The notes under the pieces were generated by a model that was given only the letters and a program-made list of their open reading frames with translations, was not told the DNA's origin and searched no databases. A stretch of DNA of 44,582 nt from a virus. Position 1 is the first letter of the stretch. Every line of letters begins with the position of its first letter. The stretch is taken from IMG/VR virus record IMGVR_UViG_3300045933_000120, positions 1 to 44,582 of that record. One strand, 5' to 3'. This document shows, piece after piece, positions 1 to 44,582 of the stretch. The translations under genes were made by a program, and so were the position numbers.

Positions 1-127
1 GACCCACACGCCGGTGGCCAGCAGCTGCTTGACGGTCATCACGTAGACGTAGGCCGTGACGATCGCGAACTCGCCGACGAGGGCGATCACGATCACCCAG
101 ACGGCCCATTCGGGTATCAGCCAAGTC
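1..127. repeat. Terminal direct repeat, left copy (circular closure)
   Basis: These 127 bp are identical to 44456-44582. An exact 127-bp match equals a common assembler k-mer, so I read it as the overlap of a circular contig, not a biological terminal repeat. The minus-strand membrane-protein gene reads without a break across the join. The true unit is about 44,455 bp. Confidence 0.95.
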
Positions 128-129
128 AT
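1..129 (-). CDS. 5' part of junction-spanning membrane protein (see 44225-44582)
   Basis: The ATG at 129-127 opens a frame that leaves the window at base 1 and continues at 44455 on the circle. It encodes the first 43 residues of the small membrane protein whose remainder is at 44225-44582. It begins MTWLIPEWAVWVIVIALVG, with a hydrophobic segment from about residue 8 to 30. The right-hand copy lacks only the first two bases of the start codon. It follows the gene at 151-630 after a 21-bp gap. Confidence 0.8.
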   Translation of the reverse strand, partial: MTWLIPEWAVWVIVIALVGEFAIVTAYVYVMTVKQLLATGVWV

Positions 130-150
130 TAGAATGACCTCCCGTTGCCC

Positions 151-630
151 CTAAGCTTGATTGACGGTCGCGAACGGCGTGCCCCACGTGATCGTGAGCG
201 GTCCGCCGCTCATGTCGAAGTCGCTCCCCAGGTCGACGAACCCGATGCACTGCTTCCCGGTCGCCGTGTCGTCGTACACGATGCCCCACCGCGCGTTCGT
301 CGGGTTCGAGGCGTGCTGGTCCCACGTGGACGGGTCGCCGAAGTCGACGTGCAGGACTCCCCCGACGAGCGTCGCTGACGCAGCCGCGCAGCTCTTGCCG
401 CCGGCCGCGTAGTTCCCGCCCGGCGTGACCTCAGCGCTCGCGAAATTCGTGCCGCCGCCAGCGCCCCAGCGAGGGTCGGGATCTGTAACGGCAGGATCGT
501 CGCCACCGTTCGCGGCCGACTTGATGAGCGCCACCTTGATCGCGTTCGGCGTCGCGCCGAAGTCGTGGATCCCGCTGTCAAGCACGTTCTCCAAGAACGC
601 GTCGAATATCGAGACCGTGCCTTGTGCCAT
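151..630 (-). CDS. Small virion protein candidate
   Basis: A 159-residue protein of unknown function. I chose the ATG at 630 because AGAGGA stands a few bases upstream and because it lies just after the stop of the tailspike gene (644). The N-terminus (VSIFDAFLENVLDSGIHDF) looks helical. The rest is rich in Gly, Asp, Thr and small residues with beta-prone stretches ending GGPLTITWGTPFATVNQA. That composition is common in small phage structural proteins. Its place between the tailspike and the lysis cassette suggests a tail-associated or decoration protein, but no catalytic motif or clear family is visible. Confidence 0.6.
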   Translation of the reverse strand: MAQGTVSIFDAFLENVLDSGIHDFGATPNAIKVALIKSAANGGDDPAVTDPDPRWGAGGGTNFASAEVTPGGNYAAGGKSCAAASATLVGGVLHVDFGDPSTWDQHASNPTNARWGIVYDDTATGKQCIGFVDLGSDFDMSGGPLTITWGTPFATVNQA

Positions 631-643
631 CGCTCGTTTCCTC

Positions 644-3220
644 TCAGAAGCTCCGCCTGCGTCGCGTGCTGCGGATGAACCTAGTACTCGTATCAACCAC
701 TGGCGGAGCGGCGACCTCTTGCCAGAAGCCATCGACCCAGAAGTCAGATTCCCAGAACTCGTGCTGCCAGAAGTCCTCGTCGAAGCTGCCGACGCCGCGC
801 CAGAAGCCCTCGGCCCACATCTCCGATTGCCAGAACTGCGCCTGCCAGAACGCCTTGAGCAGCGAGCCCTTCTTCACGATCGCGAGCCGCGGCGTCACGA
901 CGAGCTGCGCGGGCACCGCGATCACGGTGCGCCCCTTCGTGATCGTCGCTGGATTCGGCGTGACGACGATCTGCGCCACGTCGGCGAAGATCGCGGGCGG
1001 CGACCACAGCGCGGCGTCGTCGATCTCCCCGCGCTTGTAGATCGAGACGCCCTCGGGGAACGTCACGCCCACGAGCGCCGTCGCGTCGAGGTCCTCGACG
1101 AGCTGGTAGTTCGTCGCCGAGACGGGCGCATCGTTGTTCATGATGAGCGCCGCCAGCAGGTTATTGCTGTCGCCGAAGAACTCGATGTGGTCGGGCTGCG
1201 TGAGCTGCGCGTTGGTTGAGTAGCCGAAGATCGCGACGTTCTGCGAGTCGGTGACGCGCAGCTGCGTCGCGCGGCCCTCCTTCTTGACGCCATAGAAGCG
1301 CACGTTCTCCGCGCCCGTGACCTCCCACGCCTCGCGCGGCATCGTCGAGATGATCTTCTGCGCCTCGCAGTTCGGGCCGTAGATCAGGAGCGGCTCGTCC
1401 GTGCCGAAGATGTAGAGCGAGCGCCAGTCGACGTGCCCGCCTGATTTGTCGAGGCCAACGTAACTGTAGTGCCTGCCGCCGCCGCCGCCGACGATCTCCC
1501 ACTCGTGTCGCGCGTTCGTGACGATCTCGACGGGAATAAACGCGTTGAGGATCGAGAAGCCCCACGTCCACGAGTTGCGCCCGTTGCGCCAGCGCAGGTT
1601 GTTGAAGCGGTCCTGCGAGTACGGCACCGTCGACGTGCCGCCCGTCCCGCCGTTGCGCCGGACCATGAGTCGCAGGGTGGAGAGCGAGGCGATGCCGAAC
1701 TCGTCGTCGGTCGTGTCGAGCAGGTACGGGAAGCCGGTCTCGGGCGTCCACGACGAGTGCGTCCACAGCGTCGCGCCGTACTCCTGAGCCGCCGAGGCCC
1801 CGAATAGCTGCGTGTCCTTCGCCAGCCTGATGCCGTAGCCGCCCGCAGGGTTCTCGCCGATGCCGAAAGTCGCGTTGCGCAGAAACACGCGGTTGTGGCC
1901 GTTTGTCTCTGCTGCCGCTATCGCCGCCTGGATCGCGGCGCGGCTGTTGTTGGTGGAGCCCGGGACCGCGCCGTGGTCGAGGACGACGTCCTCATACTCC
2001 AAGCCGTCGTCGATGTGCGGGAGCGGCGGCGGGTTGTGGCGCGTCCTGACGACAGAGGTCGGGTCGGCGACGCTCGACTGCGCGCTTTTGACGGGCTCCT
2101 GCGTCGTGAACGACTTCACGCCGTTGAGGATCGAGTAGGTGCGGATCACCTGCTCGCCGCTGGCGTAGGGCGGCGCTCCGTCAGGGTCGTTCGCCGCGTA
2201 CTCGACGACGCGCGCCCACGTGCCGCTGCCGGTCAGCGTCGAGTTCGAGCCGCTCTTGACGAGATTCGTCGTGCCCGTCACGTAGATGTTGCGCAGGTAG
2301 AGGTTCTTCATCTGCGCGTTGTCGATTGCGAGCGGGTTGCCACCGCCGACGATCTGGATGCGTCCGTCGACGAGCGCGAGGCTCGCCTCGGTCCGCGCTA
2401 TCGTCGGGACCGTATAGACGGTGCTCGGGCAGTTGAGGAACTCGAAGCCCACGATCATGCAGGCTCCGCCGGTATAGTCGCGCACGAGCGGGATGGTTGC
2501 CCCGTCGATCTTGAGGCCCGCGACTACGGCTCCTATTGGCCCCTCGCCAGACACCTTGCCCTGGCCCATCTTGAGCCCTATGTCGCCGCCGATGATTTCG
2601 ATGTCGGTCGATGCGCACCCCGGACCCGGCAGATTCCAGATGCCAACTGGCGACCCCGTCGCGATGACCTTGACTGTCCCGCATCGGTTCCACTGCGCGC
2701 CCGAGTAGTAGAGCCCGACGGCTCCATCGTGCCCGCTCGTGTCGAGGATCACATTGTGCAGGCAGTTGCCGAACCCGCCCACCGACCACGCGATCCAGCC
2801 CGGAGGATTGTCGAGCGGATGCGTGGGCTGGCTCCACGGAGTCGTGCCGTCCGTGTTGAGGAACTGCCGGAACGCGAGGATCGGGCGCGGGTCCGCCGCG
2901 TTGTCGAAGTTGGGCGCGCTCGCCGCGATCTTGATGGTCGGCCGCGGGTAGCCGCCGAAGAACTCGTAGGAATTATGCGCGACGCCGGAGCCGGGGATGT
3001 TGCCGTGCCGGAACAGCCGCAGCGTGTCGTCGATGAGGTAGGGCGACGCGTTCCCGTGCAGGAACGTGGGCTGGTTGTTGTGGCTGCGCGCCCAGTCGAT
3101 CCAGTCCTGGAAGTTCTGCCGGTTGTTCGCCGCCGTCTCGTTGACGTCGACGCCGAAGTCGATCGCGAGCAGGTAGCCCGCGTCGCGGAGCATCTGGTCG
3201 GTCGGATTCTGCTGCGTCAT
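644..3220 (-). CDS. Tailspike / receptor-binding protein with beta-helix domain
   Basis: 858 residues. The N-terminal part resembles the heads of pectate-lyase-fold phage tailspikes (AGYLLAIDFGVDVNETAANNRQ, a 'new sequence element in a depolymerase' style start). The middle, roughly residues 60-720, has repeated short beta/turn units typical of a right-handed parallel beta-helix, with a possible second beta-helix entry near DVVLDHGAVPGSTNNSRAAI. Such proteins bind or cleave surface polysaccharide; I see no definable catalytic residues. Residues about 789-835 are an unusual Phe/Trp-rich repeat block, and the protein ends in a basic tail (RSTRRRRSF). It is the last large tail gene of the late operon, as expected for a tailspike. 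Confidence 0.75.
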   Translation of the reverse strand: MTQQNPTDQMLRDAGYLLAIDFGVDVNETAANNRQNFQDWIDWARSHNNQPTFLHGNASPYLIDDTLRLFRHGNIPGSGVAHNSYEFFGGYPRPTIKIAASAPNFDNAADPRPILAFRQFLNTDGTTPWSQPTHPLDNPPGWIAWSVGGFGNCLHNVILDTSGHDGAVGLYYSGAQWNRCGTVKVIATGSPVGIWNLPGPGCASTDIEIIGGDIGLKMGQGKVSGEGPIGAVVAGLKIDGATIPLVRDYTGGACMIVGFEFLNCPSTVYTVPTIARTEASLALVDGRIQIVGGGNPLAIDNAQMKNLYLRNIYVTGTTNLVKSGSNSTLTGSGTWARVVEYAANDPDGAPPYASGEQVIRTYSILNGVKSFTTQEPVKSAQSSVADPTSVVRTRHNPPPLPHIDDGLEYEDVVLDHGAVPGSTNNSRAAIQAAIAAAETNGHNRVFLRNATFGIGENPAGGYGIRLAKDTQLFGASAAQEYGATLWTHSSWTPETGFPYLLDTTDDEFGIASLSTLRLMVRRNGGTGGTSTVPYSQDRFNNLRWRNGRNSWTWGFSILNAFIPVEIVTNARHEWEIVGGGGGRHYSYVGLDKSGGHVDWRSLYIFGTDEPLLIYGPNCEAQKIISTMPREAWEVTGAENVRFYGVKKEGRATQLRVTDSQNVAIFGYSTNAQLTQPDHIEFFGDSNNLLAALIMNNDAPVSATNYQLVEDLDATALVGVTFPEGVSIYKRGEIDDAALWSPPAIFADVAQIVVTPNPATITKGRTVIAVPAQLVVTPRLAIVKKGSLLKAFWQAQFWQSEMWAEGFWRGVGSFDEDFWQHEFWESDFWVDGFWQEVAAPPVVDTSTRFIRSTRRRRSF
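716..856 (-). repeat. Trp/Phe-rich tandem peptide repeat in tailspike C-terminus
   Basis: This stretch encodes two related units of about 22 residues. The first includes AFWQAQFWQSEMWAEGFW and the second DFWQHEFWESDFWVDGFW. Each is four copies of a five-residue pattern (x-x-F/M-W-x), giving eight tryptophans in about 45 residues. Acidic residues alternate with the aromatic pairs. I do not recognise the motif as a named domain. Confidence 0.85.
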
Positions 3221-3232
3221 GCAGCCCCCGGA

Positions 3233-3604
3233 CTAGTAGCCAATAGGCCCGCCGCCCGGAGCGACGCCGCCCTCCGCGATTGCGCTTCCGAGGACGTGCG
3301 ACAAGTCGTCGACGTACAGCTCAAGCTCGATGAACTGCGTCGGCTGGCCGGCGAGCGAGACCTGCACGAGCACCTGCTCGCAGATGTTGCCGCCCGACAT
3401 CGTCACGAGGTCGACCTCGTCGGCCAGCAGCGCGTACACCGTCGGCATGTTCGCCGCGCTCGGCTGCGAGATTGCCGGCGTCGTCATCTGCACGGCGTTG
3501 CCGCCGTTGCGCGTGTACCAGACGGCGAAGCCAGATAGCCCGGGGGATGGCATCCTGAAGTAGACGACCTGATCGACTACTCCGCTCCTGAGGCGCTGCG
3601 TCAT
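3233..3604 (-). CDS. Small tail-region protein, unknown function
   Basis: 123 residues starting at the ATG at 3604, one base after the stop of 3606-4271 and 12 bp before the tailspike gene. The sequence looks like a compact beta-sandwich: FRMPSPGLSGFAVWYTRNGG, then a run with EQVLVQVSLAGQPTQFIELELYVDD. There is no signal peptide, unlike its two upstream neighbours. The position directly before the tailspike suggests a tail-fibre accessory or adaptor, which is inference only. Confidence 0.6.
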   Translation of the reverse strand: MTQRLRSGVVDQVVYFRMPSPGLSGFAVWYTRNGGNAVQMTTPAISQPSAANMPTVYALLADEVDLVTMSGGNICEQVLVQVSLAGQPTQFIELELYVDDLSHVLGSAIAEGGVAPGGGPIGY

Positions 3605-3605
3605 G

Positions 3606-4271
3606 TCAGAACACTCCTTGGCAGTACGGCGCGGCGATCAGGTCGTAGTGGTCGCCGCTCGCGACGGCGTTCGGCAGCACCTCGCCGAAGGCGATAGTGT
3701 CGGACGACGCGGTGAAGGTGCGCGCGCACGCGACCTGACCCGCGTTGCTCCCGCTCGTGAACTTCACGATGACCTTGTTGTTGAACCAGTTGTCCGCCGC
3801 CTGCGTCAGATTCACAGTGTCGACGAGCGTCGTGGTCGTGCCTCCCGTCGCGACGCCGTGCAGGATCACGTCGCTCGGCCCGAGCGTCGGGTTCGCGCTT
3901 GACGGGTGCCCGTAGGTCACGAACTCGATGTTCTCCGCGACGATCAGCGGTCCGCCGCTGGCATCCTGCACGATGACGCTGACGTTCTTCGCCTGGGTCT
4001 CCGTCGCCGTGAGCGCGTGGTCGAAGCACAGGCCGTTGTCGTTGACGTTCGTCGACGCCGCGTTCGCTGCGTTCGCTTCGGTCCCGTCCTTCGAGACGAC
4101 GATGTCGGCGTCCGCCCAGGTGAACGTGCTCACGAGGTCGGCCGGGCTCGAGTAGCTGTAGACGCATAGCTGATACGTGTGAGCCACGCCGTATGGGATC
4201 AGCTCGGCGGCTAAGCCGAGGGTGCTGATAAGCGCAGCGCAAATAGCGGCGAGGGTGGTCGTGATCTTCAT
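3606..4271 (-). CDS. Exported tail-operon protein, unknown
   Basis: 221 residues. The start (MKITTTLAAICAALISTLGLAAE) has a basic first segment, a hydrophobic core and an Ala-x-Ala-like cleavage region, so it should be exported. The mature part is Thr/Ala/Asn-rich and beta-prone with several cysteines (QLCVYSYS, GLCFDH, VACARTF, APYCQG). Paired cysteines fit a periplasmic, disulfide-bonded protein. The ATG overlaps the upstream stop by 4 bp (ATGA), so translation is coupled. A cleavable signal is unusual for a virion protein; see the finding on exported proteins. Confidence 0.65.
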   Translation of the reverse strand: MKITTTLAAICAALISTLGLAAELIPYGVAHTYQLCVYSYSSPADLVSTFTWADADIVVSKDGTEANAANAASTNVNDNGLCFDHALTATETQAKNVSVIVQDASGGPLIVAENIEFVTYGHPSSANPTLGPSDVILHGVATGGTTTTLVDTVNLTQAADNWFNNKVIVKFTSGSNAGQVACARTFTASSDTIAFGEVLPNAVASGDHYDLIAAPYCQGVF

Positions 4272-5575
4272 TGCAGCTCCTGTTGCAGTAGTCGGCGTCT
4301 GACAGCTGCGGCGCTGGTCGTCGCAGCTTGGCCGATGGCGAGGTAAAAGAATCGGTGCGTCGTTGCGCTCGCGACATCGAGGTTCGCGTCCACGATGCGG
4401 AAGCCGTCGCTCGTCAGCTCGAGATCGTGCCCGTCGTAGATCGTCGTCCCGTCTGCGCTCTCGAAAAACAGGCGATCGTAGGCGAGCGACTGAGAGTTGC
4501 TGTTCGTCGGCGCGCCGAATCCCTGGGTGGCTACGGCGAGCGTGCTCTCCTCGGCCCCGTCGGTCTCGAAGACGCCGACGACCCCCTCGTTGCCTTGCTG
4601 CGAGTCTTCTGTCTGGACGTCGGTCAGCCCGAGCAGCAGGTAGCTCGGCTGGAATCCTACGCCCGTCACATTCCAGTCAGCCGAGGCCGAGTTGGGCGAG
4701 TCGAGAGACGCTAGCTTGAAGTCTGCGTCCGAGATCGACATGAGCAAGTAGGCCATGTCGCGCGCAGCGGTAGCGTCGCGCTTCGTGATCGTCACGCCGT
4801 CCGAGTTCCAGGCGGTGAGTTCGCCCGATCTGTTCCCGCCTTGCTCGCCGCCGACACGGTTCGTCCTCAGGATGCCGTTTGCGACCGGCGTCGTGACGTT
4901 GTCCGTCGAGTAAGCGTGTGCCGATCTTTGTGTCAGCGAGCCGTCGTCGACCGCGACGCCGACGCTGATTCGATTGAAGACGTCGCCGGTGCCTATGCCG
5001 CTCTGTGACGCGCTCCACGCGAACAAACCTACGTTCGGCGCCGCGGACATGCCGGTGATCGAGACCGTCGCTCCGATCGTATTCGGCACGATCACCTCGC
5101 CGACCTGGCAGTCGGCGAGCCCCCGGTAAAGCGTGACTCGCACCTGCGGGCGCACGCTCGTCTGCGAGCCGACCCACGTGAGCTGCACGCCGTCGGTCGT
5201 CGCCGCGACCGAGGCGGAGCGAACGATAGTAGTAGTGCCGGCAGTGACGATCACCAGCGCCTCGGTCGCCGACCCGTGGACCGACGTCGCCGTCGTCGCG
5301 ACGTTGTCATCGTCCGAATAGACGACCGCCTCCTGGTTGTTGCCGTCGTCCCAGAAGCCGACCGACCAGATGAGGTCCGCGGTGACGGTGTTCGCCGCGC
5401 TCGCGCTCGTTGCAATGACCTTCGCGCACTGCGGCGTGCCGAATCCCATGACCGTGTAGTTCTGCGTCGTGTTGGTCGCGGGCGCCTGCTGCAGCGGGAC
5501 GACAGCCGCGTCGAACGCGAGAGCTGACTGCGCTACTAGAACAGCGGCTAAGACGGCGAGAACTCTCTTCAACAT
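4268..5575 (-). CDS. Large exported tail-operon protein, unknown
   Basis: 435 residues with a clear signal peptide (MLKRVLAVLAAVLVAQSALA, then FDAAV). The mature protein reads as beta-rich and acidic, without membrane segments. Motifs such as VGFWDDGNNQ, LTWVGSQTSVRPQVRVTLYR and GFQPSYLLLGL suggest stacked beta domains. It ends in a basic, Gln-rich tail (VRRRLLQQELQ). The stop overlaps the next start by 4 bp. Its place between J and the tailspike argues for a tail or host-surface role. I cannot assign a family. Confidence 0.65.
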   Translation of the reverse strand: MLKRVLAVLAAVLVAQSALAFDAAVVPLQQAPATNTTQNYTVMGFGTPQCAKVIATSASAANTVTADLIWSVGFWDDGNNQEAVVYSDDDNVATTATSVHGSATEALVIVTAGTTTIVRSASVAATTDGVQLTWVGSQTSVRPQVRVTLYRGLADCQVGEVIVPNTIGATVSITGMSAAPNVGLFAWSASQSGIGTGDVFNRISVGVAVDDGSLTQRSAHAYSTDNVTTPVANGILRTNRVGGEQGGNRSGELTAWNSDGVTITKRDATAARDMAYLLMSISDADFKLASLDSPNSASADWNVTGVGFQPSYLLLGLTDVQTEDSQQGNEGVVGVFETDGAEESTLAVATQGFGAPTNSNSQSLAYDRLFFESADGTTIYDGHDLELTSDGFRIVDANLDVASATTHRFFYLAIGQAATTSAAAVRRRLLQQELQ

Positions 5576-5589
5576 GACGCGATTACCCT

Positions 5590-5802
5590 CTAGCGGTTAA
5601 AGCCCATGCGGCAGCGCACTTCCACGTCGCTAAGCCGCGAGCGACGCGCGAGCTCGGTGACGTCGTCACGGCATGCGTAGAAGCCGGCCTCATCGGCGCC
5701 GACGCCGGCCACTTGACCAGGCTCGAGCGATTCCGGATTGACGATCAGCGCCGATGAGCACGACGCGCACGCGAGCGCGCACGCTAGAACGAACTTTCTC
5801 AC
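5590..5802 (-). CDS. Small lipoprotein-like exported protein
   Basis: 70 residues from a GTG at 5802 that overlaps the J stop in a GTGA arrangement, with a strong GGGAGG upstream. The N-terminus (MRKFVLACALACASCSSALI) has a short hydrophobic core and cysteines at a likely lipoprotein cleavage site, although the lipobox is not classical. The mature part has further Cys residues (FYACRDD, VRCRMG). A small phage lipoprotein could act in superinfection exclusion or receptor blocking, which is inference. The annotated length depends on the GTG start. Confidence 0.6.
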   Translation of the reverse strand: MRKFVLACALACASCSSALIVNPESLEPGQVAGVGADEAGFYACRDDVTELARRSRLSDVEVRCRMGFNR

Positions 5803-8800
5803 GACCACCTCCCATAGTTGTTTGGCGTTCCGAGTATCCTCGCGTCGAGCCACACGACCTGGCCTCCGCCGCCCGAGACGTAGCGAACCTGCAGCTCGTA
5901 GTAGTCGTCGACGTTGCTGTTCGTGATCGCGTCGCTCGTGTAGACCGTCGACGTCGTGATCGTGTGAGGCCCACTGACTACCGTCGAGCCGTTGCGCACC
6001 ACTCGCCACTCCCCGGTTCCACCAGTTATGGCCTCTGCGCTAATCGCTGCTCGGAAACTCCCTGTGAAGTCAGGCGTGAATGTCTTCGCGACTACGAAGC
6101 TCGTGTTCGACGTATTCCCGTCGGTCCCCTCGAACCCGAGCACGACATTGAGCGCGCTGACGTCGATGACAGCGTCAGTGCGAAAATGTCGGCCCTTATG
6201 CGTGACCTGGCCGGTGCTGCCGTCGTAGCGCCAGAACGATGCGTCGTTGGCAGCTCCCGCATAAATGTCGTAGGAGCTGCTGCCGTCGTACCCTATGTAG
6301 ATGCCAGCGTTCGTCGAGTCGCTGGCGCTCGTCTTGCCCTGCCTGATCTTTCCGTCGGTCGAGACGATGAAGTCCTTGGCCCAAGTGAACGTCGCGGCGA
6401 TGTTGTTCGCCGTGATGGTATCGGCCGCGATCTGCGCCGCCGTGATCGTGTTCGCCGCGATCTTGGCGGCCGTCACCGCGTTCGCATTGATCTTGTCCGT
6501 CTCGACGGCATTGGCCGCGATCTTCGCGGCTGTGACCGCGAGCGCGTCGAGCTTCGCGGTGGTGACCGCGTTCGCGTTGATCTGCCCCGCTGAGATCGCG
6601 CCCGGCAGCGAGTTGAGCGACGCCTGCCCGCCGCCGGCAGCGCTCAGCGTCCCGTCCGCGTTGATCGTGATGTTGGCATTGATAAGCCCGGCAGCTGCGA
6701 AGGCCGTCTGCAACTGGCCGGTCACGTCGACGGACAGGTCCACGCCACCGAACCCACCCGCGCCGCCGAACGCCTGGAAGAACGCCGAGCCTGTGGCGTT
6801 GTCCTCGGCGACTGCGATCAGAACCTTGCCGGCCCCGACCGCGTTCTGCGGCGATGTCGTCGTCTGCAGCGCGGTCAACGAGACGGCGATGTCCAGGTAG
6901 ATGAACGTCGGCGCAGTCATGTTGCCGGTGTTGCCGATGCCGATGCTGTAGCTCGTCCCGTCGGCTGACCGGAACGTGCCGGCCGTCCACGCTACGGTGT
7001 CGGCGTCGGTCGACGAGAACGCGCCGTCGAACTGCCAGCCGCGCGCGGCGATGTCTTGCTGCGAGAGCGGGATGGGGCCCTGCGTGATCGGCGCGAAGCT
7101 CACGTTGTCCGCCTGCGCGCCCACCGTGTAGAAGGACGAGTCGAAGAAGAACGTTTTGCCCGCGTCGGCGACCTCTCGCAGCACGACGCCGTTCTGCTTG
7201 TAGCGCACGGTGAAGCCGTCGTACTCGACCGAGAGTTGGTCGCCCGCGACGTGCGAGCCGAACCCACCGATGTACGTCCCGCTCTCGAATATCTGCAGGC
7301 CGCCGCTCCCGGTGCAGTGCAGGGCGTAGTCGAGCGAGGTGTAGTCGGCGTCCTCGCTCGGCGCAGTGTCGAGCGCGAGCATCAGGTTCGCCGTCGCCTG
7401 GGCAGGCTGCCACGAGGCGGCGCACGCGCGGTAGCTCTCGACCGAGTAGACGTGCGCGTCCCACAGGTTCTCGCCCTGGACCTTCTGGAAGCTGCGCGTG
7501 TCGGTGCGCAGCCCCATCGAGCGGAACGTCTGGACGTGAGCGAAGTCGAGCTGAGTCGCCGCGTCCTCAACGAGCCCGAGGTCCTGCACGTCGATCGTGT
7601 CCGTGCCGGCCCCGTAGTTGAGCAACGCGCCTATCGCGCACTCGACCGCGCCGCTCGGGATGTGGAACTCGCCGCGCGGCCCGAACGTCAGCTCGTAGCG
7701 CTCGAACGCCGTCGGCGGCGCTTCTTCCACGAGGCCCCAGTAGTGATACGTCCCGGTCCCCCACGGTGCCTGCCCCGGCGTGATGTTCGCGCCGCTCGCG
7801 TCGTAGAAGGCGACGAGCAGGTAGACCTTCCCGGTCTCCAGCGCCGACCGCACCCATGCGCCGACGCGATAGGTCTTGCTCGCGTCGAGCGCCATGCGAT
7901 CCGCGAGGAACTGCGAGTCATTGGTCGCGCGCGCGGCGAAGCGCCCGGCGACGCCGTCCGCGAGCGTGACGACCGCGACGTTCCCGGTGACGACGTTCCA
8001 GCGCGCGAAGCTCGGCACCGTCCCGTCGGCACTAGAGAACGTCGGGTTGCCGTTGAGCGTCTGTCGGCCCGGCTCACCCTGGGCACCGCTCATGACGGCG
8101 CTGCAGGCGATCGCCGCGGCTACCCCGCTCGCGACGTGCGTCACGATCGCGGTCGCGCTGGGCGTGCCGTTCCCGACGAACGCCTCGGCTGTCGCCTCGC
8201 CGCCCTCGCTGAAGGTGGCCCCGGTGAGGTCGTCGTCGCTGCGCGTGAAGCGGATCACGTGAGTCGCGATGTCGATCCCGCCCTGCTTGAAGGTAAACGT
8301 GACATCGACCGTGTCGTGCGACCACGCGCCGCCCTGAGCCTGCACGAACTGAAGCGGCGCAGACGTCGTCACCGCGACCTCGACCGCGTCCTGCCCGTCG
8401 GTCCCAGCAGCGCCGCCGAACGTCACGACGACGCCCGCGTTCGACAACACGGGCTCCCACTCGGATACGCCGATGCCGAGCTTCGCCGCGCGCGCCCAGA
8501 AGTAGCGCGTGACCGTGACGTCGCTCGCGGTCTCCCACGTCGAGCCGCGCACGAGCGCGAGCCTGACTGCGTTCGCGCGGTCGTTGTTGATCGACTCCCA
8601 CACCTCCACGTAGTCGTACTTGTCCTCGGGCGGCGGGACCCACGTTAATCGCACGCTCACGCCGTCGCCGTCGGCCACGAGCAGCGAGGGCGCCTGGACC
8701 AGCTCGTCGTCGCTCGACTCGAGCGTAAGGTCTCGCGGCGCGTACTGAATGACGTGCGCTCCCTCGAATACATCGAACGCGCCGAGACCAGCGTCTTCTC

Positions 8801-11228
8801 CTGTCCACGGTTCTGCGGGCGGGTTGACAGACGGCTCGAAATTTATGCGCGAGCCCGACTGTGGAGTCGCGCCGTGCATCACGACCAGCGCATTCGTCAG
8901 GTCCGGCAGCGGCAGGTTGTCGCCGTCGAGCACGACGAGCAGCGACCCAGGTGAGCCGCCGCCACCAGCTCCGGGCCTGAGCGAGCGACCGCCGAGAGTT
9001 ACGTCAGAGACCGGCGCACTGCCGTCGTCACCAGACAAGTCGATCTGACCGGACACGCCGCGCGAGAGCCCGCGACCGATCAGCGCGAGACCGGCGCCGC
9101 CATTCCCTCCCGCGCCGCCCTTGGCGCTCACTGCGCCGACGTCGAACGGCATCGTCGAGTCGACGATCGGCCAGCCGTAGACGCCAGGCGTCCCGCGTAG
9201 CTCCTGCGGCAATCCGAGCAGCTCGCCGGCGACAGTCGCGAGCGCGAAGCGCGGTGTCGCCGCGATACCGACGCGCCCGTTCGGCGGGATACCGTAGCCG
9301 ATATATCTCCCGCTGCCACCGTAGTAGATGCCAGCGCTGCCGCGCGTCGAGCCGAATGTCTGCATTTGCGCGCCGAGGTCCTCGACTAGACCTTGGCCGA
9401 CCGTGTTCGGGTCAGCGATCGCCGCGAGCCCGCGCCCCTTGCCGTCGATCCTGCCGTTGACTATCAGCTCGCCCGTAGTGCGGAGCTGCACGTTGCCGTT
9501 CACGGTGATCGTCACGCCGACGGGAATAATCACGTCGCCGTCGTGGTAGTACGTCCCTGCCGGCAGATCGCCGCTCGCGCTCACGTTGTCGCCGATCATC
9601 GTCAGTACGGTGTTGAGCGCCGTCCCCGTACCGGTAAGCCACGCGTCCGAGAGCACCGACCCCAGGTTCGTGTTGATCTGCTGCGCGATGCGCGCGGTGG
9701 ATCCGAACACGCGCGCGGTCAGCTCGCCGGTCACCCAGTTGCGCGAGATCGACTGAATCTCGAAGGTGCGATTCAGAGTGCCGACTCCGGCGTAGTCGCG
9801 CACCTCCGACAGTTGCAGCAGCACTACGTCGCCGATCTCGAGGTAGTTCAGCGTCGAGGAGAGCTGCAGAGTCACCTCGATCGGCGGCGCGCCGTAGCGA
9901 TCGGTGAGCGCGTCCATGATTCGCTGAATCGTCGCTCGCGAATGTCGCGAGACGTAGAGCCCTGCGAACTCGTACTCGCGGCGCGCGCCTATTCCGAAGC
10001 GAACGATCGAATCGAGATTGAACAGTATCTCGGGACGCGTGTATTCCTCGCCGTTGAAGTTCCAGTCGAACGTCGCCACGTTGATGACGCGCGACTGGTT
10101 GTGAACGACGGCGCTGTAGCTGATCACGTTCGTCTCGTTGAGAACCGCAACGGGAGCTGCCGTCGAGAGCAGCGGCGCGACGCGCCTGAGCCCTATGCGA
10201 CCGAACGCGTCGATAGGCGGGAACGTCATCATCGGCACGTGCAACTGCTTCTCACAGAAACGCTTGCCGTCGGTTTTCTGAAGGTCTACGAAGCGCAGGA
10301 TCAGACCCTTCGAGTGGTCGTTCGGGTCGAACAGGTCGACGCCGATCGCCGAGTAGAGCGCGTCGTTGATCGACGTCGTCTCCATCCCGAGATGCCAGCG
10401 CTCGGGCAGTGTGATCGAAGTCCCGAGAATCGTGCCGGTCTGTACCGCGTAGAGAAACTGCGGGCCGGGCATCTCGAGGTAGATCAGCTCCTCGACCTCG
10501 GGTAGCCGGTCGGCGTCGGTGGCTGGATCGACGACGATCTCCTGGGCGATGGTCCCGAAGCGCTCGCCGACGCAGCCGGTGAACGAGGTGGGCGTCTTGC
10601 CGGTGTAGCGTATCTTCTCGCCGGTCTTGCGCAGGCGCACGTAGCCGACGGTCGCGCTCGGCGCGTCCGTGAACGCTGCCGTGTGCTCGAGCATCTCGAA
10701 CCCTGCCGTCGACTGGACGTTGAGCACGGAGTCGCCCGGCGCGTAGCTCGAAGTGAGTCGCGTCCCGACCTGCTCGAAGATATCGTCGCGCATCTCGCGA
10801 CTGCGATCGGAGCACGAGAATCGGTAGCTTCGCTGGTGCAGCTCGACGACGTCATCGACGATATACGTCTCGACTCGCGTGAGCAGATTGAAGTCGTCGC
10901 TGTCTCCCGTCCACACGCGCACCTCGCGCTGCCGGATGCCGTAGTCGAACGTCTGCAACTGCGAGCGGATCAGCTCGGTCACGTCGCCGTCGACGTCGAC
11001 GACCGAGAAGCTCATCGCGCCGATCGTCGCGCGCCCGTCGTCGGGATATAGCTGCTGGCTGATGCTCGAGATATTTTGCAACACGCCCTGCACGACCTGA
11101 CCCGGCACGTTCGTCATGCCTACTTTCGACGTGAAGTAGATCGAGCCGGTCGGGTAGATGATCGCGACGACGTGTCGCGGCTCTCGTAGCGGCGCCGTGA
11201 GCAGCGAGCCGGGAGGGTCGGGCCTCAC
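5799..11228 (-). CDS. J-like tail tip / host specificity protein
   Basis: 1809 residues, the largest gene, in the classic J position after the tape measure and one small tail gene. The first about 500 residues look like the tail-hub part (IIYPTGSIYFTSKVGMTNVP and ELIYLEMPGPQFLYAVQTG). A Gly-rich stretch (KGGAGGNGGAGLALIGRG) follows, then a fibronectin-III-like module around LTWVPPPEDKYDYVEVWES. Near residues 1540-1610 there are tandem short repeats (NANAVTAAKIAANTITAAQ type), usual in trimeric fibre stalks, before a C-terminal beta domain. The start is a GTG at 11228, 3 bp after the upstream stop. The C-terminal end probably contacts the host receptor. Lambda-style L, K and I genes are not visible next to it. 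Confidence 0.85.
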   Translation of the reverse strand: MRPDPPGSLLTAPLREPRHVVAIIYPTGSIYFTSKVGMTNVPGQVVQGVLQNISSISQQLYPDDGRATIGAMSFSVVDVDGDVTELIRSQLQTFDYGIRQREVRVWTGDSDDFNLLTRVETYIVDDVVELHQRSYRFSCSDRSREMRDDIFEQVGTRLTSSYAPGDSVLNVQSTAGFEMLEHTAAFTDAPSATVGYVRLRKTGEKIRYTGKTPTSFTGCVGERFGTIAQEIVVDPATDADRLPEVEELIYLEMPGPQFLYAVQTGTILGTSITLPERWHLGMETTSINDALYSAIGVDLFDPNDHSKGLILRFVDLQKTDGKRFCEKQLHVPMMTFPPIDAFGRIGLRRVAPLLSTAAPVAVLNETNVISYSAVVHNQSRVINVATFDWNFNGEEYTRPEILFNLDSIVRFGIGARREYEFAGLYVSRHSRATIQRIMDALTDRYGAPPIEVTLQLSSTLNYLEIGDVVLLQLSEVRDYAGVGTLNRTFEIQSISRNWVTGELTARVFGSTARIAQQINTNLGSVLSDAWLTGTGTALNTVLTMIGDNVSASGDLPAGTYYHDGDVIIPVGVTITVNGNVQLRTTGELIVNGRIDGKGRGLAAIADPNTVGQGLVEDLGAQMQTFGSTRGSAGIYYGGSGRYIGYGIPPNGRVGIAATPRFALATVAGELLGLPQELRGTPGVYGWPIVDSTMPFDVGAVSAKGGAGGNGGAGLALIGRGLSRGVSGQIDLSGDDGSAPVSDVTLGGRSLRPGAGGGGSPGSLLVVLDGDNLPLPDLTNALVVMHGATPQSGSRINFEPSVNPPAEPWTGEDAGLGAFDVFEGAHVIQYAPRDLTLESSDDELVQAPSLLVADGDGVSVRLTWVPPPEDKYDYVEVWESINNDRANAVRLALVRGSTWETASDVTVTRYFWARAAKLGIGVSEWEPVLSNAGVVVTFGGAAGTDGQDAVEVAVTTSAPLQFVQAQGGAWSHDTVDVTFTFKQGGIDIATHVIRFTRSDDDLTGATFSEGGEATAEAFVGNGTPSATAIVTHVASGVAAAIACSAVMSGAQGEPGRQTLNGNPTFSSADGTVPSFARWNVVTGNVAVVTLADGVAGRFAARATNDSQFLADRMALDASKTYRVGAWVRSALETGKVYLLVAFYDASGANITPGQAPWGTGTYHYWGLVEEAPPTAFERYELTFGPRGEFHIPSGAVECAIGALLNYGAGTDTIDVQDLGLVEDAATQLDFAHVQTFRSMGLRTDTRSFQKVQGENLWDAHVYSVESYRACAASWQPAQATANLMLALDTAPSEDADYTSLDYALHCTGSGGLQIFESGTYIGGFGSHVAGDQLSVEYDGFTVRYKQNGVVLREVADAGKTFFFDSSFYTVGAQADNVSFAPITQGPIPLSQQDIAARGWQFDGAFSSTDADTVAWTAGTFRSADGTSYSIGIGNTGNMTAPTFIYLDIAVSLTALQTTTSPQNAVGAGKVLIAVAEDNATGSAFFQAFGGAGGFGGVDLSVDVTGQLQTAFAAAGLINANITINADGTLSAAGGGQASLNSLPGAISAGQINANAVTTAKLDALAVTAAKIAANAVETDKINANAVTAAKIAANTITAAQIAADTITANNIAATFTWAKDFIVSTDGKIRQGKTSASDSTNAGIYIGYDGSSSYDIYAGAANDASFWRYDGSTGQVTHKGRHFRTDAVIDVSALNVVLGFEGTDGNTSNTSFVVAKTFTPDFTGSFRAAISAEAITGGTGEWRVVRNGSTVVSGPHTITTSTVYTSDAITNSNVDDYYELQVRYVSGGGGQVVWLDARILGTPNNYGRWS
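6380..6610 (-). repeat. Tandem repeats coding for fibre-stalk segment of J-like protein
   Basis: This part of the J-like gene repeats units coding for variants of A-x-K-I-x-A-N-A-V-T (for example AVTAAKIAANAVETDKINAN). Such Ala/Asn/Thr repeats are common in trimeric phage fibre stalks. They also make the DNA internally repetitive, so recombination or assembly collapse here is possible. Confidence 0.7.
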
Positions 11229-11231
11229 GAC

Positions 11232-11627
11232 TTAGACTTCCTCGACGGCGAACTGATACTGCTTGAGCGCGCCGCCGATCTCGCTCTCGACAATGTCAGT
11301 CGACGTCATGCGCACATCGACGTCGGTGCCTGGCACGGCGATCGTTCCGGTGAAGTCGATCTGAAACGTCTCGCTGTTAGCGACCGAGTCGAAGAACTCG
11401 CGCCAGTTATTGAGAGCCGACAGCGCGATCAGATCGCTCTTGATCGCGTAGCTGCGCGCGATGCGATAGAGGTAGCTCTCCTGAATGCCGGCGAGCGAGA
11501 CGCGCGTGTGTCGCTCCGCGCTGCTGTGACGAGGGCGCGCGTAGAACTGCGTTTCGATCTTGTACACGAGGCCCTGCGTGTGCCCGCCCATGATCGAGCG
11601 CGTCGCCGTGTAGGTGATGACGGCCAC
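11232..11627 (-). CDS. Minor tail protein candidate
   Basis: 131 residues between the tape measure and J. The sequence is beta-rich with a central helical part (YLYRIARSYAIKSDLIALSALNNWREFFDSVANSE) and a final beta stretch (GALKQYQFAVEEV). Position and size fit a distal-tail or baseplate-hub component that joins the tube to the J-like tip. I do not recognise the family from the sequence alone. It lies 4 bp from the tape-measure stop and 3 bp from the J start. Confidence 0.6.
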   Translation of the reverse strand: MAVITYTATRSIMGGHTQGLVYKIETQFYARPRHSSAERHTRVSLAGIQESYLYRIARSYAIKSDLIALSALNNWREFFDSVANSETFQIDFTGTIAVPGTDVDVRMTSTDIVESEIGGALKQYQFAVEEV

Positions 11628-11631
11628 GACT

Positions 11632-13605
11632 TCAGCTCCTCGAGCGGATCGTCACCGCCTGCTGTGAGCCGCCATTGAACATCTCGAAGTCTCGGTCGTT
11701 GATCTCCTTCCCGATCGCTTCGCCGATGAGCCGCGCGGTGCGCTCGTCGATGTGCCCGACGAACTGCCCGGCATTGAAGTTCACGTTCACGACGACGCCG
11801 CTGCGCGCTTCGCTGCGCTCCGCCGTAGCTTGCGTCGGTATCGGCTCGCCGCCGAACGTCGGTACGGTCCCCGCTGCTGACGGCGTCGTACCACCCCCGA
11901 AGCTCGTCCCGCGAATCGCTTGAATCTGCGCGAGGCCCGCTGCCGCGACTGCCGCCGCCATCACGAACGACAGCGGCGGCGGGTAGTGTCGAAGCGCCTG
12001 CGTGACGCCCGCCGCCGTATTTACCGTCGCCTCGCCGATCGCTGCGAGCTTGTTGATATTGAACAAAGTCCTATTCGACTGCGCGACGCCGGCGGTCATC
12101 TGCGTGAGCTGGCCGAGCACGAACTGGGCCTTCTTTTGTAGCGCCATACGTTCGAATTTCTGACGCTCGTCGAGCCCCTCGAGCTCGATCTCGGTGAGCG
12201 CCTCCTGGCCTTTTCGCGCGACTTCCGCGCGCAACTCGTTGTACGCCTGCTCGCCGATGAGCCCCCGCAGGAATGCGTTGTCGACGATCTCCTGCCGGCG
12301 CGAGATCGCCTCGAGCTCCATTTCCTCGCGCGTGAGCGTGTACTGCCGGACGGCCTCGAAGCTCTGCTCGAAGCGGGCGCGCTCCCTCTCCGCCTCGCGC
12401 TCGGCGAGCTCGCGCGCACGGTCGTCGCCTCCGGTCTCGAACTCTGCGCCGGCGACGTCGATCGCGGCGGCAGCGCCCGCGGCCACGGCTTGCGCGGACG
12501 CCTCTGCATCGATGCGCGCTTGCTGTAGTGCCGCGGCAATTCGCTCCGACGGTGGGCCAGACGCGATCAGCGCATCGAGCTCCGCCTGCATCGCCGCCGC
12601 GGTCTCGCGCGCTGCATCCGCGAGCGAGATGTTTTGCGCTGCGGCTTCCTGAAGGTTTTGCCCGAGCCCGGGCGCCACCTTCGTGACAAGATCCCGCATG
12701 CCCTGCCCGAAGTCCGACCGCGCCATCAGTGTGTCGAACTGCTTGAACTCGGCGAACAGATCGGCGGCGAATACCCGCGTCTGCGCGATGATGAGATTCC
12801 AGCCGTACCACGCGTCGGCAATGAGCCCGATCCCGACGGCTATCCCGTCGATGATCTTCCGCACCGTCTCGCCCATGGTCGTCGCGTTGCCGGTGGCGGC
12901 CACGAACGCTTCGGACAGTCCGGTCACGATCGGGGCGAGCTCGACTGCTATGACGTTGCCGAGGCCCTTGATGCGCTTCTGCCCGAGCTCGAAGGCGTCG
13001 TTCGCGGCCTCAATCTTGGCCGCGTCGACTCGGCTCACGGCGAGACCGAGCTCTTCGGCCTGCTGGACGTAGCCCTCGATCGCGGCGCTGCCCTCGGTCA
13101 AAAAGTTAATGACGCGCTGGTTGCGGGCCCCGAAGATCTCGGCCGCGAGGGCACCGCGCTGCGTGGCGTTCTCTACCTTGGAGATCGCATCCGCGATCGT
13201 CGAGAACTGCTGGTCGGCGTTCATGCGCAGCAGCGCGTTGACGTTCAGACCGAGCGCCGCGAAGGCCTCGGTCGCCGTCTTGACGCCCTGCGATGCATCG
13301 AAAAGAATCGAACGCTGCTTCTCGAGCGCCTTGATGAATTGGTCTTCCTCGATGCCCGCGAGCTCGGCGCCGAGCTTGTAGCCGGCGAGCCGCTCGGTCG
13401 CCACGCCGAGAGAGTCCGCCTGTTTCGCGAGCGCGTCGATGCTGCGGAATGACTCTCGCGTGATGAGTGCCAGGCCCGCGGCCACGGCAGTGCCAGCCAG
13501 CTTGGCCCGACTCGCGAGTCCGGATAGTTGGGTTTCGAACGAACGGAACGCGTCCTCCCCGCGCTTCTGCGCCGAGATGATTAGGTTTGCTCTGGGGTCA
13601 GCCAC
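11632..13605 (-). CDS. Tape measure protein
   Basis: 657 residues. It begins like phage tape measures (RANLIISAQKRGEDAFRSFETQLSGL) with long Ala-rich helices, heptad-like stretches and a hydrophobic central segment (IDGIAVGIGLIADAWYGW). Another hydrophobic part near the C-terminus includes PPPLSFVMAAAVAAAGLA. By the usual rule of about 0.15 nm per residue the tail would be near 100 nm, an estimate only. The GTG start at 13605 overlaps the end of the frameshifted GT frame by 8 bp. It lies directly after the G/GT genes, as in lambda and relatives. Confidence 0.9.
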   Translation of the reverse strand: MADPRANLIISAQKRGEDAFRSFETQLSGLASRAKLAGTAVAAGLALITRESFRSIDALAKQADSLGVATERLAGYKLGAELAGIEEDQFIKALEKQRSILFDASQGVKTATEAFAALGLNVNALLRMNADQQFSTIADAISKVENATQRGALAAEIFGARNQRVINFLTEGSAAIEGYVQQAEELGLAVSRVDAAKIEAANDAFELGQKRIKGLGNVIAVELAPIVTGLSEAFVAATGNATTMGETVRKIIDGIAVGIGLIADAWYGWNLIIAQTRVFAADLFAEFKQFDTLMARSDFGQGMRDLVTKVAPGLGQNLQEAAAQNISLADAARETAAAMQAELDALIASGPPSERIAAALQQARIDAEASAQAVAAGAAAAIDVAGAEFETGGDDRARELAEREAERERARFEQSFEAVRQYTLTREEMELEAISRRQEIVDNAFLRGLIGEQAYNELRAEVARKGQEALTEIELEGLDERQKFERMALQKKAQFVLGQLTQMTAGVAQSNRTLFNINKLAAIGEATVNTAAGVTQALRHYPPPLSFVMAAAVAAAGLAQIQAIRGTSFGGGTTPSAAGTVPTFGGEPIPTQATAERSEARSGVVVNVNFNAGQFVGHIDERTARLIGEAIGKEINDRDFEMFNGGSQQAVTIRSRS

Positions 13606-13888
13606 GTTTCATCCACTCATCGATGGTCGTCATTGCGGAGTAGTAGGAGTGAGGTTGGTCCAGAAGCCCGCCTGCAACCGGCAGGACGCCGTTCACGTAG
13701 TGGCGGTGGAGTTGCAGCATTAGGTGAGACCGTGCACTTATGTACCGCCGAGGGCAGCTCGACAACACAACTACGCCAGGTATCTCCCATGTCGACCCAG
13801 GCGGTAGGTTCCCGTCTGCGTCGCATCCGCAGTTGTTCAAACAGGGAAGGTTTTTGGGTTCGCGGGCGACTGCGGTCGCCGCAATCAG
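13598..13888 (-). CDS. T part of G-T tail assembly chaperone (made by -1 frameshift)
   Basis: This frame has no good start of its own. It continues the 13885-14262 gene after a -1 slip at 13894-13888 and would add 96 residues, giving a fusion of about 221. The content supports it: HLMLQLHRHYVNGVLPVAGG followed by LLDQPHSYYSAMTTIDEW is the pattern seen in gpT-like domains, which recruit the tape measure. The stop at 13600-13598 overlaps the tape-measure start. In lambda the GT product is made at a few percent of G; the rate here is unknown. Confidence 0.8.
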   Translation of the reverse strand: MIAATAVAREPKNLPCLNNCGCDADGNLPPGSTWEIPGVVVLSSCPRRYISARSHLMLQLHRHYVNGVLPVAGGLLDQPHSYYSAMTTIDEWMKRG

Positions 13889-14262
13889 TTTTTTTCCGTC
13901 TCTCCGGAGTCGTCACCCCAGGCGTCCATGCAGAGCTTTACGCCACACGAAGAGACAAACCCGTGCGGGACATACAGCTTGTCGCGTGGCCATCGCGCGG
14001 GCTTCCCAGCGATCGTGAGATTCTGGATCGGGTTCTCTCCTGCCTGAGCAACGCCGTCGAGCCCCATGCACCCGGCCGCGTACCACGTCGCGGCCGTCGG
14101 CCGGCGCGTGGTCTCGCTTGCCGTCTCAAATGTCGAGAACAGCTCGCTCACCTGCGGCTGCGTTAGCGGGCGCAACTTGAAGCGCACCCGCTGCCCTTGC
14201 TCTACGTTGTCCTGCCCTTCGGGCTCGTGCCAGAACGGCACGAGGTTCGGTGTGATATCCAT
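13885..14262 (-). CDS. Tail assembly chaperone G-like
   Basis: 125 residues (MDITPNLVPFWHEPEGQDNV to GETEKN). Position between the tail tube and tape measure genes and length close to lambda gpG (140) support the call. Sequence features include RVRFKLRPLTQPQVSELFST and an acidic C-terminus. G-like proteins coat the tape measure and are not in the mature virion. Its last codons, GAA AAA AAC before TGA, hold the slippery heptamer for the GT fusion. The ATG lies 14 bp after the tail-tube stop. Confidence 0.85.
   Translation of the reverse strand: MDITPNLVPFWHEPEGQDNVEQGQRVRFKLRPLTQPQVSELFSTFETASETTRRPTAATWYAAGCMGLDGVAQAGENPIQNLTIAGKPARWPRDKLYVPHGFVSSCGVKLCMDAWGDDSGETEKN
13888..13894 (-). promoter_or_regulatory. 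Programmed -1 frameshift slippery site (A AAA AAC)
   Basis: On the minus strand the last sense codons of the G-like gene read GAA AAA AAC, then TGA. A AAA AAC is a classic -1 slippery heptamer. Slipping back one base at this site opens the T frame, with CTG as the next codon, to 13601. Lambda uses GGGAAAG at the same place. I did not resolve a downstream stimulatory structure. Confidence 0.8.
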
Positions 14263-14276
14263 CGGGAGCCTTTCGA

Positions 14277-15218
14277 TCAGGTCATCGTCAGAGTGAAGTC
14301 GTCGATTCCGTTGGTGTCTCGCGCGCCGAACTCGATCTCGTAGGTGAGGAGCTCGTCGCGATCGCCCGGGCCGACATTGCGGAAGTACGCATTCGGGATC
14401 GCCAGCGCGAAGCGGTTCCCCGCGACGCTGCCGATCGTGCCGGTCTGGATCGCCTGATTCGTGCCGGCGCGAAAGATCCCGATGTAGTCCTTGGTGCCGA
14501 TGAGCTCGCGCTCCGGGTTGATCGTCCCGCGAGTCTGGCGCGCCGTGATCGTCATCAGGGTTCCGAACCCGTCGGCGTTGTTCGGGTTTGACCCGACCGC
14601 GATCGTGTTGCCGACGTCGAGCGTGAGCGCCTCGATCGGCGCGGCGTATCCACCGACTGTGAACGTAGCACCGACGAACGCACGCGGCACGGTGGACTCG
14701 AAACTCGGCGTCGGAGCGGCCGTTTGCGTCTCGCTTTCGATACGCCCCTTCATGTTGAAGGTGAACTTGCCGTATTGACCTGCCGTGAGATTGAGCGACA
14801 CCGTGCCGCGGCAGCCCTTCACGATGCGGAAGTTGCCGCCCTCTTGGTATCCGATCGTCACCGTCTCGTGCGCGGTAATGTCGGAGAGCGGGTTGTAGAC
14901 GACCGACGTCGACGCGGTGATCGTCTCGTCCAGGCCGCATGCACGCAGCAGGTCTCCAAACCGCGGCTGGCCGTCGATGGTGCCCGAGCCCTTGAGCTCG
15001 ACCTCGAACTGGAAGCCGAACAGCGCGCCGCCATAGACGGCCTGCTCCGGGTTCAGCGAAGCGCGGATGATCTCGCGCTCGATGAGGCGGAGATCCTCGG
15101 CCGGGTTCGGCGTCAGATTCATCACCTGCACCGCATCGGCGCCGACGAGCGTTTCGGCCACGCCTGGCGAGGCCTCGATCTCGACGAAGATCGCCTGGCT
15201 GCGTTTGGAAATTGGCAT
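14277..15218 (-). CDS. Major tail tube protein
   Basis: 313 residues. Typical start of a phage tail tube protein (SQAIFVEIEASPGVAETLVG), followed by beta-rich sequence with conserved-looking motifs VELKGSGTIDGQPRFGDLLR and GKFTFNMKGRI. These fit the gpV-like fold that hexamerises into the non-contractile tube. The long C-terminal half (from about residue 170) may include an extra surface domain. It sits between the tail terminator candidate and the G/GT chaperones. Confidence 0.85.
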   Translation of the reverse strand: MPISKRSQAIFVEIEASPGVAETLVGADAVQVMNLTPNPAEDLRLIEREIIRASLNPEQAVYGGALFGFQFEVELKGSGTIDGQPRFGDLLRACGLDETITASTSVVYNPLSDITAHETVTIGYQEGGNFRIVKGCRGTVSLNLTAGQYGKFTFNMKGRIESETQTAAPTPSFESTVPRAFVGATFTVGGYAAPIEALTLDVGNTIAVGSNPNNADGFGTLMTITARQTRGTINPERELIGTKDYIGIFRAGTNQAIQTGTIGSVAGNRFALAIPNAYFRNVGPGDRDELLTYEIEFGARDTNGIDDFTLTMT

Positions 15219-15230
15219 GTGTTCTCTCTC

Positions 15231-15686
15231 CTATGCGCCGGGATCCGCCCGGCTCATTCGAAACTTCACGGCCCAGCTCGCCTCTAGGATGTACGCCGGC
15301 GTCTCACCTTCGACGTCGACGAGGATCCCGTCGGGCCACCCGGCGTCTTCGGTTTGGTGCACAAAGGCCAGGCCGAGCGCCGTGTCGGCCGTCTCCATTA
15401 CTGCAATGTGTACTTCTCGCTGCATGGCGATGACGCGCGCGCGCGCCTCCTCCTCTGGCCCAACCGCGACCGCAGTGATCGGAACGATCAGCGTCCAGTC
15501 GAGGAATTGCTGCGTCCCGATCGGGTCGCCGCGCGGACCCACGTCGACGGAGATCGCCGGCAACTCGTCCTGATCGTGGGCGAGCGAAGCGCGTCTGTGT
15601 TTAAACACATGAACGCCCGTCGGCTCCATACGCGCGCGCACGAGCTCGGCGATCGCCTCGATGATCTGGTCCGCTCGGTGTGTCAC
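15231..15686 (-). CDS. Tail terminator / gpU-like protein
   Basis: 151 residues. It starts with a helix of the kind found in gpU-like minor tail proteins (MTHRADQIIEAIAELVRARM), then beta strands (LPAISVDVGPRGD, DWTLIVPITAVAVG). The place between the head-tail joining gene and the tail tube is that of the protein that caps tail polymerisation. The ATG at 15686 overlaps the stop of the upstream gene by 4 bp. Confidence 0.7.
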   Translation of the reverse strand: MTHRADQIIEAIAELVRARMEPTGVHVFKHRRASLAHDQDELPAISVDVGPRGDPIGTQQFLDWTLIVPITAVAVGPEEEARARVIAMQREVHIAVMETADTALGLAFVHQTEDAGWPDGILVDVEGETPAYILEASWAVKFRMSRADPGA

Positions 15687-15982
15687 TGCTCGAGCACCAG
15701 GATCGTCATGCCGACGCCGTCAGGCTCGAGGCGCTTCACCACGAACGTCTGATCGTCCGCGACACGGCGGATGACGCTTTTTTTTATCAGTTCGTGTGCC
15801 TCGACGTCCGACGAGCGGCAGGTGATAACTGGCCGCCTCGACTCGATCGTCTGGACGCCGGCGACGGCATCGTAATACTCGCGGTCGAAGATGCCCCAGA
15901 GCATCTCTGTGCGACCGGTGTCGAACTGCTCGCCGCCGACGCCTTTGATGAGAGCGAGGCGGTCCGCCTCGCTTTCGACCAA
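15683..15982 (-). CDS. Head-tail joining protein (gpFII-like)
   Basis: 99 residues. The segment TEMLWGIFDREYYDAVAGVQ followed by PVITCRSSDVEAHEL resembles the FII family of head-tail connectors, which place a beta-barrel ring on the portal for tail attachment. Length is near the lambda protein (117). It follows 15983-16366 with no gap and overlaps the next gene by 4 bp. It contains a run of eight adenines in sense (15785-15778) coding for ELIKKS. Confidence 0.65.
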   Translation of the reverse strand: MVESEADRLALIKGVGGEQFDTGRTEMLWGIFDREYYDAVAGVQTIESRRPVITCRSSDVEAHELIKKSVIRRVADDQTFVVKRLEPDGVGMTILVLEQ

Positions 15983-16366
15983 CTAGACGACCTTCTTCTT
16001 GCCTGCGGCCACGACACTCGTCAGCGCAGGGCCTGTGACGATCGTGCCGACGTAACCCAGGAATCCGCCAACGACCTTCTTCGGGTCGACTGCGATCGTC
16101 TGGGTGTTGTTGGCCGAGCTCACCGCCGTGTACGTGTACCCGGCAATGTCGGCCGCGCCGGTGCCGTTGGCATCGGTAGCCGATTGCAGCTTGCCGGTGA
16201 TGCTGCCGGTGACGGCCCCGATCTGCTGCGTGACGAGAATCTCGCCATCGTATGGACGGACGTCGAGCCACTTGCCGCTGCCGCTGGTGGCCGCCGCGGT
16301 GTTCGCCGCTGAAACGGCATCGAGCAGCGACGTCGCGGTCGCCGCCGAGGGTTGATTGAGCAACAT
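15983..16366 (-). CDS. Small head or connector protein, unknown
   Basis: 127 residues if the ATG at 16366 is used; a GTG two codons earlier (16372) is an alternative. AGGAG stands upstream, about nine bases before the ATG. The sequence is Ala/Thr-rich and beta-prone (LDVRPYDGEILVTQQIGAVTGSI) and ends with a basic tail (AAGKKKVV). It lies between the capsid and head-tail joining genes, where decoration or stabilising proteins are common. Function not recognised. Confidence 0.6.
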   Translation of the reverse strand: MLLNQPSAATATSLLDAVSAANTAAATSGSGKWLDVRPYDGEILVTQQIGAVTGSITGKLQSATDANGTGAADIAGYTYTAVSSANNTQTIAVDPKKVVGGFLGYVGTIVTGPALTSVVAAGKKKVV

Positions 16367-16372
16367 AGTCAC

Positions 16373-16576
16373 CTACTCCTTGCCGGGCTTTTTGCCCAGT
16401 GATTTCTTCGGTTCTGGATGGGCCTCGACAGCGGGCGATGGGTCGTCAGGGACGACCTCGACCGCTTTGATGCTGACGAGGAACGGGACGGTCGCGGGCT
16501 CGAGGTCGGTGACGTCGCCGGCTGACAAGTGCCGGTCGACGCCAACGCAGACCCCCCGCAGTGCGCGGACTCTCAC
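16373..16576 (-). CDS. Small head-operon protein, unknown
   Basis: 67 residues from a GTG at 16576, two bases after the capsid stop. It starts MRVRALRGVCVGVDRHLSAG and ends with a Lys/Pro tail (SLGKKPGKE). The frame is open further upstream inside the capsid gene, but that part is a shadow of the capsid. Genes of this size between capsid and connector often encode lambda FI-like or other head-completion factors; the sequence does not show which. Confidence 0.55.
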   Translation of the reverse strand: MRVRALRGVCVGVDRHLSAGDVTDLEPATVPFLVSIKAVEVVPDDPSPAVEAHPEPKKSLGKKPGKE

Positions 16577-16578
16577 GG

Positions 16579-18522
16579 TTACGCCGAGAGGTTGGTCGAC
16601 ACCACGAATGCCTGCGGATACCGCAGCATCACGTCGACCATCCACATCGCGCGGATCCCGACGGTCGCCGTGTTGAACCGCGTGCCGCCCGTATCGGTGG
16701 CAAGCTCGAGCACGCCCCACTCGCCTATCACGAGCTCGTCCCACGAGCCGAAGATCAGGTTGCCGGAGGCGAGCTGTTCGCTTGACATCGCGCGGAAGCC
16801 CACCAGTGAGCCGTCTAGGAGGTTGCCTTCCCAGAGCGGTGTGTCGGTATTGGAGAACCGAGACTTCTGCATGAGCACCGCGGCGCCGGCGATGTTGGTA
16901 ACCCAGCCAGGGTTTCCACGGATCGCATTGACCGCGCCGGCCGCGACCGGGAATGCAAGCACCTTGGCGTAGGTAGCGCTCGCCGAGTCCTGACCGCTCG
17001 TGATGCCGGTGGTGTTCTTCACCCCCAGCGGCTGAGCTCCACCCGAGCCATTGATCGCGGCCGCGTCGACGCCATCGATCGCGATGACCGCCGCGAGGTC
17101 TGCCATCACGAATTGCTCGGCGGACGGAGACGATTGTCGCAGCAACTGCTCAGAGACGTCCGTGATCGTGATCGCAGTCTTCGGGGTCATCGAGAGCTGG
17201 CCCAGCGCCTGATCGCCGGCAGTGATGCTCGTATGCTCACCCGCCTGCCATGTCACGCTCTGCTTGCCCGTCTGCCGCGGGAACACGACGTTTCCCTCGA
17301 GGCCTGAGAGAACCCGTGCGCCGAGGTTCCGCGTCACGGAACGGTTGCGGAGGATGTCGATGAATCCCATGTTCTCGACGTTGACGAGGTAGCCGCCCTT
17401 CGAGCCGGGCGTCGTCGCCATGGCCCGCTGCATGACGTCGGCCAACATCGGGCGCGTGAGCACCTCGGCAGGGATCAGGACACTCGCCGTTCCGGAGCGG
17501 CCGAGTTTCGCCGCGACCGCGTTAGAGCACTCGAGCTCGAACGCAGCGGCGGCGCGAATCGCCGGGTCCCCGCGATCCTTCAAGTGGCGGATTACGCGGA
17601 ACAGGCTGAACTTCTGCGCCTCTTTAGATGACAAGCCGATTTCGGATGCGATTGCCGGCCGAGCTCGGCCGCGCTCCTCCATGACGTCCAGAAGCTCCTT
17701 GGCCACCACCGTGAGCGGCGTGCCATCTTGGATCCAGCGCTCCTCGACCCGTGCGTCGATCTTGTTCGACTTGCACAGGTTGGAGATTGCCTCGCGGCGC
17801 TCCTTCTCTGCCTGAATGGCCGTGACTTTGGGTTGCTCGGCGCTTGCGCCCGCCGCGGCGGTGACCGGATCGGTCATAGCGACACTCCTAACGGCGGGTT
17901 GCGCCGGTGTTTGAGGGACAGGGGGAGAGGCCGTGACCGTAACGGTTACCTTTGTGTCACCGTCCACAACACGCACCTCAAGTTCTTGGCCGAGATTTCG
18001 GCCGACGCCGACTGTTGGATCGGCAGGGATCGTGACGATAGAACCTTCATACGGCTCCCAGTCGCGGGCCGTGTAGGTCTCCTCGTCTTTGTCGTGTTCA
18101 ACGACGTGCAGTCGGTAGCCGACCGACACATTGCGAAGTCCGCCGTCGAGCATCGCGCGGACTTCCTCGGCCCGCTCTGTGTTGAACAGATGGGCGTCGA
18201 CGACGAGACGCTTATCCTCTACGCGCGCTGCGTCGATCATCCCGACCGGGTCGTCCCAGTTATGGTTGAATAGCAACGGCACCGCACCGCGCTTTACCCG
18301 ATCCATGCGGATCGAACCGTCGGCATGAGAGAGAATCTCTGTGCCAAACCACCGTTCGATCGGTGTCTCGCTCGAAAGTGAGAACGTCAGCTTCGTGACG
18401 TCGCCATCCTTGCGGATCTGAATGGTCGCCGGCTCGACGTCGCGAGTTAGCGGCGCCAGCTTCGAGGGAAACTCGCGTGCAGCCGCGCTCCTCGGCGTTT
18501 CAGCCGATGCAGTTTGCGTCAT
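16579..18522 (-). CDS. Prohead protease-major capsid protein fusion
   Basis: 647 residues joining two proteins that are often separate. Residues about 25-190 form an HK97-type (S78 family) prohead protease, with the catalytic His in LLFNHNW (His87) and Ser in NVSVGYR (Ser133). A linker rich in Val, Thr and Pro follows (about 195-230). Then a helical scaffold-like delta region (EKERREAISNLCKSNKI) leads to an HK97-fold capsid domain (from about 360: GSKGGYLVNVENMGFIDILR, ending SWDELVIGEWGVLELATDTG). The protease is expected to cut the scaffold and itself away during maturation. It starts 7 bp after the portal stop. Confidence 0.9.
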   Translation of the reverse strand: MTQTASAETPRSAAAREFPSKLAPLTRDVEPATIQIRKDGDVTKLTFSLSSETPIERWFGTEILSHADGSIRMDRVKRGAVPLLFNHNWDDPVGMIDAARVEDKRLVVDAHLFNTERAEEVRAMLDGGLRNVSVGYRLHVVEHDKDEETYTARDWEPYEGSIVTIPADPTVGVGRNLGQELEVRVVDGDTKVTVTVTASPPVPQTPAQPAVRSVAMTDPVTAAAGASAEQPKVTAIQAEKERREAISNLCKSNKIDARVEERWIQDGTPLTVVAKELLDVMEERGRARPAIASEIGLSSKEAQKFSLFRVIRHLKDRGDPAIRAAAAFELECSNAVAAKLGRSGTASVLIPAEVLTRPMLADVMQRAMATTPGSKGGYLVNVENMGFIDILRNRSVTRNLGARVLSGLEGNVVFPRQTGKQSVTWQAGEHTSITAGDQALGQLSMTPKTAITITDVSEQLLRQSSPSAEQFVMADLAAVIAIDGVDAAAINGSGGAQPLGVKNTTGITSGQDSASATYAKVLAFPVAAGAVNAIRGNPGWVTNIAGAAVLMQKSRFSNTDTPLWEGNLLDGSLVGFRAMSSEQLASGNLIFGSWDELVIGEWGVLELATDTGGTRFNTATVGIRAMWMVDVMLRYPQAFVVSTNLSA

Positions 18523-18529
18523 GGGTTGC

Positions 18530-20152
18530 CTACCTCTTCAAAGAAAGAACTCGCCGATCGGCGGCCCCGTCGGCCTCTTCGTCGTCGTCCTGGTCGTCGT
18601 CGGAAGGATCGTCAGCCGGCGGCTCTGCCGGTTTCGCCTCCATCGCTTTGTCGTTGGCCGGATCGATGTCGAGAACCAGCTGGGCGTGCTTCGCGAGCGC
18701 GACTTCCTTGGCGCGCTGCTCGATCACTTCCTCGACGTCGGCGCCGCTCTGCGCGAGCACATCCTGCTGCGTCATGAAGCCGCAGCGCACAGCCTCCTTG
18801 AACGCCTCGACCTCCTTCGTCGGATCGACCCAGCCCCAGCCACGTGGGCGGAAGCGAACGGCCTCGTACTTTTGCGGGTCGAGCGCGTACTGAGTCATGG
18901 TGAATGTCTCGAAGACCTCCGCAAGCACGCCCTGGCGCAGCCATTCTTTGTGAACTGGCAGACGAAACGACAGCAGGAACCACGCTTGAAACGCGCGCCA
19001 CACGTCCCGATCGTCAAGCAGCGCGAGCCGGGAGCTCGAGTAGTTGCCCTGAGAGTAGTCAGCGGACAGCGACGCGTAACTGACGCCGAGGCCGGACGCG
19101 AAGTCTCGGAGCAAGTAGCGCATGAACGCCTCGACCTGCGGATTCGGAGAACCCAAGGCGGGGACGTTCATCTTCTCGCCTGGGTTTAGACGCTTCGCAA
19201 TGCCCGCCTCGACGGTCATCTCCACCGATCCGTCCGACTGCGGGGAACCCAGGGACGTCGTCGATTCAGAGGTTTCAATCGTCCATGGAATCGAAGCCTG
19301 AGCTCGCGCCCGTGTGATCTCAGCCTCGATATATCCGGCCATGTCCTTCGCGGTGCGAATCACGGCCGACATCCACGGCTCCCCGCGCGTCTGCGGCCAA
19401 CGGTCGCCAAACGCCAGGTGAATGATCTGGTCAGCCGGCACGCGCTCGATCTCATCTGGCGTCATGTTCATCGCGAATCGGAGCTCGCCCGGGTGCCTCT
19501 TGCGGATGTAATAGGCGACCGGTCGACCGAAGTTGTCGACCTCAACGCCCATGCGGACTTCGTTGCGCCCGCGATCGTAGGAAGGCTTGAAGAGATCGTC
19601 GGCGATTCGCTCCGCCTCGATCACTTCGAGCGCGAAGGGAATCGGCGAGTCCGCGAAACGTCGATAGTGCTTGCGGACGAGCACCTCGCCCGCTTCGAAT
19701 ACCTGAGCCATCAACGAGCGCTCGAGCATCGAAAACGCGAGACGGCCGCCGGTGTGGCAGTACTCACCGCACCCCCACGCGTCGAAAACTTCCTCGATCT
19801 CTGCGTTCACGCGATCGTTGAGCTCGTTACGTGTCGTGTACACCTGGCCCTGCATGCCAATGCCGGTGCCTATCACGTTGTTGACAACAAGCTGTTTAGC
19901 CCTCTTCGCGTAGCTCACATCGCGACAAAGAGCGCGCGAGCGCGCCCGGAGTTGCGTAAGACTTGCGGAAAGCTCCGAATCTGCGCTCGTATTCGCTACT
20001 TGCCAGTCGCCGTTGAGGCGTGACGAACGGGCCGCCGCATACATGCGCGTCTGACCGTCTCGTTCAGTCTTGCGCGCTTTCTTGATGCGAGCGAGCGCCT
20101 TGTCCGACTTGCGAGTGAGGCGCTCTTCGAGTTCCTTGTAAGACTCTTTCAC
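18530..20152 (-). CDS. Portal protein (lambda gpB-like)
   Basis: 540 residues, close to the lambda portal (533). Recognisable segments are LRARSRALCRDVSYAKRAKQ and VVNNVIGTGI near the N-terminus and LLRDFASGLGVSYASLSADY in the core, all typical of the lambda portal family. The C-terminus is acidic (DDPSDDDQDDDEEADGAAD). The portal forms the DNA-entry dodecamer and binds terminase. The GTG start at 20152 overlaps the upstream stop (GTGA). Confidence 0.92.
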   Translation of the reverse strand: MKESYKELEERLTRKSDKALARIKKARKTERDGQTRMYAAARSSRLNGDWQVANTSADSELSASLTQLRARSRALCRDVSYAKRAKQLVVNNVIGTGIGMQGQVYTTRNELNDRVNAEIEEVFDAWGCGEYCHTGGRLAFSMLERSLMAQVFEAGEVLVRKHYRRFADSPIPFALEVIEAERIADDLFKPSYDRGRNEVRMGVEVDNFGRPVAYYIRKRHPGELRFAMNMTPDEIERVPADQIIHLAFGDRWPQTRGEPWMSAVIRTAKDMAGYIEAEITRARAQASIPWTIETSESTTSLGSPQSDGSVEMTVEAGIAKRLNPGEKMNVPALGSPNPQVEAFMRYLLRDFASGLGVSYASLSADYSQGNYSSSRLALLDDRDVWRAFQAWFLLSFRLPVHKEWLRQGVLAEVFETFTMTQYALDPQKYEAVRFRPRGWGWVDPTKEVEAFKEAVRCGFMTQQDVLAQSGADVEEVIEQRAKEVALAKHAQLVLDIDPANDKAMEAKPAEPPADDPSDDDQDDDEEADGAADRRVLSLKR

Positions 20153-20679
20153 GGCGTGCTGTACCTCACCTTGATATCGCGACCCAGGCCAGCTGCGGAT
20201 CCCTGCTCTTCCACCCGTACCTCGGCGCGCAACTTGTCACGCCACTCCATGAGCTCGGGCACTGACCACCGTGAGATCGAGCGGCCGCCGATCGTGATCG
20301 CCTGCTGGGCCGTCGTAGCGTTGCCCTCGAGAAACCCCTCTATTGCTTCGAGCGTCCGCCGCGCCCAGGATCGGTGGTCGACTTTCCCTTCGCCGGCTGG
20401 GTCCGCTTGTACCTCGCACCAGCCCGACTCCACCGTGTGAGCAACGGCCCCGGAAACGACTCGTATCTGAACGCGGTAGCTACCAGCTTTGACCGCCGCC
20501 GTATTCGCGGCAGTTTCTCCGAAGGCATGCGCCGTGCCGCTCTGCGTCGATGAGACCTCAAAAGACTCTGACGCGTTCTCGAAGTACGCAGTCGCCACCC
20601 ACGTCGGCGCTGGGTAATCACCATATTCGGCAGACCACGACCACGTGTCGCCAGCGACGAGCGAGCCCGGGATATTCAC
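20149..20679 (-). CDS. gpW-like head-tail joining protein with N-terminal extension
   Basis: 176 residues. The last about 75 residues (RRTLEAIEGFLEGNATTAQQ, then ITIGGRSISRWSVPELMEWR) match the helical pattern of gpW-type joiners, and lambda W also sits between the terminase and portal genes. The first about 95 residues form a separate beta domain (GDTWSWSAEYGDYPAPTWVA). The start is a GTG at 20679 overlapping the previous stop. An N-terminal beta domain plus a W-like tail is longer than lambda gpW (68). Confidence 0.6.
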   Translation of the reverse strand: MNIPGSLVAGDTWSWSAEYGDYPAPTWVATAYFENASESFEVSSTQSGTAHAFGETAANTAAVKAGSYRVQIRVVSGAVAHTVESGWCEVQADPAGEGKVDHRSWARRTLEAIEGFLEGNATTAQQAITIGGRSISRWSVPELMEWRDKLRAEVRVEEQGSAAGLGRDIKVRYSTP

Positions 20680-21029
20680 GGAATGACGTAGATGACCGTG
20701 ATGTTGCCCGTCGCCGCGTCGTTCGGATCAACGATCAGAGACGTGTCGAACTCGATGCCCGGGAACGTCAACATCGTGCCGGCTGCCAACGACGCTGGAA
20801 GGGTTAGGACCGCTGTCGTGTCGTTTTCGATTGGCAACGCATGAGCCGATAGCGCGGTATTCACGTAAATGCCGTGGAGGAAAGCTCGCCCCGTGTGAAC
20901 CGTCGTTGAGTCATCCGCAACATCGACGATCGCGTGCTCAGTCCTCTGGGCGCCTGTTATCGACGCCACGGCGAGAACGAAAATAAATACCGCGATGGCG
21001 ACGACGCGTTTAAACGAGCGGATGTTCAT
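20676..21029 (-). CDS. Small exported or membrane-anchored virion-operon protein
   Basis: 117 residues from the ATG at 21029 with GAGG upstream. The N-terminus (MNIRSFKRVVAIAVFIFVLA, then VASITGAQ) is a strong signal peptide or anchor. The remainder (DTTAVLTLPASLAAGTMLTF, IVDPNDAATGNITVIYV) is a small beta domain. It lies between TerL and the gpW-like gene, where a cytoplasmic head protein is expected, so a leader peptide is odd. Function not recognised. Confidence 0.6.
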   Translation of the reverse strand: MNIRSFKRVVAIAVFIFVLAVASITGAQRTEHAIVDVADDSTTVHTGRAFLHGIYVNTALSAHALPIENDTTAVLTLPASLAAGTMLTFPGIEFDTSLIVDPNDAATGNITVIYVIP

Positions 21030-21037
21030 CGTGGACC

Positions 21038-23125
21038 TCACCATTGCTTGACCCAATTCCTACGCGGTGGCGGCGGGTTTGTTCGCCGTTCCTGCTCGGC
21101 CGTCTGCCGTTGTTTCTGGCGTTCGAGCCGCTTGTCGAGCGGTTCCGCCCACTCCGGAGGCTTGTCCCAGTTGATCGCCTCGGCCTTCAAAATAATCGCC
21201 GCGGCGCGGTTGTACGCGTGCAGGTCGAACGCCTCGTTCGGGACGTGCGAGTTCGAGCGTTCCCAGCCCTTCGCGGTACGCGTCTCCGCGGTGAGCTCGT
21301 TGAAGTAGTCAGCGTCGAGCCAATCTGGAAGATGCACGTAGCCCGGGCCCGGCACCTCGCGACCGATATCGCCGTGGATCCCGTCCTTCAGGACGTTGAC
21401 GTTTAGCATCCACACCGGCACGTCGCCACGGCCGGCGGTGCGATCCTTCCGAGCCCGAGCATCTGGCCACGCCTGCTGCGCGCGCGGTGCATTCAGGTTA
21501 CCCACGCCCTTGAGGAGCATGAACCGAGATCCGTACATCTTCGCGCGCATGAGGCGCCAGAAGTCGTAGGCCTTGTCGGTCACGCCCTCCCGCCCGCCGG
21601 AATCGCAGAGCGTCAGCAGCGGCATGAGTTCGAGCCCGAACTCGACCGTGCGATACTTGCGCTCGATCACGTGCACGAGGAGCACGTTCCAGTCCTCAAC
21701 ATACGCGGCCGGATCGACGCCGGCGAAGCGATCGCCTTCTGGCCGGTTGCTCGCGGTGATGCTGAAGCGCTCGATCAACCACGATTCGAGGCCCGGGCCC
21801 CAGCCCATGACCTGCACCACGAACCGATGCGCCTGGACGTCGACGGCGGCCGTGAGAAACCGCACGCCGGCCGGTACAAGGCCGCGTTCCCACGTTTCAA
21901 GTCGCTCCACGAGCTCCTCTGGCGTGCGCCGCTTGCCGGCGGCCCGCGGGATGTAGGGCATCGCCTGATCGGAGCTCGTCGTAAACTGCAGCGGCTGCTC
22001 GTCGCCCGTTTGGACGCACGTCAGCACCGCCTGGAAATACGAATAGAGCAAGCTGTCCCATCGCTGATGCGACGCCGCGGCGCCGCCGAACCAGAAGCTC
22101 GCGAACGGCGTGTGGCGCCGGCTGCCGCTACGCGTCCCGTCGGCGTTGAGAGTCTCGCCCTCGTGAACCCACACGCCGCGGACGTTCATCTCGCGCTTGT
22201 GGCTCATGTCGGTCGTGGCGCCGCAGTGCGGACACACGACGCGCGCATAGCGCGCAGCGAGCGCCATCAAGTCCTCGCGCTGCACGAGCTGCTCGATCTC
22301 CTTGAGCTCGGGAAGATCGAACGCCGCTAGGCCCGGCTTCGGCTCCCAGTACGCGCTGCAGTGGATGCACGGCCAGTACCACCGCGCGCGTGTGCCGCGG
22401 TTGTAGAGCTCGAGCACCCCGCGCACCGACGGCGCCTCGTGCGGCGTGCGCGGCATCCAGCGCGGATCGAGCAGCGGCTCGCCCGGCGATGATTCCGCGA
22501 GGCACTTCCCGCGGCTCATATATGTCTGGATGCGTTTAAACGAGAGGTCCCACACGGATCCCTCGCCGTCGACGTTGTCACGGTTCTCCGGCCGATCGTA
22601 GTCCGGGATCAACACGTACTTCAGCGTCTTGCCCGAGAGCTGATTGATGCTCGGCCAGGCCAGCTTCAGCACCATGCCCGACCGAAAGAACTTGTCGTAG
22701 GTGTTATCGTCGCGCGCGCGCGGGCTCAGCTGCTCAGCGAGCTCCGGGCTGTACCGGATAACGCGATCCACCTCCATGCGGCTGAAGTCGCGGGCGACGT
22801 CCTGCGACATCTGCACGACCATCGCATCTCCGGGCGCGCAGGTGACCGCGTAGGTCATGCCCGCGTGGATCAGCCCGAAGGTCTTGCCGCCACGCTGGGG
22901 CCCGACAAGCACTATCCCTGTGTACTCGCGCCCGCCGAGGAGATCGAGCGGCTCAATCATCATTGGCGCGACGTCGGCCGTCCAAGGGCCTTTGTCGTTT
23001 CGCAGGTACTTTGCCGCGGCTTCGCTCGGGCGGATCCGCCGCGGCGGCCGCACGAGCTCGGCGACGCTGCGCGTGACATCGCGCGCGCGGGCGTACCCGG
23101 GCGCCGAGGCAATCAAGGCCGTCAC
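21038..23125 (-). CDS. terL: Terminase large subunit (GpA family)
   Basis: 695 residues from the GTG at 23125, two bases after the TerS stop. It packages DNA into proheads and cuts concatemers. The Walker A motif is GPQRGGKT (residues 75-82). A zinc-ribbon-like pair (PCIHC and CPHCG) lies in the middle, as in GpA relatives. The nuclease half follows (FLTAAVDVQAHRFVVQVMGW). The C-terminus is rich in Pro/Arg and ends in NWVKQW. Length is similar to lambda gpA (641). GpA terminases are usual for cos-type packaging. Confidence 0.93.
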   Translation of the reverse strand: MTALIASAPGYARARDVTRSVAELVRPPRRIRPSEAAAKYLRNDKGPWTADVAPMMIEPLDLLGGREYTGIVLVGPQRGGKTFGLIHAGMTYAVTCAPGDAMVVQMSQDVARDFSRMEVDRVIRYSPELAEQLSPRARDDNTYDKFFRSGMVLKLAWPSINQLSGKTLKYVLIPDYDRPENRDNVDGEGSVWDLSFKRIQTYMSRGKCLAESSPGEPLLDPRWMPRTPHEAPSVRGVLELYNRGTRARWYWPCIHCSAYWEPKPGLAAFDLPELKEIEQLVQREDLMALAARYARVVCPHCGATTDMSHKREMNVRGVWVHEGETLNADGTRSGSRRHTPFASFWFGGAAASHQRWDSLLYSYFQAVLTCVQTGDEQPLQFTTSSDQAMPYIPRAAGKRRTPEELVERLETWERGLVPAGVRFLTAAVDVQAHRFVVQVMGWGPGLESWLIERFSITASNRPEGDRFAGVDPAAYVEDWNVLLVHVIERKYRTVEFGLELMPLLTLCDSGGREGVTDKAYDFWRLMRAKMYGSRFMLLKGVGNLNAPRAQQAWPDARARKDRTAGRGDVPVWMLNVNVLKDGIHGDIGREVPGPGYVHLPDWLDADYFNELTAETRTAKGWERSNSHVPNEAFDLHAYNRAAAIILKAEAINWDKPPEWAEPLDKRLERQKQRQTAEQERRTNPPPPRRNWVKQW

Positions 23126-23127
23126 GG

Positions 23128-23937
23128 TCAACTCGCCTGGCCGCCTTGAACGTCTTGCGGATCCGGCAGCGACCACGCCCAGCCCTTGCCGGCGCGCCGC
23201 GCAACGATGCCAGCCTTCGACTTCGCCCGGCGGAGCGAGGTCTCGGATAGGCCACGCACCGCCGCTTCCGCGATGAGCTCGGCCGCGGGCCGAGGGCCGG
23301 CGCCGAGTGCCTCCCGCAGATACGTCGTCGCGAGATCCACCGCGCCGGCGGAAGGTGGGGGCCGGGAGGGTGCAGCTGCCGCAGCAGGTGCAGCCACCGA
23401 GGCCCCCTTGGCCTCCGTGTCGGATACGGTGTCGGTGAGACGCTTGTGCATCTCCTCCCGAGCGCGATCGCAAACCTGCTCAATGCGCGCGACCTGCTGG
23501 GGCGTCGCCCCGCAGTCTCGCTCGACGATGTCGGGCAGCGTGTCGAAGGTCTCTGCCGCGATCTTGAGGACGCCGGCGATCTCCTGCTCGACCTCGAGCC
23601 GCGGGATCACTTCGCCCCGGGTTTGCTCGAGGCGCAGCCGGTCGAGCTCCGCCTGATACCACGCGCGGCGGTTGAACGGTGACAAGTTCTCCGGATTGAC
23701 GGCCGCGCCGCTCGCAAGCGACCACGCGAGATAGACCTCGCGCAGCTTGTAGAGCTTGTGTCCGCCCCGTTCCGCGTACTGCTCAACGCCGGCCTCGAGC
23801 AGACGTCGGCGGAGCGTTTCACGGTCCGTGCCGAAGGCGCGTGCATACGCGCTCAGCGATGCGAGCACATCGCTGTCGGCGAGCTCCGCGACCGTCGCGC
23901 CCTTGAACATTTCCTCCTGAGCGTCGACGTCAGACAT
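23128..23937 (-). CDS. terS: Terminase small subunit with extra C-terminal winged-helix domain
   Basis: 269 residues from the ATG at 23937. The N-terminal part (ADSDVLASLSAYARAFGTDR, then ETLRRRLLEAGV) is a DUF1441-like DNA-binding domain seen in terminase small subunits, followed by a long helix. An Ala/Pro linker leads to a C-terminal domain (AVRGLSETSLRRAKSKAGIV, ending WSLPD) of a winged-helix type I associate with phage or bacterial AAA ATPase and primase-like proteins. Position right before TerL supports the role. The 236 bp upstream hold a long inverted repeat that could be its target. Confidence 0.8.
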   Translation of the reverse strand: MSDVDAQEEMFKGATVAELADSDVLASLSAYARAFGTDRETLRRRLLEAGVEQYAERGGHKLYKLREVYLAWSLASGAAVNPENLSPFNRRAWYQAELDRLRLEQTRGEVIPRLEVEQEIAGVLKIAAETFDTLPDIVERDCGATPQQVARIEQVCDRAREEMHKRLTDTVSDTEAKGASVAAPAAAAAPSRPPPSAGAVDLATTYLREALGAGPRPAAELIAEAAVRGLSETSLRRAKSKAGIVARRAGKGWAWSLPDPQDVQGGQAS

Positions 23938-23971
23938 CGTTAGCAGCACTACGCATAAGAAACATTCCACC

Positions 23972-24040
23972 AAGTGAATCAGTGGCTTACGCGCGCCGTG
24001 TCGCAAAGTGCACGGCGCCCGTAAGTGTCTGATTTCACTT
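23972..24040. repeat. Long imperfect inverted repeat upstream of TerS (cos/pac candidate)
   Basis: Left arm 23972-24000 and right arm 24011-24040 pair over about 29 bp with one bulge and a few mismatches, around a 10-base centre. Neither side is followed by a convincing T-run, so it does not look like a terminator. It fills most of the only sizeable gap between the gpZ-like gene (24174) and TerS (23937). In lambda the cos region also lies just before the small terminase gene. The rest of the gap shows no ORF. Confidence 0.6.
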
Positions 24041-24173
24041 CATAAAAATCACCTGGTGGTGGGGTCATAGAGGCCGGAAATCCGTCGAAACCCGCGAGCT
24101 TGCGCACCGTGGGTAGGCCGACCCGTCGGAAGGACCCGCGACGATGTGGCGAAGGCATTGGCCACCTTGATCA

Positions 24174-24752
24174 TCACGCACCAGCTCTGGCCTTGGCCTT
24201 GTTGATCTCGTAGTTCATCTCTTCCTTGAACCGACGAGGGAACACGCTCGCCACTACCGCCTTCAGCGCGCGTGTGATGTGGCTCTGCACGAATACCGTG
24301 GGCAGGCCCGGTACAGGCGACCATTTCGCAATCGGAAGGCGCGAGCGCCCCCTGCGCACGAACACCGTGACCCCGCCTCCGAGGTATGGTGTCGTAAACG
24401 CTTTATTGCCATGTCGACGCAGCAGCACTCGCTTCGTGCCCGGCTCGACCCTGGCCGTCACTCCTCGTTTCCCGACATTGGAGAAGTGGCGAATGGGAAT
24501 CGCCTTACCGCTCGTCGTGACCCTCGCTTCGAGGTTGAATACCGTGGCCCGATGTATAGAGAGCGACTGCTTGATCACCCCTATGCGCAGGGCCCGCTTC
24601 TTCTGCATCAGGCGTGCAGCATCGGCGCGCACCGTGGTTGCGGTGCGATTGAGCGCTCGAGACGTCGCCCGTGCCGTACCTTTCTCGCCGGCGAGCTCGC
24701 GCAGGAATATCTGGGCCTGTCGGATGTCCGCGCGCACGTCGATGTGGATCAA
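24174..24752 (-). CDS. gpZ-like minor tail / tail completion protein
   Basis: 192 residues if the TTG at 24752 is used, equal to lambda gpZ; it overlaps the upstream stop (TTGA). A GTG at 24737 is an alternative. The protein is basic: a helical start (REIRQAQ-type, IRQAQIFLRELAGEKGTARA), then TTSGKAIPIRHFSNVGKRGV and a beta region (GGGVTVFVRRGRSRLPI), as in the Phage_tail_Z / HK97 gp10-like group. These complete the tail end that joins the head. Here it lies upstream of the terminase, not in the tail block. Confidence 0.65.
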   Translation of the reverse strand: MIHIDVRADIRQAQIFLRELAGEKGTARATSRALNRTATTVRADAARLMQKKRALRIGVIKQSLSIHRATVFNLEARVTTSGKAIPIRHFSNVGKRGVTARVEPGTKRVLLRRHGNKAFTTPYLGGGVTVFVRRGRSRLPIAKWSPVPGLPTVFVQSHITRALKAVVASVFPRRFKEEMNYEINKAKARAGA

Positions 24753-25207
24753 TCGATCACCTCGAGCGTCGCTCTGTAGGAATGGTCCTCGCCGCCCGAG
24801 ACGATCTCGGCAAGGATCTCGTAGGTCCCGAGCTCGGCATTCGCCGCGTCCAGTTTCACGCGCGTGCGTAGGCCAGTGGTCGACGGGTTGCTCTGCTGGA
24901 TCCCGGTCGGGGTAATGGTGTAGACCACATCGCTGATCGATGGCAGGCCTACAGCGCCTGGTTCCACCATTGTCCAGACCACACTCCCGTCGACAATCGT
25001 GAGCGCTGCTGCTCGCGGCCAAATCGGAGGCCGATGCCCGGTCATTCCCGCGGTCGTGCAGATCGCGTAGAAACCCACCGGCGGATCCGGGCGGACTACT
25101 TCATCCTCCGCATACGTGCGCCCTGGCTCCCGCGCGACGATCAGTAACTCCGACCAGTCGAACTGGAAGAAGTCCGGGTCGCTTCGTCGGAGCGGATCAA
25201 GATTCAT
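24749..25207 (-). CDS. Virion or connector protein candidate, unknown
   Basis: 152 residues from the ATG at 25207. Motifs GFYAICTTAGMTGHRPPIWP and ALTIVDGSVVWTMVEPG recur in phage proteins of the head-tail block as I know them. The C-terminal half is beta-rich (STTGLRTRVKLDAANAELGT). It overlaps the gpZ-like gene by 4 bp, which suggests they act together in head-tail completion. No catalytic motif. Confidence 0.6.
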   Translation of the reverse strand: MNLDPLRRSDPDFFQFDWSELLIVAREPGRTYAEDEVVRPDPPVGFYAICTTAGMTGHRPPIWPRAAALTIVDGSVVWTMVEPGAVGLPSISDVVYTITPTGIQQSNPSTTGLRTRVKLDAANAELGTYEILAEIVSGGEDHSYRATLEVID

Positions 25208-25457
25208 TGTTCGTCACCATGTGCGGCCTGCGGCGGCTTACTACCATGACAGTCCTGTTCGCCGGCGGCGCCGGAGACACGGACCGACGCGAGGCCGAGG
25301 CAACGGCAGTTCTGCCCGGCGGAGACGTCTGTGGAAGCGAGTTTGCATCCGTCAGCAACGCGCCGCCGGCAACCGAGATGCCACCCGACGCCGTGAGCAC
25401 GCCGATCGCCTCGAGCTCGGCGACACCGGTGATGCTGGCGAGTCCAGCAGCAGACAA
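25197..25457 (-). CDS. Possible small first gene of the late operon
   Basis: 86 residues if started at the TTG at 25457; no ribosome site is visible, so the start is uncertain. The frame reads AAGLASITGVAELEAIGVLT, then SGGISVAGGALLTDAN and ends HMVTNNES. It overlaps the next gene by 11 bp in another frame, as real phage genes often do. The start falls right at the end of a terminator, so it would be read only by transcripts that pass it or start beyond it. Function unknown. Confidence 0.4.
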   Translation of the reverse strand: MSAAGLASITGVAELEAIGVLTASGGISVAGGALLTDANSLPQTSPPGRTAVASASRRSVSPAPPANRTVMVVSRRRPHMVTNNES

Positions 25458-25485
25458 TAAAAAGGGCAGCGTGTGAAGCTGCCCT
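25456..25485 (-). terminator. Rho-independent terminator, second of a pair
   Basis: On the minus strand, GGGCAGC-loop-GCTGCCC (25484-25478 and 25470-25464) is followed by TTTTTATTG. An 8-bp perfect stem with a T-run is a strong intrinsic terminator for leftward transcription. It sits just before the virion genes. Confidence 0.8.
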
Positions 25486-25531
25486 AGACGGTTGCTGGCT
25501 GGGGCCAGCGTGGGGATCGCGAACGATCGAG

Positions 25532-25565
25532 AAAAACGAAAGGGCCAGCACGGTGGCTGGCCCTT
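25532..25565 (-). terminator. Rho-independent terminator, first of a pair
   Basis: A perfect 10-bp stem (AAGGGCCAGC / GCTGGCCCTT, 25565-25556 and 25549-25540) with a 6-base loop is followed on the minus strand by TCGTTTTTCTC. Together with the terminator at 25456-25485 it separates the early from the late leftward genes. Confidence 0.75.
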
Positions 25566-25637
25566 CTGGTATCTAGCGAGGGGGATACCGCCCCATGGTG
25601 GCGCAAGATAGCGGTTTTCGGCGCCAATTTCCACAAC

Positions 25638-26309
25638 TCATTGATTCGCCGTAGCTGCCTCCGCAATCTCATCCTCTCCACGCAGCCGGCGTCGGAGGTT
25701 CGCCATGGCATTCCTGAGCCAATTCTCGAGCGCACCGTAGACATTGGCGTAGCCTTCACCGACGGCCCTACGGAAGTGGGTTTCGGACAATCCAAACCAT
25801 TCCGCCCGGACCTCGTCCGACGTGACCCGCCCCGGCCACGCGCCCTCGAGGAGCGCGAGCGACACCAGATCCTCCACGTAGTGGTGCGAGCAGCGCAGCG
25901 CCATACAACCGGAACACCGACCACGACGCAGCTTGCGGGGCCACGCATCGCGATCGCGAAGATCGAGCGCGAGCTCGAGCAGCTTGAACCGGCAATAATT
26001 GCCAGACCGCTCATCTTCATTGATGCACCAATAGAAAGCGTTCGTTGCTTCCGGCGAGGCGCCGGTCATCGCAAAGCCGAGGTCGCTCTTCGTCCACCGC
26101 GGTATCCGTTTCGAATGCGATTGGCGGCCGAGCGCAGAGAAAACGCCTGGTATGAGCTTTGGCTTTGAATTTGGATCGTCAGGATTAGCCTCCTCGACGA
26201 CGCGCGGTCGCGGCGCTGTCCGATGTTCTCGCGGAAGTTTCCGCGGCCGTCCTAGATCGAGCTCGATCCCGCGTGCGGAGCAAATCGATATCAGCGTCCC
26301 GATGTCCAT
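25638..26309 (-). CDS. Cys-rich regulator, candidate late antiterminator (Q-like)
   Basis: 223 residues. A possible zinc site is made by CRFKLLELALDL upstream of RRGRCSGCMALRCSHHYVED (C-x2-C, C, HH). After it comes a helix-turn-helix-like region (WFGLSETHFRRAVGEGYANV). The N-terminal 80 residues look loosely structured. The last early gene before a pair of terminators and the late genes is where lambdoid phages keep Q. Function is inferred from position plus the Cys cluster; it could also be another DNA-binding protein. Confidence 0.5.
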   Translation of the reverse strand: MDIGTLISICSARGIELDLGRPRKLPREHRTAPRPRVVEEANPDDPNSKPKLIPGVFSALGRQSHSKRIPRWTKSDLGFAMTGASPEATNAFYWCINEDERSGNYCRFKLLELALDLRDRDAWPRKLRRGRCSGCMALRCSHHYVEDLVSLALLEGAWPGRVTSDEVRAEWFGLSETHFRRAVGEGYANVYGALENWLRNAMANLRRRLRGEDEIAEAATANQ

Positions 26310-26768
26310 CTAGCCGACGCCTTTCATGTACAGCTCTGTTGCGCGCACGGCTTCGTCGCAGCCGAACGCGATCACGGTCTTGTACCCGGCGCGCTGTTTG
26401 TACGACAGATACTTGAGCTGCTCTTCTGTGACGGCGCGCTCGGCGTCTTCGTCGCTGCGGAAGTCGTCGCGCGGACGCTTCATCTCAATGAACAATCCGT
26501 GATAGCCGCCGTTCGGATACGCGATGAACAGATCGGCAGCTCCGACACGGAAGCCTTGCTTTTTCAAATATGCCACCTGAACGCGTCGTTGCTTCTCGTC
26601 GCCGGCTAGGTGTGCGCCGTTCGCGATCGCAGTGACAAAGTTGTTCAGCATGCCGAGTGGCGTGCGAAACCACCTCGTCCACTCGACGAATGCCGCTTGC
26701 GCGTCTGCTTCCGGGTGCGCGCGCTTGGCCTTGCCGAGCTCGCCCGCGATATCGGCGTAGGTGGTCAA
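26310..26768 (-). CDS. VRR-NUC domain nuclease
   Basis: 152 residues from a TTG at 26768 that overlaps the upstream stop (TTGA). The C-terminal about 90 residues match the VRR-NUC fold, a PD-(D/E)XK nuclease type: FRVGAADLFIAY (Asp), GLFIEMKRP (Glu-x-Lys) and EEQLKYLSYKQRAGYKTVIA (Gln). In phages such proteins act in DNA repair, recombination or branch cleavage. The first 50 residues are helical and unassigned. Confidence 0.8.
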   Translation of the reverse strand: MTTYADIAGELGKAKRAHPEADAQAAFVEWTRWFRTPLGMLNNFVTAIANGAHLAGDEKQRRVQVAYLKKQGFRVGAADLFIAYPNGGYHGLFIEMKRPRDDFRSDEDAERAVTEEQLKYLSYKQRAGYKTVIAFGCDEAVRATELYMKGVG

Positions 26769-27325
26769 TGCGGGGCCCGTGTCTCGCTCGTCCTGCTCTT
26801 GCGCGACGCCGCCGGCGTTGTCGTGAAGCTGACGAAATCGAAGTACAGCTGCCCGCTCTCCGCGACGAGCTGCCGTGCTGTCATCACCTCGAGCGAGGCC
26901 TCGCCATGGCGCTCCGCGATGCAATCGAACCATCCGAGCTGCCAGTCGTGCTTGCGGATCCGCATCTTCGGACGATCGAGCGCATCGAACTTCCGCTTGC
27001 CGTGCTTGTCGATCGCTGGCTCGAAGTGGTTGAGCTCGTGATCAATCAGCGCGTTCTTCTGCTCGCCCGCGAGTCCTTGCCATGTCGCGCGGTCGACAAT
27101 GATCTGGCAATCGCTAAGGCCCGCGGCGCGATCGCGGAGCGGGACGATGCGCGCGAGGCCTGCAGCCGGATAGCCCTGATGCATGAGCACCGGGTCGCTG
27201 CTCTCGTCGTCAAAGATGAACAGGCCGTCGATCGTTACATCCTTGAGCTCGGCATGATGTTTCTCGCGCAGCTGCACGATGCGATCTGTGACATCGCCGC
27301 TGGCTTGGCTGTAGCGTTTCGCCAT
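26765..27325 (-). CDS. Putative phage metallopeptidase
   Basis: 186 residues; ATG at 27325 after a GGGGAA ribosome site. The key motif is ALIDHELNHFEP, an HExxH zinc-peptidase signature, with a following Asp/His region (PKMRIRKHDWQLGWFDC). It resembles the small phage metallopeptidase family often found in early regions. The substrate is unknown. The gene precedes and overlaps the VRR-NUC gene by 4 bp. Confidence 0.7.
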   Translation of the reverse strand: MAKRYSQASGDVTDRIVQLREKHHAELKDVTIDGLFIFDDESSDPVLMHQGYPAAGLARIVPLRDRAAGLSDCQIIVDRATWQGLAGEQKNALIDHELNHFEPAIDKHGKRKFDALDRPKMRIRKHDWQLGWFDCIAERHGEASLEVMTARQLVAESGQLYFDFVSFTTTPAASRKSRTSETRAPH

Positions 27326-27326
27326 T

Positions 27327-27593
27327 TCAATTCCCCTTTCGCTCGATGATGCTCGCGCACCGGGCATCGCGGTCGAACCTGTAATCGGGCAGTCGCCCGT
27401 CGCGTATGTGTCTCTCGATGCTTTCCACAATCACTCGCTCCGCACACGCCTCGACGGTGTTACCAAACAAACCCGTCTGCACGAGCTCGCGTAGATAGCG
27501 CCGGATCCCCACATTCGTGGTGACCGGTATCTGCGCGCACTGGATGAGGCAATCGCACTCTTTGCGCTTGGGGCAGCGCTTGATGGTGTTCAT
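27327..27593 (-). CDS. Small RHH-like DNA-binding protein
   Basis: 88 residues from the ATG at 27593, overlapping the upstream stop (ATGA). After a Cys-rich start (RCPKRKECDCLIQCAQ) comes IPVTTNVGIRRYLRELVQTG, LFGNTVEACAERVIVESIER, a good ribbon-helix-helix pattern (strand, helix, turn with GLFGNT, helix). RHH proteins are usually dimeric repressors. Target unknown. Confidence 0.6.
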   Translation of the reverse strand: MNTIKRCPKRKECDCLIQCAQIPVTTNVGIRRYLRELVQTGLFGNTVEACAERVIVESIERHIRDGRLPDYRFDRDARCASIIERKGN

Positions 27594-27706
27594 TCGCGCA
27601 ACACGCCCGAGAACAACGCGTAGACGGCAATCCCGGCGAGCGACGCGTAGAGCGGGTGCATTCCTAACGCGACGAGCGCGAACGTCACGCAGCCGAAGAT
27701 GACCAC
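27590..27706 (-). CDS. Tiny membrane protein
   Basis: 38 residues from a GTG at 27706: a hydrophobic peptide (MVIFGCVTFALVALGMHPLY, then ASLAGIAVYALFSG) ending VLRE. Two short membrane segments are likely. The stop overlaps the next start (ATGA), which supports it as a real gene in the chain. The start is uncertain because the frame is open for a few codons upstream. Confidence 0.5.
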   Translation of the reverse strand: MVIFGCVTFALVALGMHPLYASLAGIAVYALFSGVLRE

Positions 27707-27743
27707 GAACTGGCCCCACGCCGCCGTCCGTCGGCGCCGGGCT

Positions 27744-28184
27744 CTATTCTTTGAGAATTGCATAGATCGTTCCGTCCGAGCAGCCGAACTCAGTCGCGAG
27801 TCCGGCGATGAATCCGGACTCGGGGCGCTGACGGCCCTGCATGTGCTGCTCGTGCCGCGCTTTGATCTTTACGCGATCGTCGTAGGTGACGCGTGGGCGC
27901 CTCGAGGTGCGCTTCGCGCGCTGGCCGGATCCGTTCGGCTTTTTCGCTTTGTCGTCGGCTACGGGGGGGGGTGCTGACCGCTTTGGTGCTTCGGCGGACT
28001 TCTCCGCGGCCGCTGCAGGTACTTCACTCCGCGACGACAGCCGCAGCAAGATCCGGACCAGTGCGCCCAGGTCCGCGTCCGACACGGTCTTGTCAGAGCT
28101 CGCGGCGTTGATCGCCGCTCCTAGCTGCTCGATGAAGCCTTCGCCATTCGCCGGCGCAAGCACGGATGCAACGGATGCGGTCAT
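27744..28184 (-). CDS. Early protein with C-terminal HTH, unknown
   Basis: 146 residues, ATG at 28184 with GGAG upstream. N-terminal half Ala-rich; middle basic and Pro-rich, encoding a run of nine C on the sense strand (27971-27963). The C-terminus (SGFIAGLATEFGCSDGTIYA, ILKE) looks like a resolvase-type helix-turn-helix. It is next to the O-like replication gene and may be a DNA-binding early regulator. Confidence 0.5.
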   Translation of the reverse strand: MTASVASVLAPANGEGFIEQLGAAINAASSDKTVSDADLGALVRILLRLSSRSEVPAAAAEKSAEAPKRSAPPPVADDKAKKPNGSGQRAKRTSRRPRVTYDDRVKIKARHEQHMQGRQRPESGFIAGLATEFGCSDGTIYAILKE

Positions 28185-28200
28185 GTGATCTCCTTCGTGG

Positions 28201-29016
28201 TCATTCGCCGCTCGCTTTCTTGCGGCCGCGTCCGAGCGCATCAAGCTGCGCGCGACCGACTCGGTGTTCGAACTGCTCGAGCGTCTCGTCGGCACGCATG
28301 CCCTCGATGGCGAGCTGCCGTGCCAAGTTCTCGGCGGCCCTGAGCCGGACCGCGCGAGTGTCCTCCGCGCTCCGCAGCCGCCTGGAGCTCGGCGTAGCGC
28401 CGGCGGCCGGCGGCTTCGTGCCCTTGACGGCATCGAGCCGAATCCACCCGCAGGCGATCGTCTGCTCGACGACGGCCTTCTGATCCGCACCGAATCCGGC
28501 CAGCCTTCGCTGGGCGGCCAGCATCGAAACTGGCTTGATGGGCTTGCGGATCTCGCGCCGGTAGCTCTCGTATCGCTCCCAGGCTTCTGGGTCGAGAGTC
28601 CCCACGCTGGAGGGTTCTAGGAAGGTTCTAGGACGGTTTGGCTGAAAGGATTTCACCCCTTCAGTGCAAGATATTTCAGGGGTCGATGCACGATTTTTCA
28701 CCCCTGAAGATTTTTCAGGTGCAATTTCTTCATCCCCCCAGAGACCCTTCTGCGCGAGCGGGAGGATCCGGTAGCGATGAACACCGCGCGGCCCCATACC
28801 ACGCAGGATCTCGAGCTCGCCAGACTCGACGAGCTTCGGCATGACGTTGTAGACCTGGCGCGCCGTCATGCCCGCTTCGCGCGCGAGTAGCTCGATCGAC
28901 GGCCAGCAGTTGTCGCCGCGCTCGTCCGCGTGATTGGCGATTGCGATCAGAACCAGACGCGCACCGAGCTTCACCTTCGACCGTTCAAGAACCCATGCCA
29001 CCGCTTGGATGCTCAT
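28201..29016 (-). CDS. Replication initiator-like protein (O-like) with N-terminal winged helix
   Basis: 271 residues from the ATG at 29016, overlapping the upstream stop (ATGA). Residues about 5-95 form a winged-helix replication-initiator domain: VKLGARLVLIAIANHADERG, NCWPSIELLAREAGMTARQV. The middle is flexible and encoded by DNA carrying four iterons. The C-terminal part (LRAAENLARQLAIEGMRADE) is helical and basic. Lambda O has the same plan, with the origin inside the gene. A separate helicase loader or helicase gene is not obvious nearby. Confidence 0.7.
   Translation of the reverse strand: MSIQAVAWVLERSKVKLGARLVLIAIANHADERGDNCWPSIELLAREAGMTARQVYNVMPKLVESGELEILRGMGPRGVHRYRILPLAQKGLWGDEEIAPEKSSGVKNRASTPEISCTEGVKSFQPNRPRTFLEPSSVGTLDPEAWERYESYRREIRKPIKPVSMLAAQRRLAGFGADQKAVVEQTIACGWIRLDAVKGTKPPAAGATPSSRRLRSAEDTRAVRLRAAENLARQLAIEGMRADETLEQFEHRVGRAQLDALGRGRKKASGE
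28648..28723. repeat. Four iterons inside the O-like gene: replication origin candidate
   Basis: Four related units share GAT(A/T)TTTCA followed by CCCC or GGGG and mostly a TGCA. They begin near 28649, 28670, 28692 and 28709. The block is AT-richer than its surroundings. It is followed by GGTTCTAGGA twice at about 28614-28632 on the other side. Lambda ori has four iterons at the same gene position. Confidence 0.6.
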
Positions 29017-29372
29017 TGCGGACCGACGTATCGCCACACTCGGTTCTGGTGAGAGTGATTCGTGGCCCTTGAGCTCTTCTGCCAGCGGCCGGTGAAGTAC
29101 CAGTCCTTACCGCGGAAGAGCGCGCCCGATGCGTTGCCAAGAGAGTCGGCCGACAGACCTGCAGCTTCGAACCCGCGTGCGGCGTCGTCGGCGGTGGCTG
29201 TCCGATCGTCACGGCCGAGAGCCGCTTGCTTGACGTACTGCCGCCCGAGATCCAAGAGGTTGTCGTGTGCAGCTTGCGAGCGTGCGATCCCCTCTTCTTT
29301 CAACGCCTCGGCGAGCCGAGCATTGAAGGCTGTTGCCCCGAAGAGATCCGATTGCTGCATTTTCGCGTTCAC
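29013..29372 (-). CDS. Early phage protein, unknown
   Basis: 119 residues from a GTG at 29372 overlapping the upstream stop (GTGA). The N-terminal half is helical (FNARLAEALKEEGIARSQAA). The C-terminal end (LFRGKDWYFTGRWQKSSRAT, then NRVWRYVG) is basic and aromatic and is a pattern I associate with conserved small phage early proteins near replication genes. Function not known. It overlaps the O-like gene by 4 bp. Confidence 0.55.
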   Translation of the reverse strand: MNAKMQQSDLFGATAFNARLAEALKEEGIARSQAAHDNLLDLGRQYVKQAALGRDDRTATADDAARGFEAAGLSADSLGNASGALFRGKDWYFTGRWQKSSRATNHSHQNRVWRYVGPQ

Positions 29373-29617
29373 GCGTACTCGCTGCGGCTCGGGCCGCACA
29401 CGACTGAGTACGGTTTGCCATCGAAGTGTGAAAGATCGAGGAGCTCGAAGTCCTCACGGAATACCGGAACCCGCCGCGGCTCGAAGCCGACGTAGTTCAC
29501 CCAGCGACGCACATGCTCTCGGATGCGCTGCTCGATCGCCTGACGCTGTTCGCGCTTACGTTGACGTTCGACCAAGCGCTGCGCCGAAGCACGACTGGCG
29601 TCGTCGATGCTCAGCAC
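29369..29617 (-). CDS. Small basic helical early protein, unknown
   Basis: 82 residues from a GTG at 29617 with a strong GGAGGAGGGAG upstream. A long basic helix (ASAQRLVERQRKREQRQAIE, QRIREHVRRW) precedes a beta part (PVFREDFELLDLSHFDGKPY). The start overlaps the end of 29611-29793 by 7 bp. The charge pattern fits nucleic-acid binding or a coiled coil; nothing more specific is visible. Confidence 0.55.
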   Translation of the reverse strand: MLSIDDASRASAQRLVERQRKREQRQAIEQRIREHVRRWVNYVGFEPRRVPVFREDFELLDLSHFDGKPYSVVCGPSRSEYA

Positions 29618-29793
29618 CAGTCTCCCTCCTCCGGAGCGCGATGGACTGTGAACGTGTCGGGCTGGTCCTCGATCAAGCGCGTCCGCAGAAAAAGTCGAGG
29701 CCGAGCAGGCGGTGAAGCGCTTCGGGGGAATTGGGGTATCCCGTTTTCGACTTCCGGCCTGCTCGGCTCGACGCATTCGTCGCGGTTATTCAT
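29611..29793 (-). CDS. Small early protein, unknown
   Basis: 60 residues (MNNRDECVEPSRPEVENGIP to EEGDWC). No recognisable domain; Pro/Arg-rich middle. The gene is supported mainly by its coupling: its ATG overlaps the CII-like stop (ATGA) and its end overlaps the next start. Confidence 0.45.
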   Translation of the reverse strand: MNNRDECVEPSRPEVENGIPQFPRSASPPARPRLFLRTRLIEDQPDTFTVHRAPEEGDWC

Positions 29794-30215
29794 GGGCGTT
29801 TCGCTGTCCTGATCTGTGCGAGAGTCTCGCTGTGTTGAATTGCCGCCTCTTCGTCCGCGAGTCGTTTGAACTCAGCGAGGCAACGCTCCATCCGATCAAC
29901 GAGTTCCTGGCGCGGTGTTCGCGCGGGCGCAATCTCCGCGCGCGCATACCCGATCTCGTCGCATAGCCGATGCATCGCGCAATGAATCCCCGCTGCCCGC
30001 GCCATCTCCAAGATCTTTACGAGGTCTTCTAGATCCAGCTTCGCGGGCCGCTCCGGGTTGAGGCAATCAGAAAGCCACGTCGCTGCAGCTTTTCGGTTGC
30101 CAGCTTTGGTAGGCCACAGATCGACAGCAACGGCCTCGTAGCCGCCGAGCGCTTTGATCGCATGGCGCAGAGCGTCGCGAAAATCCTCGTGAAACAACGG
30201 GTCTTGCTGGCTCAT
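29790..30215 (-). CDS. CII-like / CP76-type phage regulatory protein
   Basis: 141 residues. FRDALRHAIKALGGYEAVAV, then ATWLSDCLNPERPAKLDLED and LVKILEMARAAGIHCAMHRL resemble the Phage_CP76 (CII-type) regulatory family. The C-terminal helix is charged (RQELVDRMERCLAEFKRLAD). Location after the Cro-like gene in the early leftward transcript matches lambda cII. Role as activator of lysogeny genes is inference. Confidence 0.55.
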   Translation of the reverse strand: MSQQDPLFHEDFRDALRHAIKALGGYEAVAVDLWPTKAGNRKAAATWLSDCLNPERPAKLDLEDLVKILEMARAAGIHCAMHRLCDEIGYARAEIAPARTPRQELVDRMERCLAEFKRLADEEAAIQHSETLAQIRTAKRP

Positions 30216-30346
30216 ACGGAAAAAAGATCAGGAATCCGTAAACGCCAGTAACGCGCCGCAGCGAAGATGCCCACCACAAAGACGGGCCCCAACCCGCCGT
30301 ATAAGAACGCAGTCTGCAAGACCGTAAGCTCCCGGTCGGTTCCCAC
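30212..30346 (-). CDS. Tiny membrane protein between Cro- and CII-like genes
   Basis: 44 residues from a GTG at 30346: MGTDRELTVLQTAFLYGGLG, then PVFVVGIFAAARYWRL and IPDLFSV. One membrane segment. Its stop overlaps the CII-like start (ATGA). The ribosome site is weak, so the start is tentative. Confidence 0.45.
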   Translation of the reverse strand: MGTDRELTVLQTAFLYGGLGPVFVVGIFAAARYWRLRIPDLFSV

Positions 30347-30390
30347 AACCCGCGCGTTAGCCGCCCCACCCCCCGGTGTGCGCCGACGCG

Positions 30391-30573
30391 CTATGCAACT
30401 CGCTTCGGTTCTGACTCCGCGGCCAGCACTCCACCGGTGAGCTTCTCGAGTTCCAGCGCGCGCAAGCGCGGAACGTCGTCACCCCACTGGTATATGGCCT
30501 GGACCGTAATGTCGAGCTGCTCCGCTAATTTCGCGGGCGAGCCGAAGTGCGAAATCGCATCAGAAGTTTTCAC
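30391..30573 (-). CDS. Cro/YdaS-like HTH repressor
   Basis: 60 residues, ATG at 30573. Nearly all of it is a helix-turn-helix of the Cro/YdaS type: AISHFGSPAKLAEQLDITVQ, AIYQWGDDVPRLRALELEKL. It is the first gene of the leftward early transcript, divergent from the repressor, and its promoter lies in the operator module at 30581-30621. Cro proteins bind the same operators as the repressor and favour lytic growth. Confidence 0.8.
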   Translation of the reverse strand: MKTSDAISHFGSPAKLAEQLDITVQAIYQWGDDVPRLRALELEKLTGGVLAAESEPKRVA

Positions 30574-30580
30574 GGCCCCG

Positions 30581-30621
30581 AGTGTAAGTACATTTACATA
30601 TGGCCGTCAAGCGTACTTACA
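30581..30621 (-). promoter_or_regulatory. Operator-promoter module for the Cro-side (PR-like) transcript
   Basis: Read on the minus strand it holds TTGACG, 18 bp, then TACACT as -35 and -10. A good operator, TGTAAGTACATTTACA (30583-30598), covers the -10. A weaker one (30606-30621) covers the -35, with centres 23 bp apart. It matches 31206-31246 at 30 of 41 positions. It also overlaps an upstream in-frame ATG of the repressor at 30600. Confidence 0.7.
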
Positions 30622-30662
30622 TCGACGACGAGCGCTCGGCCTCGTGGACTAGGATGCCGGCC

Positions 30663-31205
30663 ATGGCGGGCACGACGTTCGAACCAACTCCGGAGAGCAC
30701 AGCTCGAGGCGAACTCATCCGCCACGCGCGCGAGCAAAAAGGTTGGAGTCAACTAACGCTCGCCAAGAAAGTCCGGGCCTCGCGCGTATCGGTGACCTAC
30801 TGGGAAACCGGCAAGGTCAGAGAGATCGAGACCGGGTTCGCCATCCGTTTAAACGAGGAGCTCGGGATCCCGCTGCACTTTCTGCTCACGCCGATTCAGC
30901 GCGCCGCCGGCGAACTGCTTGGCCAAATGCAGGGGATCATGGAGGATTCGTCGGACTACGAGCTCGTCCCACGTCGACGACAAAAGAAACGCAACGAGCT
31001 CGAGATCTCCGACCCTGCCTTAACGCTCGCGGCGATGTGGGACGGGATACCCGACGAGGACCCTAGCAAGGTCACCGCGAAAACGCTCATCGAACAAGCC
31101 CACCGCCGCGCGCATCCGAACTACGAACGATGGGAAAGCGAGCGGAAACGCGAGGTGGCGGAACGCCACGCGTCGCGCAAGAAGTCGAAAAACCCTACGA
31201 CCTGA
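30663..31205 (+). CDS. CI-like repressor (XRE family) without S24 peptidase
   Basis: 180 residues from the ATG at 30663, 8 bp after AGGA; ATGs at 30654 and 30600 are in frame alternatives, but the latter lies within the operators. Residues about 12-75 are an XRE HTH (LIRHAREQKGWSQLTLAKKV, RASRVSVTYWETG). The C-terminal half is charged and helical (PRRRQKKRNELEISDPALTL, ending KKSKNPTT). No Ala-Gly cleavage site or Ser/Lys dyad of S24 (LexA-like) repressors is seen, so induction is not by the standard RecA-stimulated self-cleavage. Confidence 0.75.
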   Translation: MAGTTFEPTPESTARGELIRHAREQKGWSQLTLAKKVRASRVSVTYWETGKVREIETGFAIRLNEELGIPLHFLLTPIQRAAGELLGQMQGIMEDSSDYELVPRRRQKKRNELEISDPALTLAAMWDGIPDEDPSKVTAKTLIEQAHRRAHPNYERWESERKREVAERHASRKKSKNPTT

Positions 31206-31246
31206 TGTAAGGACGCTTGACAATCTAGTGTAAGTATCCTTACAGT
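31206..31246 (+). promoter_or_regulatory. Operator-promoter module for the plus-strand (PL-like) transcript
   Basis: It starts right after the repressor stop. TTGACA (31217-31222), 18 bp, then TACAGT (31241-31246). Operator TGTAAGTATCCTTACA (31229-31244) covers the -10 and a weaker one (31206-31221) the -35, centres 23 bp apart. The weak operators of the two modules differ at one of 16 bases. The promoter faces the genes from 31625 on. Confidence 0.7.
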
Positions 31247-31331
31247 CGCGCCTATGCGTTACAGCAAAGGCACGATCACCAGCAGCGAACCGCAGTTCCG
31301 TCAGTTCGGTGGAATCGTGCCGCGGACGGCG

Positions 31332-31556
31332 CTACCCGTGGTGCCACCACGCGCCTACGCGCGCAAGGATGTACCAAAGCAGGCCGACGACAAAGAACAA
31401 GAATCCGCCGGCGCTCGCGCCACTGCCCGCGCCGCCGGCGACGGCCACGATGCCAATGACCATCAGGGCAAACCCGATCAGTTGGTGAAGTTTGAACTTC
31501 TTGCTGGTCTGCTCGACGGTCGTCGCGGTGCGCGGCTCGGTATTAAGGTCAGCCAT
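31332..31556 (-). CDS. Two-span membrane protein, possible lysogeny (exclusion) gene
   Basis: 74 residues from the ATG at 31556 with AAGGAG upstream. Two hydrophobic segments: LIGFALMVIGIVAVAGGAG and GGFLFFVVGLLWYILARVG, in a short basic-start protein. It runs toward the repressor and opposite to the PL-like transcript, so it may be made in the lysogen. Superinfection exclusion proteins often look like this, but that is inference. Promoter not identified with confidence. Confidence 0.65.
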   Translation of the reverse strand: MADLNTEPRTATTVEQTSKKFKLHQLIGFALMVIGIVAVAGGAGSGASAGGFLFFVVGLLWYILARVGAWWHHG

Positions 31557-31624
31557 GTGGGCGCTCCTTATGCGTTGTTCTCTGGCCCGCCGGCAGTTTA
31601 CCACCCGTAGCCCGGCTCCAACCA

Positions 31625-31852
31625 ATGGCCATGCCAGTCCGCCATATCCGCCTCGACGTATTCTGCAAGTGTCTTGCCGACCTCGCCGGCAACGAGAAGT
31701 ACTCCGACGCGCAACGCGCGAAGATGACGGAGCTGCTCACACTGTGCAGATCGCGTCCTGACGCGATCGAGATCATCGAGGAAATCTCGGCCAAGAGGCT
31801 GAACCTCTCGGGCGCTATCCATGAACTCCGCCGGCCGAGGGCGATCACATGA
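31625..31852 (+). CDS. Small early protein, unknown
   Basis: 75 residues (MAMPVRHIRLDVFCKCLADL to RRPRAIT). Helical and charged, no recognised domain. Its TGA overlaps the next ATG (ATGA at 31849-31852), which supports the frame. The ribosome site is weak and the second ATG (31631) is possible. First gene in line after the PL-like promoter. Confidence 0.5.
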   Translation: MAMPVRHIRLDVFCKCLADLAGNEKYSDAQRAKMTELLTLCRSRPDAIEIIEEISAKRLNLSGAIHELRRPRAIT

Positions 31853-31944
31853 AACGCCGCGACTACTTCATCCGCGGCCTCGAGCTCGGCTTCATCGGGC
31901 TCGTCGTCGCGATCACGTTCGCTGGCTGGCTCAATGGGTATTAG
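31849..31944 (+). CDS. 31-residue membrane peptide
   Basis: MKRRDYFIRGLELGFIGLVV followed by AITFAGWLNGY: a basic start and a single membrane segment. Coupled to the gene before by ATGA. Function unknown. Confidence 0.5.
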   Translation: MKRRDYFIRGLELGFIGLVVAITFAGWLNGY

Positions 31945-31947
31945 CGC

Positions 31948-32220
31948 GTGATCCGCACCGGCCACAAGTCCGTCGCGGATGCTCGGCGCGAGCTAGTGAG
32001 GAACGGCTATACGATCGTGCACACCGCGCCCGGCACCGCGCTGCGCTGGGCCCGACCTTCCGAGTTTAAACGCAGAAACCGCCGGGACCTCGCCGTCGCG
32101 ATCGAGAAGCGCGCGAGGTCGACGGCGTTCACGATCGTCGATTACCCCGAGGGTTTTGCCCCGGTAAAAACCCCGGTTCTGACCCCGGAAGAATCCGACC
32201 AGGGCGAGCTCGCCCTTTAA
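31948..32220 (+). CDS. Small basic protein, unknown
   Basis: 90 residues from a GTG at 31948, three bases after the previous stop. It reads GHKSVADARRELVRNGYTIV, HTAPGTALRWARPSEFKRRN and ends with an acidic tail (PEESDQGELAL). The basic N-terminal half suggests nucleic-acid binding. It immediately precedes the DGR; no accessory DGR family is recognised in it. Confidence 0.5.
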   Translation: MIRTGHKSVADARRELVRNGYTIVHTAPGTALRWARPSEFKRRNRRDLAVAIEKRARSTAFTIVDYPEGFAPVKTPVLTPEESDQGELAL

Positions 32221-32238
32221 CCCACCGAGGAGATCCAC

Positions 32239-32673
32239 GTGCCAGCGAAAGCGAAGAAAACCCGTTTCATCAAGATCAGCACCAAAGGCAAGGAGCTCGC
32301 GGCCGATGCCAAGAAGTGGGATGCGGTGCTCGACACCACGACCGGGCTTATGTGGACGGTCAAGGAGCAGAAAGCGAAGAACCACGCCGCCGCTGTCACG
32401 GCGGCCGAGAAAACAAAGGCCGCGAGCTACGTTACGGGCTGGCGCTTGCCGACCGTCGAGGAACTCTTCTGCCTCGCTGATCGCTCGAAGTACCGGCCCG
32501 CGATCGACACCGACTATTTCCCTGACTGCAAATCGGATTTCTATTGGACGGGCACTCCGTGGGCGGAGTCGCCCTCCGGTTACGCGTGGTTCGTCAGCTT
32601 CGACAACGGCAACTCGTACTGCTACCACCACGGCAACGACGGGTTCGTCCGCGCCGTGCGCGCCAGTCAGTAA
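32239..32673 (+). CDS. DGR variable protein 1 (C-type lectin fold, DUF1566-like)
   Basis: 144 residues from a GTG after GAGGAG. The core (TGLMWTVKEQKAKNHAAAVT, then GWRLPTVEELFCLADRSKYR, FYWTGTPWAESPS) is the DUF1566/FGE-like C-type lectin fold used by many DGR target proteins. The final 35 residues before the stop are VR1. Ten of its bases differ from the template, all at template A, changing Asp/Asn/Tyr codons to Gly, Phe, Ser, Asp, Tyr and Cys at the expected ligand face. No signal peptide and no fibre domain, so how it is displayed is unclear. It is a paralogue of the next gene. Confidence 0.9.
   Translation: MPAKAKKTRFIKISTKGKELAADAKKWDAVLDTTTGLMWTVKEQKAKNHAAAVTAAEKTKAASYVTGWRLPTVEELFCLADRSKYRPAIDTDYFPDCKSDFYWTGTPWAESPSGYAWFVSFDNGNSYCYHHGNDGFVRAVRASQ
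32563..32667 (+). repeat. DGR variable repeat VR1
   Basis: 105 bp aligned without gaps to the template at 33723-33827. Ten differences, every one at a template adenine (to G six times, to T four times... counted as A to G or T only). The last about 27 bases are identical and GC-rich (initiation-of-mutagenic-homing region). One base later, VR has C (32668) where the template has G (33828). Confidence 0.93.
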
Positions 32674-32703
32674 TCGGTCCATTGGCTCTTTAAGGGGGAG
32701 CGT

Positions 32704-33228
32704 ATGAATTCACTTGGCGTTGAATTGAAAGCTGTCATTGCGCGTCACGTCGCGAGCGCAGATCAGGAACAGATCCTCGCGATCGCGAGCGTCCTTAGTG
32801 CCTTTGCCGATGAGCCACGCCGCGAGATTCTCGCGTCGCTTGCGGGCGCGCGGTTCGAGATTCTCGACGACGAGCAGGTGCTCGATCACGAGCTCGGGCT
32901 GATCTGGACGCGCAAGGACGCTGCCGACAGGACGATGACGTTCAAGGATGCCGAGACGCACTGCGCGAAGCTCGAGCTCGCCGCCGCGCGCGGATGGCGT
33001 CTGCCGACCGTCCGCGAGCTTCTGAGCCTCGTCAACTACGAGCGGCACAACCCGTCGATCGACACGAGCGTCTTCACGGACTGCAAGACGGGCTGGTACT
33101 GGACGTCGACGCCGTGGGCGGAGTCGCCCTCCGTTTACGCGTGGGTCGTCCTCTTCAACAACGGCAACTCGTACTGCCTCCACCGCGGCAGCAACGGGTT
33201 CGTCCGCGCCGTGCGCGCCAGTCAGTAA
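32704..33228 (+). CDS. DGR variable protein 2 (C-type lectin fold, DUF1566-like)
   Basis: 174 residues, ATG after AAGGGGGAG. The first about 60 residues are a helical extension (SADQEQILAIASVLSAFADE) not found in protein 1. Then the same lectin-like core: LGLIWTRKDAADRTMTFKDA, GWRLPTVRELLSLVNYERHN, WYWTSTPWAESPS. The C-terminal 35 residues are VR2, with 12 changes, all at template A, giving Val, Leu, Tyr, Cys, Arg, Gly and Ser. The shared TPWAESPS before VR marks the two proteins as a duplicated pair served by one template. No export signal. Confidence 0.9.
   Translation: MNSLGVELKAVIARHVASADQEQILAIASVLSAFADEPRREILASLAGARFEILDDEQVLDHELGLIWTRKDAADRTMTFKDAETHCAKLELAAARGWRLPTVRELLSLVNYERHNPSIDTSVFTDCKTGWYWTSTPWAESPSVYAWVVLFNNGNSYCLHRGSNGFVRAVRASQ
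33118..33222 (+). repeat. DGR variable repeat VR2
   Basis: 105 bp aligned without gaps to the template. Twelve differences, all at template A, including A to C, A to G and A to T. VR2 also differs from VR1 at most of the shared variable sites, so the two were diversified separately. As in VR1, C follows the repeat (33223) where the template has G. Confidence 0.93.
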
Positions 33229-33243
33229 TTGGGACATCGGACC

Positions 33244-33669
33244 GTGACCTCTAAAGCCCCGCCGATCGTCAAGCTCGCCGAGCGCCTCATGTGCGAGATC
33301 GAGATCATCGTCCGCGGCTTTTCGCGCTACCACAAATACCAGACCGGCGAGGACCTTCGCTCGGCGGCCTGGAAGGTGCTCTGGGCGGCGTATCGGGCGT
33401 ATCTAGACCACTCCAAGCGCACCGAGTGGCTCGAGCAGCTCGTGCTCGCCGTCGACGAGCTCAAGCTGACGATTCAGATCATCAAAGGCATCGGCGCGTT
33501 CAAGTGCTTCGCGCAGTTCGAGGCGCTCGCCCGTTCCGTTTCAGAGCTCGGCAGGCAGTGTGGAGGTTGGCACAAGCAGCACATGAGAGGCCTGAACTTG
33601 GCGACGTCGTCGCCGGGGTGTGCCCAGGTACTGAGTGCCCGCGACGCCTCCGGTGAGGCTCACCGATGA
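33244..33669 (+). CDS. avd: DGR accessory variability determinant (Avd-like)
   Basis: 141 residues from the GTG at 33244; a TTG at 33229 is an alternative. Helices such as IVKLAERLMCEIEIIVRGFS, AWKVLWAAYRAYLDHSKRTE and LVLAVDELKLTIQIIKGIGA fit the four-helix-bundle Avd family, and the residues are rich in Lys/Arg as needed to bind RNA/RT. Avd forms a pentamer that partners the RT in DGR cDNA synthesis in Bordetella phage. The last about 30 residues (RGLNLATSSPGCAQ...) look unlike a bundle. Its stop overlaps the RT start (ATGA). Confidence 0.85.
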   Translation: MTSKAPPIVKLAERLMCEIEIIVRGFSRYHKYQTGEDLRSAAWKVLWAAYRAYLDHSKRTEWLEQLVLAVDELKLTIQIIKGIGAFKCFAQFEALARSVSELGRQCGGWHKQHMRGLNLATSSPGCAQVLSARDASGEAHR

Positions 33670-34970
33670 CGAAGCTGCCCTACCCCTTTGGATGGACAGC
33701 CGAGTCGCAAGATCGCGGGTTAGCGGAGTCGCCCTCCGATTACGCGTGGAACGTCAACTTCAACAACGGCAACTCGAACTACAACCACCACGACAACAAC
33801 GGGTTCGTCCGCGCCGTGCGCGCCAGTGAGTATCGCGGTGCTGTCACCTTGCGCGACCTCCATGCTGCCTGGCGCGAGGCGCGCCGCGGCAAACGCCCGA
33901 GCGAAAGCCAGCTGGCATTCGAGACTGCGTGGATCGACGAGCTGCTCGCGCTCGAGGGCGAGCTCAACACCCTGACCTGGCGGCCGTCGGCGCCGACGTG
34001 CTTCGTCGCCAAGCACCCGAAGGCTCGCGAGATCCATGCGCCGGCCTTCCGCGATCGCGTCGTGCACCACTGGCTCGTGCCCGAGCTCGAGCGCATCTAC
34101 GAGCGCGCGTTCATCTTCGACAGCTTCAGCAACCGGAAGGGCAAGGGCACGCACGCCGCGGTCCGGCGTCTGCAGCGCTTCATGCGGCAGGCAGGCGACG
34201 GCTGGTATCTGCAGCTCGACATCCGCAACTTCTTCAACTCGATCCACCGGCCGACGCTGTACGCGCTGCTCAAGGAACGGATGACTCGGCACGGTCTGTC
34301 GCTGCCGCTTCGTCATGCCGTCCACGCCCTCCTCGCCCGCTCCGCGCTCGAGCACGGCGTCATTCACGCCTGCTCGGCCGAGGAGCGCGCCGCGGTGCCC
34401 GCACACAAGCATCTCGCGAATGCCGCGCCCGGGTGCGGCATCGCGATCGGCAACCTGTCATCGCAGTTCTTCGCGAACGTCTATCTCAACGAGCTCGATC
34501 AATACGTCAAGCACGAGCTCCGCGCGCGCCGGTACATTCGCTACGTCGATGACTTCGTGCTCGTCGACGAGAGCCGGGAGCGGCTCATCGAGTGCCACGC
34601 CGCGATCGCTGCCTTCCTCGAGGACCGTCTCAAGCTCACACTCAAACCCGACTACAAGTTGCGGCCGCTCGGCGCCGGCGTCGATTTCCTGGGCTACATC
34701 GTTCGCAAGACCCATCTGATCGTCCGCCGGCGCGTCGTTCTCCATGCGCGCGAGAAGCTCAAGAGGTGGGCCCGCTCCCACGTTCGCCGACGACAACTGC
34801 GTGCCACGCCCGACCAGTGCCGCGAGCTCTGCTCGGTCTGGGCGAGCTACGTAGGCCACTTCTCGCATGCAGCGAGCGGACGTCTGCACGGGCGTATTCG
34901 CCGGGAATTTACATGGCTCGCGCGCGCGTTACGCATCGCGGGCCGAGCAACCAGGAGTTTCGAACAATGA
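33666..34970 (+). CDS. DGR reverse transcriptase, open frame running through the template repeat
   Basis: 434 residues if started at the ATG at 33666, which overlaps the Avd stop (ATGA). Residues 20-54 are then coded by the template repeat; a GTG inside the template (33816-33818) is a possible later start. RT motifs: YLQLDIRNFF (181-190), IGNLSSQFFA (261-270; SQ where group II intron RTs have QG, a DGR mark), YVDD (293-296) and GAGVDFLGY (near 335-344). It copies the template RNA with errors at A. No maturase or endonuclease domain follows. Its stop overlaps the ParB start by 4 bp. Confidence 0.93.
   Translation: MTKLPYPFGWTAESQDRGLAESPSDYAWNVNFNNGNSNYNHHDNNGFVRAVRASEYRGAVTLRDLHAAWREARRGKRPSESQLAFETAWIDELLALEGELNTLTWRPSAPTCFVAKHPKAREIHAPAFRDRVVHHWLVPELERIYERAFIFDSFSNRKGKGTHAAVRRLQRFMRQAGDGWYLQLDIRNFFNSIHRPTLYALLKERMTRHGLSLPLRHAVHALLARSALEHGVIHACSAEERAAVPAHKHLANAAPGCGIAIGNLSSQFFANVYLNELDQYVKHELRARRYIRYVDDFVLVDESRERLIECHAAIAAFLEDRLKLTLKPDYKLRPLGAGVDFLGYIVRKTHLIVRRRVVLHAREKLKRWARSHVRRRQLRATPDQCRELCSVWASYVGHFSHAASGRLHGRIRREFTWLARALRIAGRATRSFEQ
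33723..33827 (+). repeat. DGR template repeat (TR)
   Basis: 105 bp, same length and register as VR1 and VR2. It has 26 adenines and nine AAC codons in the frame of the variable proteins, the usual TR bias that lets A mutate without making stops. Outside A positions it equals both VRs exactly. It lies between the Avd and RT core sequences and inside the RT open frame. The VR/TR difference C versus G just after the repeat may act as the IMH/IMH* discriminator. Confidence 0.93.
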
Positions 34971-36529
34971 ACACTCTCACCACGATCTCGCTCGACATGA
35001 TCCGGCTGTCGCAAACGGTCTCGCAGATTGAGCGCCGCAAGCGATTCTCCGGGGACGAGCTCGCCGAGCTCACCGAGAGCGTCAAGAAACACGGCGTGCT
35101 CCAGCCAATCATCATCCGGTCGCAGGAGGACCCAATCCACGGCGTTCGGGCGACCTACGAGCTCGTCGTCGGCGAGCGGCGCTACCTCGCCGCGAAGGCC
35201 GCGGGCCTCGAGGAGATCCCGGCCGTCGTCCGCGAGGACCTCGACGACGAGCAGGCGATCGAGATCCAGCTCATCGAGAACCTGCAGCGCGCGGACTTGC
35301 ATCCCATGCAGGAGGCCGAGGGCTATCACGAGCTCATGTCCAAGCACGGCCACGTCGCGGACGAGCTCGGCGAGCGCGTCGGCAAGTCGCGGTCTTACGT
35401 GTACGCCCGGCTCAAGCTGCTCGAGCTCAGCGACAAGTGTCGTAAGGCGTTCTACGCCGGCGAGATCTCTCAGTCGATCGCGCTGCTGCTGGCGCGGATC
35501 CCGGTCGAGAAGCTGCAGGCCGAGGCGCTCAGGGACGTACTCGGCGACAAATGGAGCGGCCCGATGAGCTACCGCACGGCGCAGGAGCACGTTCAAGAGC
35601 GCTACATGCTGCGCCTCGCCGAGGCGCCGTTCCCGACCGAAGACGAGAAGCTCAACGGGTCCGCCGGGCCGTGCGGTGCGTGCCCAAAGCGTACCGGCAA
35701 CCAGAAGGAGCTCTTCGGAGACGTGAAGAGTCCAGACGTCTGTACAGACCCGGCGTGCTTCAAAGCTAAGACGGTCGCATTCGCGAACCGGCAGATTCAA
35801 ACCGCCAGGGATGCCGGGCGCGAGGTCATCACGGGCGCGGCCGCGAAGAAGATCGCACCAAACGGCGTCGCGCACGCTTATGACGTTCGCGATGGCTACA
35901 AGCTGGCCGACGAGAAGTTTTGGATAGGCAGCACGCACACGACGCCGCGCAAGCTACTCAAGCCTGACGCCACGACGGCGTTATTGCAGGATCCGGAAAC
36001 CGGCAAGGTCGTCGAGATCGTGCACGAGTCGCAGCTCAAGAAGCCTAAGCGCGAGAGCGGCGGCCGCGAGGAGTCATGGCGCAAGGAAAAACGTGAGAAC
36101 GCTGCCCGGGCGAAGGTCGAGAAGTCGGTCCGGCGCGCCGTATTCCAGGCGATCCAGGCTACCGGGAAATGGCAAGCGCCATCGATGCGCGTCGTCGCCG
36201 AGCTCATGGTCGAGACCCTTGATTACGACGCCGGCGAGGTGCTCATGGATCTACTTGGCGTCCCAGAGAGCAAGACTCGCGGCTTTTTCGACCGGGTCCG
36301 GGATCACGTGAAGGGGCTCACGACCGAAGCCACGCTCGAGAATTTCGTCGCGCAGGCCTATCTCGCCGGCGAGCTGCACGTCAACTCCTACAGCCGGTCG
36401 CCGATGACGCGTCTCGAGGCGGCCGCGAAGCTCGCTGGCGTCGACGTCGCGAAGATCCGCCGCGAGCTGACGCCGAAGAAGAAGGCGAAGGCAAAAGCGA
36501 AGGCCAAGGCCAAGCGGAAGGCGGCATGA
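34967..36529 (+). CDS. ParB-like DNA-binding protein (no ParA nearby)
   Basis: 520 residues. The N-terminal ParB domain has VVGERRYLAAKAAG (residues 67-80) and ENLQRADLHPMQEA (104-117), the CTP-binding boxes, then an HTH (GHVADELGERVGKSRSYVYA). A Cys cluster (GPCGACPKRT, VCTDPACFKAK) follows. The C-terminal third is charged and ends with a Lys/Ala repeat tail (TPKKKAKAKAKAKAKRKAA). It is about twice as long as chromosomal ParB. Phage ParB-like proteins may act in DNA partition, packaging or nuclease roles; no ParA is encoded. Its ATG overlaps the RT stop. Confidence 0.8.
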   Translation: MNTLTTISLDMIRLSQTVSQIERRKRFSGDELAELTESVKKHGVLQPIIIRSQEDPIHGVRATYELVVGERRYLAAKAAGLEEIPAVVREDLDDEQAIEIQLIENLQRADLHPMQEAEGYHELMSKHGHVADELGERVGKSRSYVYARLKLLELSDKCRKAFYAGEISQSIALLLARIPVEKLQAEALRDVLGDKWSGPMSYRTAQEHVQERYMLRLAEAPFPTEDEKLNGSAGPCGACPKRTGNQKELFGDVKSPDVCTDPACFKAKTVAFANRQIQTARDAGREVITGAAAKKIAPNGVAHAYDVRDGYKLADEKFWIGSTHTTPRKLLKPDATTALLQDPETGKVVEIVHESQLKKPKRESGGREESWRKEKRENAARAKVEKSVRRAVFQAIQATGKWQAPSMRVVAELMVETLDYDAGEVLMDLLGVPESKTRGFFDRVRDHVKGLTTEATLENFVAQAYLAGELHVNSYSRSPMTRLEAAAKLAGVDVAKIRRELTPKKKAKAKAKAKAKRKAA

Positions 36530-36759
36530 ACATCTACCGCGTGCAGTTCAAACGCTGCGGCATGTTGACGGGCGTGTATTGGGGCGTCGCTGAGGACGAG
36601 AAGAAAGCCATCGAGCTTGCGACGCTCTTCTCAGAGCGCATCACGGGAGACGATCCGCGCGATCTCGAGTTCAAGCTATGCGAGCTCGTCGAAGAATGTG
36701 ACTTCGGGCCGCCTGGCGTCGGGCACGCTGATCTCTATTCGGAACCGGAGACCACATGA
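36526..36759 (+). CDS. Small protein, unknown
   Basis: 77 residues, coupled to ParB-like gene by ATGA. MNIYRVQFKRCGMLTGVYWG, AEDEKKAIELATLFSERI, then an acidic C-terminal part. It looks like a small alpha/beta protein; no family recognised. Confidence 0.55.
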   Translation: MNIYRVQFKRCGMLTGVYWGVAEDEKKAIELATLFSERITGDDPRDLEFKLCELVEECDFGPPGVGHADLYSEPETT

Positions 36760-37217
36760 ACGAACACGCCGATCCCGGCTTCCGCTCTTGGTGCATCGTC
36801 GAACTCATGGGGCACGTCACGCTCGCCGGTTTCGTCAGCGAGGCGGAGATCGGCGGCGGGAAGCTGATGAAGATCGACGTCCCGCCGTCACGCGGCGCGC
36901 AGGCATTCACCTCGTATTTCGGGTCAAGCTCGGTCTACAAGCTCACGCCCGTCGACGAGGCGACCGTGCTCGCAATCTGTTCGCGCGCCGCGCAGCAGCC
37001 GTTTAGTTCGTGGGAGCTGCAGAAGGCCTTCGAGGAAAGGCTGGGCGCTGTGAAGGAAGATCTGAAAAAAGAGGCCCGCGAAGAAGTCAGCCGAGAGCTC
37101 ACGCACCAGCCAGCACACCCGGCTAATAGCAATCCCGAACGCGACGACGGCCTCGAGGACGGTGATTTTGACGACGACAGCGATCGCGACTATGGCGACG
37201 ACCGCGATGACGACTGA
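36756..37217 (+). CDS. Conserved phage hypothetical protein with acidic tail
   Basis: 153 residues, ATGA overlap with the gene before. The first about 75 residues (WCIVELMGHVTLAGFVSEAE, KLMKIDVPPS, YFGSSSVYKLTPVDEATVLA) match a small conserved phage/plasmid protein of unknown function that I have seen beside ParB-like genes. A helical linker leads to a very acidic C-terminus (DGDFDDDSDRDYGDDRDDD). It overlaps the following gene by 11 bp. Confidence 0.6.
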   Translation: MNEHADPGFRSWCIVELMGHVTLAGFVSEAEIGGGKLMKIDVPPSRGAQAFTSYFGSSSVYKLTPVDEATVLAICSRAAQQPFSSWELQKAFEERLGAVKEDLKKEAREEVSRELTHQPAHPANSNPERDDGLEDGDFDDDSDRDYGDDRDDD

Positions 37218-37422
37218 CGATCACACTCGCCGCATCGTTCCCTGCCGCGAGCAGGGTTGCCGCGCGCAGCTCATTTACCTGCCGACGCGCAACGGATCGC
37301 GGATGCCGTGCGACGCGGAGACCGTGCTGCCCGACGACGTCGTCTACGATCCGCAGAAGCACATGTCCCACTTCAAGACGTGCACGAACCCGAACCGATT
37401 CAGCAAGGGCAAGCGGCAATGA
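37207..37422 (+). CDS. Small Cys-containing protein
   Basis: 71 residues from the ATG at 37207. CREQGCRAQLIYLPTRNGSR and MSHFKTCTNPNRF suggest a small zinc-binding or nucleic-acid-binding domain (C-x4-C, later H-x3-C). It overlaps the gene before and, by 4 bp, the HerA-like gene after it. Confidence 0.6.
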   Translation: MTTDDHTRRIVPCREQGCRAQLIYLPTRNGSRMPCDAETVLPDDVVYDPQKHMSHFKTCTNPNRFSKGKRQ

Positions 37423-39143
37423 CGCTGCCGATCCCGACCAAAGCCCTCGAGCAGCACGTCATCACACTCGGCAAGACTGGCGCCGGCAAGAGCTCGGCGC
37501 TGCGCGTGCTCGTCGAGCATCTGCTCGAGCACGACAAGCCGGTCTGCATCATTGATCCGAAGGGCGACTGGTTCGGGATCAAGTCGTCCGCCGACGGCAA
37601 GCAGGCCGGCTATCCGGTCGTGATCTTCGGCGGCGAGCATGCCGACGTCCCGATCAACGAGCACTCCGGCGCGCACGTCGCCGAGCTCGTCGCCGGCGGG
37701 AACCGCCCGTGTCTGATCGATCTCGGTGGCTGGATGGTCGGCGAGCGCACGCGGTTCTTCATCGCGTTCGCCTCACATTTCTTCAAGCATGCCAGAGGCC
37801 TCCGCCACCTCGTCATCGACGAGGTCCACAACTTCGCGCCCCAGGGCAAGGTGCTCGACGTCGACGCCGGAAAGATGCTGCACTGGACGAACCGGCTCGC
37901 GAGCGAAGGGCGCGGCAAGGGCATCACGCTCCTGGCCGCGAGCCAGCGCCCGCAGAAGGTACACAAGGATTTCGTGACGAGCTGCGAGACGCTGATCGCG
38001 ATGCGCGTCACGCATCCGCTCGACCGCGGCGCCGTCAAGGATTGGATGGACGGCTGCGCGGATCCGACGAAGTCCCGCGAGCTCGTCACGCAGCTCGCAA
38101 GCATGAAGCGCGGCGAGGCGATCGTGTGGTCACCGGAGATCGACTTCGGGCCCAAGCACGTGACGTTCCCGATGTTCACGACCTACGACTCGTTCAAGCC
38201 GCAGACGGCGGTCGCGAAGTTGCAAGGCTGGGCGGAGGTCGACCTCGAGGAGGTCCGCACGAAGCTCGCGACCGTCGTCGCCGAGGCGCAAGCCAACGAC
38301 CCGGCTCTGCTGAAGAAGCGGATCCGCGAGCTCGAGGCGGCGGCGCGAAAGCCGGGCCCGGACCCCACTATCACACATAGTGTAAAAGCGCCCGGGCCCG
38401 ACGCCGGCCAGATCCGCGAACTGCGACGCCGCGCCGAGCTCCTCGAGCGGAACGTCAAGGCGCTGCAGGAGTATTCCGAGGGGCTGTTCAAAGGGGTCGC
38501 GTGGGCAGAGGCGATCCTCGAGCAACTATCGGACGCGCTCGGCGAGTTCAGACAGGTCCGCTTCCCTCGGCAGCCGAAGCTCGTCGAGATCGCGTCGCCG
38601 CCCGTTTCACCGAATGCCCCGGCCGTTTCACGAAACCGCCCGCCCGTTCCGCAAAGCCGCTCATCCGTTTCACCGCGCGCGGCGCCGGACGGCCTGAATA
38701 AAGGCGAGGCGTTGGTCCTCACCGCAATCGCGCAGTTCGAAGCCGCCGGCGTCGAGCGCGAGCAGCTTTTCGTACTCACTGGCTATAAGAGCAGGAGCAT
38801 CGACACGTACATCACGCGGTTGCGGCAGTTTGGATTTATTGGCACCACGTGGCCGGTCGTCGCGACGGAGGCGGGCATTGAGGCGCTGGGCGCGTCATTC
38901 GAACCACTGCCTACCGGCGACAGACTTCGCGAGTACTGGCTCAACAAGCTGCCCGACGGCGAAAAAAGGATGCTCGAGGCCCTCGTCAGCTACTACCCGA
39001 CCGGCATGACGAAACAACAGCTCGGCGATCTCACCAACTACAAAGGACGAAGCGTCGACACATACATCGGCCGGCTCAAGGCTCGGCGCGTGGTCGAAAA
39101 ACGCGGCACAGAATGGTTCGTGAGCGAGGCACTGTTCGGATGA
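37419..39143 (+). CDS. HerA/FtsK-type ATPase with tandem C-terminal winged helices
   Basis: 574 residues. Walker A is GKTGAGKS (18-25) and Walker B LVIDEVHNFA (131-140), with KPVCIIDPKGDW between, typical of HerA/DUF87 DNA-translocating ATPases. A helical linker and a Pro/Ser-rich region (VSPNAPAVSRNRPPVP) separate it from two repeated winged-helix domains (LTGYKSRSIDTYITRLRQFG and LTNYKGRSVDTYIGRLKARR). It likely moves or remodels DNA as a hexamer. Together with ParB-like protein it may act in partition or replication; a defence or exclusion role is possible too. No nuclease domain is fused. Confidence 0.75.
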   Translation: MTLPIPTKALEQHVITLGKTGAGKSSALRVLVEHLLEHDKPVCIIDPKGDWFGIKSSADGKQAGYPVVIFGGEHADVPINEHSGAHVAELVAGGNRPCLIDLGGWMVGERTRFFIAFASHFFKHARGLRHLVIDEVHNFAPQGKVLDVDAGKMLHWTNRLASEGRGKGITLLAASQRPQKVHKDFVTSCETLIAMRVTHPLDRGAVKDWMDGCADPTKSRELVTQLASMKRGEAIVWSPEIDFGPKHVTFPMFTTYDSFKPQTAVAKLQGWAEVDLEEVRTKLATVVAEAQANDPALLKKRIRELEAAARKPGPDPTITHSVKAPGPDAGQIRELRRRAELLERNVKALQEYSEGLFKGVAWAEAILEQLSDALGEFRQVRFPRQPKLVEIASPPVSPNAPAVSRNRPPVPQSRSSVSPRAAPDGLNKGEALVLTAIAQFEAAGVEREQLFVLTGYKSRSIDTYITRLRQFGFIGTTWPVVATEAGIEALGASFEPLPTGDRLREYWLNKLPDGEKRMLEALVSYYPTGMTKQQLGDLTNYKGRSVDTYIGRLKARRVVEKRGTEWFVSEALFG

Positions 39144-39355
39144 TACTCACCCCGGACGAGCTCGAGCAGATCACCGACTACAAGCAGCCGGCGGCACAGA
39201 TCAAATGGCTGCGTCTGCACCGGTGGCGTTTCGAAATCGGTGCCTCCGGGTATCCGAAGGTCGACGTCGCGGAGAAGGACCGGCACCTCGTCGGCGCGCG
39301 CACGGACGACGTCGACGAGGAACCCAATCTTGGCGCGTTTCGGAAGTTCGGATAG
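39140..39355 (+). CDS. DUF4224-like small protein upstream of integrase
   Basis: 71 residues from the ATG at 39140, overlapping the ATPase stop (ATGA). LTPDELEQITDYKQPAAQIK, WLRLHRWRFEIGASGYPKVD is the pattern of the DUF4224 family, which is usually found directly before phage integrases and may be an excisionase-like or architectural DNA-binding factor. Eight bases separate it from the integrase ATG. Confidence 0.75.
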   Translation: MILTPDELEQITDYKQPAAQIKWLRLHRWRFEIGASGYPKVDVAEKDRHLVGARTDDVDEEPNLGAFRKFG

Positions 39356-39362
39356 TCTACCG

Positions 39363-40469
39363 ATGCTCGTGGGGCGAAAAAGAAGAAAGGATAAGCACCT
39401 ACCGACCGGGGTCACGCTGGACTACGGCACGTACTACTATCGCCGCGGCCGCGCGCGCAAGCGCATGATGCTCGGCAAGTCGCTGCCCGAAGCGATGGAG
39501 GCCTGGGCGAAGATCGTGCAGCCGTCGACGTCGATCGACACGATGCGAGTGGCGTTCGAACGGTACAAGCGCGAGCTCCTGCCGAAGCGCGCGGAGGCCA
39601 CGCGCCGCAACCAGCTCTATATGTTCCCGAAGCTCGAGGAGTACTGCGGGCACATGCGGCCGCGCGCGCTGAAGCCGCGCCACGGCTACACGTTTCTATC
39701 CGAGCGCAGCCAGGAGATCCAGCGGAAGGTTGCCGCCGCGGCCGCCGCGAAAAAGCTCGAGCCGCCAGCGGACATTGCGCAGCGCGGTTTCACACAGGCC
39801 ATCAAGGAATTCAACCTGCTGTCGGCCGTGCTTACGGCGTGCGTCATGTGGGGCGAGCTCGACGAGAACCCGCTGTGGCAGGTCCGCAAGGGCGACTACA
39901 CGCCGGCGTCGCGATCGCGCTGCCCGAGCGACGAGGAGTTCGAGTCCGTCTATAAGCTCGCCGGCGAGCGGATGCAGATCGGCATGGACCTCGCCCTATT
40001 GACCGGCCTACGCCGCGGAGGCGTCCTCCGGCTGCCCCTCGAGGGCGAGGGCGACGACGGGCTCCGGTCCGAGCGCCCGGGCAAGCGCACGAAGGCCCTG
40101 ATCTTCGAGTGGACCGACGAGCTCCGCGCGGTCGTCGCTCGAGCAAAGCACCTCACGCCCAGGCTACGGCGCGCGGCCACGATCGTCGGCCGCGATGGCG
40201 CCAAGCGTTCGGTCCGGCCTTTGCTCTGCACGCGCGCGGGCACGTTCTACACGCCGAGCGGCTTCGAGGCGAACTGGCAGCGGCTCATGAACAAGGCGCT
40301 CAAGCAGAAGGTGGTCGCCGCCCGTTTCACTTTCAACGATATCCGCGCCAAGTCGGCGACGGACACGGACGACGACGTCGAGGCGAGTGCCCGGCTCGGC
40401 CACGAATCGATTCAAACGACGAAGCGGATCTACATTCGGAAGGCGACGAAGGTGAGGCCACTGAGATGA
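39363..40469 (+). CDS. int: Tyrosine integrase
   Basis: 368 residues, ATG at 39363. N-terminal arm-binding domain (YYYRRGRARKRMMLGKSLPE), core-binding domain in the middle, catalytic domain with Arg in LALLTGLRRGGVLRL, FNDIRAKSATD (the H-x-x-R box with Asn in place of His), LGHES and nucleophile Tyr357 in KRIYIRK. It integrates the phage at a tRNA gene; the attP core lies 300 bp downstream. The His to Asn change is noted but Int variants are known. Confidence 0.9.
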   Translation: MLVGRKRRKDKHLPTGVTLDYGTYYYRRGRARKRMMLGKSLPEAMEAWAKIVQPSTSIDTMRVAFERYKRELLPKRAEATRRNQLYMFPKLEEYCGHMRPRALKPRHGYTFLSERSQEIQRKVAAAAAAKKLEPPADIAQRGFTQAIKEFNLLSAVLTACVMWGELDENPLWQVRKGDYTPASRSRCPSDEEFESVYKLAGERMQIGMDLALLTGLRRGGVLRLPLEGEGDDGLRSERPGKRTKALIFEWTDELRAVVARAKHLTPRLRRAATIVGRDGAKRSVRPLLCTRAGTFYTPSGFEANWQRLMNKALKQKVVAARFTFNDIRAKSATDTDDDVEASARLGHESIQTTKRIYIRKATKVRPLR

Positions 40470-40723
40470 GCGGGAAGGACAGATTCACGGCCGTGTTCGG
40501 TTATGAGCCATGCTGGCGGGTATATTGGCGGCCGCTCGGATCCGACGTGCATTGCCGATTCCGAGCTGGACATGAAGGTCCGTGCGGTTTCATTGAGCTG
40601 TTGGGTGCAGATGGGGCGGCTCTCAGATCAATAGGCCACGCTGTCCGCCCTGGCCCAGCGCTGGCGGGCGAGCCGATTTCCCAGAAATCGCGGAATTTCC
40701 CAGAAGGAGCGGCCGATGCGTGA
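40466..40723 (+). CDS. Small protein between integrase and attP
   Basis: 85 residues, ATG overlapping the integrase stop (ATGA). FGYEPCWRVYWRPLGSDVHC and FRAGHEGPCGFIELLGADGA hold three Cys and His residues that could bind zinc. Its last about 20 codons overlap two of the arm-type repeats (40676 and 40695), so the true end or the gene itself is less sure. It could be a recombination directionality factor, by position only. Confidence 0.5.
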   Translation: MSGKDRFTAVFGYEPCWRVYWRPLGSDVHCRFRAGHEGPCGFIELLGADGAALRSIGHAVRPGPALAGEPISQKSRNFPEGAADA

Positions 40724-40937
40724 CGCGCAAAACGCTGCAAGTGCTTGTCGCGGCAGGCGGAAAGCTGGTGCCCCGAGCGCGACTCGAACGCGCGACCTTC
40801 CGCTTAGGAGGCGGACTCTCACTCCTGCCCAAGTCTCTGAACGCCCACGAATTCGCGCCCGCGAAGTCTGGGAAAAAATCGCCCGCTTCACCTTGTATAT
40901 ACGAGATTCCGCGCCGATCGGCCCGGAATTTCCCAGA
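40676..40937. other. attP: attP region: tRNA-Arg(CCU) 3' half core flanked by arm-type repeats
   Basis: On the minus strand, 40818-40766 reads the 3' half of a tRNA-Arg: anticodon stem TCCGC/GCGGA with loop CTCCTAA (anticodon CCT), T arm GCGCG-TTCGAGT-CGCGC, acceptor strand TCGGGGC and ACCA. A matching 5' half is absent, so it is not a tRNA gene but an integration core that would restore the host gene. TTTCCCAGA-type repeats at 40676-40686, 40695-40705, 40867-40875 (inverted) and 40928-40937 flank the core and are good arm-type Int sites. The rest of this 223-bp gap has no gene. Confidence 0.85.
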
Positions 40938-40946
40938 GGTACGCCC

Positions 40947-41174
40947 ATGAACCACAGCAAACCCTTGTCTCGTCGAAATCGTCTGGTCGCCGTCGCATTG
41001 GTGCTGCTGGCGGCCATCATCATCATCGCGATCTACTGGCTGGAACCCGAGACCTGCGACGAAGCAGCGCGCGACCGATTGGTCAATCTCACTGAGCCCG
41101 CGACCGTCGAGGAACAGCTCGCGGCGGCGGAGAGAGCGGATAGAGCCTGCCGACAGATCGAGGATACGCCTTGA
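40947..41174 (+). CDS. Small membrane-anchored protein
   Basis: 75 residues from the ATG at 40947 with AGAGG upstream. Basic start, one membrane segment (LVAVALVLLAAIIIIAIYWL), then a charged helical domain with two Cys (ETCDEAARDRL, ERADRACRQIED). In the prophage it would lie at the end opposite the integrase. Function unknown. Confidence 0.65.
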   Translation: MNHSKPLSRRNRLVAVALVLLAAIIIIAIYWLEPETCDEAARDRLVNLTEPATVEEQLAAAERADRACRQIEDTP

Positions 41175-41386
41175 GTGGCCGACGTAAGGAACGAAAGATC
41201 CCGCTCAAGTTTCGCGTGGAGAGCTTCATGCTGTACGTCGGAGACGATTGGGCAGCCCAGGTGACGTGGGACGACGAGGACGGCTGTTTTACGCTCGACG
41301 GCAACGGTCCCGGGACCTACGGTTTTGCGCCCTGCGACTTGATCGAGCTTGCCAGAATCCTCCGCGCCATACCCCGAATGCCGTAG
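41171..41386 (+). CDS. Small protein, unknown
   Basis: 71 residues from a TTG that overlaps the previous stop (TTGA). RKERKIPLKFRVESFMLYVG, then AQVTWDDEDGCFTLDGNGPG suggests a small beta protein with a final helix (DLIELARILRAIPRMP). No family recognised. The start codon is uncertain. Confidence 0.5.
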   Translation: MSGRRKERKIPLKFRVESFMLYVGDDWAAQVTWDDEDGCFTLDGNGPGTYGFAPCDLIELARILRAIPRMP

Positions 41387-41417
41387 GGCCAGCCCCGTCT
41401 CTAGCCCGCGCCACCCC

Positions 41418-41449
41418 TTGCAATGTAGGCCGTAAAGGCCTACTATACT
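41418..41449 (+). promoter_or_regulatory. Promoter with 19-bp inverted-repeat operator before RadC-like gene
   Basis: TTGCAA (41418) and TACTAT/TATACT (41441-41449) could be -35 and -10. Between them is the perfect inverted repeat GTAGGCC-GTAAA-GGCCTAC (41425-41443). An operator in the spacer suggests that the RadC-like and HTH-like genes are controlled separately from the integrase operon, possibly by the HTH-like protein itself. Confidence 0.55.
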
Positions 41450-41494
41450 CCCAACGGCCGGCACTTCGCATGGCCACTAACCGGAGAAAACCCG

Positions 41495-41938
41495 ATGACC
41501 AACGACCAAATCATCCGCAAGGCCCTGAAGATTCTCGAAGCGCGTCTGCACACGAACGAGGGAGGCTTCCTGGCAAGCCCGCGAGACGCGGCGAACTTCG
41601 TCGTTCTGAAGCTCGCTGGCCGCAGGTCCGAAGTGTTCGCGCTGCTGCTGCTCGACACGCGTCACAACCTGATCGCGTTTCGGGAGATGTTCCAGGGCAC
41701 GATCGACGGCGCGGTGATTCACCCGCGCGAGGTCGTCATGGCGGTTCTCGAAATGAATGCGGCGGCCGTCGTGCTCGTGCACAACCATCCGTCGGGCAAC
41801 CCGGAGCCGAGCGAGGCGGACCGCGCGATCACGATCAAACTAGCGGCCGCGTTGTCGCTGATCGACGTGCGCGTGCTCGATCACTTGGTCGTCGGTAGGA
41901 CGCAGACGGTGAGTCTGGCTGAACGAGGCTGGATATAA
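41495..41938 (+). CDS. RadC-like JAMM (MPN+) domain protein
   Basis: 147 residues with GGAG upstream. It keeps only the C-terminal MPN+ domain of RadC: the metal motif HNHPSGNPEPSEAD (His96, His98, Ser106, Asp109) and an upstream Glu-containing strand (EVFALLLLDTRHNLIAF). The N-terminal helix-hairpin-helix of full RadC (about 220 residues) is missing. Such short RadC proteins are common on mobile elements. Their activity is not established; a DNA repair or isopeptidase-like role, or counter-defence, is possible. Confidence 0.85.
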   Translation: MTNDQIIRKALKILEARLHTNEGGFLASPRDAANFVVLKLAGRRSEVFALLLLDTRHNLIAFREMFQGTIDGAVIHPREVVMAVLEMNAAAVVLVHNHPSGNPEPSEADRAITIKLAAALSLIDVRVLDHLVVGRTQTVSLAERGWI

Positions 41939-41950
41939 GGAGGTAATAAA

Positions 41951-42286
41951 ATGAGCGAGGAAACCCCGATTTACAGGGTCGAAGGTAGGACGGAGGTGCG
42001 TCGAGAGACGCGCCTGCCGTTTCTTGACGATCGCTTCCGGCCACCGACGCCGGAGGAGATCCGCGAGGTGCTTCGATTGCTCGGTTGGACGGGATCGTTC
42101 GCGGCGCTACAGCTCGGCGTAGGCGCGCGCGAGGGGAAGAGCGGCGGGCGGACGATTCGGAAGTGGACCGGCGGCGAGCAGCCGATGCCCTACTCTGCGT
42201 GGCGGCTGTTGTTGATTTATGCCGGGCTGGCGATCGATACGGAGGGGCGCGCGATCGACCGCGTCATGCGGAAGGTCGCGGACTGA
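41951..42286 (+). CDS. HTH-like small regulator candidate
   Basis: 111 residues after an ideal AAGGAGG. TPEEIREVLRLLGWTGSFAA, LQLGVGAREGKSGGRTIRKW, GGEQPMPYSAWRLLLIYAGL resembles a helix-turn-helix of plasmid or phage regulators (the GGRTIRKW segment as recognition helix). It follows the RadC-like gene by 12 bp and may control the operator at 41425-41443. It ends 2 bp from the convergent lysis operon. Confidence 0.6.
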   Translation: MSEETPIYRVEGRTEVRRETRLPFLDDRFRPPTPEEIREVLRLLGWTGSFAALQLGVGAREGKSGGRTIRKWTGGEQPMPYSAWRLLLIYAGLAIDTEGRAIDRVMRKVAD

Positions 42287-42288
42287 CG

Positions 42289-42669
42289 TCACTGCGCTCG
42301 ACTACATTCCGCGGCCGGATAGCGCAGGCCCTTGTTGACGCCGGCGTACTCGACTTGCCGGCGCTCGAAGGTTTCGTTGAGACTCTCCCACAGCGGCCCA
42401 TTTCCGCGCGCGTCTTCGCGCAAGAAATAGACTCGGCAGATCTCGCGCGCGAGTGTCAGCTGTAGCGTCAGGTTTTGCTTCTGCTCGATGTTCTCGAGCT
42501 TGTCAGCTCGCGCGAGGCCCGGCATGCCGAACGCCGCAAAGGCGCCCATCGCCCACATGATCCAAACCACGATTCCCGATATGAATCCGCTCACGGCAAT
42601 CCTCCACCAAAGGGTCGGGTCAATGTTGGGCGGGACCAGGCTCGTCGATAGTTTCTCCACGACGCTCAT
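42289..42669 (-). CDS. Membrane protein at end of lysis operon
   Basis: 126 residues from the ATG at 42669, overlapping the Rz1-like stop (ATGA). One membrane segment (IAVSGFISGIVVWIMWAMGA, then FAAFGM) and a soluble C-terminal helical part (LENIEQKQNLTLQLTLAREI). Two cysteines are present. It could be a holin, antiholin or accessory membrane protein; the sequence does not decide. Confidence 0.6.
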   Translation of the reverse strand: MSVVEKLSTSLVPPNIDPTLWWRIAVSGFISGIVVWIMWAMGAFAAFGMPGLARADKLENIEQKQNLTLQLTLAREICRVYFLREDARGNGPLWESLNETFERRQVEYAGVNKGLRYPAAECSRAQ

Positions 42670-42995
42670 TGTCTGACCCACTCTGCGAGTGCCGCATGAC
42701 GCGCGGCACACGCACGATATTGCTCGCCCTGCCGCGCCTCGGTCTCGAGAAGCAGGCGCACGGCCCCGGCCGGATCCGCGTCCCAGCGCTCCTGCATATC
42801 GTCAGGGAGCGTCGGCAGCGCCGGCGGGCAGGACTGCATTGCCGCCGTCGGTAGCGCCCGTGGGGGCGGATCCAGTGGCAGCGGCGTTGTAGAGACGGCT
42901 GAGCACGCCCCAGTCAATAACGGGCTGAGCAAGACACTCACCAGCCACGGGAACCGATACGGTATGCCGGATGACCGGCCGGTCTTGAATCTCAC
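42666..42995 (-). CDS. Rz1: Rz1-like outer membrane spanin lipoprotein
   Basis: 109 residues in a frame different from Rz, starting inside it and ending 136 bp beyond it. The signal sequence FPWLVSVLLSPLLTGACSAV holds a lipobox-like LTGAC, and the start of the mature part is Pro-rich (TTPLPLDPPPRALP), both typical of Rz1. The C-terminal helical region is longer than in lambda Rz1 (60). It would join with the Rz-like protein to span the periplasm and fuse the membranes at lysis. Confidence 0.85.
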   Translation of the reverse strand: MRFKTGRSSGIPYRFPWLVSVLLSPLLTGACSAVSTTPLPLDPPPRALPTAAMQSCPPALPTLPDDMQERWDADPAGAVRLLLETEARQGEQYRACAARHAALAEWVRQ

Positions 42996-43248
42996 GACGT
43001 AAGGCCTCCGATTGTGAGCGCTCGGCCTCGAGCACGATCAATAGGTCTGCCTCACGGGCAGCGGTGGCGGCGTTGTCCTCTGCGATCCGGCGCTCGAACT
43101 CCGCGGCGCGCGCCTGCCACGCCCGATTCGTTACCTCGAGCTCGCGCGCGTCACGGGCGCCGGCGCGCCACGCGGCGACCTGGAACCCAGCGGCGAACGA
43201 CCCGGCGATCGCGATCGCGACGCCGGCGATACGGAGCTTGTGCAGCAC
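42802..43248 (-). CDS. Rz: Rz-like inner membrane spanin
   Basis: 148 residues from a GTG at 43248. An N-terminal membrane anchor (AGVAIAIAGSFAAGFQVAAW) precedes a long coiled coil (EFERRIAEDNAATAAREADL, LIVLEAERSQSEALRREI), as in Rz. It ends in a Gly/Ala-rich tail. The embedded Rz1-like gene and the lysis context confirm it. It implies a Gram-negative host. Confidence 0.88.
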   Translation of the reverse strand: MLHKLRIAGVAIAIAGSFAAGFQVAAWRAGARDARELEVTNRAWQARAAEFERRIAEDNAATAAREADLLIVLEAERSQSEALRREIQDRPVIRHTVSVPVAGECLAQPVIDWGVLSRLYNAAATGSAPTGATDGGNAVLPAGAADAP

Positions 43249-43251
43249 GGG

Positions 43252-43785
43252 TCACTGTGTGTCGACCGGGATACCGGACGACGTCGTCTCGCCCACTCGC
43301 TTCGCGGCGGCGCGCGCCTCGCCAGACCATTTCATCTCACTGAGCCAGCCGCGCTTGTAGAGCTGGTTCATCACAACCGAATAAGTCCACGGGGCGGACG
43401 CGCCGACGAGCGTCGCGGTCAGCAGGCCGGCGATCACGATGATGTAGATATCGCGCGTGCTCATCGTCTCGAGGTTCCATCCGAGCGGCCATAGCAAGGC
43501 GGTCGGGATGAAGCCGGACACGAACGAGATCCGACGCGTCATCCGCCGGCGCCGATCGGCAGGCCACTTGTGCGGCAGGTCCATCTTCGCGCGCTGCGGC
43601 ACGACGAACGCGAGCACGAGGCCTGCGAGCACGGCCGCGACGCCCGGGCGCATCAGCCACACGAGGATCCACTCGTACCAGGCGTCGACGTTCTCCGTCG
43701 GCGGACCGGGGATCTGAGCGAAGGCGGCGACGGCCCAAAGGAGCACGGCGAGTGCGGCTCCGAGCTTAAACGCGCGATTGTTCAT
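43252..43785 (-). CDS. Multi-span membrane protein, holin candidate
   Basis: 177 residues from the ATG at 43785, overlapping the upstream stop (ATGA). It has about four hydrophobic segments: FKLGAALAVLLWAVAAFAQ, RPGVAAVLAGLVLAFVVP, FVSGFIPTALLWPLGW and IYIIVIAGLLTATLVGA. The first could be a signal peptide. Long for a typical holin. Position between the DUF5675-like gene and Rz supports a lysis role. Confidence 0.6.
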   Translation of the reverse strand: MNNRAFKLGAALAVLLWAVAAFAQIPGPPTENVDAWYEWILVWLMRPGVAAVLAGLVLAFVVPQRAKMDLPHKWPADRRRRMTRRISFVSGFIPTALLWPLGWNLETMSTRDIYIIVIAGLLTATLVGASAPWTYSVVMNQLYKRGWLSEMKWSGEARAAAKRVGETTSSGIPVDTQ

Positions 43786-44225
43786 GACGTGACCTCGTCT
43801 CTGACGTGGATGGTGACCGGCTCGCCGGCGAGCAATGCGTTCGACAGGAGTTGATAGATTCGACGGTACGCAATCTCTGACTGCATGAGCTCGCCGCGGA
43901 CGTGCGCCATGTCGCCGACGAGTAGGCACCCGCTCGAAGCTGCGGGAGTATTACCTGGGTGAAGGTAGATCCACTCAAACCCCGGCACTTTCTTTATCCA
44001 AAGCATGCCGCGGTGCTCCGGATACCGGACGCGGTACTTCTCATGCATGCCGCCTTCGGCGCGCAGCGCGAGCTCATACTCGCCGGCCGGGATCCGCGTC
44101 TCGCCCGGCACCTTTATCTCGCGGTGCTCGTCCTCGAGCGTGAAACATTGGAAGCGGCCGTCGACGGACAAAGCTCCGAGTGTCGCCTCCTCGAGCGACG
44201 CGAAGCGGGCGACGCCGACGCGCAT
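43782..44225 (-). CDS. DUF5675-like protein, possible cell-wall enzyme
   Basis: 147 residues from the ATG at 44225, which overlaps the previous stop by one base (TGATG). TLEDEHREIKVPGETRIPAG, RGMLWIKKVPGFEWIYLHPG and SSGCLLVGD match the DUF5675 family pattern. The HPGN...SSGC arrangement recalls the His and Cys of YkuD L,D-transpeptidase-like folds. It lies in the lysis cassette, and no standard lysozyme, amidase or transglycosylase is seen in the genome, so it may be the wall-active enzyme. That is inference. Confidence 0.7.
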   Translation of the reverse strand: MRVGVARFASLEEATLGALSVDGRFQCFTLEDEHREIKVPGETRIPAGEYELALRAEGGMHEKYRVRYPEHRGMLWIKKVPGFEWIYLHPGNTPAASSGCLLVGDMAHVRGELMQSEIAYRRIYQLLSNALLAGEPVTIHVRDEVTS

Positions 44226-44582
44226 CAGAGCTTGATGTGACCTGGATCCACGCGGTTCATGAACTCGCCCCACGTCCGCGCCTTGTCGTGGCGCCATCCG
44301 GCCGACTTGTCAATGTGCCGCTGGACGCGAGCGCTGAAGGTCAGCTCGCGCGGCAGCTCTCGAAACTGAAACGTAGCCCGCCCGAACTGGTACACGACGT
44401 CACCTGGCGCTCCGACGATGAGCAGGATCCGTGCGATGACGCGCACCGAGCTCGGGACCCACACGCCGGTGGCCAGCAGCTGCTTGACGGTCATCACGTA
44501 GACGTAGGCCGTGACGATCGCGAACTCGCCGACGAGGGCGATCACGATCACCCAGACGGCCCATTCGGGTATCAGCCAAGTC
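44225..44582 (-). CDS. Junction-spanning small membrane protein (lysis region)
   Basis: Full protein about 119 residues, starting at 129 on the circle (see 1-129); only the first two bases of the start codon are missing here. One or two membrane segments (AVWVIVIALVGEFAIVTAYV and VRVIARILLIVGAPGDVVYQ), then a basic soluble part (RHIDKSAGWRHDKARTWGEF). First gene after the virion block, so a holin or lysis accessory is possible. Stop overlaps the next start. Confidence 0.7.
   Translation of the reverse strand, partial: TWLIPEWAVWVIVIALVGEFAIVTAYVYVMTVKQLLATGVWVPSSVRVIARILLIVGAPGDVVYQFGRATFQFRELPRELTFSARVQRHIDKSAGWRHDKARTWGEFMNRVDPGHIKL
44456..44582. repeat. Terminal direct repeat, right copy (circular closure)
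   Basis: Identical over 127 bp to positions 1-127; see that entry. It lies wholly within the junction-spanning membrane protein gene. Confidence 0.95.

Follow-up and report, generated by a model that had tools for sequence, protein, structure and literature searches.

A two-target diversity-generating retroelement in a temperate-type phage, with its template repeat in frame within the reverse transcriptase reading frame

The window analysed here, a viral DNA of 44,582 nucleotides (IMG/VR record IMGVR_UViG_3300045933_000120), carries a genuine diversity-generating retroelement (DGR), in which the template repeat (TR) lies inside the open reading frame of the reverse transcriptase (RT). We read the element, with good confidence, as a DGR that diversifies two Lcl_C proteins from a single TR, the latter constituting codons 20-54 of the translated RT gene. 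It is likely, at a somewhat lower level of confidence, that the element represents a fixed phage lineage in which: i) the TR is translated within the RT gene; ii) one mRNA has a dual use; iii) the priming element lies in coding sequence; and iv) the need for RT polices the TR. DGRs, DGRs with double targets and Lcl_C targets are already known (PMC3521204, PMC6642488, PMC10743442); an account of a clade in which the TR is fixed in frame as the translated RT N-terminus was not found in the literature searched, which excludes the DGR survey of Wu et al. 2018.

The DGR is complete, is found entirely on the + strand and spans 32239-34970 in the order target 1, target 2, avd, TR and RT (Table 1). 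The initial annotation of the window had described a complete two-target DGR in a temperate phage, and this is upheld by the repeats, by the matches obtained for the RT, Avd and Lcl_C proteins and by the phage genes: a P22-type Cro, an HTH repressor, ParB, a lambda-type portal and a GpA terminase are traits of a temperate-type phage, and the match to a tyrosine integrase in the same phage is weak. The coordinates and mismatch counts that had been given for the repeats were exact, including the restriction of all 22 mismatches between the TR and the two variable repeats (VRs) to TR adenines. The changes from TR to VR comprise 11 of A to G, 9 of A to T and 2 of A to C, and the nine AAC codons of the TR correspond to varied residues in targets 1 and 2. 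VR1 and VR2, which had been noted to be unlike each other, differ at 10 positions, each of them a template A. When the entire window was searched on both strands, no further VR was recovered.

Table 1. Coordinates of the features of the retroelement within the window
Feature	Position	Strand	Remarks
Target gene 1	32239..32673	+	144 aa, GTG start; Lcl_C (C-type-lectin-fold), Pfam PF07603 E=4e-26; VR1 at 3' end
VR1	32563..32667	+	ends one codon ahead of target 1 stop; 10 differences from TR
VR1 3' junction	32668..32673	+	CAG TAA (stop codon); CAGTRR at examined clade VR junctions
Target gene 2	32704..33228	+	174 aa; Lcl_C plus N-terminal helical segment, Pfam PF07603 E=3.6e-29; VR2 at 3' end
VR2	33118..33222	+	12 differences from TR
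VR2 3' junction	33223..33228	+	CAG TAA (stop codon)
avd-like gene	33229..33669	+	start TTG 33229, GTG 33244 more likely; PHROG 3206 Avd E=4e-14
RT gene including TR	33666..34970	+	434 aa: leader, TR-encoded segment, linker and RT core
ATGA	33666..33669	+	RT start codon overlapping avd stop; 4-nt overlap in nearly all clade loci
RT leader	33666..33722	+	19 codons, MTKLPYPFGWTAESQDRGL; clade consensus MTxPRYxxGCAAxSQVxGE
TR	33723..33827	+	105 nt; shares the reading frame of RT and of the two targets
TR–RT core linker	33828..33848	+	21 nt, opens with invariant GAGTNTC junction (here GAGTATC); GAGTNT 41/41
RT core	33849..34970	+	RVT_1 E=1e-16; PHROG 1423 E=1e-94
IGNLSSQ motif	34446..34466	+	RT domain 4, DGR-type SQ; (nearly) invariant across an alignment of 35 clade RTs
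YVDD catalytic motif	34542..34553	+	V, D, D invariant, Y nearly invariant in clade

The proteins agree with their initial description as well. The RT carries both of the motifs reported for it, IGNLSSQ and YVDD, next to its RVT_1 match, and its assignment to the DGR group stands, the closest solved relative being the DGR RT of BPP-1 both by sequence (best PDB match) and by predicted fold (AF2 model; best match 8ub7, TM 0.89 by target length). The protein encoded after the targets is Avd-like by its PHROG match; the match to NCBIfam DivGenRetAVD (E=5e-10) is below the curated cut-off of that model. The targets are indeed paralogous lectin-fold proteins, with Lcl_C in both and 44% identity outside the VR. 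For target 2 the AF2 model (mean pLDDT 88.5) has the C-terminal domain of Legionella Lcl as best structure match (8q4e, E=6e-6), with C-type lectins ranking after it. Lcl_C/DUF1566 is the commonest Pfam domain reported among DGR targets (PMC6642488) and nothing essential differs here, the two proteins being short stand-alone versions. Nineteen DGRs with two VRs were listed in DiGReF (PMC3521204) and a fraction of about 13% with two targets has been cited (PMC10743442), so that the presence of two targets is unremarkable in itself. An assignment of target 1/target 2 orthology by position across the clade of related elements introduced below was dropped: in some subclades the proximal targets do group apart from the distal ones, but for the window's own pair the support is poor.

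The cassette follows the repressor and precedes ParB and the integrase on the + strand, while head and tail are encoded by the - strand. A similar location, on the repressor/integrase side, can be derived from the annotation of Burkholderia phage Magia and Pseudomonas phage Haboob, both of which carry DGRs with small targets, and this suggests that the targets, rather than being tail fibres, may belong to the lysogen or to early infection. We therefore give close to even weight, leaning slightly against it, to the possibility that the targets are not receptor-binding proteins of the virion and are instead expressed from the repressor/integrase arm, either by the lysogen or at an early stage of infection, for instance as surface or intracellular binders. 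The small size of the proteins (144 and 174 aa), in which a tail-anchoring domain was not found, is in line with such a role; however, the characterised DGR targets of phages are mostly tail proteins (like Mtd of BPP-1) and small proteins might still enter the virion. The first reading of the window had overlooked that the cassette is away from the tail genes, and also that the TR is in frame within the RT gene and that a spacer is absent.

In the window the RT frame starts at ATG 33666, upstream of the TR, and reads through the TR in the frame of the targets. The position of the target stop is taken in the TR by the sense codon TAT, and the RT frame consequently stays open through the TR. The RT core begins 21 nt past the TR, without a non-coding spacer between them. 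The TR probably doubles as the N-terminal coding sequence of the RT. The open frame was rejected as sole evidence for this, because such a frame is weak evidence in GC-rich DNA and the brt frame of BPP-1 is likewise open through the BPP-1 TR. Relatives were collected by RT sequence alone (the best 80 related loci per scan, near copies included) and complemented with annotated phages, the locus of each relative was scanned for A-restricted repeats by a custom script, and a tree was made of the 163 non-identical RTs that had a repeat pair. The RT of the window is part of a monophyletic clade (support 100) of 40 non-identical rows, or 41 loci including the window. The RT frame is open across the whole TR in 41/41 clade loci and identical to the target frame in 41/41, where identity was evaluated on the basis of the absence of an in-frame stop in any clade VR and the position of the target stop relative to the VR (one codon past it in most clade VRs). 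The distance from TR to RT core is 18, 21, 24, 27, 30 or 33 nt in all 41 loci; the changes in linker length on the tree number about 10 and every one is a multiple of 3, which would have a probability of about 2e-5 if the length were free. The ATG that overlaps the avd stop is found in nearly all clade loci, with a purine-rich GAGG/GGGG stretch upstream, and its A, the wobble base of the last avd codon, is conserved in the clade. Two loci lack the ATG (L061 and L066), and one, located on a contig with N, has a shifted leader frame (L068). The leader is conserved as protein, with the third codon positions being most variable and gaps being in-frame and one codon in size.

We consider it unlikely that the element is an ordinary DGR of the BPP-1 kind, in which the TR would be non-coding, the RT would start at a weak codon, either GTG 33816 in the last part of the TR or TTG 33849 past it, and the leader would be an element of the template RNA. 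Conservation at the level of the nucleotides, as seen for TCGCAA and GGGG in the leader and for the GAGTNTC junction with its invariant third-position T, would fit such an arrangement and implies that a constraint on the nucleic acid is present as well; the leader and junction signal may thus in part reflect an RNA or DNA function. The same can be said of the cDNA-termination motif that is known at the end of avd in BPP-1 (PMC12875486), of the open RT frame of BPP-1 and of the predicted disorder of the TR-encoded segment: residues 1-57 of the RT model have a pLDDT < 50, so that the extension resembles a disordered tail and the predicted fold gives no support to a role for it. A non-coding TR is nevertheless hard to reconcile with the fact that a start codon (ATG/GTG/TTG) after the TR is absent in 27/41 loci, and that in three of these (L065, L066 and L070) the final 40 nt of the TR do not contain such a codon either. 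The conserved frame, the linker changes in multiples of 3 only, the ATGA overlap with its conserved wobble A and the excess of leader changes at third codon positions all point in that same direction, and argue for translation of the TR.

When the element is compared to the mtd-avd-TR-brt system of BPP-1, the two are alike in gene order (target, avd, TR, RT), in A-restricted TR/VR differences, in the SQ and YxDD motifs, in the lectin fold of the target and in RT fold. They differ in that BPP-1 has one target, encoded among the tail genes, where the window phage has two on the lysogeny side, and in that 144 nt separate the TR end from the brt start in BPP-1, against 21 nt from TR to RT core in the window, with the TR within the RT gene. 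The TR–brt stretch of BPP-1 is a folded spacer that recruits bRT-Avd, primes cDNA and holds the priming adenine (PMC12875486). In the BPP-1-like viral relatives, similarly, at least some 140 nt separate the TR from the RT core and there is a single VR. A conserved RNA structure was not found around the TR: RNAalifold on 37 sequences gave only -4.3 kcal/mol and no convincing helices, and Rfam gave no match. The prototype criterion for the element after the VR is a GC-rich hairpin or cruciform of 7-10 bp with a GRNA loop, located 4-34 bp after the VR; BPP-1 has an 8-bp GC hairpin with a GAAA loop there, whereas a hairpin of at least 7 bp within 45 nt is absent at both VR1 and VR2. Such a hairpin of at least 7 bp was found after 1/71 clade VRs, with the BPP-1 control being recovered, and most other relatives were negative too; its absence here is therefore not distinctive. 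What does resemble BPP-1 is the 3' junction, where the TR has GAGTNT in 41/41 loci and the VRs examined have CAG-TRR (CAG plus a stop codon): by analogy with IMH* and IMH, this G/C difference would mark the direction by telling TR from VR. The rule of GAGTNT in the TR and CAG-stop in the VR can serve to find such DGRs and to correct the annotation of RT starts.

The well-supported sister clade (34 rows) is rich in phages and includes, next to Magia and Haboob, Shewanella phage QDWS and Pseudomonas phage LPPA56. The DGRs of these four phages share with the window's clade the presence of at least two small targets, avd and a TR that ends about 15-40 nt ahead of the RT core; in the sister clade as a whole the RT ORF overlaps the TR fully in 32 cases and partially in 2. 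This clade differs in that the RT frame through the TR is unlike the target frame (30/34 at one fixed offset), that possible RT starts lie inside the TR and that the leader is not that of the window's clade. Two or more VRs were found in 28/40 members of the window's clade, 27/34 of the sister clade and 3/54 of the DGRs with a spacer; in Magia a third VR is located near the repressor. Overlap of TR and RT ORF was catalogued in 2012 as DiGReF "group 3", in a survey that lists multi-VR DGRs as well, with the conclusion that the spatial arrangement is irrelevant and that the RNAs are probably separate (PMC3521204). That group was presented as an annotation class, whereas in the present case a supported clade keeps the overlap in one fixed frame and the upstream start is conserved.

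We propose the following course of events. When the RT, together with Avd, copies the TR RNA, errors would be made at the template adenines, and the cDNA would replace VR1 or VR2, to yield two separately diversified lectin-fold Lcl_C proteins from one template. Translation from ATG 33666, presumably coupled to the avd stop, would proceed through the TR in the lectin frame, and the ribosome would read the target-stop position as sense TAT and enter the RT core 21 nt past the TR. With translation through the TR, the avd-TR-RT mRNA would be both messenger and, as we infer, template. In the protein, the residues encoded by the TR would probably form a disordered tail at the N-terminus that is tolerated. 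As the TR lies within the RT gene and has no spacer, if RT-Avd is recruited, and the cDNA primed, by an RNA element, then this element would have to sit inside the RT coding sequence, or would have been replaced. A frameshift or stop in the TR would disable the RT, which may be a benefit of the coupling. In BPP-1 the 3' spacer of the template RNA is non-coding, structured and needed for cDNA priming. That a large clade leaves no space for such a spacer raises the question where priming occurs; another question that is raised is whether translation and reverse transcription of one RNA regulate each other. A compact natural DGR with TR and RT in one ORF is in addition a candidate for directed-evolution tools.

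Evidence of DGR activity comes from pairs of relatives within the clade that have an identical TR. Between L071 and L083 the VR differences are at 16 A and 0 non-A positions, with 19 differences in the 200 nt upstream, and between L086 and L104 they are at 9 A and 0 non-A positions, with 13 in the 200 nt upstream. This A-only divergence of the VRs supports DGR activity within the same clade, and the DGR of the window phage itself is probably active as well. That it has decayed or become inactive there is very improbable: an exact 30-mer scan of viral contigs found no near-identical copy of the window phage and the integrase match is weak, both of which would be in keeping with decay, but the RT motifs and the TR frame are intact, the 210 VR nt contain 0 non-A differences and the A-only VR changes in the relatives are recent. 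A plain gene duplication with unspecific divergence as the source of the TR/VR likeness, to which the paralogy of targets 1 and 2 might lead one, is refuted with near certainty by the A-restriction, which on its own has a hypergeometric probability of 2e-7 for VR1 and 5e-9 for VR2, given the 26 A in the 105-nt TR.

A T-rich stretch (about TTNGNCYTTTYTGA) is kept 3' of CAGTRR, the junction of CAG and the target stop codon, after most VRs in the window's clade, and is less marked in the window itself. This T-rich flank is a candidate target-recognition element that may substitute for the hairpin of Bordetella phage BPP-1. In the sister clade (L051-L055, L109-L137) the TR is overlapped by the RT ORF, in a frame that differs from the target frame, and many members contain candidate ATG starts within the TR, about 57-60 nt upstream of its end.

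Burkholderia phage Magia was found to carry a third VR, about 7 kb from the TR, in which 15 of the 27 template adenines are altered and no other position is changed; the existing annotation of gp57 reads possible DGR target, and nothing further. On one metagenomic virus contig (L121), a single TR serves five VRs.

The presence of lysis-type genes at the right end of the window and tail genes at the left suggests a nearly complete, circularly permuted phage genome. The tRNA-Arg gene beside the integrase is possibly the attachment site. The ORF downstream of ParB weakly resembles HerA ATPases and conjugative coupling proteins.

Positions of features in the window and in related loci
Feature	Sequence	Position	Strand	Remark
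HerA/DUF87-type ATPase ORF	window	37419-39143	+	downstream of ParB
Integrase	window	39342-40469	+	adjoins tRNA-Arg (CCT)
tRNA-Arg (CCT), complete	window	40766-40842	-	adjoins integrase
Third VR	Magia (L056)	38813-38903	-	inside gp57, close to repressor
VR 3' flank, example	L071 (window's clade)	3884-3905		T-rich stretch after CAGTRR
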